Shown here: piece after piece, positions 1-64,000 of the stretch
How the letters are laid out: the number at the start of each line of letters is the position of its first letter
Numbering within the stretch: position 1 is the stretch's first letter
Made by a program: the position numbers and the translations under genes
The notes under the pieces: model-generated
Told to the model about the DNA's origin: nothing
Databases searched by the model: none
What the model saw: only the letters and a program-made list of their open reading frames with translations
Assembly (NCBI RefSeq): GCF_030295935.1
Contig: NZ_AP027362.1
Span: 1,116,001 to 1,180,000 of the forward strand
Direction: 5' to 3'
DNA from: Thalassotalea piscium
GTDB taxonomy: Bacteria; Pseudomonadota; Gammaproteobacteria; Enterobacterales; Alteromonadaceae
Length of the DNA stretch: 64,000 bases

Positions 1-1
1 T

Positions 2-1006
2 GACTCTTATTCTGATATTTGTTATGGGACAACAGCGACATCTACTGATGCAGGGCATGACAACTGCCGTAAAGAGCCCACCATTGCCGCAGCTATTTTA
101 GTTGATGGAGAGTTTGATGAAAGTGATACCAACTACTCACCAAGTGTTGGTAATGAGAACTTAATTGAAGAAACAGCTGATACATTTACTGTAGGGGTTT
201 CGTTAGCTCCGGCTTTCGCAGAAGGCTTACGTATTGCTGTAGATTATTACGATATTGCGATTAAAGACGCATTATCTAGTTATTCAAACGAAGATATTAT
301 GCGTTACTGTTACGATTCTTCATTAGCTTGGGATGCAAAAGGCGGTAGTAATGCTTTTTGTAATGATTTAAAACGAGATGAAGACGGTGCCCTTATTGAG
401 GTTATGCAACGTAACTATAACGTTGATGAAATAAGTACGAGCGGCGTAGATATCGCCCTAGAATACTTACATGACTTAGCGCAATATGGTCGTCTTAAAT
501 TTAAGACTGACTGGACGCATATAATTGATTGGGAAAAAACAGTTCAATCGCCAGATGGTCCAGAAACTACGGATTATTCAGGGTATTACGATAATGATAT
601 TTATGACACTCAAGGTTCTGCATCATTAACATGGTATAAAGATGAATGGCGTGTACGTTGGAGTACTAAATACAAAGGACCGATTACCGTTAATAAGAAT
701 GACCAAGACAATTGGCTTGATGATATGGCCAATAATACTGAAAATTGCTCAGCAGGTAGCGAAGCGTGTATTACTTACCCTGAACCTTTACAGTTCAATG
801 AGCTAGGTTCATACATTAAGCATAGTTTATCTGCGTCATATACCACAGAAACTACAACCGGTGCTGAGGTGCGTATTTCAGGCGGTATAAATAACATTTT
901 TGATAATAGAGGTGATTATAGTTTAGGTGGTAGAGGACATTTCTACAGCGGCTATGGTAGTAGTGTCGGGCGTTTCTTCTACTTAGGTGCTGAGGTTAAG
1001 TTTTAG
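2..1006 (+). CDS. TonB-dependent receptor, C-terminal part (5' end outside window)
   Basis: The reading frame is open from base 2 of the window to a TAG at 1004-1006, so this is the 3' portion of a larger gene. The visible protein of about 334 residues is rich in alternating aromatic and polar strands. It carries a GNENLIEETADTFTVGV stretch, which is the usual penultimate-barrel signature of TonB-dependent outer-membrane receptors, and it ends on a terminal Phe as expected for an outer-membrane barrel. Such receptors import siderophores, cobalamin or, in marine Alteromonadales, oligosaccharides and peptides. The plug and TonB box lie outside the window, so the substrate cannot be named. A strong terminator follows at 1101-1126. 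Confidence 0.85.
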   Translation, partial: DSYSDICYGTTATSTDAGHDNCRKEPTIAAAILVDGEFDESDTNYSPSVGNENLIEETADTFTVGVSLAPAFAEGLRIAVDYYDIAIKDALSSYSNEDIMRYCYDSSLAWDAKGGSNAFCNDLKRDEDGALIEVMQRNYNVDEISTSGVDIALEYLHDLAQYGRLKFKTDWTHIIDWEKTVQSPDGPETTDYSGYYDNDIYDTQGSASLTWYKDEWRVRWSTKYKGPITVNKNDQDNWLDDMANNTENCSAGSEACITYPEPLQFNELGSYIKHSLSASYTTETTTGAEVRISGGINNIFDNRGDYSLGGRGHFYSGYGSSVGRFFYLGAEVKF

Positions 1007-1100
1007 CAGTCACTGTAAGTTGTTAACCAAGGATATTCTTCCAAAACACAGCACAAGGAAGTGCTAATTGGCAAAACGGAAATTGTCATATTTACGCTGT

Positions 1101-1126
1101 AACTTCACATGGATGTGAAGTTTTTA
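1101..1126 (+). terminator. Rho-independent terminator after the TonB-dependent receptor
   Basis: A perfect 9-bp stem (AACTTCACA paired with TGTGAAGTT) closes a TGGA loop and runs directly into a T tract. It lies 95 bases after the receptor stop and before the phosphatase start, so it separates the two transcripts. Confidence 0.8.
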
Positions 1127-1159
1127 ACTAACTAATAAAACCATTTACAGAGTTCTGCT

Positions 1160-2278
1160 ATGACATTCTTCAAATATGCCTCCTTTATTATATTAACTAT
1201 TTTAGTCTTTGTGTTACCTAGCAAAGCATTGCTTGCTAATGAGAAAACTAATAATAAACAGTTAACCGTTTCTGATGGGCCTTATATTAATATTGATCCT
1301 GCCCAGCCAAATCTTGAAATCAATTGGCTTTGTCGTAATCAAGTTAATCAGACAATTATTAACATTCAAACCGCACCATTACCATATTACTTTAAAGCGT
1401 GTGACCTTAATGCTGCGGTTGACCGGGTCAGCTTTAAAGCAGATGCGATGGAGTACGAAGGTAAATTTAATGTAGTAGCGTTAAGTGACTTACACGGACA
1501 ATATGATCTAATGCTAACGTTGTTGAAAAATAATAGCGTAATCGACCAGCAGGGCAATTGGGCTTTTGATGATGGACATTTTGTTATTACCGGCGATATA
1601 TTTGATCGAGGTGATAAAGTAACTGAAATTTTATGGTTTATCTATAAGCTAGAGCAACAGGCTGAACAAGCAGGTGGTAAAGTGCATTTGTTGTTAGGAA
1701 ACCATGAGGTTATGGTGCTTAACGGTGACCTACGTTATTTACACCCAAAATATATACAAACGGCAGCCTTATTCAACCAGCCATTTGACGCGTTATTTTC
1801 AAAAATATCGATTTTAGGTCGCTGGTTAAGAAGTAAATCTGTACTAGTAAAAGTTAACAATATGTTATTTGCACACGGTGGTTTTCATCCCTCTTTAGCC
1901 CATGAAAAACGCACATTAGAAGAAATTAATCGTGTGTTTAAAAGTAATTTAATTAAAAACGAGCTAACTGAACCAAGAGCCGGTTGGGGGCGTTATTTGC
2001 ATAAAAGCAACGGGCCTATTTGGTACCGTGGCTATTTTAAAGATGACGGGGCAAGTTCTGCAGAAATAGACTTGCTATTAAAGCACTTTAACGTAGCGCA
2101 CTTAGTCGTTGGACATACCTCACAAAAACAAGTTGAAGCACGATTTCAAGGAAGGGTAATCGCGATTGATTCAAGTATTAAAAATGGGCAATACGGAGAA
2201 GTATTACATATTGAAGGAAATAAGTTATCCCGAGGAACACTTAGTGGTAAAAGGTTACCTTTATATGAAGATAAATAA
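1160..2278 (+). CDS. Shewanella-like metallophosphoesterase (PPP-family phosphatase)
   Basis: This is a 372-residue calcineurin-like phosphoesterase. Metal-binding motifs appear in the canonical order: DLHGQYD near residue 109, GDIFDRGD near 145, GNHE near 180, HGG near 239 and GHT near 318. An N-terminal hydrophobic segment (residues about 8-26, ending KALLA) reads as a signal peptide, so the enzyme is probably periplasmic. The motif set and length match the Shewanella-like protein phosphatases, first described from a cold-adapted Shewanella tyrosine phosphatase. The two-metal site would hydrolyse phosphoprotein or small phosphoester substrates; the physiological substrate is unknown. It is a single-gene unit between a terminator and a convergent gene. 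Confidence 0.9.
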   Translation: MTFFKYASFIILTILVFVLPSKALLANEKTNNKQLTVSDGPYINIDPAQPNLEINWLCRNQVNQTIINIQTAPLPYYFKACDLNAAVDRVSFKADAMEYEGKFNVVALSDLHGQYDLMLTLLKNNSVIDQQGNWAFDDGHFVITGDIFDRGDKVTEILWFIYKLEQQAEQAGGKVHLLLGNHEVMVLNGDLRYLHPKYIQTAALFNQPFDALFSKISILGRWLRSKSVLVKVNNMLFAHGGFHPSLAHEKRTLEEINRVFKSNLIKNELTEPRAGWGRYLHKSNGPIWYRGYFKDDGASSAEIDLLLKHFNVAHLVVGHTSQKQVEARFQGRVIAIDSSIKNGQYGEVLHIEGNKLSRGTLSGKRLPLYEDK

Positions 2279-2395
2279 TTTTTTGAGTATTTTAACGTTA
2301 ATGTATATATCATCAAAACGATTCAAGCAACTAGCTAAGCAATAGTTTGGTGGTTGAAAGAGAGTAGTAGTGTGTTTAAATTTAAGGGTTAGCTA

Positions 2396-2929
2396 CTACA
2401 AACTACGCGTACAGTTTCTACCATCACTTTTAGCTTGATAGAGCGCTTTATCTGCTAATTCAATCAATAACTCAGCAGATGTAGCACTATTGGGAATAAA
2501 ACTAGCAACACCTAAACTTGCGGTAATATTTATTGTTTTATCTGAAATTACAATATTTAAACTTTCAATGCCTTTACGAATATGTTCGGCAATTTTTATT
2601 GCTCCATAGTTATCAGTGTTAGGTAAAATAACAACTAACTCTTCGCCACCGTATCTACATACTAAGTCTGGCGAGCGTTTAACCATGTTGTACATTGTGC
2701 TAGCTACCATTTTTAGGCAATGATCACCGACTAAGTGGCCGTGAGTGTCATTTATATCTTTAAAATAATCAAGATCGAGCATTACTAATGAAATACTAGA
2801 CTGGTTGCGTAATGCCCTTGAAAACTCTTGATGTAGCACCTCATCAAAATAACGACGATTGCGAATACCCGTGACTTGGTCCATTGTAGATAAGTTAGAT
2901 AATTCTTTATTTAGTTGTTTTACTTTCAC
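2396..2929 (-). CDS. GGDEF diguanylate cyclase domain, 3' part of a gene split by an in-frame stop
   Basis: The 177-residue product is a nearly bare GGDEF domain with MDQVTGIRNRRYFDE at its start and an active-site GGEEL. An RSPD sequence five residues before GGEEL matches the RxxD inhibitory site, so a complete protein should make cyclic di-GMP from two GTP and be feedback-inhibited. The only start available is a GTG at 2929, with no clear ribosome site. It continues in exactly the same frame as the sensor protein encoded upstream (2945-4234), separated only by TAA and five sense codons. The two pieces almost certainly derive from one membrane-bound cyclase. Whether this part is translated alone is doubtful. 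Confidence 0.7.
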   Translation of the reverse strand: MKVKQLNKELSNLSTMDQVTGIRNRRYFDEVLHQEFSRALRNQSSISLVMLDLDYFKDINDTHGHLVGDHCLKMVASTMYNMVKRSPDLVCRYGGEELVVILPNTDNYGAIKIAEHIRKGIESLNIVISDKTINITASLGVASFIPNSATSAELLIELADKALYQAKSDGRNCTRSL

Positions 2930-2944
2930 TAAAGCGTTTGCTAG

Positions 2945-4234
2945 TTATTTTGTACGCGAATTTACTCTGCTTTCTAGCTCTTGATTCTGCTTTTTCTGGG
3001 TAAAAATCAATTCTTCCTTAATCAGAAGAGACTCTTTTTCTGCAACAAGGCGGCGGTTCATTGCATCATAAAAACGTTCAGCAAGCGCAAAAGATAGTAA
3101 AATAACTTCAATACCGGACCCTATTTGAGCTGCAGATTCCGTAAAAGTGTTTCGTGGTAATATGCCTAGCTTGTTCATTGACAAGATGGCCACTCCAATT
3201 AGTAGCGCACTCCATGCAGCTGAAAAGTAAACATCATACTTATATCTTCGGTTAAACATAACATAGTAGCTAACGGTTAAAATTGTACTACTGATAACAA
3301 TTGCTAAACTTGCGACATACGGGATCATCATCGAATAGGGGTAGACAATACTTGCCGCGGTTGCAATTAAGCTAACTATAATGAGTAAAGAGGTAAACTT
3401 ATATATTTTAGGGTAATTAATCTTTACTTTTAAAAAGGCATTAACAAATAAAAGAGCACAAACCAAAGCTATTGGTGATAACACGGCAAGACTTTTTTCA
3501 TTCCAAGTAGGGACATTTGGCCAAAGAAACTGGAATGCAAAACCAGATAAAGTTAATTGATTTATAGCAAAAATAGACACATAAATTACATAATATACAT
3601 AAACATTGTCTTTAACTCTAAAAAATAAAAATAGATTATACAATGACATAACTAATACAACGCCATAGTAAAGACCATGCTCTATAAGAAAGTTTTGTTC
3701 TCGTTCAAAAAATGTATTGTTTGGCCAAACAGTCAGTGAAAACTGTACCGCACTAGTTGAGCGTATTTTTAATAATATCGTTTGTTCTTGATCGGTTTTA
3801 GGTAATGGAAATAAAAATGCACGATGTTTTATTGGGCGTTCGGAAAAGTTATATTGATCACCTGTTAAAATGGTTTCAACAATTTTACCCTTTTTAAGGC
3901 GATAAAAAGAAATATTATCGAGCAGTGCGTAATCAAGCTCTAAAAGCCGTTCATGAGCTTGTGCAGGTAATGCAAAGCGAAACCAGTAGGTATGAGGTGA
4001 AAACCCATAAGAAGGTGTTCTCGAAATACTTTTTTCCCATTGCAAATTATTTTGATCAAAAACTTCTTCGTTAAGAATATCGAACACAGTTAATTGATGT
4101 GTAGGATCGATTAACACTTCAATTTGTTCGCCCTTTATTGAAGCCGACTCTATACTTTGTGCGTGAACATAGAGAGGGCTGATGAACGAAGAAAGCAATG
4201 CAACTAAGCTAATAATACTTAGCCTAAAAACCAA
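2945..4234 (-). CDS. 7TMR-DISM sensor protein, 5' part of a split diguanylate cyclase
   Basis: The 429-residue product has a signal peptide (residues 1-25) and a periplasmic 7TMR-DISM extracellular domain (about 40-170, with SYGFSPHTYWFRF). Seven transmembrane helices follow (about 180-385), then a cytoplasmic coiled coil that stops at ELESRVNSRTK. In family members this coiled coil runs directly into a GGDEF domain. Here a TAA replaces what is probably a GAA codon, and the GGDEF sequence resumes in the same frame. The sensor would bind an unknown periplasmic, probably carbohydrate-like, ligand. Without its output domain it is likely a non-functional remnant, unless the stop is read through or is a sequence error. 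Confidence 0.8.
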   Translation of the reverse strand: MVFRLSIISLVALLSSFISPLYVHAQSIESASIKGEQIEVLIDPTHQLTVFDILNEEVFDQNNLQWEKSISRTPSYGFSPHTYWFRFALPAQAHERLLELDYALLDNISFYRLKKGKIVETILTGDQYNFSERPIKHRAFLFPLPKTDQEQTILLKIRSTSAVQFSLTVWPNNTFFEREQNFLIEHGLYYGVVLVMSLYNLFLFFRVKDNVYVYYVIYVSIFAINQLTLSGFAFQFLWPNVPTWNEKSLAVLSPIALVCALLFVNAFLKVKINYPKIYKFTSLLIIVSLIATAASIVYPYSMMIPYVASLAIVISSTILTVSYYVMFNRRYKYDVYFSAAWSALLIGVAILSMNKLGILPRNTFTESAAQIGSGIEVILLSFALAERFYDAMNRRLVAEKESLLIKEELIFTQKKQNQELESRVNSRTK

Positions 4235-4356
4235 TTTGAATTGAAAGATAGCTTTTCCTCAGTAGAAATATACAGACCAGAGTTATCTGTTCATAGTACA
4301 AGAGAGATGTCACTCTTTAACAGATAAATTTTAGTACCTTAGTACCAATGTATTAC

Positions 4357-5775
4357 CTAACACTCCGCAATATTTACAGCAATAGCAAGGCCGCCCTCAG
4401 AGGTTTCTTTAAAACGATTATTCATGCTTTTCGCCGTTTCCCACATGGTTTGAATAACTTCGTCTAAAGTAACTCTTGCATTGGCCGGATCACTCTCAAT
4501 AGCTATGTTTGCAGCGGTAATGGCTTTAATTGCCCCCATTGAGTTACGTTCAATGCAAGGAATTTGCACTAAACCCCCAACAGGATCACAGGTTAGGCCT
4601 AAATGATGCTCCATCGCAATTTCTGCGGCCATTAGTACTTGACCAGGTGAACCACCCATTATTTCAGTTAAACCTGCTGCTGCCATAGCCGAAGAAACAC
4701 CCGTTTCAGCTTGGCAACCGCCCATCGCGGCTGATATTGTTGCGTTTTTCTTAAACAATGTGCCAATTTCACCTGCAACTAATAAAAAACGAATGATTTT
4801 GTCGTTTCCTGTAAATTCAGTAAATGCCTGTGAATACATTAAAACAGCTGGAATAATACCGCTTGCGCCATTAGTGGGCGCGGTAATAATTCGTCCGAAG
4901 TTAGCATTTTCTTCATTAACTGCTAAGGCAAAACAAGTCACCCATTTATTGATATTAACAAAGTTTTCTTCAGCGTCATCAACTAACTGATACCATTGTT
5001 CGCGAGTTTTATATTTTTTGTCTTCACCTAATAATTTTCGGTTTAAACCTGCTGCTCTGCGAGCGACTCTTAAACCACCAGGTAACACACCTTCTTGATT
5101 CACCCCCTTGTAAATACAGTCTTTTATATTTTCCCAGATGTATAATGCTTGCGCTTGAGTTTCCTGTTTTGTTCGCCAACTTTCCTCATTAAGGTATATG
5201 AGATCTGAAAAGGAAAGCCCTAACTTTTCACAATTTAACAGAACATCTTTTCCATGATGACAAGGGTAGGGTGTTCGGGTAAGCACTTTATCAACAGAGG
5301 TTTGTTCTTGTGTGGCAACAAATCCTCCGCCTATTGAGTAATAATCTTGTTCAAGTTCTAAACCGTCATTAAAAACAGCTTTAAAGACCATGCCATTGGG
5401 GTGAAAGTCTAGGCTTTTAGTCATATTTAAAATAAGGTGATGACCATAAATAAATGGGATCTCGACTTCACCACCTAACTTTAGAGAGTTTGCAGACTTT
5501 ATTGCCGCTATTTTTTCAGTTATTTTGGTGGTATCAATTGTCTTAAAATTTTCACCTGAAAGGCCCAACATTCCAGCAATGTCTGTACCATGGCCAATGC
5601 CTGTTTTGGCTAATGAACCATAAAATTCAACAAACACTTCTTTTACATCTGACAGTTTATGTTTTTTTCGAATAAGATCTAAAAATAATTCAGCCGCATT
5701 CCAAGGGCCCATAGTATGTGAGCTTGAAGGACCAATGCCGACCTTTATAATTTCAAAAATACTGATTGATTCCAT
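4357..5775 (-). CDS. sdaA: L-serine ammonia-lyase (iron-sulfur L-serine dehydratase)
   Basis: The enzyme deaminates L-serine to pyruvate and ammonia with a [4Fe-4S] cluster. The N-terminal beta domain begins SIFEIIKVGIGPSSSHTMG, the diagnostic Ser-binding motif. The alpha domain carries the cluster cysteines in GGCQAETG, CDPVGG and IPCIERN. I chose the ATG at 5775 (472 residues) because GAGGGA sits at proper spacing before it; the ATG 12 bases upstream has no ribosome site. The MESISIFEIIK opening and PWNAAE sequence differ from E. coli SdaA and recall, from memory, versions common in Bacteroidetes, so lateral transfer is possible. It stands alone between a split cyclase and a lipoprotein gene. 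Confidence 0.93.
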   Translation of the reverse strand: MESISIFEIIKVGIGPSSSHTMGPWNAAELFLDLIRKKHKLSDVKEVFVEFYGSLAKTGIGHGTDIAGMLGLSGENFKTIDTTKITEKIAAIKSANSLKLGGEVEIPFIYGHHLILNMTKSLDFHPNGMVFKAVFNDGLELEQDYYSIGGGFVATQEQTSVDKVLTRTPYPCHHGKDVLLNCEKLGLSFSDLIYLNEESWRTKQETQAQALYIWENIKDCIYKGVNQEGVLPGGLRVARRAAGLNRKLLGEDKKYKTREQWYQLVDDAEENFVNINKWVTCFALAVNEENANFGRIITAPTNGASGIIPAVLMYSQAFTEFTGNDKIIRFLLVAGEIGTLFKKNATISAAMGGCQAETGVSSAMAAAGLTEIMGGSPGQVLMAAEIAMEHHLGLTCDPVGGLVQIPCIERNSMGAIKAITAANIAIESDPANARVTLDEVIQTMWETAKSMNNRFKETSEGGLAIAVNIAEC

Positions 5776-5854
5776 TTTATCCCTCATTCTATTTAAACGT
5801 TTAACACACTATGATAGTAGGCTAATTTTACTAGATAGCATTATTATTCAAGCT

Positions 5855-6214
5855 TTAAATTGCAGTACAAAACTCGATTGTATCACCTGATGTTCCATTA
5901 GCATTATGGTTAAGTAGTGTAGCCGATGAACCCGACCCAATACCTTTTGTCCACCACTCTAGCTTATCTGAAACGTAGCGTGAACCACTTGCTGAAACGG
6001 TGATCTTCATTTCAATTTCATTGCGCTTATATGTAACGATAGCTTTATTAGTAGTAGGGTAACTTGCCGTTATAGTGTCGCCGCTCTCGCACAGGTAATG
6101 GTGTAATTGGTGTGGTGTAGCTAATGCCGTTTCTTTATTTTTTTTATTAAAAGAATTTGTACAAGCTGAAATAAGTATTGTTGACGCTATGGCAAGGGAA
6201 GTTAATATTCTCAT
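5855..6214 (-). CDS. MliC/PliC-type lysozyme-inhibitor lipoprotein
   Basis: This 119-residue protein has a type II signal peptide ending in LISAC, so it should be lipidated at Cys18. The mature part matches the membrane-bound C-type lysozyme inhibitor fold: an early YLCESGD, the core SASGSRYVSD followed by LEWWTKG, and a final Cys that would pair with the first. MliC proteins sit in the outer membrane facing the periplasm and protect peptidoglycan from host or competitor lysozyme. The conserved Ser and Lys of the inhibitory loop appear in the SGSRY and WTKG positions. It is preceded by GGAGACCC near its start and is a one-gene unit. Confidence 0.75.
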   Translation of the reverse strand: MRILTSLAIASTILISACTNSFNKKNKETALATPHQLHHYLCESGDTITASYPTTNKAIVTYKRNEIEMKITVSASGSRYVSDKLEWWTKGIGSGSSATLLNHNANGTSGDTIEFCTAI

Positions 6215-6310
6215 ACGGGTCTCCGTTTTTAGTTATTGTTATCAGTTTGTTTGAACTTCAAGTGTTCGCTTTATTGTAGGGTGGTTTTAAATAAGAAAAT
6301 TAATTAAATA

Positions 6311-6538
6311 ACCTGAGCTCTGGATAACGGATGTACGAGCAACACCGATAAAGTTATATTTTTCAATTGCTTATTATAGAACAATCGTATTGCTTATGTA
6401 GTTATATATCAATGTTATAAGTTTTGAGTGAATCAAGCCAAATTTGCGTACCTAATAGCGAGCTATTAGTAGCAAATTTAACGCAGATACGCGCAAAAAT
6501 CGTAACATTGACGTGCTTAGCTTATCCGGAACTAAGGT
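6311..6538. repeat. Family 1 repeat (MITE-like), copy A, 228 bp
   Basis: The element starts ACCTGAGCTCTGG and ends CCGGAACTAAGGT, imperfect inverted ends, and is flanked on both sides by TAAATA (6305-6310 and 6539-6544), a 6-bp target duplication. Inside is the palindrome CTAATAGC-GA-GCTATTAG shared by all copies. Relative to the copies at 19740 and 40039 it lacks a segment of about 50 bp. It has no coding capacity and fits a non-autonomous transposon mobilised in trans. Confidence 0.85.
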
Positions 6539-6586
6539 TAAATAGAGCTATTAACTAAAGTATATATTTTATAAGGGGATAAAGTA

Positions 6587-6718
6587 ATGAAAAATATAGT
6601 AATACACGTAATTGATAGACTTTACGGTTATGTTTTAACCATACAAGGATATAACGATACAGCAACCATTAGGTTCACTATGTATTTAATGGATAATCTC
6701 ATCAGTAGGTTTTTTTGA
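6587..6718 (+). CDS. Possible small protein, 43 residues, unknown
   Basis: An ATG at 6587 is preceded by AAGGGG at good spacing and opens a 43-codon frame ending TGA at 6716-6718. The peptide begins MKNIVIHVIDRLYGY and ends LISRFF. I recognise no family and it has no clear membrane segment. A 10-bp hairpin follows at 6743-6768. It lies just downstream of a family 1 repeat, so it could be a remnant exposed by that insertion. The ribosome site is the only real support. Confidence 0.3.
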   Translation: MKNIVIHVIDRLYGYVLTIQGYNDTATIRFTMYLMDNLISRFF

Positions 6719-6742
6719 GGTGCTAGTATTGCTAGCTATTTG

Positions 6743-6768
6743 AAGTGCTTAACGCTAATTAAGCACTT
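6743..6768. terminator. Hairpin between convergent small genes
   Basis: AAGTGCTTAA pairs perfectly with TTAAGCACTT around the loop CGCTAA. It lies between the 3' ends of the short + strand frame at 6587 and the - strand gene at 6827. The T tract is weak on both sides, so a bidirectional terminator is plausible but unproven. Confidence 0.45.
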
Positions 6769-6826
6769 TGATCATTATTATCTATTTAATTGAATATGTT
6801 ACTACACATTTTTTCTAAACACTTAA

Positions 6827-7303
6827 TTAAACCGTGCCAGACTTACACTGTCTTTTTCGTAATAATTCATCAAATACTAAAGGGTTTTTCAACTCAGAGG
6901 TTATTACTTCAGACACATTTACGCCAGTATCTACTTCTTGAATCCATAAGGCTATTTTATCGTTATCTAACTTTCTATTTAACATATAGCTTTTATTGGC
7001 ATCTAGTTTTACTTTAAAGTTAACATAGGTTTCTTTTGTACTTTCAGGGATATGACGTTTAGTGACGCTAGCCTTGACCCATAAATCGTGCTCGCCGCTA
7101 ATGTATTGTTTAGGCTCAGACCAAGTTGTTGGCTTCTTTTTAAAGCACATTAAGTGAGCGTATTCTATTTCTGTGCTTTCAACATTTTTAAAGTTTTCAA
7201 ATCTAAAGTGATCTTCTTTAATCTCTGCTTTTATCGGCAAAACGCTACAACTCAGTGTTATGGCACCCAAAGCCGGAAGAATGAGTAACTTTAAATATTT
7301 CAT
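6827..7303 (-). CDS. Secreted or lipoprotein-like hypothetical protein
   Basis: This 158-residue protein has an N-terminal hydrophobic stretch ending ITLSCS, a plausible but imperfect lipobox, so it is probably exported and possibly lipidated. The mature part is charged and beta-rich, with a Cys in HLMCFKKK and another near the end (KRQCKS) that could form a disulfide. I recognise no domain. AAGGAA stands 7 bases before the ATG. Two very short membrane-protein genes lie immediately upstream on the same strand (7343-7438 and 7458-7559), so the three may form one transcript. Function is unknown. Confidence 0.6.
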   Translation of the reverse strand: MKYLKLLILPALGAITLSCSVLPIKAEIKEDHFRFENFKNVESTEIEYAHLMCFKKKPTTWSEPKQYISGEHDLWVKASVTKRHIPESTKETYVNFKVKLDANKSYMLNRKLDNDKIALWIQEVDTGVNVSEVITSELKNPLVFDELLRKRQCKSGTV

Positions 7304-7342
7304 ATTTATTTCCTTATAATCATTAAATGTAAAAAGTGTTGA

Positions 7343-7438
7343 TTAGGTTGTTTTGTTTATTGCTTTAACCATTTTAAAAGAGATTCGTAGCCACATAATA
7401 ATGCCTATCAAACCTAATACTAATAAAGAATAATACAT
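7343..7438 (-). CDS. Small membrane protein, 31 residues
   Basis: The frame encodes MYYSLLVLGLIGIIMWLRIS followed by a basic tail (FKMVKAINKTT). That is one transmembrane helix with a positive C-terminal end, the pattern of a bacterial small membrane protein. AGGAA is present 8-9 bases before the ATG. It lies 19 bases after the stop of another single-helix gene and 39 bases before the 158-residue gene. No family is recognised. The hydrophobic composition and a correctly placed ribosome site make it more than a random frame. Confidence 0.45.
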   Translation of the reverse strand: MYYSLLVLGLIGIIMWLRISFKMVKAINKTT

Positions 7439-7457
7439 TACGCCATTTCCTATGTTG

Positions 7458-7559
7458 CTATATATAACAATACCCTAACAAAAAAATCAAAAAAATCAAA
7501 AAAAGTGGAATGGTAATTGTAGCTGCAATTATTTGTAATTTTCCAGGCTTTACTTTCAT
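7458..7559 (-). CDS. Small membrane protein, 33 residues
   Basis: This frame encodes a basic N-terminus (MKVKPGKLQ) followed by a long uninterrupted hydrophobic helix (IIAATITIPLFLIFLIFLLG) and ends CYI. The A/T-rich run near 7480-7505 is the coding sequence of the FLIFLIFL stretch. AAGGAA lies about 12 bases upstream, slightly far. It precedes the 31-residue membrane protein by 19 bases. The pair could be subunits of a small membrane complex, a toxin-like peptide pair, or partners of the downstream exported protein. I recognise no homologue. Confidence 0.42.
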   Translation of the reverse strand: MKVKPGKLQIIAATITIPLFLIFLIFLLGYCYI

Positions 7560-7656
7560 ACTTGGTAATATTCCTTTATAGCTTTATTATTTAAAGATCA
7601 ACAGACGCTAGTTATACTATTAGGTAATAACGTTTTTATTGGCTTATCTTTTGTTA

Positions 7657-7835
7657 GGGCGTGTTGAACTTTCGAGTACAAATCTTGTACGAAACGTATC
7701 CGTAGGACAGCGCCTCTTTGGTTTTTCTACGGCATTTTCACTTATTTATGGAGAACAACTCCATTACATAAGTTCAGCCTTGTATAAACATCAAATAAAT
7801 CGCTGCAAAAATGTACAGCAAAGGTCAACACGCCC
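7657..7835. repeat. Family 2 repeat (MITE-like), 179 bp, TA-flanked
   Basis: The ends are an 11-bp perfect inverted repeat, GGGCGTGTTGA and TCAACACGCCC, with TA on each outer side. The body, from TTTCGAGTACAAAT through a TTTGGTTTTTCTAC stretch to GTACAGCAAAGG, is also present at 20202-20594. It has no transposase. A TA duplication would fit an IS630/Tc1-like or IS427-like mobiliser; that assignment is inference. Confidence 0.75.
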
Positions 7836-7887
7836 TAGCGATATGCCCTTGTAATGAAGACTCTATTTTTTATTTGATTTATACTTA

Positions 7888-8171
7888 ACCAGAGTTCGGG
7901 ATAATGGATGTGCGTAAAACATCTAAAGTAATATTTTACAATGCTTTAGATTACTTTTTATAAGTACTAAGTGCATTTTTACTACCAATGCTATAATTTT
8001 TGTGTGAATTAAGGCTGACTTGTGTACCTAATAACCAACTATTTGTAGCAATAGTAGCAAATTAACGGTTTTTTAGTTCCAGTAAAAACCAAGTACCTAG
8101 GTCATTGCAGGCAACGCAGATACGCGCAAAAATCGTAGCTTTGGCCTACTTAGCTTATACTGAATTTAGGT
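7888..8171. repeat. Family 1 repeat, copy B, 284 bp
   Basis: This is the most diverged full-length copy: it starts ACCAGAGTTCGGG, ends GAATTTAGGT, and is flanked by TACTTA at 7882-7887 and 8172-8177. It keeps the internal segment missing from copy A. It ends 53 bases before the DUF454 gene, so its right end may lie in that gene's 5' region. Confidence 0.8.
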
Positions 8172-8224
8172 TACTTAACCTAATTCGCTTTGTATACGCA
8201 GATATATTGTATGGTGTTAGCATT

Positions 8225-8584
8225 ATGTTATTAAAAATTTCAGGATTGTTTTTTGTCGGCTTAGCGCTTTTAGGGGCGGTGTTACCAATATTACCTACGA
8301 CACCCTTTTTACTAGTTGCTGCTGCATGTTTTGCCAAGTCTTCTCCTCGTATGCATAAAATGTTACTCGAAAACAAAGTGTTTGGCCCGTTAATTTATCA
8401 TTGGCAGCAAACTAGAAGTATTCCTAAGCGTGCAAAAATTATTGCGTTACTATCAATGTTACTTGCGCTGGCGTGGTCGTGTTATATTTTACCACAATGG
8501 TATTTGCAATTAACTGTTGTGCTATTAGTACTAGGGCCGTTTATATTTATTTATCGATTACCTTTGTCGGACGGTAATCGATAA
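8225..8584 (+). CDS. DUF454 family inner-membrane protein (YbaN-like)
   Basis: The 119-residue protein starts MLLKISGLFFVGLALLGAVL and contains the family signature LPILPTTPFLLVAAACFAKSSPR, then a helical hairpin of two further membrane segments. This matches DUF454 (YbaN). The role of the family is unknown. I placed the start at 8225: an upstream ATG at 8105 in the same frame lies inside the family 1 repeat, and its extra 40 residues are repeat translation, not protein. No strong ribosome site is visible. Confidence 0.87.
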   Translation: MLLKISGLFFVGLALLGAVLPILPTTPFLLVAAACFAKSSPRMHKMLLENKVFGPLIYHWQQTRSIPKRAKIIALLSMLLALAWSCYILPQWYLQLTVVLLVLGPFIFIYRLPLSDGNR

Positions 8585-9427
8585 AAACTTTACGTGCTTA
8601 ATTAACCTCAGTCCGGCTTAAGGTCTTTTACCCCAAAATGCTATTTAAGCGCCTATCTGCGTTCTTTTTACGCCCAATAACCTGCTATTGGTTTGTAAAA
8701 ACGCCTTGATAAGCACATATATCGATTATCGGGTTACACTCAAAGAGTTAAAGTCCGAAATACTAATATTTCATCTTAATGTTGCAGGGCAACATAGATT
8801 GAAGCTAAACAATAAAGTATGAAACTGAGACAATAAAGTTTAGAGTTTTTTGATTAGTATTCCCGACCGCTTCTAGCCATAAGAGGACATTAGCTTTTGT
8901 AAAATAATAAGCATATTAGTGGCAATTCAACTAAAAATAATTATATGTTTGAGGGACTGCTGCAAGCTCTTAGCTGCCGTAGATATTTAATTATTGAACG
9001 TTAACTTTGAGCCTAGAACACATTACAAGCCTCTCCATACCTGAGCCATCAAACATTAATGTTTCAATCTTTATTGTAATACCAATCTCACTAACTATGT
9101 ATTCATTTCTACTGGTTAAAATAATCAACTACTGCGTTATTTATTTTATAATTAGAACAACTAGTTATTAAAATAAATGCTTTGTATTTGACTATTTTAA
9201 CTGCGTATAAAATAGATCACTTAATTAATGAAACTGGTATAACTACTTAGCTTATCAAAGAGCATGGGGTTTTATAATGTTTTAAACTTTATTGTTTCCT
9301 TACTATTTTGGCATGACCGATAAATAGGGCATGCAAGAGAAAAAAGTTCTAACCTCTATTGTTCTCCCACACTTAATTATTGTCATTAAAACTAGATCAT
9401 TATAAAGCCCATTAACCCGAACTTAGG
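8585..9427. other. Gene-free interval of about 840 bp
   Basis: No convincing coding frame is present on either strand. The interval holds a family 3 repeat (9079-9240). Near 8600-8760 there is a block with short inverted pieces such as CAATA-ACCTGC-TATTG, which looks like another decayed repeat. At about 9414-9431 an ACCCGAAC-TTAGGT palindrome resembles the two ends of a family 1 element joined together. Confidence 0.6.
9079..9240. repeat. Family 3 repeat, short form, 162 bp
   Basis: The element runs from ATACCAATCTCACTAA to TTAATTAATGAAACTGGTAT, an imperfect inverted repeat pair, and includes AACTACTGCGTTATTTATTT and ACTAGTTAT. It lacks the roughly 50-bp central module seen at 18095 and 38676. 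It is non-coding. Confidence 0.8.
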
Positions 9428-10024
9428 TTAACTATCTTCATTTAATGCTTTTTCAACTAAGTTGGCTAAGTGTGAAGGGAGGTTTAGTGATAACGCAATT
9501 TTACGCCCTTGCTCAGACATTTTCTTCCAGGTTCGTTGTAAAATTCGGATAATTTTTTCTTCACTATGTTTAGCGGCAAATTCGTTAAAATAGTGTTGTA
9601 AGAATACTAAACAAGCGACATCTTCCAACGTTTGACTTTGATGATTTGTTTTTAAGTGCTCTTTTCTAATGATACTCGCTGTAGCTTCAGCTTCTAGGTC
9701 ACTATAATCATATTCGATCATTAGCTCTTTAGTTGTTTGCGCATGAAACATGCCTAACGCCTTACGCCATGTTAAATATCCTTGTCTACCCTCAGAGAAT
9801 GCAGTGCGTTTAAGGTGCCAACGTTTAATATGTTGTGCCCGTGCTGCAATTTGTAAATATTCACCTGCATCGGGCCAATGTTTAGCTAAACATTCACTCA
9901 TATAATGCCCATAGAGTAACTCTTTAGGTTGGGCAATAGAATCAACTATAGTGGTATTTGGATCTTGTTCATTCATGCGGTCAATAGCATTGAGTATATT
10001 AGTTAACTTTGTGGTCATAGACAT
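9428..10024 (-). CDS. DUF4202 family protein
   Basis: The 198-residue protein is soluble and alpha-helical. Characteristic blocks are LLYGHYMSECLAKHWPDA, LQIAARAQHIKRWHLKR, YLTWRK and ACLVFLQHYFNEFAAKH, which match DUF4202. Conserved His, Asp and Arg residues in AQHIKRW and LVFLQHYF suggest an HD-like or ligand-binding helical fold, but no activity is established. It is divergent from pyrG, with about 230 bases between. GAATGTC around the start gives little ribosome-site support; the alternative ATG is two codons in. Confidence 0.85.
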   Translation of the reverse strand: MSMTTKLTNILNAIDRMNEQDPNTTIVDSIAQPKELLYGHYMSECLAKHWPDAGEYLQIAARAQHIKRWHLKRTAFSEGRQGYLTWRKALGMFHAQTTKELMIEYDYSDLEAEATASIIRKEHLKTNHQSQTLEDVACLVFLQHYFNEFAAKHSEEKIIRILQRTWKKMSEQGRKIALSLNLPSHLANLVEKALNEDS

Positions 10025-10102
10025 TCTTTGTAAGTATAGGCGCTAATAATGTTAACTTTTTTTAGTAATTTTACCAATACAAGCGTGATTTTTTCACTTT
10101 GA

Positions 10103-11890
<1,788 letters not shown>

Positions 11891-11901
11891 TAATAGATTT
11901 A

Positions 11902-11933
11902 AAAACCGTGGCATTGTCGCGGTTTTATTTTTT
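11902..11933 (+). terminator. Rho-independent terminator after pyrG
   Basis: AAAACCGTG pairs with CGCGGTTTT (one G-U pair) around the loop GCATTGT and is followed by an interrupted run of T. It starts 12 bases after the pyrG stop. Confidence 0.8.
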
Positions 11934-11987
11934 TACGCCTTGGTGTAACCAAGATTATATAAAATATGTTGTTCATCAGCGCTATGA

Positions 11988-13307
<1,320 letters not shown>

Positions 13308-13331
13308 CATTTATCTCTGCTGTTAAGTAAT

Positions 13332-13368
13332 AAAAGCCAGTTAATTTTTTAACTGGCTTTTTAGTTTT
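13332..13368 (+). terminator. Rho-independent terminator after eno
   Basis: A perfect 13-bp stem (AAAAGCCAGTTAA with TTAACTGGCTTTT) closes a TTTT loop and runs into TTAGTTTTT. It lies 25 bases after the eno stop. Confidence 0.9.
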
Positions 13369-13398
13369 TACAAGTTTTGCTTTATGGATGGAAATATA

Positions 13399-13848
13399 AT
13401 GGAAATAAGACAAGTTGCCGAAAAAGTTATCACGGGGATAACAACAAGAACTGATAACGTTACCGAAATGAACCCTAATACAGGTAAAATAGGAACTTTA
13501 TGGCAAACTTTTGATAATAGCGTGCCTGTTGATTATAAACATGGTGAAAGAGTGTATGGTGTTTATTCTGATTATGAGTCTGATCATACTGGAAAATTTA
13601 CTGTACTAGCTGGTTTTGATGGTGTTTCGTTCCCCGAACTTCCAAATCTAGAGCAAATAACTATTGAAAGTGGTAAATACCTTGTATTTACTTATAAAGG
13701 TGAAATGCCTCAAATAGCTATAGATGCATGGACTGAGGTTTGGCAATATTTTACTAGCGATAAAGCTAAACACGAAAGGCTTTATACTACTGATTTTGAA
13801 TATTACCCAAGCGGAGAGCAAATAGAGGTTCATATAGCGATTAAATAA
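13399..13848 (+). CDS. GyrI-like / AraC effector-binding domain protein
   Basis: The 149-residue protein is a stand-alone GyrI-like small-molecule-binding domain. Visible blocks are the N-terminal MEIRQVAEKVITGITTRT strand, RVYGVYSDYESDHTGKFTVLAG, the GKYLVFTYKGEMP strand, and the paired AIDAWTEVWQYF helix with DFEYYPSGEQIEVHIAI at the end. Such domains bind hydrophobic or cationic compounds, as in drug-efflux regulators or the gyrase inhibitor SbmC. No DNA-binding domain is present. The frame also allows an ATG at 13384. I prefer 13399, where homologues start and a GGATGG lies upstream, but this is uncertain. Confidence 0.8.
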   Translation: MEIRQVAEKVITGITTRTDNVTEMNPNTGKIGTLWQTFDNSVPVDYKHGERVYGVYSDYESDHTGKFTVLAGFDGVSFPELPNLEQITIESGKYLVFTYKGEMPQIAIDAWTEVWQYFTSDKAKHERLYTTDFEYYPSGEQIEVHIAIK

Positions 13849-13898
13849 CAAACGGTACATTCGTCACAAAAGTTAAATACCATAAACAGGTAAAATAA

Positions 13899-13999
13899 AT
13901 GATCTCAAATAAACACCACAAAATTGTTTTTTCATTTTTATGGCATTATTAATGTCGGGAATTATGTCATTTGTTATTAGTGTCTTTAATGTTGGTTTA
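13899..13999 (+). pseudogene. DUF2798 membrane protein, frameshifted and truncated
   Basis: The start MISNKHHKIVFSF, after a CAGGTAAAATAA leader, shifts frame at the T run near 13934-13939. The next frame then reads MALLMSGIMSFVISVFNVGL. Joined, these are the first half of a DUF2798 protein, a short two-helix membrane family. One T appears to be missing. Homology stops at 13999, where a repeat beginning TATACCCAAGCCACC takes over, so the second helix is gone. The gene is dead twice over. Confidence 0.7.
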
Positions 14000-14205
14000 T
14001 ACCCAAGCCACCTCAAGATGCAGAATTCAGCGTTTCACAGGTACCTAATAGCTCGCTATTAGGTACGCAAACTTGCCTTGAATTAAGAAAAACTATCAAG
14101 CTAGTGAGTGGCTACAGCCACAAATCTAGCAATTTCAGGGCATTAACATATCTCTTAACCCGAGCTAAGGTTACTTAACTTATCTCGAATTCAGGTTATT
14201 TAGGC
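14000..14205. repeat. Mosaic repeat block replacing the 3' half of the DUF2798 gene
   Basis: The block opens with TACCCAAGCCACCTCAAGAT, a sequence I recall as a widespread intergenic repeat in Vibrio, Shewanella and Pseudoalteromonas. A 12-bp perfect hairpin follows at 14041-14066 (GTACCTAATAGC, TC, GCTATTAGGTAC), the central palindrome of family 1. The right end has two family 1-type termini in a row, GAGCTAAGGT and CGAATTCAGGT. It appears to be nested or recombined repeats. Confidence 0.65.
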
Positions 14206-14210
14206 TAAGT

Positions 14211-14402
14211 ATGATAAAACAGGCAATTGTAGGTTATCAAAAAGATGAGGAAGATCATTGGGTGGCGATTCTTAAATGTGGCCATAACCAACACGTAAGA
14301 CATATTCCACCGTTTATTTCTAGGCCATGGGTGATGTCATTAGCAGGCCGTAATTCAATGCTAGGTCATGAGCTTTTATGCAAAAAGTGTTATACCAAAT
14401 AA
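14211..14402 (+). CDS. DUF3565 family protein
   Basis: The 63-residue protein is a small DUF3565 member: KQAIVGYQKDEEDHWVAIL, then CGHNQHVRHIPPF, RPWVMS, and a closing CKKC. The Cys and His residues (CGH, QHVRH, CKKC) look like a zinc-binding site, but no function is established for the family. The full expected length is present although a repeat block ends only about 5 bases upstream, so its native promoter has probably been displaced. The ribosome site is weak (AGGCTAAGT). Confidence 0.85.
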   Translation: MIKQAIVGYQKDEEDHWVAILKCGHNQHVRHIPPFISRPWVMSLAGRNSMLGHELLCKKCYTK

Positions 14403-14535
14403 TCTTGTTTAAACTCTGCTTACCTTTGCTAGTTAACGTATACCATAAGAGGGTTTTGTTCTGATATATTGTGACAACAAAAAAACAAAAGTAAGCAAGT
14501 GGTATCCCTTTATTAGAATAAACTAGAATTATAGT

Positions 14536-14736
14536 TTAGTGTTGTTGAGATAAAAATAGATGATAGTTGTTTGCACCAAAGTAACGTACAGATTTTTTAA
14601 GTGTAACTTTTTTGGCAATTAGTTGTTCGTCAGAGTAAATTTTAATAACTTGTTTCTCGCCATTACGATCTGTTTCGTAGGTATGGTTGTCATTTAAGCG
14701 GAGATCGTCAAACTCCGTTTTCATGATTAATTTCAC
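14536..14736 (-). CDS. Hypothetical protein, 66 residues, in operon with a PspB-like protein
   Basis: The product is small, soluble and charged (EFDDLRLNDNHTYETDRNG, KKVTLKKSVRYFGANNYHLF). I recognise no domain. It starts with GTG at 14736, 11 bases after the stop of the upstream gene, with AGAGAA before it. An in-frame ATG at 14724 is an alternative start (MKTEFDD). The tight spacing suggests co-expression with the membrane coiled-coil protein upstream. Confidence 0.55.
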   Translation of the reverse strand: MKLIMKTEFDDLRLNDNHTYETDRNGEKQVIKIYSDEQLIAKKVTLKKSVRYFGANNYHLFLSQQH

Positions 14737-14747
14737 GCTAGATTCTC

Positions 14748-14993
14748 TTAAAGCTTATTAATTTCTTGTTGAACGCTATAGCCTTCATCGGTCACAATTT
14801 TCTCTAGTACTTTTATGCGCTCTTCCAAAGAGTTAACTTGGTTTTTTAAGGTAATATTACTTTCATCAATTTTGCTATTATGATTAAGTGTCCTCTCTTT
14901 AAACTCTAAGTGTTTTTTATACATATCAAAAATCACTCCAAAGCCAACAGATATAAATACAATGAGTACTACCATTGTTGTGCCAGTCATCAT
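14748..14993 (-). CDS. PspB-like membrane-anchored coiled-coil protein
   Basis: The 81-residue protein has one N-terminal transmembrane helix (about residues 4-23) followed by a basic patch (YKKHLEFKER) and a heptad-rich coiled coil ending LEERIKVLEKIVTDEGY. This architecture and the LEERI-VLEKIVTD motif match phage-shock-protein-B-like proteins common in Alteromonadales, which may act in envelope stress sensing. No PspA, PspC or PspF gene is nearby, so the link to the Psp response is inference. AAGGA lies 4-7 bases before the paired ATG codons. Confidence 0.6.
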   Translation of the reverse strand: MMTGTTMVVLIVFISVGFGVIFDMYKKHLEFKERTLNHNSKIDESNITLKNQVNSLEERIKVLEKIVTDEGYSVQQEINKL

Positions 14994-15038
14994 TTAGTCC
15001 TTTTTTATTATAATTGACTAAGCATAAATGCTATTGCT

Positions 15039-16013
15039 TTATTTAAGCAAGTTATTGAGCTCAAATTTTGCTAAATAATTATCCATTGTAGAGCGTAAAA
15101 GTTTATAAAGTAAGATTGAGCCGTCTATTTCTTCTTTTCTATTTGTTAAACTTTCTATATTTAACCCTAATGGCAAATTATAGGGTAATACGGCATCAAG
15201 TATCTGGTGTAAGCTGTTATGACAAATACGAATTGACTCAAGTAGTGGCTTGTCTGCATTTAAAATTCTAAGCGTGGTTGCTTCAGGTACATTAACACCT
15301 AACCATTCAATAAAGGCTAACGTTTTATCACTCCCACAAGGAGAGAAAGTTAAAATGATACGTTGGGGCTTTAAACCTTGTTTCTTACACTCAATGGCGT
15401 AGCGGGTTAATAAGTCGATGGTTGCTTGGGGATCGTAAATAGCTTGAGATATAAAGAACTTACATCCTTGTAAATGTTTTTCAATTAAACGTTGATGTTC
15501 GTTACCTTTACTGGAATGCCTTTCAGCAATTGTTACACCGCCAATAAAGAAATCATTGTTATTACTAACTAAGCTTTTGTAGGCATCTGCTAAAGGCAGT
15601 TTAACATTATTATTTTTTGAAGGGCTGCCAACTAATACAATGTCGCGAACACCATATTTGTGCCAAGCTTCGTCTGCCCAATGGTTAAATGTTTCTGCAC
15701 TAGACTGTATTACACTTTTATAGGTAATAACGGGTCTCTCAGATTTTTTGTTGAGAAGCGCAGCATAATGACGTGGATCATGGGTTGATTTAAATGGAAA
15801 CGGGCGCGGCTTTTTAGTGCGTGAGTTTTCATCTTGAATGTCATAAACAATTAGGCCATCAAAGTCGATATCACTAACGCGTTGTAAAAGTTTTTCGGCA
15901 ATTGCGTCGACTAACTCTGGGGGGGTATCACTTTTTGGTGGTGTTGTTCCTATAAAGTATACACCGCGGCTATTGTCGTTATATCGAGCCCTTAATTCTG
16001 AATCGTTAATCAC
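15039..16013 (-). CDS. Methylenetetrahydrofolate reductase-like protein
   Basis: The 324-residue protein has a TIM-barrel-like pattern beginning GVYFIGTTPPKSD, with GLIVYDIQDENSR, KPRPFPF, DPRHYAALL, DIVLVGSPS and CKFFISQAIYDP. These blocks resemble divergent members of the MetF fold that bind FAD and folate. ITYKSVIQSS and RIILTFSPCGSDKTLAFIEWLGV fit the later strands. It is not canonical MetF, so either reduction of methylenetetrahydrofolate or a related flavin activity is possible. The stand-alone gene lies between the PspB-like operon and dusC. Confidence 0.6.
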   Translation of the reverse strand: MINDSELRARYNDNSRGVYFIGTTPPKSDTPPELVDAIAEKLLQRVSDIDFDGLIVYDIQDENSRTKKPRPFPFKSTHDPRHYAALLNKKSERPVITYKSVIQSSAETFNHWADEAWHKYGVRDIVLVGSPSKNNNVKLPLADAYKSLVSNNNDFFIGGVTIAERHSSKGNEHQRLIEKHLQGCKFFISQAIYDPQATIDLLTRYAIECKKQGLKPQRIILTFSPCGSDKTLAFIEWLGVNVPEATTLRILNADKPLLESIRICHNSLHQILDAVLPYNLPLGLNIESLTNRKEEIDGSILLYKLLRSTMDNYLAKFELNNLLK

Positions 16014-16272
16014 TTGTAAATACCATTATGAACGTCTAGACGGCTATACTAGCATTTAAATTATTACAATGTCTTCATCTTTTATAATTAATTGTTAGGG
16101 TCTGAAGTTTATAAGACTACCCAACAGAAAAGTCATGAAGGTGCGAAAACATCAGAGGCCAGAGGTAGCTCCTCAATTCGAGCCCGTATATAAGCAAGCA
16201 TCTAATTTATTTTAAACCTTTTCTTTTTGAAATTAACGGAGTTCATTTAGCCCAAGTAAAATAACGAAACTT

Positions 16273-17235
16273 CTATTTCTGCAAATTATTAATCGCGTGG
16301 ATTATGTCTTCCTTATTTTTTAGGGTTTTAATATCATTAAATAACCAATCAGCTTCATTAAACATAAGCTTTAAATACCGTAGCCATTGTTTTACACGGC
16401 TTGAAAAATAGAAGCTTTTATCTCCATTAAGTTCTAACTGAGCAAAGTGTTTAATTAGTTCACACAATTGTGGCCATGTCATTTGCTGTTGATTAAGTTT
16501 AATGACATTAGCCAAGTTCGGCATCGCAAGTGCGCCACGGCCAAGCATTAAATTTTTAGTGCCCGACTCTTTCATGCATTGCAGCGCATTCTCTTTCGTC
16601 CAAATCTCTCCATTAGCGAATAGTTCAATCGGATATTTCTTACTAATATCACCAATTAAATGCCAGTAGGCGGGAGGGCGGTAACCATCAGACTTTGTGC
16701 GGGCATGAATAGTGAGCTGATTAGCATTTGCCGATACTACTGCACTAACGATTTCATCAAGTAAGTTATTATCATCAAAGCCAAGTCGAATTTTTGCTGA
16801 GACAGTAGCTGTTGTAGGTAAAGCTTGTTTCACAGCTAACACTATTTGATAAATATCTTCAGGGGTTTTTAATAAAATAGCACCACCTTTACTTTTATTA
16901 ACCGTTTTAGCAGGGCAACCAAAGTTAATATCAATGCCATGAGAGCCCAATTCTATCGCTTTTATAGCATTTTCAGCCATCCACTGAGGGTGCTGCCCTA
17001 AGAGTTGAACTCTTATTGGTGTGTTACTTTTGGTATAGCCTATGTTGGCTAACTCTGGGCAAACTTTATGGTATATATGTGTTGGAACAAGCTTATCTAC
17101 TACGCGAATAAATTCTGCAATACAAAAGTCGTAACAATTTATTGATGTTAAAATTTCGCGCATTGTTGCGTCAGCTACACCTTCCATAGGCGCAAGCACG
17201 ACTTTGTTTACTGACAGCATTTTATTATTAGACAT
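16273..17235 (-). CDS. dusC: tRNA-dihydrouridine(16) synthase
   Basis: DusC reduces uridine 16 of tRNAs to dihydrouridine with FMN and NADPH. The 320-residue product has the FMN-barrel start VVLAPMEGVADATMRE, the DusC-type CIAEFIRVVD and HIYHKVCPEL, and the catalytic Cys in DINFGCPAKTVN. KSKGGAILLK, TIHARTKSDGYRPPAYW, LFANGEIW and MLGRGALAMPN follow. The long C-terminal helical segment (FYFSSRVKQWLRYLKLMF) is characteristic of DusC over DusA or DusB. It is divergent from the Cys-rich repeat gene, with about 140 bases between. Confidence 0.95.
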   Translation of the reverse strand: MSNNKMLSVNKVVLAPMEGVADATMREILTSINCYDFCIAEFIRVVDKLVPTHIYHKVCPELANIGYTKSNTPIRVQLLGQHPQWMAENAIKAIELGSHGIDINFGCPAKTVNKSKGGAILLKTPEDIYQIVLAVKQALPTTATVSAKIRLGFDDNNLLDEIVSAVVSANANQLTIHARTKSDGYRPPAYWHLIGDISKKYPIELFANGEIWTKENALQCMKESGTKNLMLGRGALAMPNLANVIKLNQQQMTWPQLCELIKHFAQLELNGDKSFYFSSRVKQWLRYLKLMFNEADWLFNDIKTLKNKEDIIHAINNLQK

Positions 17236-17373
17236 ATTAATCGCTTTGGCATAAAGTTATATCATCCCCTAGGTGTGTTTTTTAAATTTTTTGAAATTTA
17301 TATCTGCAGATCAAGGTCAATGTAAATAGCTATTAATTTCAGTAGTGATTATATTTAAAATTAAAAAGGAAAT

Positions 17374-18000
17374 ATGATGAATATTATAAAAAAATCTTCA
17401 CTTGCTGTTTTATTAAGCATTTTTGCTCTTTCTTCAGTGGTCAGCAATCTTGCGAAGGCTGAGTCTAACCCATTTGAATCACAAGGTGTTATTGTTAGTG
17501 TGGATCAAGAGCAGAAAGACAAATGTGGTGAAGGCAAGTGTGGCGAAGCCAAAATGAAAGCGCACAAAGGTAAGTGCGGCGAAGCCAAAATGAAAGAAAT
17601 GAAAGGTAAATGTGGTGAAGGCAAGTGTGGCGAAGCTAAAATGAAAGCGCACAAAGGTAAGTGCGGCGAAGCCAAAATGAAAGAGATGAAAGGCAAATGT
17701 GGTGAAGGCAAGTGTGGCGAAGCTAAAATGAAAGCGCACAAAGGTAAGTGCGGCGAAGCCAAAATGAAAGAGATGAAAGGTAAATGTGGTGAAGGCAAGT
17801 GTGGCGAAGCCAAAATGAAAGCGCACAAAGGTAAGTGCGGCGAAGCCAAAATGAAAGAGATGAAAGGTAAATGTGGTGAAGGCAAGTGTGGCGAAGCTAA
17901 AATGAAAGCGCACAAAGGTAAGTGCGGCGAAGCCAAAATGAAAGAGATGAAAGGTAAATGTGGCGAAGCAAAAGAGAAATCTAAAAAGTGCGGTGGCTAA
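17374..18000 (+). CDS. HvfA-like Cys-rich repeat protein, candidate RiPP metallophore precursor
   Basis: The 208-residue product has a signal peptide (residues 1-29, ending NLAKA) and a short mature N-terminus with ESNPFESQG. It then has five tandem 29-residue units (residues 50-194), each carrying three KCG motifs: KCGEGKCGEAK, KGKCGEAK and MKGKCG at the junction. The tail ends KKCGG. There are 17 Cys in total and almost no aromatic residue. EGKCG repeats behind a Sec signal and an NPF element match HvfA, whose EGKCG cysteines are converted by an HvfB/HvfC (DUF692 MNIO) pair to copper-binding oxazolone-thioamides. No such enzyme gene is visible in the window. AAAAAGGA precedes paired ATGs. 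A plain metallothionein-like secreted metal binder is the alternative. Confidence 0.75.
   Translation: MMNIIKKSSLAVLLSIFALSSVVSNLAKAESNPFESQGVIVSVDQEQKDKCGEGKCGEAKMKAHKGKCGEAKMKEMKGKCGEGKCGEAKMKAHKGKCGEAKMKEMKGKCGEGKCGEAKMKAHKGKCGEAKMKEMKGKCGEGKCGEAKMKAHKGKCGEAKMKEMKGKCGEGKCGEAKMKAHKGKCGEAKMKEMKGKCGEAKEKSKKCGG
17521..17955 (+). repeat. Five 87-bp in-frame tandem repeats
   Basis: Units start at 17521, 17608, 17695, 17782 and 17869, each beginning AAATGTGGTGAAGGCAAGTG. They differ only at scattered positions (for example GAAATG or GAGATG, GGTAAA or GGCAAA, GCCAAA or GCTAAA), most of them silent. A sixth partial unit begins at 17956. Such identity implies recent expansion or homogenisation by slippage or recombination. 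Confidence 0.95.
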
Positions 18001-18027
18001 TCAATTTACAAATCAATTTGTATTAAT

Positions 18028-18054
18028 AAAAGCCATCGCGAAGATGGCTTTTTT
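18028..18054 (+). terminator. Rho-independent terminator after the repeat protein gene
   Basis: AAAAGCCATC pairs perfectly with GATGGCTTTT around GCGAA and extends into a T run. It lies 28 bases after the stop, so the repeat gene is transcribed alone. Confidence 0.88.
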
Positions 18055-18094
18055 AATGGCTTAATTTTGCGAATTCTATCAATAGAAATAATTT

Positions 18095-18306
18095 ATACCA
18101 ATCTCACTAACTATGTGAACATTTCTACTGGCTAACACAGTCAACTACTGCGTTATTTATTTTATAATTATCGCTACAAGGATGTAGCTTATGTGGGCAA
18201 TGCTGGAGCATAATTGCCCTGAACAACTAGTTATGAAAATAAATGCCTTGTATTTGACTGTTTTCACTGCGTATAAAATAGCTCACTTAATTAATGAAAC
18301 TGATAT
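18095..18306. repeat. Family 3 repeat, long form, 212 bp
   Basis: The element runs from ATACCAATCTCACTAA to AATTAATGAAACTGATAT. It contains the extra module TACAAGGATGTAGCTTATGT plus the imperfect hairpin GGGCAATGCT...AATTGCCC. It ends 13 bases before the SDR start and carries a false in-frame ATG at 18191. Confidence 0.82.
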
Positions 18307-18319
18307 TAAAGGATTTACC

Positions 18320-18982
18320 ATGAAAAATATTGTTATCACTGGCGCTAATAGAGGTATAGGCCTCGCGCTAACAACGTTATTTCAGCAGCAAGGTGATAAT
18401 GTATATGCATTATGCCGAACCAGCTCAGAAGCGTTAAATGCATTAAAGGTTAATATAATAACTGGAGTCGATGTTGTTAGCCCTAAAGGAATGTCGGTAA
18501 TAAAAGATGAGCTCAAAGGGGTTACTATTGATATCTTAATTTGTAATGCTGGAATTTTAAGAGACGAACAATTAGGTAATATCAACTCTGACACTATACG
18601 AGAACAATTTGAAGTTAATGCACTCGCGCCTTTATTAATAGCAGAGGCACTTTACCAGCAAATTCCCGCACAAGGTAAAGTTGTTATGATCACTTCACGC
18701 ATGGGCTCGATAACTGATAATACGTCAGGTGGACGTTATGGTTACCGTATGTCTAAAGCGGCATTGAATGCCGCTGCGGTGTCACTTACCAATGATCTTA
18801 CTCCTCATGAGATTGCTGTCGGTATATTCCACCCAGGTTATGTACAGACTGATATGGTTAATCATAGTGGTGATATTAGCGCAAATGAGTGTGGTCAGCG
18901 TTTAGTCACCCTTATTAATCAGCTATCAATGAAAGATAGTGGTGTTTTTAGGCATTCAAATGGTGCTATTTTACCTTGGTAA
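18320..18982 (+). CDS. Short-chain dehydrogenase/reductase, C-factor-like
   Basis: The 220-residue product opens MKNIVITGANRGIGLAL, the NAD(P) glycine-rich motif, followed by LICNAGIL and the catalytic Ser (VVMITSRMGS) and Tyr/Lys pair in YGYRMSKAALN. The closing HPGYVQTDM is typical of the C-factor/CsgA-like SDR branch of NADP-dependent carbonyl reductases. I use the ATG at 18320, preceded by AAAGGA. An in-frame ATG at 18191 exists, but the extra 43 residues are translation of a family 3 repeat. The substrate is unknown. Confidence 0.9.
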   Translation: MKNIVITGANRGIGLALTTLFQQQGDNVYALCRTSSEALNALKVNIITGVDVVSPKGMSVIKDELKGVTIDILICNAGILRDEQLGNINSDTIREQFEVNALAPLLIAEALYQQIPAQGKVVMITSRMGSITDNTSGGRYGYRMSKAALNAAAVSLTNDLTPHEIAVGIFHPGYVQTDMVNHSGDISANECGQRLVTLINQLSMKDSGVFRHSNGAILPW

Positions 18983-18999
18983 TGTTCTAAGCCTAAAAG

Positions 19000-19713
19000 T
19001 CAGCTTGATAAATGTTTAGAAAAAAAACTTATTGTACGTTGCCAAGCAAGTTCAGCATTCGCTTTATCATATCGAGCGGTAGAGTCATTATGAAAGCCAT
19101 GCTTTGCGTTTTTGTAAATGTACATTTGATAGGGAACATTAAAGCTTTTGAGGTCATTTTCATAATCGTGCCATGTATTGTTTACTCGCTCGTCTAACTC
19201 AGCGAGTTGCACTAAAAGTGGTGCTTTAATGTTTTTTCTTAGTAATTGTAGTGCAGGTGTACCATAAAAAGGTACGCCTGCGCTTATTAAGTCTGACTCT
19301 ACGGCTGCAAGGTAATTGACAATGTAATCACCAAAACAAAAACCGACTGCACCGAGTTTTCCATTTCCTTTAGGGTGAGTTTTAAGAAATTTGGCTGCAG
19401 CAATAAAATCTTGCTGTATTTTCTCTGGATCTAACGATTTTTGCATTGCCCTGCCTTCATCGTCATTACCTGGATACCCCCCGATCGAAAATAGTGCGTC
19501 TGGTGCAAATGCTAGGTAACCCGCTTTAGCTAAACGCCTTGCTACATCTTTAATATAAGGGTTAAGCCCACGATTTTCATGGATCACTAATACAAGTGGT
19601 AAATTTTTAATGTGTTTAGTTGGTGAAACTAAGTACCCACTTCCTTTGCCATGTCCTTGTGGGGAGTTAAATGTTGCATAAGTCGCTTTTATATCATCAT
19701 CGTTAAAAGACAC
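19000..19713 (-). CDS. Dienelactone hydrolase catalytic domain, 3' fragment of the interrupted gene
   Basis: This 237-codon frame still encodes the whole alpha/beta-hydrolase domain. The nucleophile Cys is in VGFCFGDY, an Asp lies in LAELDERVN, and the His is in NAKHGFHND, the Cys-Asp-His triad of dienelactone hydrolases. VIHENRGLNPYIKDVARRLA is the family's oxyanion region. The first available start is a GTG at 19713 without a clear ribosome site, so any product would be cytoplasmic and lack the Tat signal. It is probably a remnant, but low-level expression from a promoter in the repeat cannot be excluded. Confidence 0.7.
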   Translation of the reverse strand: MSFNDDDIKATYATFNSPQGHGKGSGYLVSPTKHIKNLPLVLVIHENRGLNPYIKDVARRLAKAGYLAFAPDALFSIGGYPGNDDEGRAMQKSLDPEKIQQDFIAAAKFLKTHPKGNGKLGAVGFCFGDYIVNYLAAVESDLISAGVPFYGTPALQLLRKNIKAPLLVQLAELDERVNNTWHDYENDLKSFNVPYQMYIYKNAKHGFHNDSTARYDKANAELAWQRTISFFSKHLSS

Positions 19714-19739
19714 TTGCTCAGCTAGCGTATAATTAGGTA

Positions 19740-20016
19740 ACCTGAGTTCTGGATAACGGATGTACGACCAACACCGATAAAGTTATGTTTTTCAATTGCT
19801 TATTATAAAAAATCGTATTTGCTTATGTAGTTATATATCAATGTTATAAGTGTTGAGTGAATCAAGGCAAGTTTGCGTACCTAATAGCGAGCTATTAGTA
19901 GCAAATTAACGGTTTTTTAGTTCCAGACAAAAACCAAGTACCTACGTCCATGCAGGCAACGCAGATACGCGCAAAAATCGTGACATTGACGTGCTTAGCT
20001 TATCCAGAACTCAGGT
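19740..20016. repeat. Family 1 repeat, copy C, 277 bp, inside the hydrolase gene
   Basis: The ends are ACCTGAGTTCTGGATAA and TTATCCAGAACTCAGGT, a near-perfect inverted repeat. TAGGTA is duplicated exactly at 19734-19739 and 20017-20022. The two flanks rejoin into one protein frame, which proves insertion. Length and ends equal those of the copy at 40039-40315, in the opposite orientation. Confidence 0.93.
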
Positions 20017-20201
20017 TAGGTAGTAAAGCTGAGGTTAATACAGTCAAAGAGTAGCCAACTGCAACCAGCGTTCCTAGCTTTGCCATAAAGGCTCGTCTAT
20101 CCATGCCGCCATGTGCATATTCGTCGTACCAATTAAAGGCTTCTTGCGGAATTTCATTTACTTTAGTTTTGGACATGATATTTCCTTTACAATAATGACT
20201 A

Positions 20202-20594
20202 GAGCGTGTTGATCTTTCGAGTACAAATTAAACATGATTTAATTGAGGCGCAGCCAATAAAGTGTAGTTATTCTACATTAATGAGCTAGACAGCTTCCGC
20301 GTCCTGCTCACGCTAAGCACCTACTTCCGTGTAGGCACAGCTTCCGCGTCCTGCTCACGCTAAGTACCTACTTCCGTGTAGGCACAGCTTCCGCGTCCTG
20401 CTCACGCTAAGTACCTACTTCCGTGTAGGCAACGAAAGTAAATCATGTTTAAACGTATACGTAGGACAGCGTCTCTTTGGTTTTTCTACAGCGTTTTCAC
20501 TTTTTTATGGGGAACAACCCCATTACATAAGTTCAGCCTTGTATAAACACCAAATAAATCGCTGCAAAAATGTACAGTAAAAATAAACGCACTC
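20202..20594. repeat. Family 2 repeat with internal tandem array, 393 bp
   Basis: The ends are GAGCGTGTTGATCTTT and AAAAATAAACGCACTC, flanked by CTA and TAG. The outer parts match the copy at 7657-7835. The middle is enlarged by sequence containing three 47-bp tandem repeats (20291-20431). It has no coding capacity. It lies upstream of the broken hydrolase and of the atl gene. Confidence 0.78.
20291..20431. repeat. Three 47-bp tandem repeats with internal hairpins
   Basis: Units at 20291, 20338 and 20385 start CAGCTTCCGCGTCCTGCTCA and differ at one base (AAGCACC or AAGTACC). Each holds two small inverted repeats, GCGT...ACGC and CCTAC-TTCCGT-GTAGG. The units are directly adjacent with no spacers, so this is not a CRISPR array. 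Confidence 0.92.
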
Positions 20595-20680
20595 TAGTTT
20601 ACTGTTGAGCTTAGCGCATTTTTCATACTTTACATTAGCGCTGTTATAATAAAATAGCGATATATTATTAGGGAAGTTCA

Positions 20681-21031
20681 TTGAATAAACATTATCAGCA
20701 AATATGGCAAACAGTGCAGTTGATCCCTAAAGGCAAAGTGGCGAGCTATGGACAAATCGCTGATTTAGCTGGTTTACCTGGTAAAGCTAGGTTAGTGGGA
20801 AGATCGTTAGGGCTTGTCCCTACTAAGGGGTGGAATAATAATGAAGTACCTTGGTATCGAGTAATTAATTCGCAAGGTAAAATTTCATTTCCTGTGGGTA
20901 GTGAGTTATTTGAAAAACAAAAAGAGCTATTACTAGAAGAGCAAGTAGTGGTAATAGGCGCAAAAATCAAACTTACCGAATTTCAATGGCAGCCTGATCT
21001 TGCGCAACTTTTATTTCAATTAAAGTTTTAG
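20681..21031 (+). CDS. Alkyltransferase-like protein (Atl), O6-alkylguanine recognition
   Basis: The 116-residue protein matches the DNA-binding domain of O6-methylguanine-DNA methyltransferase: VQLIPKGKVASYGQIADLAG, then RLVGRSLG and VPWYRVINSQGKIS. The methyltransferase motif PCHRV has Trp in place of the acceptor Cys (PWYRV), the hallmark of Atl proteins. Atl proteins bind alkylated guanine without repairing it and flag it for nucleotide excision repair. Translation starts at a TTG (20681) preceded by GGGAAG. The gene is convergent with an SDR gene 14 bases downstream. Confidence 0.9.
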   Translation: MNKHYQQIWQTVQLIPKGKVASYGQIADLAGLPGKARLVGRSLGLVPTKGWNNNEVPWYRVINSQGKISFPVGSELFEKQKELLLEEQVVVIGAKIKLTEFQWQPDLAQLLFQLKF

Positions 21032-21044
21032 TTTTATTGATAAG

Positions 21045-21833
21045 CTACAAAGACGAAGTTCTACCGCCATCAACAGGGAGATTGATACCTGTTATATAGC
21101 TTGCAGAAGGTGAAGCTAAAAAAGCGGCAGCGTAGGCAAACTCTTCTGGCGTTGCAAATCGGCGCATAGGGATAAGTGCTTTTTCATTATCAGCAGCTTG
21201 AGCAAAAGAGATATTTTGCTTCTTTGCCTTGCCATCTATAATTGCTTCTAGTCGACCTGTGGCTGTTGCTCCTGGTAGTACATTATTAACCGTAATACCA
21301 AACTCACCTAGTTCATTTGCAAGTGTTTTTGCCCAACTTGCTACCGCACCTCTGATTGTGTTTGATACACCTAAACCAGGTAAAGGTTGTTTTACTGAAG
21401 TTGAAATTACATTAATGATACGACCATAACCTTGCTTTTTCATATAAGGAATTACGGCTTGTACTAAGTGGTGGTTAGTGATTAAGTGAAGGTTAAACGC
21501 TTCAATAAAACTCACTGCACTTGCCGTATTTGCAGGTCCTGGTGCAGGGCCTCCAGTATTATTAATTAATATCTCATATCCACCATTATTCTTTATATTG
21601 TTTTTTATCACCGAGCTTACTTTTTCAGGTTCATTAAAATCTGCAATTAATACCTGATGTTGCTGACTTTTTGATGTATCTAAAATCGCAATAACTTTAT
21701 CTAAGCTTTCTTTGTTTCTAGCGAAAAGCGTAACACTGGCGCCTAAAAGTGCGAGTTCAATTGCACATGCTCTTCCTATGCCTTGGCTACTGCCGCAAAC
21801 TAAGGCACGCTTATTGGTTAAATCAATATTCAT
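21045..21833 (-). CDS. SDR-family oxidoreductase lacking the usual YxxxK motif
   Basis: The 262-residue product begins MNIDLTNKRALVCGSSQGIG with an intact nucleotide-binding glycine motif and a NNTGGPAPG replacing the common NNAG. After the Ser region (INVISTSVKQ), the expected Tyr-x-x-x-Lys is absent: the sequence reads LPGLGVSNTIRGAVASWAKT. The end, YITGINLPVDGG, is FabG-like. Similar atypical SDRs are annotated as 3-oxoacyl-ACP reductase-like, but activity cannot be assumed. I chose the ATG at 21833, preceded by AGGGATTAGT. The frame extends further upstream, but with residues unlike the family. Confidence 0.85.
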   Translation of the reverse strand: MNIDLTNKRALVCGSSQGIGRACAIELALLGASVTLFARNKESLDKVIAILDTSKSQQHQVLIADFNEPEKVSSVIKNNIKNNGGYEILINNTGGPAPGPANTASAVSFIEAFNLHLITNHHLVQAVIPYMKKQGYGRIINVISTSVKQPLPGLGVSNTIRGAVASWAKTLANELGEFGITVNNVLPGATATGRLEAIIDGKAKKQNISFAQAADNEKALIPMRRFATPEEFAYAAAFLASPSASYITGINLPVDGGRTSSL

Positions 21834-22090
21834 ACTAATCCCTATTTTTGTAACGTACAAAACGCTCACTTTAATGATAAAGTCCGAGGTAAGATGGTAT
21901 ATATTATTCGGACGAATAATTTTAGTTTTTAAATAGCTTACTCGGAATTGCCTATCATATCGCAAATAGTGGAATCAGCAAGGTTGTGCAGGAAATAGCG
22001 ATAAACTTGATTATGTTTTGACAATTCAAACAGGTGTTTCATAATGCATAATTAATTAGCCAAAAGGTTTAACAGGAGTAGCTAGAACTA

Positions 22091-22864
22091 ATGACAACAC
22101 TACCCAAAGGTGTCTATATATCAGGGCAGGGTCCTGCAATTGTATTTTTACATTCATCTTTAAGTACAGCGAAACAATGGATACCACTTATTAACCACCT
22201 AAAAGATAAGTTTACGTGTATTAATATTGATATTTTAGGTTATGGTAATGCTGATAAAGTAATTGATGAAGCTAACTACGACTTTAACGTTGAGTTAACT
22301 CGTATACGGTTAATATTAGCTCATTGTATTGCTGAGCAACCTTACCACCTAGTTGGCCACTCTTGTGGTGGTGCTATCGCGCTTAAGTTGGCGGTGGAGC
22401 AACCCAATCAATTATTAAGCTTGTCTTTATATGAGCCAGTTGCTTTTCATTTATTAACTAAAGGTTCTGCTGAAAGAGAAGAAGCAGACAGCTTCGCTTT
22501 TAAAGTTGCTGATCTTTCAAATGAGCAAGCAGCGCAATTATTTACCGATTTTTGGAATAGTAAAGGATTTTTTAATAAATTACCGGCAAAGCTTCAGGCA
22601 ATGATGGCAGCCGACATGCAAAAGGTTAATTTAGACTTTAAAGGATTAATTTCAGAAAGCTATCAACTAACTGATTTAGCGGCTATTACTTGCAAAGCAA
22701 CACTATACTCTGGTTTACAAAGTCCACATTTGAGCCAGTTTCTGGCTGAAAAAATTGCTAATGCCTTGCCCAATGGTTATTTATGCCAACTTGAAGCAGG
22801 ACACATGGGCCCAATAAATCAAGCAGAATTAGTATTAAAAGAAATGGCTGAGCGAATAGGATAA
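22091..22864 (+). CDS. Alpha/beta hydrolase
   Basis: The 257-residue protein has the alpha/beta-hydrolase core: oxyanion strand IVFLHSSLSTAKQW, a DILGYGNADK loop, the nucleophile elbow GHSCGGAIAL with Ser near residue 93, and the catalytic His near the C-terminus (EAGHMGPI). The cap region lies around residues 120-195. It has no signal peptide and is likely cytoplasmic. The substrate is unknown; such enzymes include esterases and C-C hydrolases. AGGAG lies 11-15 bases before the ATG. It is convergent with the hsp20 gene. Confidence 0.85.
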   Translation: MTTLPKGVYISGQGPAIVFLHSSLSTAKQWIPLINHLKDKFTCINIDILGYGNADKVIDEANYDFNVELTRIRLILAHCIAEQPYHLVGHSCGGAIALKLAVEQPNQLLSLSLYEPVAFHLLTKGSAEREEADSFAFKVADLSNEQAAQLFTDFWNSKGFFNKLPAKLQAMMAADMQKVNLDFKGLISESYQLTDLAAITCKATLYSGLQSPHLSQFLAEKIANALPNGYLCQLEAGHMGPINQAELVLKEMAERIG

Positions 22865-22873
22865 AGTGTAGGT

Positions 22874-22908
22874 AAAAAAAAGCCCAACAATATGTTGGGC
22901 AAAAAAAA
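22874..22908 (-). terminator. Rho-independent terminator of the hsp20 gene
   Basis: GCCCAACA pairs with TGTTGGGC around ATA. On the minus strand the stem is followed by a run of T (the A tract at 22874-22881), and a second A tract lies on the other side. It sits between the convergent hydrolase and hsp20 genes and terminates hsp20, perhaps both. Confidence 0.85.
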
Positions 22909-22938
22909 CACTTAGGGAAGAGAAATTAATTCAAAATA

Positions 22939-23394
22939 TTACTTACTTTTTCCTTCTAATAAGCTTTTACCATTAATTGCAATTTTTCTTGGTTTTAAGG
23001 CTTCTGGTATTTCTCTTTTTAAGTCGATATGGAGCAAACCATTCTCCATGAAGGCACCAATTATTTTTACATGGTCACCTAGTTGAAATTTTCGTTCAAA
23101 GCTTCGCTCTGCAATTCCTTGATGTAAAAATTTTCGTTCGCTTGGTTCTTTATTAGCGGCTTTTGTACCGGTAACAATTAAATTATTATCTTTAGACTCA
23201 ATATCTAGTTCGCTTTCAGCAAAGCCTGCTAATGCCATGGTAATACGATATTCGTCGTCGGCAAGCAATTCAATATTATAAGGGGGGTAAGATGATTGTT
23301 TATCAGCACGTGAGGCTTTGTCCATCATACTGGCTAAGTGATCGAAACCAATAAATGAGCGGTAAAGTGGGCTGAAATCTGTATTTGTACGCAT
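22939..23394 (-). CDS. ibpA: Small heat-shock protein, Hsp20/IbpA family
   Basis: The 151-residue protein has the IbpA-type N-terminus (DFSPLYRSFIGFDHLASM) and the alpha-crystallin domain at about 36-125, with PYNIELLADDEYRITMALAGF, KFLHQGIAERSFERKF and a GLLHIDL strand. A short tail with the RKIAI version of the I-x-I oligomer motif follows. Such proteins hold aggregated or unfolding proteins for later refolding by DnaK and ClpB. The gene has a sigma-32-type promoter about 170 bases upstream and a ROSE-like hairpin over its ribosome site, so regulation is by heat at both transcription and translation. Confidence 0.95.
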   Translation of the reverse strand: MRTNTDFSPLYRSFIGFDHLASMMDKASRADKQSSYPPYNIELLADDEYRITMALAGFAESELDIESKDNNLIVTGTKAANKEPSERKFLHQGIAERSFERKFQLGDHVKIIGAFMENGLLHIDLKREIPEALKPRKIAINGKSLLEGKSK

Positions 23395-23399
23395 AATTC

Positions 23400-23422
23400 A
23401 TATCCTATTTATTTAGCAATAT
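23400..23422 (-). promoter_or_regulatory. ROSE-like RNA thermometer hairpin over the hsp20 ribosome site
   Basis: On the mRNA, AUAUUGCU pairs with AGGAUAU across an AAAUAAAU loop. It leaves one G bulged in UUGCU and buries the AGGA ribosome site 8 bases before the AUG. A UUGCU segment with a bulged G facing the Shine-Dalgarno is the conserved core of ROSE elements found before small heat-shock genes. The 5' leader of about 165 bases leaves room for the upstream hairpins typical of ROSE. Confidence 0.6.
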
Positions 23423-23560
23423 AAAGTTTTTATACAGTGATAACTTTGAAAGTTGTCCAACCATGATTGGGTGCGACAATAGAGTTAATACTGTAAATTT
23501 AATGCCTTTCATAAAGAACAGGCGGTTAATGTAATCCCTCTAGGGCGACTACATAATAAG

Positions 23561-23588
23561 AGATGGGATTGAACTAGAAAGTTTCAAG
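23561..23588 (-). promoter_or_regulatory. Sigma-32 (RpoH) promoter for hsp20
   Basis: On the minus strand CTTGAAA (from 23588) is followed after 14 bases by CCCATCT (to 23561). These match the RpoH consensus CTTGAA and CCCCATNT at the normal spacing. It lies upstream of an hsp20 gene, the expected target. Confidence 0.75.
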
Positions 23589-23687
23589 GAATAAGTTGAA
23601 TTTTTTCTCACTTTTCATTTAAGTTACTGAATTTAAAGTTATTATACTTTATTTAAATTCAGTAACTGGGGAGGTGCTAATTATTCT

Positions 23688-24323
23688 CTAGTGATTTTTT
23701 GGCTCACCCGCCATTTTTTGATCTGGGCTTAATGCTTTTAAAGTCGCTAAAGCCATTTCATAGTTAGGGTGATCTGAAATGTTTGGTACCAATTCTTTAT
23801 AAGCAATTTTACCTGAGGTATCAATGATAAAAATAGAACGAGTTAGCAAACCCATATCTTTGATCAGGATGCCATACTTTGTGGCAAAGTCTCGCCAAAC
23901 ACTATCAGATAATACGGTTATTTTATCTATATTTTCAGCTTTACAAAAACGCTTTTGTGCAAAGGGTAGGTCATTACTAATCGTCAAAATTTGAATATCT
24001 TTTGGTAAGTTGGCGACTTCTTCATTAAAACGTTTGGTTTGGATGGAACAAACGCCCGTATCTAAACTTGGGACTGCTGAAATTAGTACAATTTTATCAG
24101 AGTAGTCTGAAAGGTTAACAGGAACAAAGCTCTCATTAACCACTTTAAACATAGGGGCTTCGTCACCTACATTTACTTGGTACCCAAGCAAGGTGATATA
24201 TTTGTCACCAGCTTTTACTAGGTTATTGCTTTGAGGCAGCTCTTCATTAAGTAATGATGAAGCAAAAGTTGCGGAATTGTAAATAATAAGTAATGCAATA
24301 CAGACAATTTGTGATAAATTCAT
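23688..24323 (-). CDS. tpx: Thiol peroxidase with N-terminal signal sequence
   Basis: The 211-residue protein is an atypical 2-Cys peroxiredoxin. The peroxidatic Cys lies in VPSLDTGVCSIQTKRFNEE and the resolving Cys in QKRFCKAEN, with the Tpx-type LLTRSIFIID later. It reduces hydroperoxides using thioredoxin. A hydrophobic N-terminus (MNLSQIVCIALLIIYNSATFAS) looks like a signal peptide, so this version is probably periplasmic and extended relative to the usual length of about 165. The start is taken at ATG 24323; a TTG at 24368 is in frame but has no support. The tail MAGEPKNH is unusual. Confidence 0.88.
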   Translation of the reverse strand: MNLSQIVCIALLIIYNSATFASSLLNEELPQSNNLVKAGDKYITLLGYQVNVGDEAPMFKVVNESFVPVNLSDYSDKIVLISAVPSLDTGVCSIQTKRFNEEVANLPKDIQILTISNDLPFAQKRFCKAENIDKITVLSDSVWRDFATKYGILIKDMGLLTRSIFIIDTSGKIAYKELVPNISDHPNYEMALATLKALSPDQKMAGEPKNH

Positions 24324-24488
24324 AGATAGTACTTTATTCGTATTTGATTGATTTAGCTTACCCTTCAATAAAAAAAAATGCTATATAATAGTGATTAATT
24401 TCAAATTTTAGCTATTGTTATGATTAAGGAAAATAATTTATTTTTATACTACACCCATTCACTTACATTGTTTTAAAGAAGTTTTAAT

Positions 24489-25595
24489 ATGTCTACTCCG
24501 CTTTTAATTTGTGATGATTCAAATATGGCGCGCAAGCAAGTAGCGCGTTCTTTACCTGATGGCTGGGATGTCGATATCAGTTTTGCTACTAATGGCTCAG
24601 AAGGGATTGAAGCGATTAAAGCGGGTAAGGGAGATGTTCTTTTACTTGATTTAAATATGCCGGTAATGGATGGATATCAAGTATTAGAAACTATTGTTGC
24701 TCAAGATTTACCCACATTAGTTATTGTTATTTCTGGCGATATTCAGCCCGAGGCCCATCAAAGAGTTACTAGTTTAGGCGCTTTAGATTTTATAAAAAAG
24801 CCAGTAAGTAAGGAAAAGCTAACCGAGATATTAGCGACTTATGGTATTTATAAAGCTACTGCCCACGACGAAAATAATGTTGTAGCTAGCAGTGAAGTGG
24901 AAGCGCTTAAACCTACAGAAAAAATTACATTAAAACCGCTGACTGAAGCTGCTGCAAAAAAGCCCGAAGAATCTATTAATAAAAAACCGCAACAAGAATA
25001 CCTCGATCATGACATTAGAGATTGCTATCAAGAAATAGCAAATGTTGCAATGGGGCGTGCAGGAGACTTATTAGCTCGATTATTAAATGTTTTTGTGGTG
25101 CTACCTATCCCAAACGTAAACTTAATTGAAGTAAGTGAATTAAGCATGGCGCTTTCAGCAGTTGAGCGACATGAAAGTACTTCAGGTATTTGCCAAGGCT
25201 TTATTGGTGCTGGCGTTTCTGGTGAGGCGTTATTAATTTTAAATGATTCTAGCTTTAAAGATATTGCTTCATTGATGAACTACCAGTACGAAGTAGATGA
25301 AAGCGCTGAGCTAGAATTATTAATGGACTTAGCCAATGTATTAATAGGTGCTTGTTTAAGTGGGGTATCTGAACAACTGGATATGTCTTTTAGCCAAGGG
25401 CATCCGGTGGTACTTGGACAACATCGAAAAATATCAGAACTTATTGCCTCTAATGCTAACCGTTGGCGGAGGACCTTGGCAATTGAAATCAGCTATAGTA
25501 TAGAAAATTACTCAATAAAGTGTGATTTATTGCTTCTTTTTACTGAAGAGTCAATGAACACTTTAAATAATAAATTAGCGTATTTGTTGGATTAA
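24489..25595 (+). CDS. Response regulator with C-terminal CheC-type phosphatase domain
   Basis: The 368-residue protein has an N-terminal receiver domain (1-120). It contains LLICDDSNMARKQ, the phospho-acceptor Asp in VLLLDLNMPVMDGYQVL, and a Lys in DFIKKPVS. A low-complexity linker (about 125-168) leads to a CheC/CheX-like domain (about 175-365). The first active-site signature is DCYQEIAN (D-x3-E-x2-N); the second, ELLMDLAN, has Asp in place of Glu. CheC-family domains dephosphorylate receiver proteins, so this could be a self-contained phospho-switch. The next gene, a diguanylate cyclase, starts 2 bases after its stop, so the pair probably links phosphorelay to cyclic di-GMP. Confidence 0.88.
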   Translation: MSTPLLICDDSNMARKQVARSLPDGWDVDISFATNGSEGIEAIKAGKGDVLLLDLNMPVMDGYQVLETIVAQDLPTLVIVISGDIQPEAHQRVTSLGALDFIKKPVSKEKLTEILATYGIYKATAHDENNVVASSEVEALKPTEKITLKPLTEAAAKKPEESINKKPQQEYLDHDIRDCYQEIANVAMGRAGDLLARLLNVFVVLPIPNVNLIEVSELSMALSAVERHESTSGICQGFIGAGVSGEALLILNDSSFKDIASLMNYQYEVDESAELELLMDLANVLIGACLSGVSEQLDMSFSQGHPVVLGQHRKISELIASNANRWRRTLAIEISYSIENYSIKCDLLLLFTEESMNTLNNKLAYLLD

Positions 25596-25597
25596 TT

Positions 25598-26581
25598 ATG
25601 TCGTTAGAAACAGAACAAATTAATGAGTTACATTGGCTAATGGAAATGCTGCACACTATTGATGTGGGCTTAGTTGTATTAGACAGAGATTATCATATTC
25701 AGATTTGGAATGGTTTTATGGAAAACCATAGCGGCTTGCTACCACGAGAAGTTAAAGGTAAGTTTTTATTCGACTTATTTGATGAAATTTCTCAGGAATG
25801 GTTTGTGAGAAAAGCGGAATCTGTGTTCTTATTAAAAAATAAAGCGTTTACCATTTGGGAGCAACGTTCGTACTTGTTTCGTTTTCAAAATTATCGACCA
25901 ATTACTGGAACGGCCGATTTTATGTATCAGAATACGACGTTCATCCCATTAATGTCTGCTACGGGTGAAGTCACACATTTATGCTTGATCGTGTATGACG
26001 TTACCGATATGGCCGTGCATAAAAAAGAGTTAGAAAAAGCAAATAAAGAGCTCGCAATTTTAAGCCAAACTGACGGGCTAACGAAACTATTTAATCGCAC
26101 GCATTGGGAAACTTGCTTACAAGCAGAATATAAGCGTTGGTTGCGCAGTCAGCATGCGAGCTGCTTAGTGATGTTAGATATAGACCATTTTAAAAGTGTT
26201 AACGATACCTACGGTCATATGGTCGGTGACGAGGTTATTCGTCATATTTCTGGGTTGATCAGAAAACATGTGCGTGAAACTGATATTTCTGGAAGGTACG
26301 GTGGTGAGGAGTTTGCAATTTTGCTGGCTGATACTACGCTAGAAAATGGTAAGGTGTTTGCTGAACGTTTAAGGTCAGCGATAGAAAAATCAGTCGTTAA
26401 ATATAATGATATTGATTTAAAGTACACGATATCATTGGGTATTGCAGAGGTTAACCCATCTATTTCAAATTATGAAACATGGATAGAATGCGCAGATGCT
26501 GCCTTATATATGTCTAAAGAAGCAGGTAGAAATAGAACAACGCTATACCCAAATGGAGCTAGAATAAATGATCAGCCTTAA
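25598..26581 (+). CDS. PAS-GGDEF diguanylate cyclase
   Basis: The 327-residue protein has an N-terminal PAS domain (about 10-145, with TIDVGLVVLDRDYHIQIWNGFME). A short coiled coil (KKELEKANKELAIL) and a GGDEF domain (about 160-320) starting TDGLTKLFNRTHWE follow. The active site is GRYGGEEFAILLAD, and RETD five residues upstream fits the inhibitory I-site, so the enzyme should be active and product-inhibited. It is soluble. It is translationally coupled to the CheC-type response regulator, which may gate its activity. Confidence 0.93.
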   Translation: MSLETEQINELHWLMEMLHTIDVGLVVLDRDYHIQIWNGFMENHSGLLPREVKGKFLFDLFDEISQEWFVRKAESVFLLKNKAFTIWEQRSYLFRFQNYRPITGTADFMYQNTTFIPLMSATGEVTHLCLIVYDVTDMAVHKKELEKANKELAILSQTDGLTKLFNRTHWETCLQAEYKRWLRSQHASCLVMLDIDHFKSVNDTYGHMVGDEVIRHISGLIRKHVRETDISGRYGGEEFAILLADTTLENGKVFAERLRSAIEKSVVKYNDIDLKYTISLGIAEVNPSISNYETWIECADAALYMSKEAGRNRTTLYPNGARINDQP

Positions 26582-26633
26582 TGTGCTTAGGTTCAGCTTT
26601 TGCTTCAATTTAATCTAAATTAAGTTTGCGGCT

Positions 26634-26659
26634 ATTAGCTTTATCTACTAGTCGCAAAC
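26634..26659. terminator. Weak bidirectional terminator between convergent genes
   Basis: GTTTGCG pairs with CGCAAAC, with CTA/TAG extending inward, between the cyclase and the amidohydrolase. T tracts are short on both strands. Confidence 0.4.
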
Positions 26660-26718
26660 CTCCACTTTTTTAATTCAATGCTCATATTTTGTTCGCATAA
26701 GCACATCTCCAACACAGG

Positions 26719-28368
26719 TTATTTGCTATAGACGTGTCGGCCATTTACCCAAGTATCAGATACTTCAATTTTCCAAATATCTTGCTCTGGCATAGTAAAG
26801 TAGTCGTTTTCAATTAGAATAAAATCAGCTTTTTTGCCAGCTTCTAAACTACCAATTATTTTTTCTTGATGCCCCGAGTAAGCAGCATCTATAGTAAAGC
26901 TTTTGAGAGACTCTAAACGTGTCATTTTCTCTTCTGGAAACCAACCACCTTCAGGTAGATTTACTTTATCTTGGCGTGTAACAGAGGCATGTAAGCCAAA
27001 AAATGGATTAGCAGACTCTACAGGAAAATCTGAACCAGCTGCTATTATGGCTTTAGCATTTAACAGTTTACGCCACGCATAAGCACCTAAAATTCGCTGC
27101 TCGCCTATTCTATCTTGTGCCATATTTTTATCACTAGTGGCATGTGTAGCCTGCATAGCGGCTATTACTCCCAATTGATTAAAACGCGGAATATCTGAGA
27201 GCTGCAGTATTTGAGCATGTTCAATACGATGGCGTAATGCTTTTGTTTTTGTCTTTTTAATGAGTTTTTCGTATAAGTCTAGCGTGATTGTGTTGGCATT
27301 ATCACCGATAGCATGGGTGTTAACTTGAAAGCCGGCATTCATGGCTGTTTCTATATAGCGAGTTAAGCTTTCTGTATCGTGAAGTAAAAGTCCTTTATGA
27401 CCTGAATGATCAGAGTAATCTTCAATCAATGCTGCGCCTCTACTGCCTAATGCACCGTCTGCTTGAATCTTTACACTATTAAGTGCAAACATATCGCTTT
27501 GGCTTTTGTAATGTCCACCCTTTAAAGTTTCTTGCCAATTGTTTGATGGTAGGTAAAGCATTGCGTTAATGCGAATTGGCATCGCTTTTTCTTGAGCTAA
27601 TTCTTTAAATAGTGCAATGTTATTGTTATCTATACCTGCATCATGAACGCTGGTTAGCCCCATTGACACTAAACTGTCCATTGCTTTTTTAAGCGCAAAC
27701 TTTTGTTGTTCTTTATTTAATTCAGGTACTTCAGCGTTAATCAAATCCATTGCATTATCAATAAAAACGCCGGTTGGTTGACCATTTTTATCTTTTATTA
27801 TCTCGCCACCATCCGGCGAAAGAGTGTTAGCAGTGATACCTGCTAATTTCATTGCTTTACTGTTAGCCCAACCGGCATGCCCATCAACACGCTTTAACCA
27901 AACGGGTTGATCAGGAAATACCTTATCTAGGCTAGCAGCTGTAGGAAAACTGTTACTTTCCCACTGAACTTGGTTCCAACCTCGGCCATGCACCCACACT
28001 AAATTCGGGTTCTTTTTTGCATACGCTAAGGTACGGCTTACGGCTTCTTGCTCACTTGCAGTGTTAACTAAGTCAGCGTTAAGTAAGCTTAAACCGTAAC
28101 CTAAAACATGGCCGTGAGAGTCGATTAGTCCAGGAAGCATTGTTTTTCCTTGGCCGTTAATTACTCTAATACGGCTATCATTTATCAGTGGCTCTTCCTT
28201 GGTGTATATCTTTTCAATTTTATCGTCAGTAAATTGAATAGCATGGAATGTTTGAAGCTTGTTGTTATTGATTGAGTAACCTTTAACATTATTTATGATA
28301 GTGGTTTGTGAAAATACAGACCCTATGAAAGCTAATGGTATTAACGGAATTAGTTTGTTGAACGTCAT
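26719..28368 (-). CDS. Exported amidohydrolase, YtcJ-like
   Basis: The 549-residue protein has a signal peptide (residues 1-20, ending GSVFS) and the amidohydrolase-3 layout. A beta-sandwich start is followed by MLPGLIDSHGHVLGYG with the metal HxH, then VHGRGWNQVQW, LKRVDGHAGWANS, NTHAIGDNA and LRHRIEHAQI. AAGSDFPVESANPFFGL and KADFILIEND at the end are typical of YtcJ relatives. These are metal-dependent hydrolases of amide or imide bonds with largely unknown substrates; secretion suggests a nutrient-scavenging role. Full length, alone, and convergent with the response-regulator operon. Confidence 0.9.
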   Translation of the reverse strand: MTFNKLIPLIPLAFIGSVFSQTTIINNVKGYSINNNKLQTFHAIQFTDDKIEKIYTKEEPLINDSRIRVINGQGKTMLPGLIDSHGHVLGYGLSLLNADLVNTASEQEAVSRTLAYAKKNPNLVWVHGRGWNQVQWESNSFPTAASLDKVFPDQPVWLKRVDGHAGWANSKAMKLAGITANTLSPDGGEIIKDKNGQPTGVFIDNAMDLINAEVPELNKEQQKFALKKAMDSLVSMGLTSVHDAGIDNNNIALFKELAQEKAMPIRINAMLYLPSNNWQETLKGGHYKSQSDMFALNSVKIQADGALGSRGAALIEDYSDHSGHKGLLLHDTESLTRYIETAMNAGFQVNTHAIGDNANTITLDLYEKLIKKTKTKALRHRIEHAQILQLSDIPRFNQLGVIAAMQATHATSDKNMAQDRIGEQRILGAYAWRKLLNAKAIIAAGSDFPVESANPFFGLHASVTRQDKVNLPEGGWFPEEKMTRLESLKSFTIDAAYSGHQEKIIGSLEAGKKADFILIENDYFTMPEQDIWKIEVSDTWVNGRHVYSK

Positions 28369-28437
28369 AATTTTTAGTTGCTTTTATTTAACGGTGGACT
28401 AAATATTAGCATGTAATTGATTAGAAAATACGACCTT

Positions 28438-29991
28438 TTATTTGTTATCTTGACGTTTGATTATGAGCAGATGGAAAATAATATATACACTGAGGTAGGC
28501 GGCAATGAGCAACCAAGTTATGTAAGGAGCAATACTCTGGTACGGGGTGCTTCCTCTGACTAAATCTACTTTACCCTTTAAAACAAGTTGTTGAAATTGC
28601 GGTAATTGTTGTTGAATATTACCGTTGTGGTCGATAATCGCTGTAACACCGTTGTTAGTACTTCTTAATACTGGGCGAGCAAACTCTAAAGCACGCATAC
28701 GTGCAATCTCTAAATGCTGATGTGGTCCGTGGGAGTCACCAAACCAAGCATCGTTACTTACTGTTAATATCATATCGGTTTGATTGGTAAAATTTGCGGC
28801 AAGTTGTTCGGGAAAGGCTATTTCAAAGCAAATTAGTGGTAAAAGATGTAGTCCTTGCGCAACAATGTTGCTTTGAATATAGTCTCCGCGTGAAAATGAA
28901 GACTGTGCCAAGTTAAATAGGGGGGCAAGTGGTCTTAGTAAGTCTCCAAATGGTACAAATTCGCCAATGGGGAGTAAATGATTTTTATAATAGCGATTAC
29001 TATTATTATAATAATAACTCCCTTCCATATCCTCTTTATGTTTTAAGCCTAATACAACTAAACTATTGTAAGATTCACGAGATTCAAAGTTATAATTGAT
29101 GATCCCTGTTATTATTGTGCTTTTGTTTAGCGTCGCAGATCGATTAGCAATATCAAGAAACTCTTGAGTAGAAACTAGAGGCTCTATTCCTGTAATTGCT
29201 GATTCAGGCCAAATAATGAGGTCTGCATCATAATTTTCTTTCGTTAGGGTTAAATATTTCATCATACTTGGCCATTGCTGATCTTGTTCCCACTTGAGCT
29301 CTTGCTCAACATTGCCTTGTACTAATGCCGTGCTTATTGATTTACCCGTTAATATTCCCCATTGTTGAGTGTTACTCCATAAAACTAAAGCAAAAATGAG
29401 CGTTATTCCAGCAGCGGGTTTAATACGCTGTAATGGCTGTAATAATGTGACCACTAATATACTGAGTAATACTATTACAAAGGTTATACCAATTTCCCCA
29501 ATAATAGGTGCAAGGGCAGCTAGAGGCCCATCTATTTGGCTGTAACCTATTGAAAGCCATGGAAAACCCGTCAATAAATTAGCTCTTAACCATTCGCATA
29601 ATAGCCAAGTAATGGGTAGTAAGAACAAATTTAGTTGTTGTTTTGTATTAAATTTAACACTTAGATAGCAAGCAAGGGCAGGAAAAAGTGCCAAATAGGC
29701 AGCAAGCATTAACATTAATAATAATGACACTACAATAGGTGTGCCACCAAAACGATCTATACAAACATAAACCCAACTAAGACCAGCAAGGAACCACCCA
29801 AGTCCAAAGTAAAAGCCGTGGTTAAATGCAGATTTACCTGCAATACTTTTTAGTTTATAAAACCATAAAGGAAATATAACTAAGGTTATCCACCACTGTG
29901 AAAAAGGCGCGTAAGCAAACAATAGGCAAAGCCCTAAAATAAAGCTTTGCCCATAAGTTTTTATAGTAGTTAAATTAACGTTAGATAACAT
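28438..29991 (-). CDS. lnt: Apolipoprotein N-acyltransferase
   Basis: Lnt adds the third acyl chain to the N-terminal Cys of lipoproteins in the inner membrane. The 517-residue product has multiple N-terminal membrane helices (about 10-215), a nitrilase-like periplasmic domain, and a final helix (TWLLIAAYLSVYIIFHLL). The catalytic triad residues are visible: Glu in IIWPESAI, Lys in RYYKNHLLPIGEFVPFGD and Cys in PLICFEIAFPEQ. It is the last gene of the miaB-ybeZ-ybeY-ybeX-lnt cluster, the conserved gammaproteobacterial order, and follows ybeX by 24 bases. Confidence 0.96.
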   Translation of the reverse strand: MLSNVNLTTIKTYGQSFILGLCLLFAYAPFSQWWITLVIFPLWFYKLKSIAGKSAFNHGFYFGLGWFLAGLSWVYVCIDRFGGTPIVVSLLLMLMLAAYLALFPALACYLSVKFNTKQQLNLFLLPITWLLCEWLRANLLTGFPWLSIGYSQIDGPLAALAPIIGEIGITFVIVLLSILVVTLLQPLQRIKPAAGITLIFALVLWSNTQQWGILTGKSISTALVQGNVEQELKWEQDQQWPSMMKYLTLTKENYDADLIIWPESAITGIEPLVSTQEFLDIANRSATLNKSTIITGIINYNFESRESYNSLVVLGLKHKEDMEGSYYYNNSNRYYKNHLLPIGEFVPFGDLLRPLAPLFNLAQSSFSRGDYIQSNIVAQGLHLLPLICFEIAFPEQLAANFTNQTDMILTVSNDAWFGDSHGPHQHLEIARMRALEFARPVLRSTNNGVTAIIDHNGNIQQQLPQFQQLVLKGKVDLVRGSTPYQSIAPYITWLLIAAYLSVYIIFHLLIIKRQDNK

Positions 29992-30015
29992 GAATACTTG
30001 CTATGTAAGTTTAAA

Positions 30016-30900
30016 CTAAGATCTATCAAGGATCTTACCTAAGATTTGATGATCTTTGGGCGTGGTTACTTGAATCACTTGAATTCTGCGATTATTGGCT
30101 GAAGATATTTTAAATTCGAAACCATCAACTTCAATAACTTCACCTTTTTTAGGCATATGGCCAAATTTGTGTAAAATAATGCCGCCGAGTGTATCTGCAT
30201 CATCTTCATCAAGCCCACAGCTAAAGTATTCATTAAAGTCTGGAAGTTCAATCAGTGCTTTAACTTGATAAACATTGCCCGCCAATGGTTTAATTGATTC
30301 TTCGATAGCGTCATCAGTTTCATCTTCTATCTCACCAACAATCAACTCTAATATATCTTCAATTGTGACTACACCAGAGACTCCACCGTATTCATCAACA
30401 ACAATTGCCATGTGATAGCGTTGAGAGCGAAATTCCTTTAATAATGGTTCAACCTTTTTACTTTCAGGGATGATTATTGCTGGTCTTATTACTTGTTCAA
30501 GCGAAAACTCTTCATCTTTTTGATTAAAGCCATACGCGAGTAGATCTTTAGCGAGTAATATTCCTTCAATATGATCTAAGTCTTCCTTGATCACAGGAAA
30601 CCTCGAATGACCAGAGTCAATAATAATCGGTAAAGATTCTTCGAAAGGATCTGTAATATCAATTGTGACTATTTGAGAGCGCGGTATCATAATATCTCGT
30701 ACGCGCATGTCTGAAACTGTCAGTACGCCCTCTATCATGAGCTTAGTTTCGGGGTTGATTAATTCTCTGTCTTCAGCATCGTTTAATACTTCAACTAGAG
30801 CATCTTTATTTTGCGGTTCTCCATTAAATAATTGTAAAATTTTATTTAAAATAGATTTGTTTGAAGAACCGTTACTAGAGTGAGGATTGTCGTCGCTCAT
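30016..30900 (-). CDS. corC: CorC/YbeX transporter-associated CBS-domain protein
   Basis: The 294-residue cytoplasmic protein starts MSDDNPHSSNGSSNKSIL, close to E. coli YbeX. It contains two CBS domains (RVRDIMIPRSQIVTID and the second with YHMAIVVDEYGGVSGVVTIEDILE) and a C-terminal CorC/HlyC domain (DADTLGGIILHKFGHMPKKGE). The GEIEDE acidic motif follows the CBS pair. It is linked to magnesium and cobalt efflux and to ribosome-related phenotypes in enterics. I chose the ATG at 30900 because it matches homologues; a TTG at 30930 is in frame. Confidence 0.93.
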   Translation of the reverse strand: MSDDNPHSSNGSSNKSILNKILQLFNGEPQNKDALVEVLNDAEDRELINPETKLMIEGVLTVSDMRVRDIMIPRSQIVTIDITDPFEESLPIIIDSGHSRFPVIKEDLDHIEGILLAKDLLAYGFNQKDEEFSLEQVIRPAIIIPESKKVEPLLKEFRSQRYHMAIVVDEYGGVSGVVTIEDILELIVGEIEDETDDAIEESIKPLAGNVYQVKALIELPDFNEYFSCGLDEDDADTLGGIILHKFGHMPKKGEVIEVDGFEFKISSANNRRIQVIQVTTPKDHQILGKILDRS

Positions 30901-30991
30901 AGAGCTTTTTATCTTCCTGTTATTTAACAATAGCTGTTTAGTGTGAAACCTAAATTAACTATTTTCAAGTTTAATTTTCATAAATTATGAT

Positions 30992-31453
30992 CTATGTCGT
31001 ATAGATAGCGTATGGATCGTTGATATTGAGTTGTGAAAGTAAGGATATTTCTAAAGCTTCCATTTCTTTTGCATCATTATCATCAATGTGATCAAAGCCA
31101 AGTAGATGTAGACAACCATGTATAACCATATGAGCCCAATGTGCTTTATCTGTTTTTCCTTGTTCGATTGCTTCTTTATTAACAATACCTGCACAAATAA
31201 CTAGATCACCGATTAAGTTAAGATCAACCTCTTCTGGTACTTCAAAAGGAAACGATAATACATTAGTGGGTTTATCTTGTTGGCGATATTGAGCATTAAG
31301 TTGCTGGCTTTCCTCTACATCGACAATTCGAATTGTAAGTTCGAATGGCTTTTTGTATTGCTTTAATGCGCAGGTTACCCAAGCTAAAAACTCTGCTTCA
31401 CTCGGTAAGTTTTCTGCTGTTGAAGCTATTTGAAGGTCAAGCTCAATGCTCAT
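30992..31453 (-). CDS. ybeY: Endoribonuclease YbeY
   Basis: YbeY is a zinc metalloenzyme needed for 16S rRNA 3'-end maturation and late ribosome quality control. The 153-residue product carries the metal motif [16 protein letters not shown] (H-x3-H-x5-H) and the upstream TNVLSFPFE and [10 protein letters not shown] blocks. It overlaps the end of ybeZ by 11 bases, so the two are translationally coupled. Confidence 0.96.
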
Positions 31454-32498
31454 TGTTTTTGCCTTTATGTTCCTGTTTTTGTTGTGACTTCAGTAAGTTT
31501 GTTTTTTTCTCATATGCTTCATAAGCTTCAACAATACGAGCTACGACAGGGTGGCGAACAACATCTTTTGATTGGAAAAAATTAAAGCTAACACCTGGAA
31601 TATCTTCAAGTACTTCAATCGCATGTCGTAAACCTGATTTTTGGCCACGAGGTAAGTCAACTTGGGTAATATCTCCTGTTATGACTGCCGTCGAATTAAA
31701 GCCAATACGCGTTAAAAACATCTTCATTTGCTCAACAGATGTATTTTGACTTTCGTCTAAAATAATAAATGCGTCGTTAAGCGTGCGTCCCCTCATATAA
31801 GCAAGTGGAGCTATTTCTATTACGTTTCGCTCAATTAGCTTTTCAACTTTTTCAAAACCGAGCATTTCAAATAATGCGTCGTACAAAGGGCGTAAATAAG
31901 GATCAATCTTTTGCGATAAATCACCAGGTAAAAAGCCAAGTTTTTCACCTGCTTCAACAGCAGGGCGGGTTAATAAAATACGTCTTACTTCTTGTCGCTC
32001 TAGTGCATCTACTGCACAGGCAACTGCAAGGTAAGTTTTACCCGTTCCTGCAACACCAACACCAAAACTAATATCGTTGGTTAATACGTTTTGTACGTAA
32101 GCTTGTTGGTTTTTATTACGAGGTTTAATGACACCTCGTTTAGTTTTTATCGTTAGCATTTTATCAAAGTCAACGTCAGTTTTACTTGGCTCTTGCTCAA
32201 GTACATTGGCACTGACAATGGCTAAGTGAACCATTTCGTCGGTAATTAATTGAGCTTCACCTTTAACTGTTGCTGTTTCCACATACAGTTCTGTCAAAAT
32301 TTTCGCAGCAGCGGCAATGGTATGGCTTAACCCGACGATTTTAAATTCATTGCCTCGGTAACTAATTTCAACACCCAAACGTCTTTCAATAGTTTTTAGG
32401 TTGTCGTCCATAGGTCCACAAAGGTTAGCCTGTCTGCTGTTATCTATAGGGGCTAACGTAATTTTTTGTTGGGTATTTTTACTCAATTTACCATCCAA
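31443..32498 (-). CDS. ybeZ: PhoH-family ATPase YbeZ
   Basis: The 351-residue protein has a KH-like N-terminal part ([20 protein letters not shown]) and a PhoH helicase-like ATPase core. Walker A is [14 protein letters not shown], Walker B is [11 protein letters not shown], and [22 protein letters not shown] lies between. [14 protein letters not shown] follows. It partners YbeY in rRNA processing. It ends 11 bases inside ybeY and begins 5 bases after miaB ends. Confidence 0.95.
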
Positions 32499-32503
32499 TG
32501 TTG

Positions 32504-33943
32504 TTACGGAATAAAAGTTTCTACACCTAAACTATCTTTTGTATCAGAAGGTGCATGATGATTATTAGCAAGTATATCTGCGGGAGAAAGTGCAATTCTT
32601 AAACCCATTTCAGCTTCTGTACGAATTAAGGTGCCACGTAATGAATTAGCGTAAACATCGGTAATTAATACGTCAACGAATTGCCCAATAACTGAAGGAG
32701 AGGCTTCAAAGTTAACAATACGGTTGTTTTCAGTACGACCTCTGAGCTCCATTGGGTTTTTCTTAGAAGGGCCTTCAACTAATATACGCTGCTCTGTATT
32801 AAGCATTTGTCTGGCAATTCTTAACGCTTGCTGTGTGATACGATCTTGTAGCAATTGTAAACGTTGTTTTTTAGTTGCTTCACTAACATCATCAGGAATG
32901 TCTGCCGCTGGAGTACCAGGGCGAGCACTATAAATAAAGCTGAAGCTTAAATCGAAGTCTACCGCTTGAATTAAATCCATCGTTGCTTGAAAGTCTTCAT
33001 CAGTCTCACCAGGGAAACCAATAATAAAATCAGACGACATACAAATTTCTGGACGAGCTTTGCGCAGTTTACGTATTTGTGATTTGTATTCTAGTGCAGT
33101 ATGGCCGCGTTTCATTTGTACCAAGATACGATCAGAGCCGCTTTGAACGGGCAAATGTAAGTGACTCACTAATTCAGGTACATCTTTGTACACTTCGATA
33201 ATATCATCTGTAAATTCAACTGGGTGAGATGTCGTATAGCGAATTCTGTCAATGCCATCAATGGTAGCGATTAAGCGAATAAGGTCTGAAAAGCGGCAAA
33301 TAGAACCGTCGTGCATTTTACCACGGTAAGCATTAACGTTCTGGCCTAGTAAGTTAACTTCTCTAACACCTTGCTCTGCAAGTTGCGCTACTTCATATAA
33401 AACATCGTCCATAGGGCGGCTAACTTCTTCACCCCGCGTATAGGGTACAACACAGAAAGTACAGTATTTGCTACAACCTTCCATGATCGATACAAACGCA
33501 GTTGCGCCATCGGCTTTGGGTTCTGGCAGACGGTCAAATTTTTCAATTTCTGGAAAACTCACATCTACAACAGGATTATGATCGCCAGTAACTTGCTGAA
33601 TCATTTCTGGTAAACGATGTAACGTTTGTGGACCAAAAACCATGTCAACAAATGGTGCACGTTGACGTATAGCATCACCTTCTTGAGAAGCAACGCAGCC
33701 ACCAACGCCAATTAATAGACCGGGCTTCTTATCTTTGAGGTTTTTCCATCGACCAAGTTGGTGAAAAACCTTTTCTTGGGCTTTTTCTCGAATAGAACAG
33801 GTATTGAGTAAAATGACATCTGCATCCTCAGCTTCTTCTGCCAATACAAATCCATGGGTGGAATCTAAAAGCTCAGCCATTTTCTGCGAGTCATACTCGT
33901 TCATTTGGCAGCCCCAAGTTTTGATAAATAACTTCTTGCTCAT
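32504..33943 (-). CDS. miaB: tRNA-2-methylthio-N6-dimethylallyladenosine synthase
   Basis: MiaB methylthiolates i6A37 of tRNAs reading U-starting codons, using two [4Fe-4S] clusters and SAM. The 479-residue product has the MTTase domain with its three cysteines ([34 protein letters not shown]). The radical-SAM motif CSKYCTFC and GEEVSRPM follow, with a C-terminal TRAM domain ([28 protein letters not shown]). It is the first gene of the miaB-lnt cluster; the 134 bases upstream should carry the promoter. Confidence 0.97.
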
Positions 33944-34077
33944 TTTATACGTGCCTAAAATTTATTCGATGAAGATAAAAAAGAGGCGTATTTTACTCTT
34001 TCTTCATCGTATAGGCTAGTGAAACTCAAAATACTTAAACCTGGCATTAACTAAAAAGAGTGTTGGGTAGATATTTA

Positions 34078-36942
34078 CTAAGATATTTGCATTAGTGGAA
34101 TTGAAATAACAAGTTGACTACCTTGATTTTGTTCTTCAAAAGTATTGACAGAGGCTGCATATTTGTTGGCAATTTGTCGAATATAATACATGGCCATATC
34201 AAAATTTATTTTACTTTTAAAATGCGTAAAGCTATCCCCATCATCAGTAATGGTTAGCCATATTTTTTGTTTAAATTCTTGCAGTGAAATAGTAAAGTTA
34301 CGTCCGTTACCGTTTAACACTGCTGATATTATAGCTTCGTAAATCATTGTATATATGTCAGATTGTAATTCATAACTAAGATCTTCATCATTAAGCTCAT
34401 GAATATATTCAATATTAATATGGTATTTTTTATGAACAAAATCAGCTAAATATGGGAGCGCTATCGTTAATGAGTTCCCGTAAAGATTGTCGGGCACTTT
34501 TGTTTGAGACTGTTCTGTTAACTCCTTGACCGATTCCTGTAGCAAACTTTTAATTTGTTGGTGTGTTTCATTCACTTCTGGCTGATCATTAGTTGGAATG
34601 GTTTGGTATAAACTGAGTACATGGGATAAATTTCGACTTACATTGAGTGCTGTTTTACCGCGTACTTTAATATCATCATTTAATAATGCATGAATATGAC
34701 TAATTGAGCGCCCTCGAAGATATAGCAGCCAAGCACCTATGATTAACAAACCTACGAGACATATTGTATAAAGAACTCGTAGCTTTGGTGTCCAATACCA
34801 TGGGTAAGCAACATGAACTTGAGTGAAAGCTTTCTTGTTGCTCCACTGTCCTAAGCTATTTGTTCCCATTATTGTGATGTAATAGCTTCCTGAAGCTAAA
34901 CCGGTTAATGTCAGTTGATTGCCATTAATGGGGTGCCAAACTCCGTTATTAATTTGATATTTAAAATGTTTACTTTGGCCTGAGCGATAGTCTAAAGATG
35001 CTAAGTCGAGCTGTAATACATCATTGGATGAGTTTATGTTAATTTCTTTATTAAGAAGTAGAGACTCCCCTGATACGGTTGTTTTACTGATGAAAATATC
35101 AGGGTCATACTTTGTTGTTTTCTTAAAGGGTAATGTTACAACGCCACCATAATGAGCAATATGTAAAAGATTATTAAAAATAACGGGTTCACTAGTAAAG
35201 CTATATTTTTCAGTATTGGGTACTAATATTATCTCAAGCGTATCAGGGTTAATTCTAAACACTCCGCGCTTTGACGGAGCCCAAATTTCGTCACCGATTA
35301 ATTTTGCTTTACCAAAATCAACACCAGTAGCAAATTGATTGATAATTTCGCCAGAATAGCTCAAAACAAAAACACCATTGCCTTTTGAAAAAGCAAAGAC
35401 TTTATTATGCGTATTTATTAATGATGCAATTTTACTTGAACCTTGTAAGTTAATACTTGAGATTGTTCGAGTCATTTTGTTATATACATCGATGTTGGCC
35501 GCAGTTGCTAACCAAATTTGATTATTGTTAACTGGGGTACTGTCAAGAATCTCTGGCGAACTGAAGTTATATTTATTATCAATCACTTCAATAACTTTAC
35601 CTGTAGTATGGTCAAAAATAATAAAACCATTACCGTCAGTGGCGAGATAGAGCAAGTTATTAACTAGGTTGATATCTAACAGTATTTGATTGTTTTGTTC
35701 AAAGGGGACTTTTGTCAGTGTTTTTGTTTTGTCGGTATATTTCCAAAGGCCGTCAAATGTCGCAATATATAGGTCTTCACCTACTTGTTGGAGATCTTTA
35801 ATAAATCTGCTTCTGCCCTCTAATTGTGCTTTAACATCGTCGGAGAATAAAGTACTTAAATTGTTAAATGTATGTATGCCATCACCATAGCTACCTAGTA
35901 CGACATCATTCTTGTAACTTTCCAACTTTATCGAGTTGACCTTCGTATTAAAATAAAATGGTTTGTTGTTAATGTATTGCTCAGATAGTTTTTTCACACC
36001 ATCACCATTGTAGTACCAAATTACATTGGATCTGTCGTGAAAAATATTGCTAACACCTAAAGACTCTACCTTTGGAAAACTGTGCTTTAAAGGAACAAGC
36101 TCTTGGCTAAATTTATGAATGTTGCCATGCTCATCTATAATAAAAAAATTATTACTATTGTGTGCTTTGGTTATCCCTTTAATTCGATAATTTAATTTTT
36201 TTTCTTTAATTAATATATTGTTATGGTAGGCGAGTAGCGTTTTACCTTTAACAACTATTAACGTATCACCCAAACTGGCTACCGTTGTAATAGGAACCTC
36301 TAGAATTGGGCTATATCCATCGTCTGTGATTAAATTAAGTGAATTTTTATTATAAAAGTATAGCGCGTCTTTTGTTTTAATAAACTTGAGAAGATCTATC
36401 CCGCTAATATGGGGGGTTGTGTGTTGAGTTTCTTCATCAAAAAGGTAGATATGATCGGAGAACACATAATATTTACCGTTGAAGTAGGTACTGCGATAAA
36501 CGCTATTATCAGTAAGCGTTAAATTAAGCGGTGTGGTAATGCCTGTATTTGGTTCAAACCACCACACACCCTTAGATTCAGTACTTATTAATAACCTATC
36601 TCCATGTCGTTCAGCGTTATGTGTCCAAGTAAAAGGTAGTGGCCATTCGCTATTATGATTAGCAAAACTTAATAAGTCTTTACCATCGAAACGTGTAAGG
36701 CCTTGTTGCCCAATTAACCAAATAAAACCATTATTGTCTTGGGTGATTTCTTCGACATTTGGCAATGTTGATAACTGGGCACTTTCAATTGAATGAACGA
36801 AAGATGAGGTTAGTAATACAGGGAGTATTAAAAACCACCAAAGTATGACTTTTTTAATGTTAAGTGATACTTTGTGGGGCAAGTTTAGGCGGATGCTTTT
36901 CGTCACCACATTTGGGGTGTGACTTAGGGATCGTATTTTCAT
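34078..36942 (-). CDS. Two-component-propeller sensor protein with degenerate kinase end
   Basis: The roughly 954-residue protein has an N-terminal membrane or signal segment (VILWWFLILPVLLTSSFVHS). A long periplasmic part with repeated propeller blades (first LPNVEEITQDNNGFIWLIGQQGLTRFDG) follows, then a Y_Y_Y domain (YKINNGVWHPINGNQLTLTGL), one transmembrane helix (VLYTICLVGLLIIGAWLLYL) and a cytoplasmic helical plus HATPase-like domain. The kinase His region (NVSRNLSHVLSLYQT) and the ATP motifs (ISAVLNGNGRN, ITDDGDSF) are far from consensus. The start is uncertain: ATG 36942 overlaps the upstream gene by 83 bases; a further upstream start at 37044 or a TTG near 36880 is possible. Confidence 0.75.
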   Translation of the reverse strand: MKIRSLSHTPNVVTKSIRLNLPHKVSLNIKKVILWWFLILPVLLTSSFVHSIESAQLSTLPNVEEITQDNNGFIWLIGQQGLTRFDGKDLLSFANHNSEWPLPFTWTHNAERHGDRLLISTESKGVWWFEPNTGITTPLNLTLTDNSVYRSTYFNGKYYVFSDHIYLFDEETQHTTPHISGIDLLKFIKTKDALYFYNKNSLNLITDDGYSPILEVPITTVASLGDTLIVVKGKTLLAYHNNILIKEKKLNYRIKGITKAHNSNNFFIIDEHGNIHKFSQELVPLKHSFPKVESLGVSNIFHDRSNVIWYYNGDGVKKLSEQYINNKPFYFNTKVNSIKLESYKNDVVLGSYGDGIHTFNNLSTLFSDDVKAQLEGRSRFIKDLQQVGEDLYIATFDGLWKYTDKTKTLTKVPFEQNNQILLDINLVNNLLYLATDGNGFIIFDHTTGKVIEVIDNKYNFSSPEILDSTPVNNNQIWLATAANIDVYNKMTRTISSINLQGSSKIASLINTHNKVFAFSKGNGVFVLSYSGEIINQFATGVDFGKAKLIGDEIWAPSKRGVFRINPDTLEIILVPNTEKYSFTSEPVIFNNLLHIAHYGGVVTLPFKKTTKYDPDIFISKTTVSGESLLLNKEININSSNDVLQLDLASLDYRSGQSKHFKYQINNGVWHPINGNQLTLTGLASGSYYITIMGTNSLGQWSNKKAFTQVHVAYPWYWTPKLRVLYTICLVGLLIIGAWLLYLRGRSISHIHALLNDDIKVRGKTALNVSRNLSHVLSLYQTIPTNDQPEVNETHQQIKSLLQESVKELTEQSQTKVPDNLYGNSLTIALPYLADFVHKKYHINIEYIHELNDEDLSYELQSDIYTMIYEAIISAVLNGNGRNFTISLQEFKQKIWLTITDDGDSFTHFKSKINFDMAMYYIRQIANKYAASVNTFEEQNQGSQLVISIPLMQIS

Positions 36943-37309
36943 CTTCAGGCTTTTGTACCAAGATGTATGTTGGTTTGCGAGGATCATTTTCTTTTTGTCT
37001 TTCGTTCCAAGCTGTTCTGATTTTGTCTGCGTGAATCTTGCCATATTTTACTTCAAATGCTGTGGCAATCATTTCTACACCAAAGTCATCCATTACCATA
37101 ATTGAATTGTTATGGTAGCCACTATCAGTGTCAAAATCTATATCAACCGTTAAAATTTTGTCGTTGGGTAGTACTAGGTCCGCGCGCAGCTTTGCTATTA
37201 CAGCGCGATCTTCATGTGCTTTTAATTGTGTTAGGTTCGGTTTTTCGGTGAAGTCGTAAATTAAATTAATATCTTTTTCAACGCGAACTTCTTTATGTAA
37301 GGCTGACAT
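36860..37309 (-). CDS. Hypothetical protein, 149 residues
   Basis: The protein is soluble, with a mixed strand pattern (LRADLVLPNDKILTVDIDFDTDSGYHNNSIMVMDDFG) and a Lys/Pro-rich tail (ENTIPKSHPKCGDEKHPPKL). I recognise no family. AAGGAAAAATT directly precedes the ATG, a good ribosome site. Its 3' end overlaps the start region of the propeller sensor gene, so the two are probably one operon. A His/Cys cluster in HPKCGDEKH could bind metal, but this is only suggestive. Confidence 0.65.
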   Translation of the reverse strand: MSALHKEVRVEKDINLIYDFTEKPNLTQLKAHEDRAVIAKLRADLVLPNDKILTVDIDFDTDSGYHNNSIMVMDDFGVEMIATAFEVKYGKIHADKIRTAWNERQKENDPRKPTYILVQKPEDENTIPKSHPKCGDEKHPPKLAPQSIT

Positions 37310-37506
37310 AATTTTTCCTTGTTAATTGGCAAGTGTTTAAGATTAGAGCAAATTTAGTATATCGTTTTTTTACCTTTTGGCTAGTTTATCTATTTTATGC
37401 TTATTTTTCAGTGATTTATTTTTTATATAATTTTATTGGCGTTAATCTCGATAAACCTAGTGGGGTTCGTTAGAATAAGTATCAAGTATTATTAGAGAAT
37501 AAATAA

Positions 37507-38676
37507 ATGAAAAAGTATGACTGTATAATTGTTGGTGGCGGCATGGTTGGTGCTTCTTGTGCCTTAACGTTAGCACAGTTAGGGCTAAGGATAGCTTTGG
37601 TTGATAAGGTAAAGCCCAAGGTGTTTCAAGCTGAGCAGCCGTTTGATCTTAGAGTCTCTGCTATTTCACTCGCCTCAGAATATTTACTTGAAAGTATTAA
37701 CGCCTGGAATTCGATTAAAGCTATGAGGTCTAGTCCTTATCGACGCCTTGGTGTCTGGGAAAATGAGCATGCTTACACTGAGTTTAATAGTAATGATATA
37801 AATCAGCAGCACCTAGGTCATATTGTTGAAAATAGAATTATTCAGCTTGCTTTATGGCAACAAATAGCCAACCAAAGCAATATTGAACTATTTTGTCCTG
37901 AGTCTGTTATAAACATTGACCAAACCAACAATGAGGTTGAAGTTACCCTTGAAACTAAAAAGCTCAATGCAAAAATTCTAATTGCAGCAGATGGTGCAAA
38001 TTCACAGATTCGTCAGCAAGCAGGTATAGGCACAACAGGATGGGATTACCAGCAAGCTGCGATGTTAATCAATGTAGAAACTCAGTTAGGCCAGCAAGAA
38101 ATAACGTGGCAGCAGTTTAGACCAACGGGTCCTGTTGCTATGCTTCCTTTACAAGGTAATCATGCTTCTTTAGTTTGGTATCACAGCAAAAGTGAGATTA
38201 ATCGTTTATCGTCGTTAACTAATGCCCAGTTATGCAATGATGTTAACCAGTTTTTCCCTGAAAAGCTCGGAGGAATAAAGCAAGTATTTGCTAAAGGTGC
38301 TTTTGCATTAACTCGTAAACATGCTAATCAATACCTGCAAGGAAAAATAATATTGATTGGTGATGCTGCACACTCAATCAACCCTTTGGCTGGTCAAGGT
38401 GTTAACTTAGGTTTTAAAGATGTATTAGCATTGAAAAATGTCATCGCAACTGCAATTGGAACCGGACAGTGTTGGTATAGTGAATCCGTTTTATCGCAAT
38501 ATGAAAAGTTGCGCCGCAACGATAATTTGTTAATGATGACGACAATGGATGCTTTTTACGGCGTATTCAGTCACTCTTCTAGCATAGTTAAGTCTATTCG
38601 TAACACAGGTTTATCACTAATTAATAAATCATCATTAATTAAAAATAAAGCGCTAGCTTATGCGTGCGGTATATAA
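37507..38676 (+). CDS. ubiF: 2-octaprenyl-3-methyl-6-methoxy-1,4-benzoquinol hydroxylase
   Basis: This 389-residue FAD monooxygenase of the UbiH/UbiF/COQ6 family catalyses the C6 hydroxylation of ubiquinone synthesis. The dinucleotide fold is CIIVGGGMVGASCALTLAQLG, the DG motif is LIAADGANSQIRQQAGIG, and the second FAD motif is LIGDAAHSINPLAGQGVNLG. Comparison from memory favours UbiF over UbiH: FDLRVSAISLASEYLL, RSSPYRRLGVWE and ENRIIQLALWQ align closely. It is divergent from the sensor operon, and a family 3 repeat begins at its stop codon. Confidence 0.92.
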   Translation: MKKYDCIIVGGGMVGASCALTLAQLGLRIALVDKVKPKVFQAEQPFDLRVSAISLASEYLLESINAWNSIKAMRSSPYRRLGVWENEHAYTEFNSNDINQQHLGHIVENRIIQLALWQQIANQSNIELFCPESVINIDQTNNEVEVTLETKKLNAKILIAADGANSQIRQQAGIGTTGWDYQQAAMLINVETQLGQQEITWQQFRPTGPVAMLPLQGNHASLVWYHSKSEINRLSSLTNAQLCNDVNQFFPEKLGGIKQVFAKGAFALTRKHANQYLQGKIILIGDAAHSINPLAGQGVNLGFKDVLALKNVIATAIGTGQCWYSESVLSQYEKLRRNDNLLMMTTMDAFYGVFSHSSSIVKSIRNTGLSLINKSSLIKNKALAYACGI

Positions 38677-38886
38677 TACCAATCTCACTAATTGTGTGAT
38701 CATTTCTACTGGTTAAAACAATCAACTACTGCGTTGTTTATTTTATCATTATCGCTACAAGGATGTAGCTTATGTGGGCAATGCTGGAGCATAATTGCCC
38801 TGAATAACTCGTTATGAAAATAAATGCATTGTATTTGACTGTTTTCACTGCGTAAAAATAGATCACTTAATTAATGAAACTGGTAT
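38676..38886. repeat. Family 3 repeat, long form, abutting ubiF
   Basis: The element starts ATACCAATCTCACTAA at the last base of the ubiF stop codon and ends TTAATTAATGAAACTGGTAT. It contains the TACAAGGATGTAGC module and the GGGCAATGCT...AATTGCCC hairpin as at 18095. It fills the gap between ubiF and the convergent tRNA operon. Confidence 0.82.
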
Positions 38887-38961
38887 AAGTAATGATATTG
38901 AATGAATTTATAGCTTTATAGCTTTATAGCTGAACTTAAAATGGGAAGGTTTTAAATAGAG

Positions 38962-39036
38962 TGGCAGGGGTAAGAGGATTTGAACCTCTGAATGACGGGA
39001 TCAAAACCCGCTGCCTTACCGCTTGGCTATACCCCT
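38962..39036 (-). tRNA. tRNA-Gln (TTG), copy 2 of the operon
   Basis: This 75-nt tRNA is the last of four in the operon. Its acceptor stem is AGGGGTA with TACCCCT, the anticodon loop TTTTGAT gives anticodon TTG (reads CAA/CAG), the T loop is GTTCGAATCC-type and the CCA end is encoded. Confidence 0.95.
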
Positions 39037-39104
39037 ACAGAATTTGAAGTTACTCTGATGTCAGGTTACATTTTTACTTTCATAGATATTATTGATAAAG
39101 AAAG

Positions 39105-39179
39105 TGGCAGGGGTAAGAGGATTTGAACCTCTGAATGACGGGATCAAAACCCGCTGCCTTACCGCTTGGCTATACCCCT
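39105..39179 (-). tRNA. tRNA-Gln (TTG), copy 1 of the operon
   Basis: This is identical in sequence to the tRNA at 38962-39036 over its whole length, with anticodon TTG and encoded CCA. The two genes are 68 bases apart and are a tandem duplication, as in E. coli glnU-glnW. Confidence 0.95.
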
Positions 39180-39218
39180 GCAATGTAACTAACTTTCACA
39201 ACTTTCGTTGTGTTGAAA

Positions 39219-39303
<85 letters not shown>

Positions 39304-39331
39304 ATTATTTCAAACTACTAACTAATAGTAA

Positions 39332-39408
39332 TGGTGGCTACACCGGGATTTGAACCTGGGACCCCATCATTATGAGTGATGTGCTCTAACCAGCTGAGCT
39401 ATGTAGCC
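39332..39408 (-). tRNA. tRNA-Met (CAT), elongator type
   Basis: This 77-nt tRNA begins GGCTACATAGCTCAGCTGGT and has anticodon loop CTCATAA (CAT) with a fully paired acceptor stem. The missing C1-A72 mismatch shows it is the elongator, not the initiator; it is nearly identical to E. coli metT. It is the first gene of the operon. Confidence 0.95.
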
Positions 39409-39439
39409 TTTTCAACTCGCCTCTCAGCAAGTGGCGCGT

Positions 39440-39468
39440 ATTATGCAAATCTGCTTAGCTTACGTCAA
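39440..39468 (-). promoter_or_regulatory. Sigma-70 promoter of the tRNA operon with GC-rich discriminator
   Basis: On the minus strand TTGACG and CATAAT are separated by exactly 17 bases and followed by ACGCGCC, a GC-rich discriminator typical of stringently controlled stable-RNA promoters. An A-rich stretch lies upstream of the -35, like an UP element. The start point would be about 39433, 25 bases before tRNA-Met. Confidence 0.82.
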
Positions 39469-39593
39469 CCGTTTTTTTTCAAATAAAGGTGACTTTTTTA
39501 CTGTTTGCTTAAACTCTCACCACTTTGCATGTATTCTACACGAAATAGCATACATGTAGTGGTGGTTTTTAACAAAAATAAATGTGTTAATAT

Positions 39594-39944
39594 TTATTTT
39601 ATTCTTTCTTTTGCTGCTTCCTCTAAATGTTTTGAATATTTTGCTATTGCAGCAATATTAGCGGTTACTTCTTTAACTGATGTTTTACCAATAATAAATT
39701 CACCTGTTTCTAAAGCGGCATTGGCCGCAGAAAACACGAGTAAGTTTTCCCCATTGCAATTAATTTTATCGTAAACGTCTCTTAGCTTGAGTTTATTTTG
39801 CTTTAAGTATGATCGTAGCCTGCTTTTATCATTTGCAGCTACATACTCGCAAATGCGCAATGATATGTTGTCATTTGCACTAGAAACAGGGGGGAGAAGC
39901 ATAAATTGGCTCGCTAATACGCTAATTAAAAGAACTCTTTTCAT
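39594..39944 (-). CDS. DUF3718 family exported protein
   Basis: The 116-residue protein has a signal peptide (residues 1-23, ending VSSAN) and a mature part with SLRICEYVAANDKSRLRSYLKQNKLKLRDVYDKINCNGENLLVFSAANAA. This matches DUF3718, a small periplasmic family common in Alteromonadales, with two conserved Cys that likely form a disulfide. The charged tail (KHLEEAAKERIK) is extended. The function is unknown. Confidence 0.75.
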   Translation of the reverse strand: MKRVLLISVLASQFMLLPPVSSANDNISLRICEYVAANDKSRLRSYLKQNKLKLRDVYDKINCNGENLLVFSAANAALETGEFIIGKTSVKEVTANIAAIAKYSKHLEEAAKERIK

Positions 39945-40038
39945 AAGTAATCCTCAGATCAAATAGGTAGCTAGTTAAATAATATCAATCCGTATAAGAA
40001 AGTGAGTGCTTTTGTATACAGTAGGGTATTACTAACTA

Positions 40039-40315
40039 ACCTGAGTTCTGTATAAGCTAAGCACGTCAATGTCACGATTTTTGCGCGTATCTGCGTTGCC
40101 TGCATGGACGTAGGTACTTGGTTTTTGTCTGGAACTAAAAAACCGTTAATTTGCTACTAATAGCTCGCTATTAGGTACGCAAACTTGCCTTGATTCACTC
40201 AAAACTTATAACATTGATATATAACTACATAAGCAATACGATTGTTTTACAATAAGTAATTGAAAAATAAAACTTTATATGTATTGGTCGTACATCCGTT
40301 ATCCAGAACTCAGGT
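40039..40315. repeat. Family 1 repeat, copy D, 277 bp, inverted orientation
   Basis: The ends are ACCTGAGTTCTGTATAA and TTATCCAGAACTCAGGT. The target duplication TAACTA is at 40033-40038 and 40316-40321. The sequence is the near-identical reverse of the copy at 19740-20016, so both are recent insertions. Confidence 0.92.
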
Positions 40316-40441
40316 TAACTAATAAAAATAATACTCACCCTCAACTCGTATTAATTAATTTTCAACGGGTTAAGCCCTCACCGCCGGCAGGCGAAAAATA
40401 GCTTGCTCATTAACTTTGCTTATTCCGAATTCAGGTTCTTT

Positions 40442-40627
40442 ATACTAATTTCATTAATTAGGTGATCTACTTTTACGCAGAAAAAACAGACCAATACAAA
40501 GCATTTATTTTAATAACTCATTATTCATATAAGCTTTATCGTTTGTAGCGATAATTATTAAATCAATAACGCAGTAGTTGTTTGCTTTAGCCAGTAGAAA
40601 TGATCACATAGTTAGTGAGATTGGTAT
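40442..40627. repeat. Family 3 repeat, inverted orientation, variant centre
   Basis: The element runs from ATACTAATTTCATTAATTA to GTTAGTGAGATTGGTAT, the reverse of the other copies. Its centre has GCTTTATCGTTTGTAGCGAT in place of the long-form module, so the centre varies while the ends are conserved. Confidence 0.78.
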
Positions 40628-40670
40628 TCTTAAGTCTGGTCTACTTTTTGAAAAATACAAGAGAATATAA

Positions 40671-40704
40671 AGAGGCTTATAAATAAATTTATAAGCCTCT
40701 TTAA
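40671..40704 (-). terminator. Terminator hairpin after ychF
   Basis: AGAGGCTTATAAAT and ATTTATAAGCCTCT form a 14-bp perfect stem around AA. It lies about 40 bases after the ychF stop on the minus strand, with a short T-rich tail on either side. Confidence 0.75.
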
Positions 40705-40743
40705 TAAAGTGAGAATATTTGTGTATAGGAAAGGGGTTAACGA

Positions 40744-41835
40744 CTACACATTAAATCTAAAGTGGACTACATCGCCGTCTTTAACAATATAGTCTTTACC
40801 TTCTAAGCGCCACTTTCCTGCTTCTTTAGCGCCAGCTTCGCCGTTAAACTCGATAAAGTTATCATAGCTAATGACTTCAGCTCTTATAAAGCCTTTTTCA
40901 AAGTCGGTATGTATTACTCCAGCCGCTTGTGGTGCTGTAGCATTTTGTTTAACTGTCCAAGCGCGAACTTCTTTTACCCCAGCAGTAAAGTATGTTTGAA
41001 GGTGCAGTAAGCCATAACCAGAATTAATCACTCGGTTAAGGCCAGGTTCTTCTAAGCCCATTTCAGCCATAAATTCTATACGGTCATCTTCATCCATTTC
41101 AGAGAGTTCGCCTTCAATCTCTGCGCAAACAGCAACAACTACAGCACCTTCAGCTTCCGCTATTTTATGAACAACATCAAGGTAAGGGTTGTTTTCAAAG
41201 CCATCATCATTCACGTTGGCGATATACATAGTTGGTTTAATCGTTAAGAAGTTTAAATAGGCTACAGCGTGTTTCTCTTCTTTTGATAGCTCTAAAGAAC
41301 GGACCATATTACCGTCTTCGACATGTTTTAATATTTTTTCTAATACAGGCAATTCAAATTTAGCATCTTTATCGCCGCCTTTCGCGCGCTTAGCCTGTCG
41401 AATGATTGCTCTTTCCGCAGTGTCCATATCTGCCAGTGCTAATTCGGTATTGATTACATCAATATCGTCTGCAGGATTTATTTTATTTGCAACATGTATA
41501 ATATTATCATTTTCAAAACAGCGAACCACATGGCCAATAGCATCAGTTTCACGGATATTAGCTAAAAACTTATTTCCGAGTCCTTCACCTTTTGATGCGC
41601 CAGCAACGAGGCCAGCGATGTCAACAAACTCCATTGTTGTTGCTAATACGCGCTCTGGCTTAACAATTGCGGCTAATTTATCTAAACGCGGATCAGGCAC
41701 TGGTACAACGCCTGTATTAGGCTCAATTGTACAGAAAGGGAAGTTTGCGGCTTCAATACCGGCTTTAGTTAGTGCATTAAAGAGTGTAGATTTACCAACG
41801 TTGGGTAAACCAACGATACCACATTTGAAACCCAT
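40744..41835 (-). CDS. ychF: Redox-regulated ATPase YchF (Obg-family)
   Basis: The 363-residue P-loop protein has G1 [16 protein letters not shown]3 [16 protein letters not shown] and an ATP-preferring NVND replacing the usual NKxD. The coiled coil spans residues about 130-185 and the TGS domain is C-terminal ([15 protein letters not shown]). YchF binds ribosomes and modulates translation and oxidative-stress responses. It is downstream of pth by 31 bases, the conserved order. Confidence 0.97.
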
Positions 41836-41866
41836 GATAATTACCTATAATTGTTACGCTCAGTGC

Positions 41867-42454
41867 CTACGCTTGAGCTTTAAATGAGTGTAAACGATTC
41901 TGTGCTTTTTTAAGGTCGTTTGTTTGCCAGAGTTCAAAACAGCGACTAGCTTCATCTATACTTTGTTCAATTAAACTTTGTTCATTTGCGGGAGCTTTCC
42001 CTAAAACATGACCAGTAACACGATCACGATGACCTGGGTGTCCAATCCCTATGCGCAAACGATAGAATTCTTTATTATTCGCCATGCAGGCAATTATATC
42101 ACGTAGACCATTATGTCCACCATGACTGCCACCTAGCTTAATTTTGCTAACGCCGGGCTCCATATCTAGTTCGTCGTGAGCAACTAAAATATTTTCGATA
42201 GGGATACGGAAAAAATTGGCTAAAGGCGCTACAGCTTGTCCACTGCGGTTCATGAATGTGGTGGGAATTAATAGGTGAACAACTTGACCGCCAATAATTC
42301 CTTTACCATATAGACCGAAATACTTTTTTTCAGGCCTTAATAAAATATTATAACGGGAAGCGAGCTCTTCAATGAACCAAACACCTGCATTATGACGGGT
42401 TTTTGTATATTCGGGGCCTGGATTACCCAGGCCCACAACTAATTGAATAGTCAT
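41867..42454 (-). CDS. pth: Peptidyl-tRNA hydrolase
   Basis: Pth releases peptidyl groups from tRNAs dropped from the ribosome. The 195-residue product has [18 protein letters not shown] with the catalytic His, [22 protein letters not shown] and [13 protein letters not shown], all family signatures. It sits between rplY (19 bases upstream) and ychF. Confidence 0.97.
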
Positions 42455-42473
42455 CTAAGGAAATAACCTTAAG

Positions 42474-43094
42474 TTACTCTTCAGTAGTTTCTTCTTCTTC
42501 AGTATCTGAATCGTCAGATTGAACTTTTGCTGCATTCACTGTAACAACAGCTAAGTCATGATCTTCGCCTTTGGCTAAATCGTCAGAAGTTACACCTTTT
42601 GGAAGTACAACGTCTGATAAATGAAGCGTTTGGCCGATTTCTAAATCTTTGATGTCTACTGTAATAAACTCTGGTAAGTTTTTAGGTAAACATGAAATTG
42701 CGATTTCAGTGATATGACGAGAAACCGTAGCGCCGGCTTTTAAGAAATCTTCTTCGTTGATAACGTGAACAGGTACGTTTGTGCGAAGTGCATGAGATGC
42801 GTTAATACGCATGAAATCTAAATGCATGATCACTTGTTTAAATGGGTGACGTTGCATGTCTTTAATTAAACATTCAACTGGCTTGCCATCTACGTTTAAT
42901 GTAAGTACAGACGAATAAAATGCTTCTTCTTGTTGTGCACGGAAAACTTTGTTGTGCGCTAATGTTAAAGAAACAGGCTCTTTGCCTTCACCGTAAAGAA
43001 TTGCTGGAACTTTATTAGCGTGACGTAGGCGGCGGCTCGCACCTTTCCCTAAATCTGCGCGTAATTCAGCGTCCAAAGTAAAAATATCAGTCAT
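42474..43094 (-). CDS. rplY: 50S ribosomal protein L25/general stress protein Ctc
   Basis: The 206-residue product starts [35 protein letters not shown], the 5S-rRNA-binding L25 domain. It continues through a second TL5-type domain to an acidic tail ([12 protein letters not shown]). The long Ctc form is longer than E. coli L25 (94 residues). The frame extends upstream to 43214, but the residues there are unlike the family, so I start at the ATG 43094. It follows prs after a terminator. Confidence 0.95.
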
Positions 43095-43252
43095 TTTTTT
43101 ATACCTAATTTTAAATAAAAGTTGCGTTGTTTTTTGCGACCAAAAACAACAATAATGCCCTTTGCGTCTGAATGAAAATATCAGCCAGACCAAAAAGGCG
43201 CGCAATATTACCATTTCATTATTAGAAATGCCAATAAAAGAGCAGGTAAATA

Positions 43253-43292
43253 CAAAAAAAAGCAGCTATAACCTGGAAGCTATAAGCTGCTT
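43253..43292 (-). terminator. Rho-independent terminator after prs
   Basis: On the minus strand AGCAGCTTATA pairs with TATAGCTGCT (one bulge) and is followed by eight T. It lies 23 bases after the prs stop, so rplY has its own promoter. Confidence 0.8.
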
Positions 43293-43314
43293 ATTTAAAT
43301 GTATTTGTTAATAA

Positions 43315-44262
43315 CTAATTATCAAACATTGCTGAAATTGATTCTTCGTTACAAACGCGACGAATAGCTTCTGAAAGCATGCCACTTAACGTGAGTTGGC
43401 GTACTTTTTTAAGCTTTTTAATTTCGTCTGATAATGGAATAGAATCAGTTACTACAAATTCGTCAATAACAGAGTCTCTTAAGTTTTGTGCGGCATTTCC
43501 CGATAAGACAGGATGAGTTGCATAAGCAAAAACGCGTTTAGCTCCATGCTCTTTTAATGCTTCAGCCGCTTTACATAACGTACCGCCAGTATCTATCATA
43601 TCATCTACAATAAAACAGTCTCGGCCAGCTACATCACCAATAATATGCATAACTTGCGCTACATTAGCTTTAGGGCGACGCTTATCAATAATAGCTAAAT
43701 CAGCATCATCTAATAACTTAGCCACGGCTCTTGCACGGACAACACCACCAATGTCTGGAGATACAACGACTGGATTTTTAATTTTTTTCTCTAGCATGTC
43801 TTCAAGTAAAATAGGTGTTCCAAAAACATTATCTACTGGTACATCAAAAAAGCCTTGAATTTGCTCGGCGTGCAAATCAACCGTAAGAACACGGTCTACG
43901 CCAACGCTAGATAGGAAGTCAGCAACTACTTTTGCTGTTATAGGAACACGAGCACTGCGAACGCGTCTGTCTTGACGAGCATAACCAAAATAAGGCATTA
44001 CCGCGGTAATTCGTCCTGCAGATGCACGACGAAGTGCATCTATCATAACAATAAGTTCCATTAGGTTATCGTTTGTAGGTGCGCAAGTAGATTGAATAAT
44101 AAAAACGTCAGCTCCTCGAACATTTTCGGTTATTTCAACACTTATCTCACCATCACTAAAACTACCCACTTTGGCTTCGCCTAAGGTGATATATAGACGA
44201 TTTGCTATTTGTTTAGCCAGTTCAGGGGTGGCGTTACCCGCAAAAATTTTCATGTCAGGCAC
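43315..44262 (-). CDS. prs: Ribose-phosphate pyrophosphokinase
   Basis: Prs makes PRPP from ribose 5-phosphate and ATP for nucleotide, His and Trp synthesis. The 315-residue product equals the family length and begins [21 protein letters not shown]-site residues lie in [19 protein letters not shown], the metal motif is [13 protein letters not shown] and the PRPP loop is [13 protein letters not shown]. It is downstream of ispE with about 108 bases between, as in many gammaproteobacteria. Confidence 0.98.
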
Positions 44263-44370
44263 AATCAGTTCCTCAGAAACTTATGACATTTTAATTACAA
44301 CACAAAGTTATGAAGATAACTGAGCATTGGGTTGAGTAATACCAATAATAGTTGGCAAACTTGATATTTC

Positions 44371-45255
44371 CTAATTATTAGGTGGTATTGTTAATGCTAT
44401 TTCTGCCAATGTACTATGCAAATTAGATTGATTAATACCTTGAGCTACAAACGATTCAATACCTTGCGGTAATTTTGATTGAATGAGCAAAGCCTCTTTT
44501 CTGGTAGTAAAACGTGAAAAAATACAAGCGCCAGTACCAGTCATACGAGACGGCGCGTATTCTACCAACCAAGTAAGTAGCTTGGCAACCTCAGGATAAC
44601 GATTTATTACTAGAGTTTCGCAATCGTTTCGGCAGCTTTCTATCTCTACGTCATTGCTGGTTAGCCTTGGCGAGTTTCGAGGAAGATTTTTATCGTTAAA
44701 AATAGTTGCGGTTGAAATATGTACATCAGGTTTTGTGACTAAATACCAATATTCTTTAGGATAAACCGCTGATAACTGCTCACCAACACCTCGCGCTAAA
44801 GCCGCATAACCATTAATGAAAATGGGCACGTCAGCGCCAAGTGAAAGCCCCAACTTTGAAAGTGTTTGAATTGAAAGGTTAAGTTTCCATAATACATTAA
44901 GGGCGAGTAAAACTGTTGCCGCATTCGAAGACCCTCCGCCTAAACCACCCCCCATCGGTAAGATTTTTTTTATTTTAAGGTAAGCACCTGCAGAGCAGTT
45001 TGTATAGTTTTGTAATAATATGGCTGCTTTAACCATTAAATTGTCGTGATTGCTAACACCGGCTATCGGTGTTAATAAGTTAATCTCATTGCTACTTGTC
45101 GTTGTGGAAATTTCTATCAGATCGCCATAATCTAAAAATTGAAATAACGTTTCAAGTTCGTGGTAGCCATCTTCGCGACGACCTACTATATGCAGAAATA
45201 AATTTAGTTTAGCTGGCGAAGGGAAGGTATAAAAGGGTTGAGATATATTGTTCAA
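44371..45255 (-). CDS. ispE: 4-diphosphocytidyl-2-C-methyl-D-erythritol kinase
   Basis: IspE phosphorylates CDP-methylerythritol in the non-mevalonate isoprenoid pathway. The 294-residue GHMP kinase has the N-terminal FPSPAKLNLFLHIVGRREDGYHEL, the ATP loop LPMGGGLGGGSSNAATV and the C-terminal RMTGTGACIFSRF. It starts 1 base after the lolB stop, so the two are coupled. Confidence 0.96.
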   Translation of the reverse strand: MNNISQPFYTFPSPAKLNLFLHIVGRREDGYHELETLFQFLDYGDLIEISTTTSSNEINLLTPIAGVSNHDNLMVKAAILLQNYTNCSAGAYLKIKKILPMGGGLGGGSSNAATVLLALNVLWKLNLSIQTLSKLGLSLGADVPIFINGYAALARGVGEQLSAVYPKEYWYLVTKPDVHISTATIFNDKNLPRNSPRLTSNDVEIESCRNDCETLVINRYPEVAKLLTWLVEYAPSRMTGTGACIFSRFTTRKEALLIQSKLPQGIESFVAQGINQSNLHSTLAEIALTIPPNN

Positions 45256-45256
45256 A

Positions 45257-45943
45257 TTACAGCACCCACTGATTAATTATTAGTTTAATAGTTAAATTAT
45301 TTTGTTTAATAGTGAGTCGTTTGGGTAAGGGAATACCATTTACTCTGGTATACTCACTATAAAGGATTTTCCAGACTTTATTGTCATAGTAACTATTTAT
45401 AGATACAGGCAGTTGGGTGTCTTTATGATAAACAATATCGTCGTCTGAATTAAAGGGTAATGCTTTAATCCACTGTTTTAATGCTTGGGAAGGTAAATAA
45501 TATCCGGAGAGCGATTGAAGAATATAGTCGATGTCTGAGTGACGATAGATTTTATCTTCAACACGAATAGTATAAATGTCGCCGTTAAAGCTTACGTCGA
45601 GTACATTAATGCCTAGGTAGGTGGTTAAATTAAGTTGTTCACTTTGACTTTTAGGGTTGTTTTGCCAAAAAAGGGTGGCACTCTTTTTTTCTTTCCCCTC
45701 GATAAAGGCTATTTTACCACTTATTTGCCAATTCTTGATTGCGGTCAAAAAAAGTAATCTATTTTCAGGGCTATAATTCGTTGGCAGAGATTGATGATCG
45801 AATGTGGGCTTAGTACTGCAACTGACTACTAACAGCAATAAAAGCAGTAATATTGTACTTTTTACCCGTAAGTTAATGTTGTTTTTTAAATAGCCAGTGG
45901 CGCAAGTTAAAGCTTCTGCTATGTAGTATCTGCTTTCAATCAT
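45257..45943 (-). CDS. lolB: Outer-membrane lipoprotein LolB
   Basis: LolB accepts lipoproteins from LolA and inserts them in the outer membrane. The product is 228 residues from the ATG at 45943. The type II signal peptide is unusually far in (KSTILLLLLLLVVSC, Cys at about residue 42), so the true start may be an undetected non-ATG codon nearer to it. The mature part has NWQISGKIAFIEGKEKKSATLFWQ, LTTYLGINVLDVSF and LPSQALKQWIKALP, matching LolB. It is the first gene of lolB-ispE-prs, divergent from hemA. Confidence 0.93.
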   Translation of the reverse strand: MIESRYYIAEALTCATGYLKNNINLRVKSTILLLLLLLVVSCSTKPTFDHQSLPTNYSPENRLLFLTAIKNWQISGKIAFIEGKEKKSATLFWQNNPKSQSEQLNLTTYLGINVLDVSFNGDIYTIRVEDKIYRHSDIDYILQSLSGYYLPSQALKQWIKALPFNSDDDIVYHKDTQLPVSINSYYDNKVWKILYSEYTRVNGIPLPKRLTIKQNNLTIKLIINQWVL

Positions 45944-46108
45944 GATAAATATTTCGTAAAATTGCGCTATTGTTTAAGTAAATAAGAAATTTGTGTTGCT
46001 GTTGTTCATCTTTCACACAATACGTTGACTGTTAGATTATATCGGTAACTTGATGCCTCTGTCATTGCGTTCATGAGAAATAATCATTAATTAGGCTAAA
46101 AACTTTAT

Positions 46109-47377
46109 ATGTCCATTGTTGCTGTAGGTATTAATCATAAAACTGCGCCTGTTGCTGTTAGGGAAAAGATTTCTTTTAATCCTGATCAGTTAAGTATGGC
46201 ATTGCAGGAAATGTTGCAACATGTGCAATGTAAAGAAGCAGCTATCCTATCTACGTGTAACCGAACAGAATTATATTTAGTACAAGATGGCGATGTTGCC
46301 CTTACTAAAGAAAGAATTATCCGTTGGTTAGAACAACATCATAATGTTCCAGCCTCAACGATTGGTCCTAGCCTATACTGGCATAACGATCATAAAGCAG
46401 TAAATCATATGATGCGCGTGGCGTGTGGTTTAGATTCACTAGTGTTAGGTGAGCCACAAATATTAGGTCAAATGAAGCAGGCTTATAGCCAAGCAAAAGC
46501 AGCAGGCTCTATGGCATTAGTGATGGACCGTTTGTTTCAGCGTACTTTTGGCGTTGCTAAACAAGTGCGAACTGAAACTGAAATTGGTACAAGTGCAGTG
46601 TCTGTTGCCTTTGCCTCAGTAAATTTAGCGAAGCATATTTTTGCAAATATAGAAAAAGCCAAAGTACTATTGGTAGGTGCTGGCGAGACCATTGAGTTAG
46701 TTGCTAAACATCTGTATGAAAATAAAGTAGAAAAGATAACGGTTGCTAACCGAACATTATCGCGTGCCGAAGGCATGGCAAAACAGATAGGTGCCGATGT
46801 AATAACACTGGCACAAATTCCAGAACGTATGGCCGATGCTGATATTGTAATTAGCTCAACAGGGAGTACTTTGCCTATTATTGGTAAAGGCATGGTTGAG
46901 CAAGCGTTACGTAAGCGCAAACACCGCCCTATCTTTATGGTTGACCTTGCGGTACCAAGAGATATAGAAGCACAAGTTTCAGATTTAGATGATGTGTTTT
47001 TATATACGGTTGATGATTTACAAAGTATTATTGCAAAAAACTTAGATAAACGTCGTAAGGCGGCAGTACAGGCAGAATCAATAGTTTCTAAGCAAACCGA
47101 TGGTTTTATGGCTTGGCTGCGAGGGCTTAATACACAAGATACTGTGATTAGTTATCGCAATCAATGTATGGCAGAGCGCGACTTGCTACTTGAAAAAGCT
47201 TTACTTCAGCTCAGTGCTGATAAATCTCCCGAAGCAGTTGTTGCTGAATTAGCAACCAAATTAACAAATAAGTTTATGCATGCCCCGACAAGTGCTATTC
47301 AAACTGCTGCACAAGGTGGAGAACTAGATAAAATTGTTTACTTAAGAGAAATATTCGATCTTGACCAATCTAAATAG
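46109..47377 (+). CDS. hemA: Glutamyl-tRNA reductase
   Basis: HemA reduces glutamyl-tRNA to glutamate-1-semialdehyde, the first step of tetrapyrrole synthesis. The 422-residue product has VGINHKTAPVAVREKISF, the catalytic Cys in AAILSTCNRTELYL, CGLDSLVLGEPQILGQMK and the NADPH domain (VLLVGAGETIELVAKHL). A C-terminal dimerisation helix follows. It is divergent from lolB across about 165 bases that must hold both promoters, and it opens the hemA-prfA-prmC-sirB2-sirB1-kdsA cluster. Confidence 0.98.
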   Translation: MSIVAVGINHKTAPVAVREKISFNPDQLSMALQEMLQHVQCKEAAILSTCNRTELYLVQDGDVALTKERIIRWLEQHHNVPASTIGPSLYWHNDHKAVNHMMRVACGLDSLVLGEPQILGQMKQAYSQAKAAGSMALVMDRLFQRTFGVAKQVRTETEIGTSAVSVAFASVNLAKHIFANIEKAKVLLVGAGETIELVAKHLYENKVEKITVANRTLSRAEGMAKQIGADVITLAQIPERMADADIVISSTGSTLPIIGKGMVEQALRKRKHRPIFMVDLAVPRDIEAQVSDLDDVFLYTVDDLQSIIAKNLDKRRKAAVQAESIVSKQTDGFMAWLRGLNTQDTVISYRNQCMAERDLLLEKALLQLSADKSPEAVVAELATKLTNKFMHAPTSAIQTAAQGGELDKIVYLREIFDLDQSK

Positions 47378-47514
47378 GTTCTTTGCCTACTACAAGATTA
47401 ATTGCAACTAGCGTTATTAATCTTTACACTTGCCGACAATTTATTGTGTGTAATTGATCATCTTTAGATGGTCAATACCGACATATTTCTACCCATTTTA
47501 AGTAAGTTAATTTA

Positions 47515-48603
47515 ATGAATAATTCTGTTTATCAAAAGCTTGAAGGTTTAGTTGAACGTTTTGAAGAGGTTCAAGCTTTATTGTCAGATCCTGACATTAT
47601 TTCCAATCAAGAAAAATTTCAAGCACTCTCAAAAGAGTTTTCTCAATTAGAAGAGGTAACTCAAGCATTTAATGCCTTTCAGGAGGCTGAAGCTGACTTT
47701 GCAACTGCAGAAGAAATGCTTAAAGATGACGATCCTGATATGCGTGAAATGGCGCAAGAAGAATATAAATCAGCTAAACAAGCCGTAGAAGAACTCACCC
47801 ACGGCTTGCAAATTTTATTATTACCAAGAGATAAAAATGATGATAATAACTGCTTTGTTGAAATTAGAGCAGGAGCAGGTGGTGATGAAGCCGCTATATT
47901 TGCTGGTGATTTATATCGTATGTATACCCGCTATTGTGAAAAGCAAGGATGGCGTATAGAAGTAATGAATATGAATGAAAGTGAGCAGGGTGGCTTTAAA
48001 GAAGTTATTTTTAAAATTACTGGTGCTAGTGTTTATGGGCAAATGAAATTTGAATCAGGTGGACACCGTGTTCAACGTGTGCCCGAAACTGAATCTCAAG
48101 GGCGAGTACACACGTCAGCATGTACAGTGGTAGTTATGCCAGAAATTCCCGAGTCTGAAGCTATTGAAATTAATAAAGCCGACTTAAAAATTGACACCTT
48201 TAGAGCATCTGGCGCTGGGGGACAACATGTTAACAAAACTGATTCAGCTATTCGTATCACACATATTCCTACAGGGGTTGTTGTAGAATGTCAGGATCAA
48301 CGATCGCAGCATAAAAACAGAGCCCAAGCGATGTCAGTTTTACAAGCGAGACTGCAAGCTGCCGAAGATGAAAAACGTCGTAGCGAAGAAGAGTCGTCTA
48401 GACGAAACCTAGTTGCCAGTGGTGATCGTTCTGAGCGTATTCGTACTTATAATTACCCACAAAGTCGTATGACAGACCATCGTATTAATTTAACTTTGTA
48501 TCGATTAGGCGAGGTTATGGAAGGTAATTTGCAATTAGTGATCGATCCTATTATGCAAGAAAACCAAGCAGATCTACTTGCTGCATTAGCTGAGCATCAC
48601 TAG
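47515..48603 (+). CDS. prfA: Peptide chain release factor 1
   Basis: RF1 terminates translation at UAA and UAG. The 362-residue product has the GGQ motif in [18 protein letters not shown] and the codon-recognition region [21 protein letters not shown]. The C-terminal [13 protein letters not shown] completes the match. It lies 137 bases after hemA and 23 bases before prmC, which methylates its GGQ glutamine. Confidence 0.98.
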
Positions 48604-48626
48604 TTACGCAAACTCATAGAGCGATA

Positions 48627-49469
48627 ATGTCTACAGTTACTATTTCAACACTTATTAGTCTGGGTAAGCAAATGCTTACTCAGAACTCTGACAGTGCTAA
48701 GCTCGATGCTCAAATACTGCTTAGCTTTGTGCTAAACAAGCCTATAAGTTATTTACTTACTTGGCCTGAAGAACAAGTGGGTAGTACGAACAAAGAAGAC
48801 TTTTTATTACTCTTGCAAAGACGTGTGCTGCATGAGCCTATTGCCTACATTATTGGCGAGAAAGAGTTTTGGTCATTACCCTTTAAAGTCTCGCCAAGTA
48901 CATTAATTCCTCGCCCCGACACCGAAGTACTTGTTGAAACCGTTTTACAAAACCATGGTGATGGTACTCATACTTGTTGTGATTTAGGCACAGGTACTGG
49001 GGCAATTGCTTTGGCATTAGCCTCAGAAAGAACTTCGTGGATAATTGATGCAATAGACTTTAATACAGATGCTGTTTCGTTAGCTAAAGAAAATGCAGCA
49101 AGCCTTGGCTTTATCACTGTTAATATTTATCAAAGTGATTGGTTTTCTAAAGTCGAATCAACAAAACAATTTGATATTATTGTGAGCAATCCACCTTATA
49201 TTGATAAGGTGGATCCTCATTTGGTTGAAGGTGATGTACAATACGAGCCTTTATCAGCATTAGTTGCTGATAAAGAGGGTATGGGTGACTTTATGATAAT
49301 TGCTGAGCATGCAATTAACTATTTAAACCCAAATGGTATGCTATATTTTGAGCATGGGTACGAGCAAGGAGATAGTCTTAGAAACTTGTTAAAGGTATTA
49401 GGCTATCGAGGCATAAAATCTATTAAAGATTATAATGGCCATGAACGCGTAACATTTGCACAGCGATAA
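48627..49469 (+). CDS. prmC: Release factor glutamine N5-methyltransferase
   Basis: PrmC methylates the Gln of the GGQ loop in RF1 and RF2. The 280-residue product has the helical N-terminal domain, the PIAYIIGEKEFW motif, the SAM-binding CDLGTGTGAIALALA and the active-site IIVSNPPYIDKVDPHL. It is directly downstream of its substrate gene prfA. Confidence 0.97.
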   Translation: MSTVTISTLISLGKQMLTQNSDSAKLDAQILLSFVLNKPISYLLTWPEEQVGSTNKEDFLLLLQRRVLHEPIAYIIGEKEFWSLPFKVSPSTLIPRPDTEVLVETVLQNHGDGTHTCCDLGTGTGAIALALASERTSWIIDAIDFNTDAVSLAKENAASLGFITVNIYQSDWFSKVESTKQFDIIVSNPPYIDKVDPHLVEGDVQYEPLSALVADKEGMGDFMIIAEHAINYLNPNGMLYFEHGYEQGDSLRNLLKVLGYRGIKSIKDYNGHERVTFAQR

Positions 49470-49537
49470 TTTATTTCAACATACTTAAAGTGTTTATTAA
49501 CACTACTTTATAACAATAATGAAAGCGAGAAAAATAC

Positions 49538-49903
49538 ATGTTTAAGCATTTACATATGACGTTAGCCGTAATTAGCATATTTTTATTTACGCTAAGGTTT
49601 ATTTGGACCTTGATGGAGTCTAAACAGTTATCAAGAAAGTGGGTTAAAATAACCCCGCATGTTATTGATACTTTACTGTTTGCGTTGGGTGTTGCAATGG
49701 CCGTAAAGCTAGCAATTAACCCTATAGAGCAACTTTGGTTAGGTGAAAAAATCCTTGCTGTAATTGCTTATATATTTACCGGTTATTTTACCCTTAAATT
49801 AGCACGCAATCGCACCATGCAAATTATTGGTTATTTAGGTGCTATGGGCTGGATTTTACTAGTAGTACGTATCGCTATGACAAAAGAAAACGTACTTTTT
49901 TAA
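49538..49903 (+). CDS. SirB2 family membrane protein
   Basis: The 121-residue protein has four predicted membrane helices: HLHMTLAVISIFLFTLRFIW, PHVIDTLLFALGVAMAVKL, LAVIAYIFTGYFTLKLA and IIGYLGAMGWILLVVRIAM. These match the SirB2 family found between prmC and sirB1. Its function is unsettled; it has been linked with invasion-gene regulation in Salmonella, but is conserved in free-living species. The ribosome site is AGCGAGAAA. Confidence 0.88.
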   Translation: MFKHLHMTLAVISIFLFTLRFIWTLMESKQLSRKWVKITPHVIDTLLFALGVAMAVKLAINPIEQLWLGEKILAVIAYIFTGYFTLKLARNRTMQIIGYLGAMGWILLVVRIAMTKENVLF

Positions 49904-49991
49904 CCCACACCTTTAAATTTCTAAACTCCCCCTTATATAGGGGGTATCCTATTGTCGATTACTGCAGATAAGTTGTTATTAATTTTACCCT

Positions 49992-50792
49992 ATGAATGAT
50001 TTGTTACTGTCTGAAATTAGTGCACCTAGACGTGCATTACTTAATCAATTCTTATTGCTCGAAAATTCAATTTTCGGTCAATCTTCAGATATTGAAAAAA
50101 CGTTAGAGCCAATAGTTAAAAGCTGTAGGCTTGCTGTAGACGAATGTGAAAATTCGATGGATAGAGCAGAAGTTTTTATTAATGAAATTTTTATTTCACA
50201 ATTACTGATTGATAATGAACGCCCAATCTGGCCTGTTTTATCTTATCAAACTTCAAAAAGCATTGACTATAAGATAGTTGCGCCGGTAGTTAAAGCTGCA
50301 ATTATTCAATATGTTGCTAATGCATGTGAGTTAGAAGTTGAGATTGTTTACTTGCCTGAAAAAGTTATGGTCCGGATATTATGCGATGACGTTTATTCAA
50401 TTGTGTTTGATCCTGTTAATGGTGAATCACTGAATTGGCAAGAATTAGAACAAGGTTTAGATGAATTAGGTGGGGATCCTAGTCGTGTGTTTTTAGAGCC
50501 AATGGAGCAAGAATCAATTGTGGTTGAATACCTAACGGGTTTAAAAAGCAGTTTGATTCATGAACAGCGGTTTGACCAAGCACTAAAATGCGTTGACTTA
50601 CTGCTATCAATGCGACCAGATGATCCTTTTGAGCGAAGAGATAGAGGTTTTTTATTGCATCAGCTTGACTGCTTTAAAGTTGCTTATGACGACTACCAAT
50701 ATTTTGTTGAGCAATGCCCTAAAGATCCAGCAGCACAACTATTAAAATTACAACTTGATAAAATCTCAGTAAAAGATACGGTATTACACTAA
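49992..50792 (+). CDS. SirB1 family protein (transglutaminase-like plus TPR)
   Basis: The 266-residue protein has a transglutaminase-like N-terminal domain (DIEKTLEPIVKSCRLAVDECENSMDRAEVFINEIF). It is without a clear catalytic Cys-His-Asp set. A C-terminal TPR-like region follows (HEQRFDQALKCVDLLLSMRPDDPFERRDRGFLLHQL). This matches SirB1. The role is unknown; the conserved location beside prmC and kdsA is the main clue. No signal peptide is seen. Confidence 0.88.
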   Translation: MNDLLLSEISAPRRALLNQFLLLENSIFGQSSDIEKTLEPIVKSCRLAVDECENSMDRAEVFINEIFISQLLIDNERPIWPVLSYQTSKSIDYKIVAPVVKAAIIQYVANACELEVEIVYLPEKVMVRILCDDVYSIVFDPVNGESLNWQELEQGLDELGGDPSRVFLEPMEQESIVVEYLTGLKSSLIHEQRFDQALKCVDLLLSMRPDDPFERRDRGFLLHQLDCFKVAYDDYQYFVEQCPKDPAAQLLKLQLDKISVKDTVLH

Positions 50793-50812
50793 AATAAGAA
50801 AATGGAGAATTT

Positions 50813-52946
<2,134 letters not shown>

Positions 52947-53001
52947 TCGACTTGTAATTATTTGCTATAATTTACCATAGCAATATATATCAAGCGTAAT
53001 C

Positions 53002-53036
53002 AAAAAGGGTGCCCTATTTTATAGGGTACCCTTTTT
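53002..53036 (+). terminator. Rho-independent terminator after kdsA
   Basis: AAAAAGGGTGCCCTAT and ATAGGGTACCCTTTTT form a long stem with one G-A mismatch around TTT and end in T. It closes the hemA-kdsA cluster, and the A tract also lets it serve the convergent gene. Confidence 0.88.
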
Positions 53037-53084
53037 AATGTTAATTCTAGAGAAATCAATAACTTAATTTTGTGGTTAGCACTT

Positions 53085-53369
53085 TTAATCAGCTAGGTAA
53101 TCTGTCTTGGCAATATTAAGTGTTTTTATATCTTCTTCCTGATTATTAATTGCTAATAAGCTATTGATAGGAAGCTCTTTAGCTCTGAATAATTTTGCTG
53201 ATATTTCTATGGTATTTTTTAATTGCAATTCTACAGCAGCATGTATTGCTTTGTGATCAATTGGCTGAGCTTTTTCAATTTCAATGGTCTTTGCACTAGC
53301 CATATTCGCAAATATAAGCGTGCCAACGAGGATCCCTAAGAGAGTGTTTAATTGTGTCATTTTTATCAC
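53085..53369 (-). CDS. Small exported hypothetical protein
   Basis: The 94-residue protein has a signal peptide (MTQLNTLLGILVGTLIFANMASAKT) and a charged, mainly helical mature part of about 68 residues (IDHKAIHAAVELQLKNTIEIS, ELPINSLLAINNQEED). It has no Cys. I recognise no family. It is a one-gene unit between the kdsA terminator and gcvA, and no ribosome site stronger than GGTGAT is seen before its ATG. Confidence 0.6.
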   Translation of the reverse strand: MIKMTQLNTLLGILVGTLIFANMASAKTIEIEKAQPIDHKAIHAAVELQLKNTIEISAKLFRAKELPINSLLAINNQEEDIKTLNIAKTDYLAD

Positions 53370-53644
53370 CTGTATTTAACGTTATTATCAATATAGATGC
53401 TATTGGACGTTACTCTCGCGTTGTTAACTTTGGATGGGAGTAGTGTTAACAACTTGCTACACTTAAACATTAGAAAGATGATGTCCTTCATCTACAGTTG
53501 CTATAATAGGATATTACTGGCTTTATTTAAAATGACATTTTATAATGTTTTGCATTAGAAAAACTAATGCGACTTTGGTTTCGTTTGCTTTTGTTTTTAC
53601 TTGAATTTATTTTGACCATTAACCACTTTTTTTAAGGAATGATT

Positions 53645-54538
53645 TTGGCTGTTAGGCTCCCACCACTTAATGCTTTACGGGTATTTGAGGCTTCTGCTCG
53701 ACAATTGAGCTTTACTAAAGCTGCTGAAGAATTATTTGTAACTCAAGCGGCTGTTAGTCACCAAATTAAATTGTTGGAAGAGCATTTAGGGTTAAAATTA
53801 TTTATGCGAAAAAATAGGGCGCTTTTACTTACTGAAGAAGGACAATCTTACTTTTTAGACATTAAAGATATTTTTACATCACTCTACGAAGCAACAGAAA
53901 AACTATTAGCAAGGGGATCTAAAGGCGCGATCACCGTCAGTTTACAGCCAAGTTTTGCTATCCAATGGTTGGTGCCTCGTTTAACAAGCTTTAATTTACA
54001 GCATCCTGAAATTGACGTGCGGATAAAAGCGGTTGATCAAGATGAAAACTCACTTACGCAAGATGTTGATATTGCCATTTATCATGGAAGAGGGCGCTGG
54101 CCAAATGTGCATGCAGAAAAATTGCACACAGAATACTTAATTCCAGTGTGTTCACCAATGATTATAACGGACAAAAAACCATTAAATACAATTCATGACT
54201 TGGCAAACCATACATTACTTCATGATACATCAAGACGTGACTGGAAACGCTGGTTTAAAGAAGCTAACGTTAAAGGTATGAATGTAAATCATGGTCCTAT
54301 TTTTAGCCATTCAGCAATGGTTGTGCAGGCTGCAGTACATGGACAGGGTGTTGCTTTAGCGCAAAGCGTGCTGGCAAAGCCAGATCTTGATGCTGGTAGG
54401 CTTGTTAATTTATTTGATCATCGCCTTGTCAGTAAAAATGCTTTTTACATAGTATGCCGAGAGCATCAACTTGAAGTAGGCAAGATCGCCTCGTTTAGAC
54501 AGTGGGTATTAGATACAGTTGCTGCGGAAGAAGAATAA
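53645..54538 (+). CDS. gcvA: LysR-type regulator GcvA
   Basis: The protein of about 297 residues starts (M)AVRLPPLNALRVFEASARQLSFTKAAEELFVTQAAVSHQIK, the helix-turn-helix domain, and aligns along its whole length with GcvA, the regulator of the glycine cleavage system. LLHDTSRRDWKRWF and NHGPIFSHSAMVVQAAVHGQGVALA belong to the effector domain. I prefer the TTG at 53645, because AAGGA lies 6 bases before it; the ATG at 53639 abuts the AAGGA with no spacing. The next gene begins at the base after its stop. No gcvTHP genes are in the window. Confidence 0.9.
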   Translation: MAVRLPPLNALRVFEASARQLSFTKAAEELFVTQAAVSHQIKLLEEHLGLKLFMRKNRALLLTEEGQSYFLDIKDIFTSLYEATEKLLARGSKGAITVSLQPSFAIQWLVPRLTSFNLQHPEIDVRIKAVDQDENSLTQDVDIAIYHGRGRWPNVHAEKLHTEYLIPVCSPMIITDKKPLNTIHDLANHTLLHDTSRRDWKRWFKEANVKGMNVNHGPIFSHSAMVVQAAVHGQGVALAQSVLAKPDLDAGRLVNLFDHRLVSKNAFYIVCREHQLEVGKIASFRQWVLDTVAAEEE

Positions 54539-55171
54539 ATGAAATTACCAACAAGCCACTTTCAAAGTGCAGTAAACGCCAAGGCTACTATCATTTTTGC
54601 GCATGGTGCAGGCGCTGATAAAAGTAGTGACTTTCTAGCAAATGTAGCAGAGCAACTTGTGAGCGATGGATTCAATGTACTACGCTTTAATTTTCCTTAT
54701 ATGGATAAACGCTTAGAAGATGGTAAACGCAGACCTCCTGATAGAATGCCAAAGCTAGTAGAGTGTCTTGCACAGGTTATTGCAGATGTTGATAAAAGTT
54801 TGCCACTTTTTCTTATGGGAAAGTCTATGGGGGGGCGTGTAGCTGCAACTATTGCAAAAAATAGCGACGACAGTATCAGAGGAGTGATATGTCTTGGCTA
54901 TCCTTTTCATCCGCAAAAACAGCCCGATAAACTAAGATTGGAGCCATTACAAGTAATTGACAAACCGGTATTAATTGTTCAAGGAGATAGAGACTCTCTT
55001 GGTAGCAAAGATGAAATAGAAAACTATCAACTATCGAATTTATGTCGCCTATACTTTTTACCAGATGGGGATCATGATTTAAAACCTAGGGTAAAGTCTG
55101 GCTATACCCATCAACAGCATTTAAACTCTGCAATTAAGCAAATTAATCGGTTTATATATGAATATAGCTAA
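54539..55171 (+). CDS. Alpha/beta hydrolase, KANL3/Tex30-like
   Basis: The 210-residue protein has ATIIFAHGAGADKSSDF, NFPYMDKRLEDGKRRPPDR, the nucleophile elbow FLMGKSMGGRVAA and VIQGDRDSLG, with a catalytic His in LPDGDHDLKPR. These match the small bacterial hydrolases related to KANL3/Tex30. The substrate is unknown. It overlaps ygdD by 14 bases and directly follows gcvA, so the four genes are probably one transcript. Confidence 0.85.
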   Translation: MKLPTSHFQSAVNAKATIIFAHGAGADKSSDFLANVAEQLVSDGFNVLRFNFPYMDKRLEDGKRRPPDRMPKLVECLAQVIADVDKSLPLFLMGKSMGGRVAATIAKNSDDSIRGVICLGYPFHPQKQPDKLRLEPLQVIDKPVLIVQGDRDSLGSKDEIENYQLSNLCRLYFLPDGDHDLKPRVKSGYTHQQHLNSAIKQINRFIYEYS

Positions 55172-55541
55172 AACTAGTCGCATTTTAGTGATTTTTGTTG
55201 CTATCAGCGGGTGTTTTTCAGTATTATTCGGCGCTTGGTTATCGCATGCGGCTCAATCTCTTGTAGCAGAACAGTTACATCGGGTAGAAATCGCTCATCA
55301 ATATCAAATGCTGCATACCCTAGCCTTATTGGCTGTTATTGTGTGGTACAAAGTAGACAACACTAAGTTACTGTTGTTTTCTGCGTTATCTTTCGCCACC
55401 GGTATTTTACTATTTTGTGGTAGTTTGTATTTAAAAAGTTTCTTTTCTTTAAGCACAATAGGTAACTTGGCACCGTTAGGTGGCATACTGTTGGCGCTTG
55501 GATGGTTGCTATTAATTTTTGTAGGTAAGAATAAGCTATGA
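55158..55541 (+). CDS. ygdD: DUF423 membrane protein YgdD
   Basis: The 127-residue protein has four membrane helices and the DUF423 pattern: FGAWLSHAAQSL, AHQYQMLHTLALL, GILLFCGSLYLKSFF and LAPLGGILLALGWLLL. The function is unknown. It sits in the conserved gcvA-ygdD-rlmM order and overlaps both neighbours by a few bases, indicating translational coupling. Confidence 0.92.
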   Translation: MNIAKTSRILVIFVAISGCFSVLFGAWLSHAAQSLVAEQLHRVEIAHQYQMLHTLALLAVIVWYKVDNTKLLLFSALSFATGILLFCGSLYLKSFFSLSTIGNLAPLGGILLALGWLLLIFVGKNKL

Positions 55542-56620
55542 CAGCTGTTGTTTTATATTGTCGCCCTGGGTTCGAAAAAGAATGTGGGGCAGAAATTCAG
55601 GAAAAAGCTTCATGGAATGAAGTATATGGCTACCTTGAACTAACTAAAAACCAAGGTGTTGTATATTTTCATTTGAATAATCCTGAAGAAGGAGAAGTGT
55701 TAATGCAACGCATTCCTCTGAAACGATTGATTTTTACGCGTCAGTGGTTTGTGACTCTAACGGAAAAAATAGCACTACCAGACTTTAATCGTGTTGAAGC
55801 TATTGTTGAATCAATGGGCAATGATTGGCAATACGCCGATTTACGCATGGAAACAGCTGATACTAACGAAGGCAAAGCGCTTTCGAAGTTTTGTCGTAAA
55901 TTAGCAGTACCTTTGCGTCAGGCTTTAAGAAAAGAGAAGATCCTTACAGAAAAACACGATAACGAAGGTGCAATTTTGCATGCCTTGTTCTTTAGTGGCT
56001 CTGAAATGATCTTAGGGTTTTCTTTAGGTTCAAATACATCAGCTCATGTAATGGGGATCCCACGACTTAAATTCCCTAACCAAGCACCAAGTCGCTCAAC
56101 GCTGAAACTTGATGAAGCATTTTTGTATTTCATTCCAAAAAACGAATGGGAGACTCGTTTAACTTCTGGCTTAAATGCAGTTGATCTTGGCGCTGCGCCA
56201 GGCGGGTGGACCTATCAGTTAGTACGCCGTGGGATGATGGTAACATCAGTCGATAATGGGCCAATGGCTGAATCGTTAATGGATACGGGCCAAGTAAAGC
56301 ATCGTATGATGGACGGCTTTAAGTATATTCCACAAAAACAAAATGTTTATTGGTTAGTCTGCGATATGATAGAAAAGCCTGAACGTGTTGCTAAACTAAT
56401 GGCACAATGGCTGTTACAAGGCTACTGTAAAGAAGCCATTTTTAATTTGAAATTACCAATGAAAGGCCGATATGCCGAAGTTGTTAAAGATTTACAACTA
56501 CTTAAAGATGCATTTTCTGAGCATAGTGTTAAATACGATTTATATGCAAAGCACTTATACTATGATCGTGAAGAAGTCACTGTCCACGCAAGATTATTAT
56601 CTCCTGTACCAACCTTTTAA
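55538..56620 (+). CDS. rlmM: 23S rRNA 2'-O-ribose C2498 methyltransferase
   Basis: RlmM methylates C2498 of 23S rRNA with SAM. The 360-residue product has an N-terminal THUMP-like region (CRPGFEKECGAEIQEKASW) and a Rossmann methyltransferase domain with VDLGAAPGGWTYQLVRRG, SVDNGPMAE and WLVCDMIEKP. KLPMKGRY supplies the catalytic Lys. It overlaps ygdD by 4 bases. Confidence 0.96.
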   Translation: MTAVVLYCRPGFEKECGAEIQEKASWNEVYGYLELTKNQGVVYFHLNNPEEGEVLMQRIPLKRLIFTRQWFVTLTEKIALPDFNRVEAIVESMGNDWQYADLRMETADTNEGKALSKFCRKLAVPLRQALRKEKILTEKHDNEGAILHALFFSGSEMILGFSLGSNTSAHVMGIPRLKFPNQAPSRSTLKLDEAFLYFIPKNEWETRLTSGLNAVDLGAAPGGWTYQLVRRGMMVTSVDNGPMAESLMDTGQVKHRMMDGFKYIPQKQNVYWLVCDMIEKPERVAKLMAQWLLQGYCKEAIFNLKLPMKGRYAEVVKDLQLLKDAFSEHSVKYDLYAKHLYYDREEVTVHARLLSPVPTF

Positions 56621-56623
56621 AGG

Positions 56624-56657
56624 AAAAAAGGTTCTAGGAAGTAAACTTCCTAGAACC
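56624..56657 (-). terminator. Long hairpin between rlmM and isocitrate dehydrogenase
   Basis: GGTTCTAGGAAGT and ACTTCCTAGAACC form a 13-bp perfect stem. On the minus strand it is followed by a T run (AAAAAA at 56624-56629 on the + strand), so it terminates the dehydrogenase gene; it may slow + transcription too. Confidence 0.78.
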
Positions 56658-56718
56658 TAAAATCTTAACCCTTAACTCTTAACTCCTTTGTTTTAGGCGT
56701 TTAGCGAGTAAATAAAGC

Positions 56719-57726
56719 TTATAAACGCTCTAATAGCGCATCGGTAAAGTCAGTTGTTCCGTGTGTGCCACCCAAGTCACGAGTCGTTCTATCACCTGCC
56801 TCAATGACATCTGTAAGTACTTGACGGATTTTTTCTGCTTTATCACCCATTTCTAAATATTCTAGCATTTGAATTGCCGCTAAAATTACAGACGTAGGGT
56901 TAGCTAAGTTTTGGCCAGCAATGTCTGGTGCACTACCATGAACTGCTTCAAATATAGCGCAATCTTCACCAATGTTCGCACCAGGAGCCATTCCTAAGCC
57001 ACCAACTAAACCTGCACATAAATCAGATAAAATATCACCAAATAAGTTTGTGGTAACAATCATGTCAAATTGCTCAGGGTTCATTACTAATTGCATACAG
57101 CAATTATCAACAATCATTTCAGTTGACTCAATATCAGGATAACGCTGTGCTACTTCTCGTGCTACTTTTAAGAACAAACCAGAAGTTGATTTTAAAATGT
57201 TCGCTTTATGTACCGCTGTAACCTTTTTGCGTCCTTCTTTTCGTGCTGTTTCGTATGCAAAAGTCACGATGCGCTCTGCACCTTCTCTTGTTACCAAACT
57301 CATCGCTTCAGCTTTTGTGCCATCTTCAGATAATGTTTGGCCTAGACCAGAATACATGCCCTCAGTATTTTCGCGTATGGTAATAATGTCGATATTTTCA
57401 TAGCGTGCTTTGGTGCCCTTAAATGAAAGTACTGGGCGTACGTTTGCATATAACTGAAACTGTTTACGTAATGTTACATTGATTGATGTAAACCCCTCAC
57501 CAACAGGCGTTGTAAGCGGGCCCTTAAGTGTGATTTTATTTTTTTTGATCAGTGCGAGTGTTTCTTCAGGTACAAGTTCACCGTGCTTTTCTAATGCAAC
57601 TAGCCCTGCATCTGCATACTCATATACAAAATCACATCCTGCTTTATCTAGCACTTTAATTGCTGCTTCGATAATATCTGGGCCAATACCGTCGCCTGGG
57701 ATCACAGTAATTGTTTGTTTAGCCAT
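56719..57726 (-). CDS. NAD-dependent isocitrate dehydrogenase (IDH3-like)
   Basis: The 335-residue isocitrate/isopropylmalate-dehydrogenase family enzyme has TVIPGDGIGPDII, LKGPLTTPVGEGFTSINVTLRKQFQLYANVRP with the SxNxxLR isocitrate loop, and DIITIRENTEGMYSG. The metal Asp residues lie in TNLFGDILSDLCAGLVGGLG, and HGSAPDIAG follows. The isocitrate motif excludes isopropylmalate dehydrogenase, and the short form resembles eukaryotic NAD-IDH more than E. coli Icd. It oxidises isocitrate to 2-oxoglutarate in the TCA cycle. A monocistronic unit. Confidence 0.88.
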   Translation of the reverse strand: MAKQTITVIPGDGIGPDIIEAAIKVLDKAGCDFVYEYADAGLVALEKHGELVPEETLALIKKNKITLKGPLTTPVGEGFTSINVTLRKQFQLYANVRPVLSFKGTKARYENIDIITIRENTEGMYSGLGQTLSEDGTKAEAMSLVTREGAERIVTFAYETARKEGRKKVTAVHKANILKSTSGLFLKVAREVAQRYPDIESTEMIVDNCCMQLVMNPEQFDMIVTTNLFGDILSDLCAGLVGGLGMAPGANIGEDCAIFEAVHGSAPDIAGQNLANPTSVILAAIQMLEYLEMGDKAEKIRQVLTDVIEAGDRTTRDLGGTHGTTDFTDALLERL

Positions 57727-58060
57727 TAGTTACACCTTTAAATATTGTAGAGTTAAGTTCAACGCAAACTGTTATTGAACTTGGATGATTTATTTACCTT
57801 AATGGTATTCTTTATTGTTTGATTTTTGTTTGTAGTGGCTAAAATATCCATTAGCTAGAGCTTTTTCAGTATTAAATGCGAGTGATTTTATACTTAAAAT
57901 ACTAGCCTAGTTAATTGTATTACGCCTACAAAAATAAAACTCAAGCAAATTGGTCTTTTTAAATATTTGTACTATTTACTAGGTGTGTAGTATACCTTAA
58001 TTAAGCCTATAATTTGCTAGAATAAAGTGTATATATTAGTAAAAAAAATGCAATTCGACA
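57727..58060. other. Gene-free interval of about 330 bp
   Basis: No coding frame or repeat family is seen here. The left part should hold the isocitrate dehydrogenase promoter and leader. A good -10-like TATAAT lies on the + strand near 58009, with no + gene to serve, so it is probably chance. Confidence 0.55.
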
Positions 58061-58489
58061 TTAGTCGATATTTGTATTGGTTACTGGCAAGTTTTGTTGA
58101 TATTTAATTATCAGTTGTTCGAGCCCATTGTATTGGCTAGCAATATCGAATTCTTTCAATTCATTGTTAATAAACAAAAGATAAGAGCATTCGTCTTGCG
58201 TAGTAAAACCGTCAGACTTCATATGTTGAGTGCGATAAAATAATACTTGAAAGTAACGCTCATCAACTAACTTTGCTTCTGTTATATCTGGTTTACCTAG
58301 TATTTGAAGTGCTTGTTCAAAATGAAAGTTATTTACTTTTAACTCACTAATAAATTGTCGGTTAAACTCTTCACGGTCTTCCCACTTCATATTGGCAGGA
58401 TTATCGTCGTAAAAATTAACAACGAGAAAGACAAGAATCCCATAAAAAGCTAACGCCATCATGATACGAATAACTATTTTTTTGTTCAT
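58061..58489 (-). CDS. DUF3192 family protein
   Basis: The 142-residue protein has one N-terminal membrane segment (VIRIMMALAFYGILVFLVVNF), then KWEDREEFNRQFISEL and NFHFEQALQILGKPDITEA. YFQVLFYRTQHMKSDGFTTQDECSYLLFINNELKEFD follows. This is the DUF3192 pattern, whose fold resembles the SmpA/BamE-like lipoproteins. Usual members are lipoproteins; this one has a membrane anchor in place of the lipobox. The function is unknown. It follows xni by about 150 bases. Confidence 0.82.
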   Translation of the reverse strand: MNKKIVIRIMMALAFYGILVFLVVNFYDDNPANMKWEDREEFNRQFISELKVNNFHFEQALQILGKPDITEAKLVDERYFQVLFYRTQHMKSDGFTTQDECSYLLFINNELKEFDIASQYNGLEQLIIKYQQNLPVTNTNID

Positions 58490-58642
58490 TGTGTTCCTGA
58501 AAATGAAACCTGCGAAAGACTACACCAGCCACCAGATTATGCCCACTATTAATAAACTTATAGCATATTGATTAAGGTGGCTGTAGCTAAATACGACAAA
58601 TAGGGGGTTATTAAAGATAAGTCTACTTACGATACAGGCAGT

Positions 58643-59461
58643 TTAACTGGTTGTGGTGTCGTTAGAAGGTAAGCGGATATCTTTTAAATTAAAGCCAAGT
58701 GGAATATCAAGCCTAAGAGTTAATAATGACTTACTTAATTGTATTTGCTCTTGATGCTGGGCTAACTTTTCTCGTAAACTGGCTTTAAGATCGTTGGCAT
58801 TTAAGAGTGCGTTTAAAGAACCGTACTGGTTTAATAGATTCGCTGCAGTTATTTGTCCAATACTAGGCACTCCCGGTATTTTATTGGTACTGTCGCCTGT
58901 AAGAGTCCATAAATCCATTAGCTGCTCAGGCTTAACATTAAACTTTTCTTTAACGTGTTGGCGGTCAAGATACCTACGATTAAAATAATCGTATACCTGA
59001 ATATTTTGACTTAACAGCGATAGAAAGCACTTGTCTGTTGAAACAATGGTCACTTTCTGTCCCCTTAACGCCACTTTAATTGCTAATGTTGTGATAAGAT
59101 CGTCTGCTTCATCTTCGTCTGAAGCTAAAGAGTCTACATGGTTACGCATAAACGCATCTTGAATGTCACTTAACTTTTCAGCTAAATGTTCAGGCATTTT
59201 TTTACGGCCTTTTTTATAGTCTGGGTATATCTGGTAACGCCAACAAGGCTTTTCACTATCAAATAAAGCCAAAGCATGTGTTGGGCTTTGGCTTTCAATT
59301 ATTTTCAAAAGGGCATTTTCACAGGCTTGAATAGTATTAAACAACACTTGTTTTTTAGTGTTATCAGCAAGTTCGCTGTTAAGCAAAAAAGGGCGCTCTT
59401 GTACCGCGTATATTCTACGGATCAAATTTAGTGCATCAATTAATACTAAATGTACTGACAT
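58643..59461 (-). CDS. xni: Flap endonuclease Xni
   Basis: Xni is a stand-alone 5'-nuclease domain like that of DNA polymerase I. The 272-residue product has the metal Asp residues in LVLIDALNLIRRIYA, ALALFDSEKPCWRYQIYPDYKKGR, LASDEDEADDLITTLA and TIVSTDKCFLSLL. The helix-hairpin-helix region LTGDSTNKIPGVPSIGQITA follows. Some acidic residues differ from Pol I, which is usual for Xni, whose nuclease activity is structure-specific. Its ATG abuts the ppnN stop. Confidence 0.94.
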   Translation of the reverse strand: MSVHLVLIDALNLIRRIYAVQERPFLLNSELADNTKKQVLFNTIQACENALLKIIESQSPTHALALFDSEKPCWRYQIYPDYKKGRKKMPEHLAEKLSDIQDAFMRNHVDSLASDEDEADDLITTLAIKVALRGQKVTIVSTDKCFLSLLSQNIQVYDYFNRRYLDRQHVKEKFNVKPEQLMDLWTLTGDSTNKIPGVPSIGQITAANLLNQYGSLNALLNANDLKASLREKLAQHQEQIQLSKSLLTLRLDIPLGFNLKDIRLPSNDTTTS

Positions 59462-60808
59462 TTACTTCTCTTTAAGTACTTGATAACAAGGTACATAAAT
59501 GCTACCTGGTAATTTCATGCGTTGTTGCTCAACAAATGAATTAAGTAAATTGTCCATTAATTTCATTATTTTAATATCACCCGTAATTTTATATACACCA
59601 TGCTCTCGTATGGCTTTTATACCTTCTGCTTTTACGTTTCCTGCCACAATTCCTGAGAAAATACGTCTTAAATTAGCAGCAAGTGTTGCAGTGTCTAAAT
59701 TATAACTGATCTCAGTATTTGCTATATTTTCATGAGTTGGTTTAAAAGGATGTTGAAATTCAGGCTCTATTACTAATGACCAGTTAAAGTGGTAGGCATC
59801 GCTAATTTCTTTCCGATAAGTTAACACTTCTTCTAAACCTTTCGACATGGTTTGTGCAACAAGCTGTGCATCGTCAATAATTATTTGGTAAAGGTCTTGA
59901 GCCGTTTTGCCTAAGGTTTCGCCAATGAAAGTATCAATTTGTTTGAAATACTCGGCGCTTTCTGCTGGACCAGTTAAAATGATCGGTAATTTTTGCGATT
60001 GATTTTTAGGGTGAAGCATAATACCTAAAATGTACAATAACTCTTCTGCTGTGCCTGCTCCGCCAGGAAATATAATGATGCCGTGTGATACTCTAACAAA
60101 TGCTTCTAACCGTTTTTCAATATCCGGCATAATAACAAGCTCATTTACAATGGGGTTTGGCGGCTCGGCAGCAATAATACTCGGCTCGGTTATGCCAATA
60201 TATCTTCCATTATTAATACGCTGTTTTGCGTGACCAATGGTAGCGCCTTTCATAGGTCCTTTCATGGCACCTGGTCCACAGCCAGTACAAATGTTAAAGC
60301 TACGCAACCCCAGTTGATAACCAACTTCCTTGGTATACTTATATTCTATAGTTGAAATAGAATGTCCGCCCCAACAAGTGACTAGATTGGGATCACTATC
60401 TGGAATAATGATATTAGCATTACGTATAATATCAAAGGTGTTATGGGTGATCTTTGCAGAAGAGTCGTCTTCGCAATAACGATTGTTTGTAAATAAGATA
60501 TCACGCAATACAGCTGAGAGATGTTCGAGTATTCCTCTGATAATCTTTCCATCAACAAACGCGTGTAAAGGCGGGTTTTCTAGTTCTATTTTTACCCCAC
60601 GTTCGCGGCGTAATACCTTGATATTAAAGTCTTTAAATTGTTGGTATATAATTTCGGCATCATCGGTATGGCTACCTGAATTTAATACGGCAAGCGAACA
60701 GTTACGATAAAGATGATATAACTGACAAGTAGCCGACTCTTGTAATTGTGCGACTTCTAATGGTGACAATAAATTCATATTGCCAACTGGATTTAGTTGA
60801 GTTTGCAT
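59462..60808 (-). CDS. ppnN: Nucleotide 5'-monophosphate nucleosidase PpnN
   Basis: PpnN cleaves purine and pyrimidine monophosphates to base and ribose 5-phosphate and is controlled by (p)ppGpp in E. coli. The 448-residue product has the N-terminal DUF4478-type domain, then a LOG-like core with WGGHSISTIEYKYTKEVGYQLG, CTGCGPGAMKGPMKGA and the signature IIFPGGAGTAEELLYILG. A C-terminal DUF3412 part follows. I chose ATG 60808 because AGGAG lies 6 bases before it; a TTG two codons earlier is in frame. It is coupled to xni. Confidence 0.95.
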   Translation of the reverse strand: MQTQLNPVGNMNLLSPLEVAQLQESATCQLYHLYRNCSLAVLNSGSHTDDAEIIYQQFKDFNIKVLRRERGVKIELENPPLHAFVDGKIIRGILEHLSAVLRDILFTNNRYCEDDSSAKITHNTFDIIRNANIIIPDSDPNLVTCWGGHSISTIEYKYTKEVGYQLGLRSFNICTGCGPGAMKGPMKGATIGHAKQRINNGRYIGITEPSIIAAEPPNPIVNELVIMPDIEKRLEAFVRVSHGIIIFPGGAGTAEELLYILGIMLHPKNQSQKLPIILTGPAESAEYFKQIDTFIGETLGKTAQDLYQIIIDDAQLVAQTMSKGLEEVLTYRKEISDAYHFNWSLVIEPEFQHPFKPTHENIANTEISYNLDTATLAANLRRIFSGIVAGNVKAEGIKAIREHGVYKITGDIKIMKLMDNLLNSFVEQQRMKLPGSIYVPCYQVLKEK

Positions 60809-60836
60809 AGGCAACTCCTGTTACAACGAAGAAGGG

Positions 60837-62420
60837 TTAAGCGTAAATAACTTGGTTTTTACCAGTTTCTTTCGCTTTATACAGTGCAGTGTCTGCACGT
60901 TCGAATGCGGTGTGAATATTATCACTTCCAATAACATGAGTAACACCTAACGAGAGAGTAATACTGACATTATTATTTTTAAATTTAAAGGGGAGCTTAG
61001 CTACTTTTAACCGTATTGTATTAAGTTTTTCAATTAACTGTTTCTTATCAATATTAGTAAATATCATCACAAACTCTTCACCGCCATAGCGAGCTACGAA
61101 TTGATCTTTATCGATCGACTTAGCTAGGGTTGCTGCAATTACCTGAAGTGTTTTATCTCCTGCAGTATGACCGTAAGTATCATTTATACGTTTGAAATTA
61201 TCTAAATCAAGTACAACAATAGCTAAGTCAAAGGGTGCATGATGAAAGCGAACCATTTGTTTTGAAAAGTAATCGTCAAAAGCGGCTCGATTTCCTAACT
61301 TTGTTAAGGCGTCTTGGTAGCTGATGGCTTGCTGTTCTTGTATTTTTTTCTTAAAAGCACGGCCTTGAGATTCTAATAAGTTGACCTTTTGTTGCATTTC
61401 ACCTAAACGCAAACTCATTGCCTTTAATTGTTCGAATTCAAACACTGTTTTTTCTTCAAGTGCCGAAGCTATATGTTTTAGCTTTTCATTTATATCAACC
61501 TTAACATCAGCAAGTGAATTAGCATTATTTAATCCTTCTGCCATGTCTGTGATATTTTTCTTCAGCTTTTTATTGAGTTCGCTATGTTTACTTTTAGAGG
61601 CTTCATTAATACTTATTGTTGTTTGAACTGCTGTTTGCACCGAGGAAAGCGTTTTGCTGAGTGTAGATAAAAATACTTTCGCGGTATCACGCTCAGCGAT
61701 AAGGTCTTTATTGATTATTTCAAACACTTCAAGAAAGTCATCGAGCAACTCTTTATGCGAAATATTACTCGTTAACTCGGTTTTAATTTTATTTATTTTC
61801 GGCTGGTAAGAGCTTGATACATTTAAATTTGTTAAAAACGCAGTAAACCGCTCAATAATACTACTGTCTACTGATGTGGTTTCGGGGGAGGTATTAGATT
61901 GGTTTTTACTTGATACATCATGTTTTATTTTTTCTTTAGAAATTAAAGCGGTTTGATATAATTTGATTAATTGACTCAAAGGTGAAATATATTGAATAAC
62001 AGAGTCTTTTGTATCTTTTGTTTCACTGATTAATGTGCGAAGTTCGCGTCTTAAAGAATCGGGTAGATTTCGTATTTTTTGTAATAGTTGCCCCGCTTGA
62101 TGAAACTGTTCATGCAAATGGGTAATATTGCGATCTTTTGTTGCAGAATGCTTTAGTAATAACTGGGTGATTTCGCTAAGCATGTCTTGAACGTCTTGCC
62201 AAGATGACGACTTAGCGAGTAATTTTCTTAATTTAGCTAGCTTATTATCTAGCTGAGCATCAGTGCCTTTTGCCGTATGTGAAAGCTTACTAATGAATTG
62301 AACAAAGGTGGATGATTGCACCTCTAGATCTTTTTGTAACTCTAGACGAGCTTGTATTGCAGAATCTAGCTTCTTTTTTAATACAATAATTTCTTTATCA
62401 GCAGTGGTAGATTGGCTCAT
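60837..62420 (-). CDS. Soluble GGDEF diguanylate cyclase with long coiled-coil N-terminus
   Basis: The 527-residue protein has no membrane helix. Residues 1-360 are almost all helical, with repeated hydrophobic heptads, and residues about 365-525 form a GGDEF domain (YQDALTKLGNRAAFDDYF). The active site is VARYGGEEFVMIFTN. The I-site position reads DKDQ and lacks the RxxD Arg, so product inhibition through that site is unlikely. The long N-terminal part is a recurring architecture in gammaproteobacterial cyclases, but I cannot name its input. It lies 23 bases upstream of ppnN; whether they are co-transcribed is unclear. Confidence 0.93.
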   Translation of the reverse strand: MSQSTTADKEIIVLKKKLDSAIQARLELQKDLEVQSSTFVQFISKLSHTAKGTDAQLDNKLAKLRKLLAKSSSWQDVQDMLSEITQLLLKHSATKDRNITHLHEQFHQAGQLLQKIRNLPDSLRRELRTLISETKDTKDSVIQYISPLSQLIKLYQTALISKEKIKHDVSSKNQSNTSPETTSVDSSIIERFTAFLTNLNVSSSYQPKINKIKTELTSNISHKELLDDFLEVFEIINKDLIAERDTAKVFLSTLSKTLSSVQTAVQTTISINEASKSKHSELNKKLKKNITDMAEGLNNANSLADVKVDINEKLKHIASALEEKTVFEFEQLKAMSLRLGEMQQKVNLLESQGRAFKKKIQEQQAISYQDALTKLGNRAAFDDYFSKQMVRFHHAPFDLAIVVLDLDNFKRINDTYGHTAGDKTLQVIAATLAKSIDKDQFVARYGGEEFVMIFTNIDKKQLIEKLNTIRLKVAKLPFKFKNNNVSITLSLGVTHVIGSDNIHTAFERADTALYKAKETGKNQVIYA

Positions 62421-62475
62421 AGAAACTAAATTCCTTTATGTTATTACAACGTAGAGATATGCAATTCCCATACTT

Positions 62476-62635
62476 ATACAATCTTACTAACTATATGATT
62501 ATTTTTACTAGCTAAACAAACAACTACAGCGTTATGTTTTTAACCATTAGAACAACGAATGATAAAAATAAATGCCTTGTATTTGACGGTTTTTCCTGTG
62601 TATAAAATTGATCACCTAATTAATGAAACTGGTAT
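62476..62635. repeat. Family 3 repeat, short diverged form, 160 bp
   Basis: The element runs from ATACAATCTTACTAA to TTAATGAAACTGGTAT and lacks the long-form module. It is the most diverged of the five copies (ACTACAGCGTTATGTTTTT). It occupies the interval between the cyclase gene and queF. Confidence 0.75.
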
Positions 62636-62779
62636 TACATTCACAAACGTAACAGTTCAAAAAGCACATAATAATAGTATACGTAAGATCAAGAAAAAGT
62701 CAGTACAACTGAGCAAAAAAAGCGCTTAATAGGATGTTTTGAGTTTAAAAATTACAATCAATACCAATTAGGCTGTATT

Positions 62780-63625
62780 TTATTGCCTTAACGTTCTTAA
62801 ATTTGGCGCAGGTTTACTTGTGGTTGAACGATAAGGATTAATGTCTAAGCCTCCACGGCGTGTATATCGTGCAAATACGGTAAGTGAGTCTGGTTTGCAG
62901 TATTTCATCAAGTCGATAAATATTCTCTCAACACATTGCTCATGAAACTCATTGTGCTGACGAAATGAAACTAGGTACTTTAACAACGACTGATGACAAA
63001 TTTTAGCGCCTTTATAATCAATATAAATTGTCCCCCAATCTGGCTGATTAGTGATTAGGCAGTTAGATTTAAGGAGATGGCTGACTAATTTTTCACTGAC
63101 AGGTTTTGGTGAAACAGATAGTTGAAGTAAGCTAGGGTCTAGCTGATAACTATCTATTTCAATATCTAAGTCATCAATACATTCATAATCACTTTTGATA
63201 AATGATAAGGCAGGGCATTGTTCAACGTTAAATAATGTAACCTCTACTTCACCTTCAACAATTTTTTGTAGATCAGTGAGAAGTGCTTTTTCTACATCTT
63301 TACCAGAGTTAAAGCGGCTTTGATTAAAGCTATTTAAATATAATTTAAACGATTTTGACTCTACAATATGAGCAGTGGTGCAAGGAAACCTAAACTCTGC
63401 CAACGCAACAATGGGCTTGCCTTTACTATTTAACCAAGATAACTCATAGCCATACCAAACATCTTCACCTTTAAAAGGTAAAGTACTTGCTGTTATCGAA
63501 AGTTGATCTCGGTTTAGACTACGCGGTACACCTTGTAGTAAACTAGGATCGTAATACTGACTATAGCTAGTTGATTTACCTAAAGTAAGTTGGTCTAATA
63601 ATGAATTGTTACTGTATTGACTCAT
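62780..63625 (-). CDS. queF: NADPH-dependent 7-cyano-7-deazaguanine reductase
   Basis: QueF reduces preQ0 to preQ1 in queuosine synthesis. The 281-residue product is the long two-domain (YqcD) type: an N-terminal half with KGEDVWYGYELSWLNSKGKPIVALAEFRFPC, and a catalytic half. The active Cys is in LLKSNCLITNQPDWGTIYIDYKG, with the substrate Glu in QHNEFHEQCVERIF. TVFARYTRRGGLDINPYRS ends the family match. It is divergent from syd with 58 bases between, the same pairing as in E. coli. Confidence 0.97.
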   Translation of the reverse strand: MSQYSNNSLLDQLTLGKSTSYSQYYDPSLLQGVPRSLNRDQLSITASTLPFKGEDVWYGYELSWLNSKGKPIVALAEFRFPCTTAHIVESKSFKLYLNSFNQSRFNSGKDVEKALLTDLQKIVEGEVEVTLFNVEQCPALSFIKSDYECIDDLDIEIDSYQLDPSLLQLSVSPKPVSEKLVSHLLKSNCLITNQPDWGTIYIDYKGAKICHQSLLKYLVSFRQHNEFHEQCVERIFIDLMKYCKPDSLTVFARYTRRGGLDINPYRSTTSKPAPNLRTLRQ

Positions 63626-63683
63626 GATGTTAAATTATTGGGTATTTGTGTTCTATTTTACTGTATTTAGTTAGGAGAAGATA

Positions 63684-64000
63684 TTGTTAAACAGCGGTTT
63701 ATCCTCGTCACTTTGGTTGTTTAGTCAAAACTATGTTGAAGCTTATAAAAATCAGCTTAATCATTTACCGCTAGTTGAAATAGATGAGCAGTGGCCATCG
63801 TCATGTATTGTAAGTCAGTTTGACGAGCAGTTTAATACTTGGTTACCTCACAAAGTTGAGTCAACATTATCATTTGAAAACGTCGAAAAAGCTTTAGATG
63901 TAGAGTTACACACAGATATTTGTCAATACTTTACAACAATTTTTAGCGATAGTATTGCAGCAAATTGCGAACATGGAGAGTTGTCTTTGCTGTTCGCATG
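63684..64000 (+). CDS. syd: SecY-interacting protein Syd, 5' part (3' end outside window)
   Basis: The frame is open from a TTG at 63684 to the window end (105 codons). AGGAG sits 6 bases before the TTG, which supports this start. The peptide reads SLWLFSQNYVEAYKNQL, WPSSCIVSQF, LSFENVEKALDVELHTDICQYFTTIFSDSI and GELSLLF. It aligns with the Syd pattern of WP-SPC-I, NVE-A, LH-DI--Y-TT--S. Syd binds SecY at the cytoplasmic face and acts in translocon quality control. The queF neighbour supports the call. Confidence 0.88.
   Translation, partial: MLNSGLSSSLWLFSQNYVEAYKNQLNHLPLVEIDEQWPSSCIVSQFDEQFNTWLPHKVESTLSFENVEKALDVELHTDICQYFTTIFSDSIAANCEHGELSLLFA

Follow-up and report, generated by a model that had tools for sequence, protein, structure and literature searches.

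Gene and protein at the locus

The window, a 64,000-nucleotide stretch of the Thalassotalea piscium genome (NZ_AP027362.1, positions 1,116,001 to 1,180,000, forward strand), carries at 17374-18000 a gene for a Cys-rich repeat protein, with a divergent dus gene upstream and, as its other neighbours, an SDR gene and a dienelactone-hydrolase-like gene; as originally predicted, no modification gene adjoins it. The following features were assigned.

16273..17235, minus strand: dus, divergent, tRNA-dihydrouridine synthase family (PF01207), beside hvfA in 45/60 orphan loci
17292..17319, plus strand: ECF-sigma-like promoter, TGAAAT-N17-GGTC[T/A], a motif common to MNIO-linked hvfA loci, with a final A in the window
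17374..18000, plus strand: putatively hvfA-derived orphan gene, 208 aa, 17 KCG (ORF call, motif count, NCBIfam profile)
17374..17460, plus strand: Sec-type signal peptide, residues 1-29 (by eye from sequence and alignment; AF2 helix 3-29)
17467..17475, plus strand: NPF element (alignment, motif count)
17521..17955, plus strand: five 29-aa units, identical as protein, with synonymous differences only
18028..18054, plus strand: intrinsic terminator, hairpin and T run (fold compared with shuffles)

A Sec signal peptide was recognised by sequence reading and alignment, its cut after LAKA being a judgement by eye. Motif counting gave EGKCG five times, HKGKCG five times and MKGKCG five times, with DKCG as the first site and KKCGG at the end, and all 17 Cys of the protein lie within Cys-Gly (17/17). 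Aligned as DNA, the five 29-aa units vary in 3 of 87 columns, each at a third position and synonymously. This make-up (signal peptide, NPF, five 29-aa repeats, 17 KCG with EGKCG once per repeat, terminal KKCGG) agrees with the original prediction. Matches to the protein were found in 36 of 59 genomes searched, its own counted, so 17374-18000 is no chance ORF; two of the 36 (G047 and G050, from other families) were left out of further analysis. The AF2 model consisted of a signal helix followed by pLDDT <50 from residue 40 (mean 45.3, pTM 0.19), and one linked HvfA was modelled no better (mean pLDDT 40.8, pTM 0.12); these low-confidence models neither support nor exclude the beta-helix described for a mid-size relative (PMC12452194).

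Family assignment and search for modifying enzymes

The repeat-domain profile NF050137 (KCGExKCG_twice, 'HvfA family oxazolone/thioamide-modified RiPP metallophore') matched the protein at 132.4 bits (cut-off 19.5), and the HvfA equivalog profile NF050188 scored 56.7 bits, below its cut-off of 95; the predicted HvfA-type kinship therefore holds at the level of the repeat domain and does not extend to the equivalog. No Pfam family matched the protein.

The genome itself is one contig of 3.9 Mb and 100% complete. Modifying enzymes were sought in it by profile search as the families PF05114 (MNIO, DUF692) and PF09836 (DUF2063), each with zero matches; across the 196 genomes of the window's family, its own included, PF05114 was positive in 146 genomes and PF09836 likewise in 146. 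Since neither an MNIO nor a DUF2063 match is present, the RiPP reading loses its enzymes. The gene is an orphan, as had been claimed, and lack of a DUF692 gene is one of the two observations that the original prediction had set against its own RiPP reading. Of the two options it had offered, modification by enzymes encoded elsewhere finds no PF05114 or PF09836 match in this complete genome, and the other, an unmodified secreted metal binder, is favoured by the same absence. Two DoxX genes, proposed as further partners, do occur in the genome, both outside the window. The oxazolone-thioamide product named for HvfA has since been replaced by 5-thiooxazole (PMC12668002, PMC13419390). The automatic name of NF050137 calls for caution, as it labels the protein a modified metallophore though its genome has no match to such an enzyme.

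Distribution

NF050137 was found in 144 of the 196 family genomes, the window's own included; PF05114 was absent from 28 of these 144, and PF09836 was found in 0 of the 28. In a pyrG and eno tree of 41 genomes, all 12 sampled orphan genera (12/12) fell in one clade with UFBoot 100, inside which G032 (no hvfA, 80% complete) was also placed. PyrG identity to the window's was at least 83% in 64 of the 196 family genomes, with the next value at 81%, and the clade was taken as these 64 plus G007, which has an interrupted pyrG and was placed by the tree, giving 65 genomes (PyrG identity 83-91%). The G007 pyrG (G007:C1:3455766-3457401) reads as two pieces; the gene is expected to be needed for growth, and an assembly error is possible.

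An hvfA-like gene was present in 60 of the 65 clade genomes, with no match in G032, G069, G103, G107 and G124. PF05114 was absent from 31 of the 60 orphan-bearing genomes and present somewhere in the other 29. A tblastn search of the hvfA flanks (about 1.5 kb per side or to the contig end, and about 9 kb per side for 12 loci) found MNIO or DUF2063 in 0 of the 60 clade loci. The 15 orphan flanks in which dus was not found belong to 14 genomes of genera g63 and g76, and to G166. Precursor genes of the Buf_EGKCG/oxazolin type have been reported from MNIO-less genomes (67 of 2583 genomes; PMC12452194, Table 3), and that report leaves open whether they are unmodified or non-functional. The general possibility had been raised already; in the literature searched (open-licence full texts only) no prior account of this clade was found.

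Locus order

Outside the clade, the ancestral order is dus (divergent), hvfA, MNIO, DUF2063, (RR), apt and dnaX, as in the Colwelliaceae genomes G018 and G020, and dus-hvfA-hvfB-hvfC-apt-dnaX was found in Shewanella benthica, S. fidelis and S. gelidimarina, and in Pseudoalteromonas aurantia, P. arabiensis and Pseudoalteromonas sp. XMcav2-N. TPR/TonB genes follow dus in these Pseudoalteromonas loci and in G018 and G020; none were seen beside dus in the three Shewanella loci. In G003, G008, G012, G013 and G027, hvfA stands at the ancestral site without hvfBC, and the orphan locus of Thalassotalea loyana reads TPR, dus, hvfA, RR, apt, dnaX, with hvfB and hvfC missing. In the window and several relatives the dus-hvfA pair has a second context, with an SDR gene and a methyltransferase-like gene beside it.

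Such a divergent pair in two chromosomal settings looks as though both genes had moved together, and hints that they have a regulatory region in common. Dus was considered as a modifying enzyme and rejected, because it also adjoins hvfA in several loci that retain hvfBC.

The named loci came from a search with a Dus alignment, from which the best 80 of 590 were fetched; hvfA or MNIO lay nearby in 11 of these best 80 (6 enzyme-linked and 5 orphan), and at least 4 of the 5 orphan loci repeat genomes already in the set (identical protein). A locus search queried with the orphan protein itself returned no confirmed relative. The hvfA protein of G001, a genome of the window's family, is identical to one in NZ_JAGHQT010000013.1, titled Endozoicomonas sp. 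G2_1, a genus label that looks wrong.

Promoter and terminator

With 10 of 11 as the lowest accepted score, and every genome searched at its own locus, TGAAAT-N16/17-GGTCT was found within 200 bp upstream of the gene in 56 of 58 orphan and 19 of 23 linked loci, against a background of 2.3% of 1160 shuffles (orphan) and 1.3% of 460 shuffles (linked). Upstream of hvfA in the 11 named loci, TGAAAT is exact in 9 and replaced by TGAAAG in a tenth, and no motif was found in P. aurantia. The -10 element resembles those of ECF promoters, and the promoter is on this likeness predicted to be ECF-dependent. The meningococcal SigE promoter (PMC2893595) has a similar -10 (CGTCTAAH) and differs in -35 and spacer. 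In H. influenzae the hvf operon is induced by hypochlorite via RpoE2 (PMC7907618). The available text of PMC3240639 yielded no promoter consensus. The Caulobacter SigF promoter, given as GTAACC-N16-CGAA (PMC3511200), was also compared and rejected, as the motif found here differs from it.

A genome-wide search of the window's own genome gave 7 matches against 4 in a reversed control, and no usable regulon list. Promoter-like sites precede a cutA-dsbD-like pair (C1:411399-411426) and a secreted thioredoxin-like gene (C1:3640928-3640955), the genes being named by eye; the two look as if they were part of a thiol/metal regulon, at a number of matches near the control's.

Downstream of the gene, the segment 18018-18060 has a predicted folding energy of -16.3 kcal/mol (z -5.0), matched by 0 of 200 shuffles, and its strong hairpin and T run bear out the terminator that had been claimed; a simple terminator scan did not list the 18028-18054 hairpin.

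Comparison of enzyme-linked and orphan precursors

The linked set comprised 23 MNIO-linked precursors (19 from the window's family, 4 from other families of the order), a sample of a larger set, as 116 family genomes have both NF050137 and PF05114. The orphan set comprised 58 complete sequences of 61, after dropping G135 and G143, which contain runs of N, and G178, which is interrupted by contig ends.

An LxxGY motif between the signal peptide and the first Cys was present in 23 of 23 linked and 0 of 58 orphan proteins; in linked precursors it comes after NPF, and GY is also present in the six named linked Shewanella and Pseudoalteromonas proteins. Glu occupied position 1 of the Cys-Gly sites in 278 of 278 linked cases and in 289 of 660 orphan ones, where Lys is the commonest residue after Glu. 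In the window's protein LxxGY is absent and position-1 Glu is found at 5 of 17 sites. Within the signal peptide, a stretch resembling Gly-Ala-Val-Val was counted in 22 of 23 linked proteins and in 4 of the 38 orphans counted, and is missing from the window's signal peptide. NPF itself was present in all 58 orphans and in 15 of 23 linked proteins, the other eight having SPF, APF, TPF and, in one, MAF. Mature-region Cys is always followed by Gly in both groups, and the number of Cys per protein has a median of 11 in both (range 3-19 in orphans, 6-26 in linked). In one sub-lineage (G021, G089, G122 and G151; loci L071:9046-9594, L119, L178 and L179) the units have changed to KSCGEGMKHKDK; KCG persists in G171, a member of that genus.

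HvfA without its signal sequence receives fewer than one modification (PMC13419390), and a variant whose two repeats both have Arg at position 1 goes unprocessed by FonBC (PMC12668002). The loss of LxxGY and of consistent position-1 Glu in orphans fits these recognition data. FonBC tolerates single Ala changes at position 1 (PMC12668002), so position 1 is not absolute and loss of Glu alone would be no bar to modification. LxxGY may be read by HvfC or HvfB, and the comparison nominates LxxGY together with position-1 Glu as candidate HvfB/HvfC recognition determinants. The original prediction had regarded the alternation of EGKCG, HKGKCG and MKGKCG as unusual and as possibly setting modified sites apart from unmodified ones. 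At least one site without position-1 Glu was found in 58 of 58 orphans and in 0 of 23 linked proteins, all 23 of which have Glu throughout; the alternation is therefore not peculiar to the window's protein, and mixed EGKCG/KGKCG contexts seem better read as a loosening of enzyme specificity than as a site code.

Selection on the orphan gene

Across 30 orphan pairs of >80% identity the median dN/dS was 0.082 (maximum 0.22), and in nine close pairs in which neither genome has an MNIO it was at most 0.15. Lowering the threshold to >60% identity gave 223 pairs with a median of 0.149 and a maximum of 0.317, after 74 saturated pairs had been dropped. Orphan hvfA is, by these ratios, under purifying selection, with the caveat that repeat gene conversion may lower dN and that the pairs are non-independent.

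Proposed history and function

The gene product is likely a stable, secondarily unmodified, hvfA-derived thiol protein, whose enzymes would have been lost and whose Cys-Gly thiols may bind a soft metal and/or oxidants. Sequence features carry this reading: absence of the enzymes, a shared locus, monophyly, the lost leader motif and consistent Glu, the promoter-like site and purifying selection. The source of the gene would be the hvfA of an operon hvfA-hvfB-hvfC. Both hvfB (MNIO) and hvfC (DUF2063) would then have disappeared, most simply once, in the ancestor of a single Colwelliaceae clade, with hvfA and its promoter kept. Besides its export signal the protein would retain a stress promoter of ECF type, and would work without 5-thiooxazole, presumably with no other enzyme acting on it. 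In the periplasm, its probable location, plain Cys-Gly thiols on a flexible, Lys-rich chain may bind a soft metal, e.g. Cu(I), and/or be consumed by oxidants, the metal binding being argued by analogy with relatives for which Cu binding was shown in the modified form.

That the protein is unmodified and serves as an oxidant sink (a thiol buffer) rather than a metal binder is possible, if doubtful. Induction of the H. influenzae operon by hypochlorite through RpoE2 (PMC7907618) speaks for it, as do, weakly at 7 matches against 4, the promoter-like sites before the cutA-dsbD pair and the thioredoxin-like gene; against it, the nearest characterised relatives bind Cu(I), and these pathways are often induced by excess metal (PMC12668002).

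Modification of the cysteines by an enzyme of another family is unlikely. For it speaks the strict conservation of Cys-Gly sites despite their relaxed MNIO-type context; against it, no new gene common to the orphan loci was seen beside hvfA, their flanks holding either dus, RR, apt and dnaX, as in the ancestral order, or the SDR of the second context.

Modification in trans, by an MNIO at another locus, is very improbable. The option was named for unlinked precursors in PMC12452194, and 29 of the 60 orphan-bearing clade genomes have some PF05114 gene, but there is none in the remaining 31 (the window's own genome and 30 others), and none of the 58 orphans has LxxGY, whether or not an MNIO is encoded elsewhere in its genome. 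The clade MNIOs inspected (ten loci, seven genomes) are 29-43% identical to a linked HvfB, and in 5 of the 7 genomes at least one adjoins its own Cys-rich, precursor-like ORF: a 4-Cys or 13-Cys ORF was found beside MNIO in G001 (two loci), G007 (two of three), G013, G030 and G064, and none was found by the filter in G025 and G102. Judged by their Cys patterns, we take these ORFs to be arranged as in bufferin clusters. The inspected MNIOs, from 7 of the 29 MNIO-bearing orphan genomes, look dedicated to other substrates. At the third G007 MNIO locus (L184:3333-3956) a 207-aa, 15-Cys ORF lies directly before MNIO and may be a further precursor type.

Least probable of all is a decaying relic left over after enzyme loss, to which the lost leader motif and consistent Glu, the five clade genomes without the gene, the sub-lineage moved to KSCGEG units and a G071 copy shrunk to 75 aa and 3 Cys would point, but against which stand retention in 60 of 65 genomes with PyrG 83-91% identical to the window's, a dN/dS near 0.08 (no higher than 0.15 in the nine MNIO-free close pairs), a promoter-like site kept in 56 of 58 orphans, and mature-region Cys confined to Cys-Gly sites as in linked proteins.

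Relation to known systems

With HvfA, the oxazolin precursor of the hvfABC operon, the orphan protein shares a Sec signal peptide, KCG/EGKCG repeats, the NF050137 domain and, putatively, operon-type descent; it differs in a genome without HvfB/HvfC match, no LxxGY, position-1 Glu at 5/17 sites and a score under the NF050188 cut-off. Metallothioneins, too, are short, flexible chains rich in plain cysteines; set beside them by description, the orphan protein differs in being apparently exported and Lys-rich, with its Cys in spaced KCG sites. FonA (fontiphorin, a captophorin with 5-thiooxazole) resembles it in EGKCG-type repeats and a link to metal stress, but is modified by FonBC at each Lys-Cys (PMC12668002). 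FonBC refuses Arg at position 1 when both repeats carry it, and that position is in the orphans most often held, next to Glu, by Lys, a residue absent from the variants described in section 11 of PMC12668002. The MNIO-less Buf_EGKCG/oxazolin cases of PMC12452194 likewise have a precursor gene in a genome without the enzyme, and differ in that here one clade combines enzyme loss, retention, selection and motif decay.

It seems fairly probable, from comparison of the sequences, that the precursor has outlived its RiPP as a clade-wide, stand-alone stress protein with unmodified thiols, having kept promoter, export signal and cysteines and shed its recognition features. The orphan clade would then be a natural experiment that parts the peptide from its modification, and from the comparison of linked with orphan proteins one can predict the precursor residues that the enzymes recognise. 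Should selection maintain the plain-thiol form under that same promoter, 5-thiooxazole would be an upgrade, and not the essence, of these metal/oxidant proteins.
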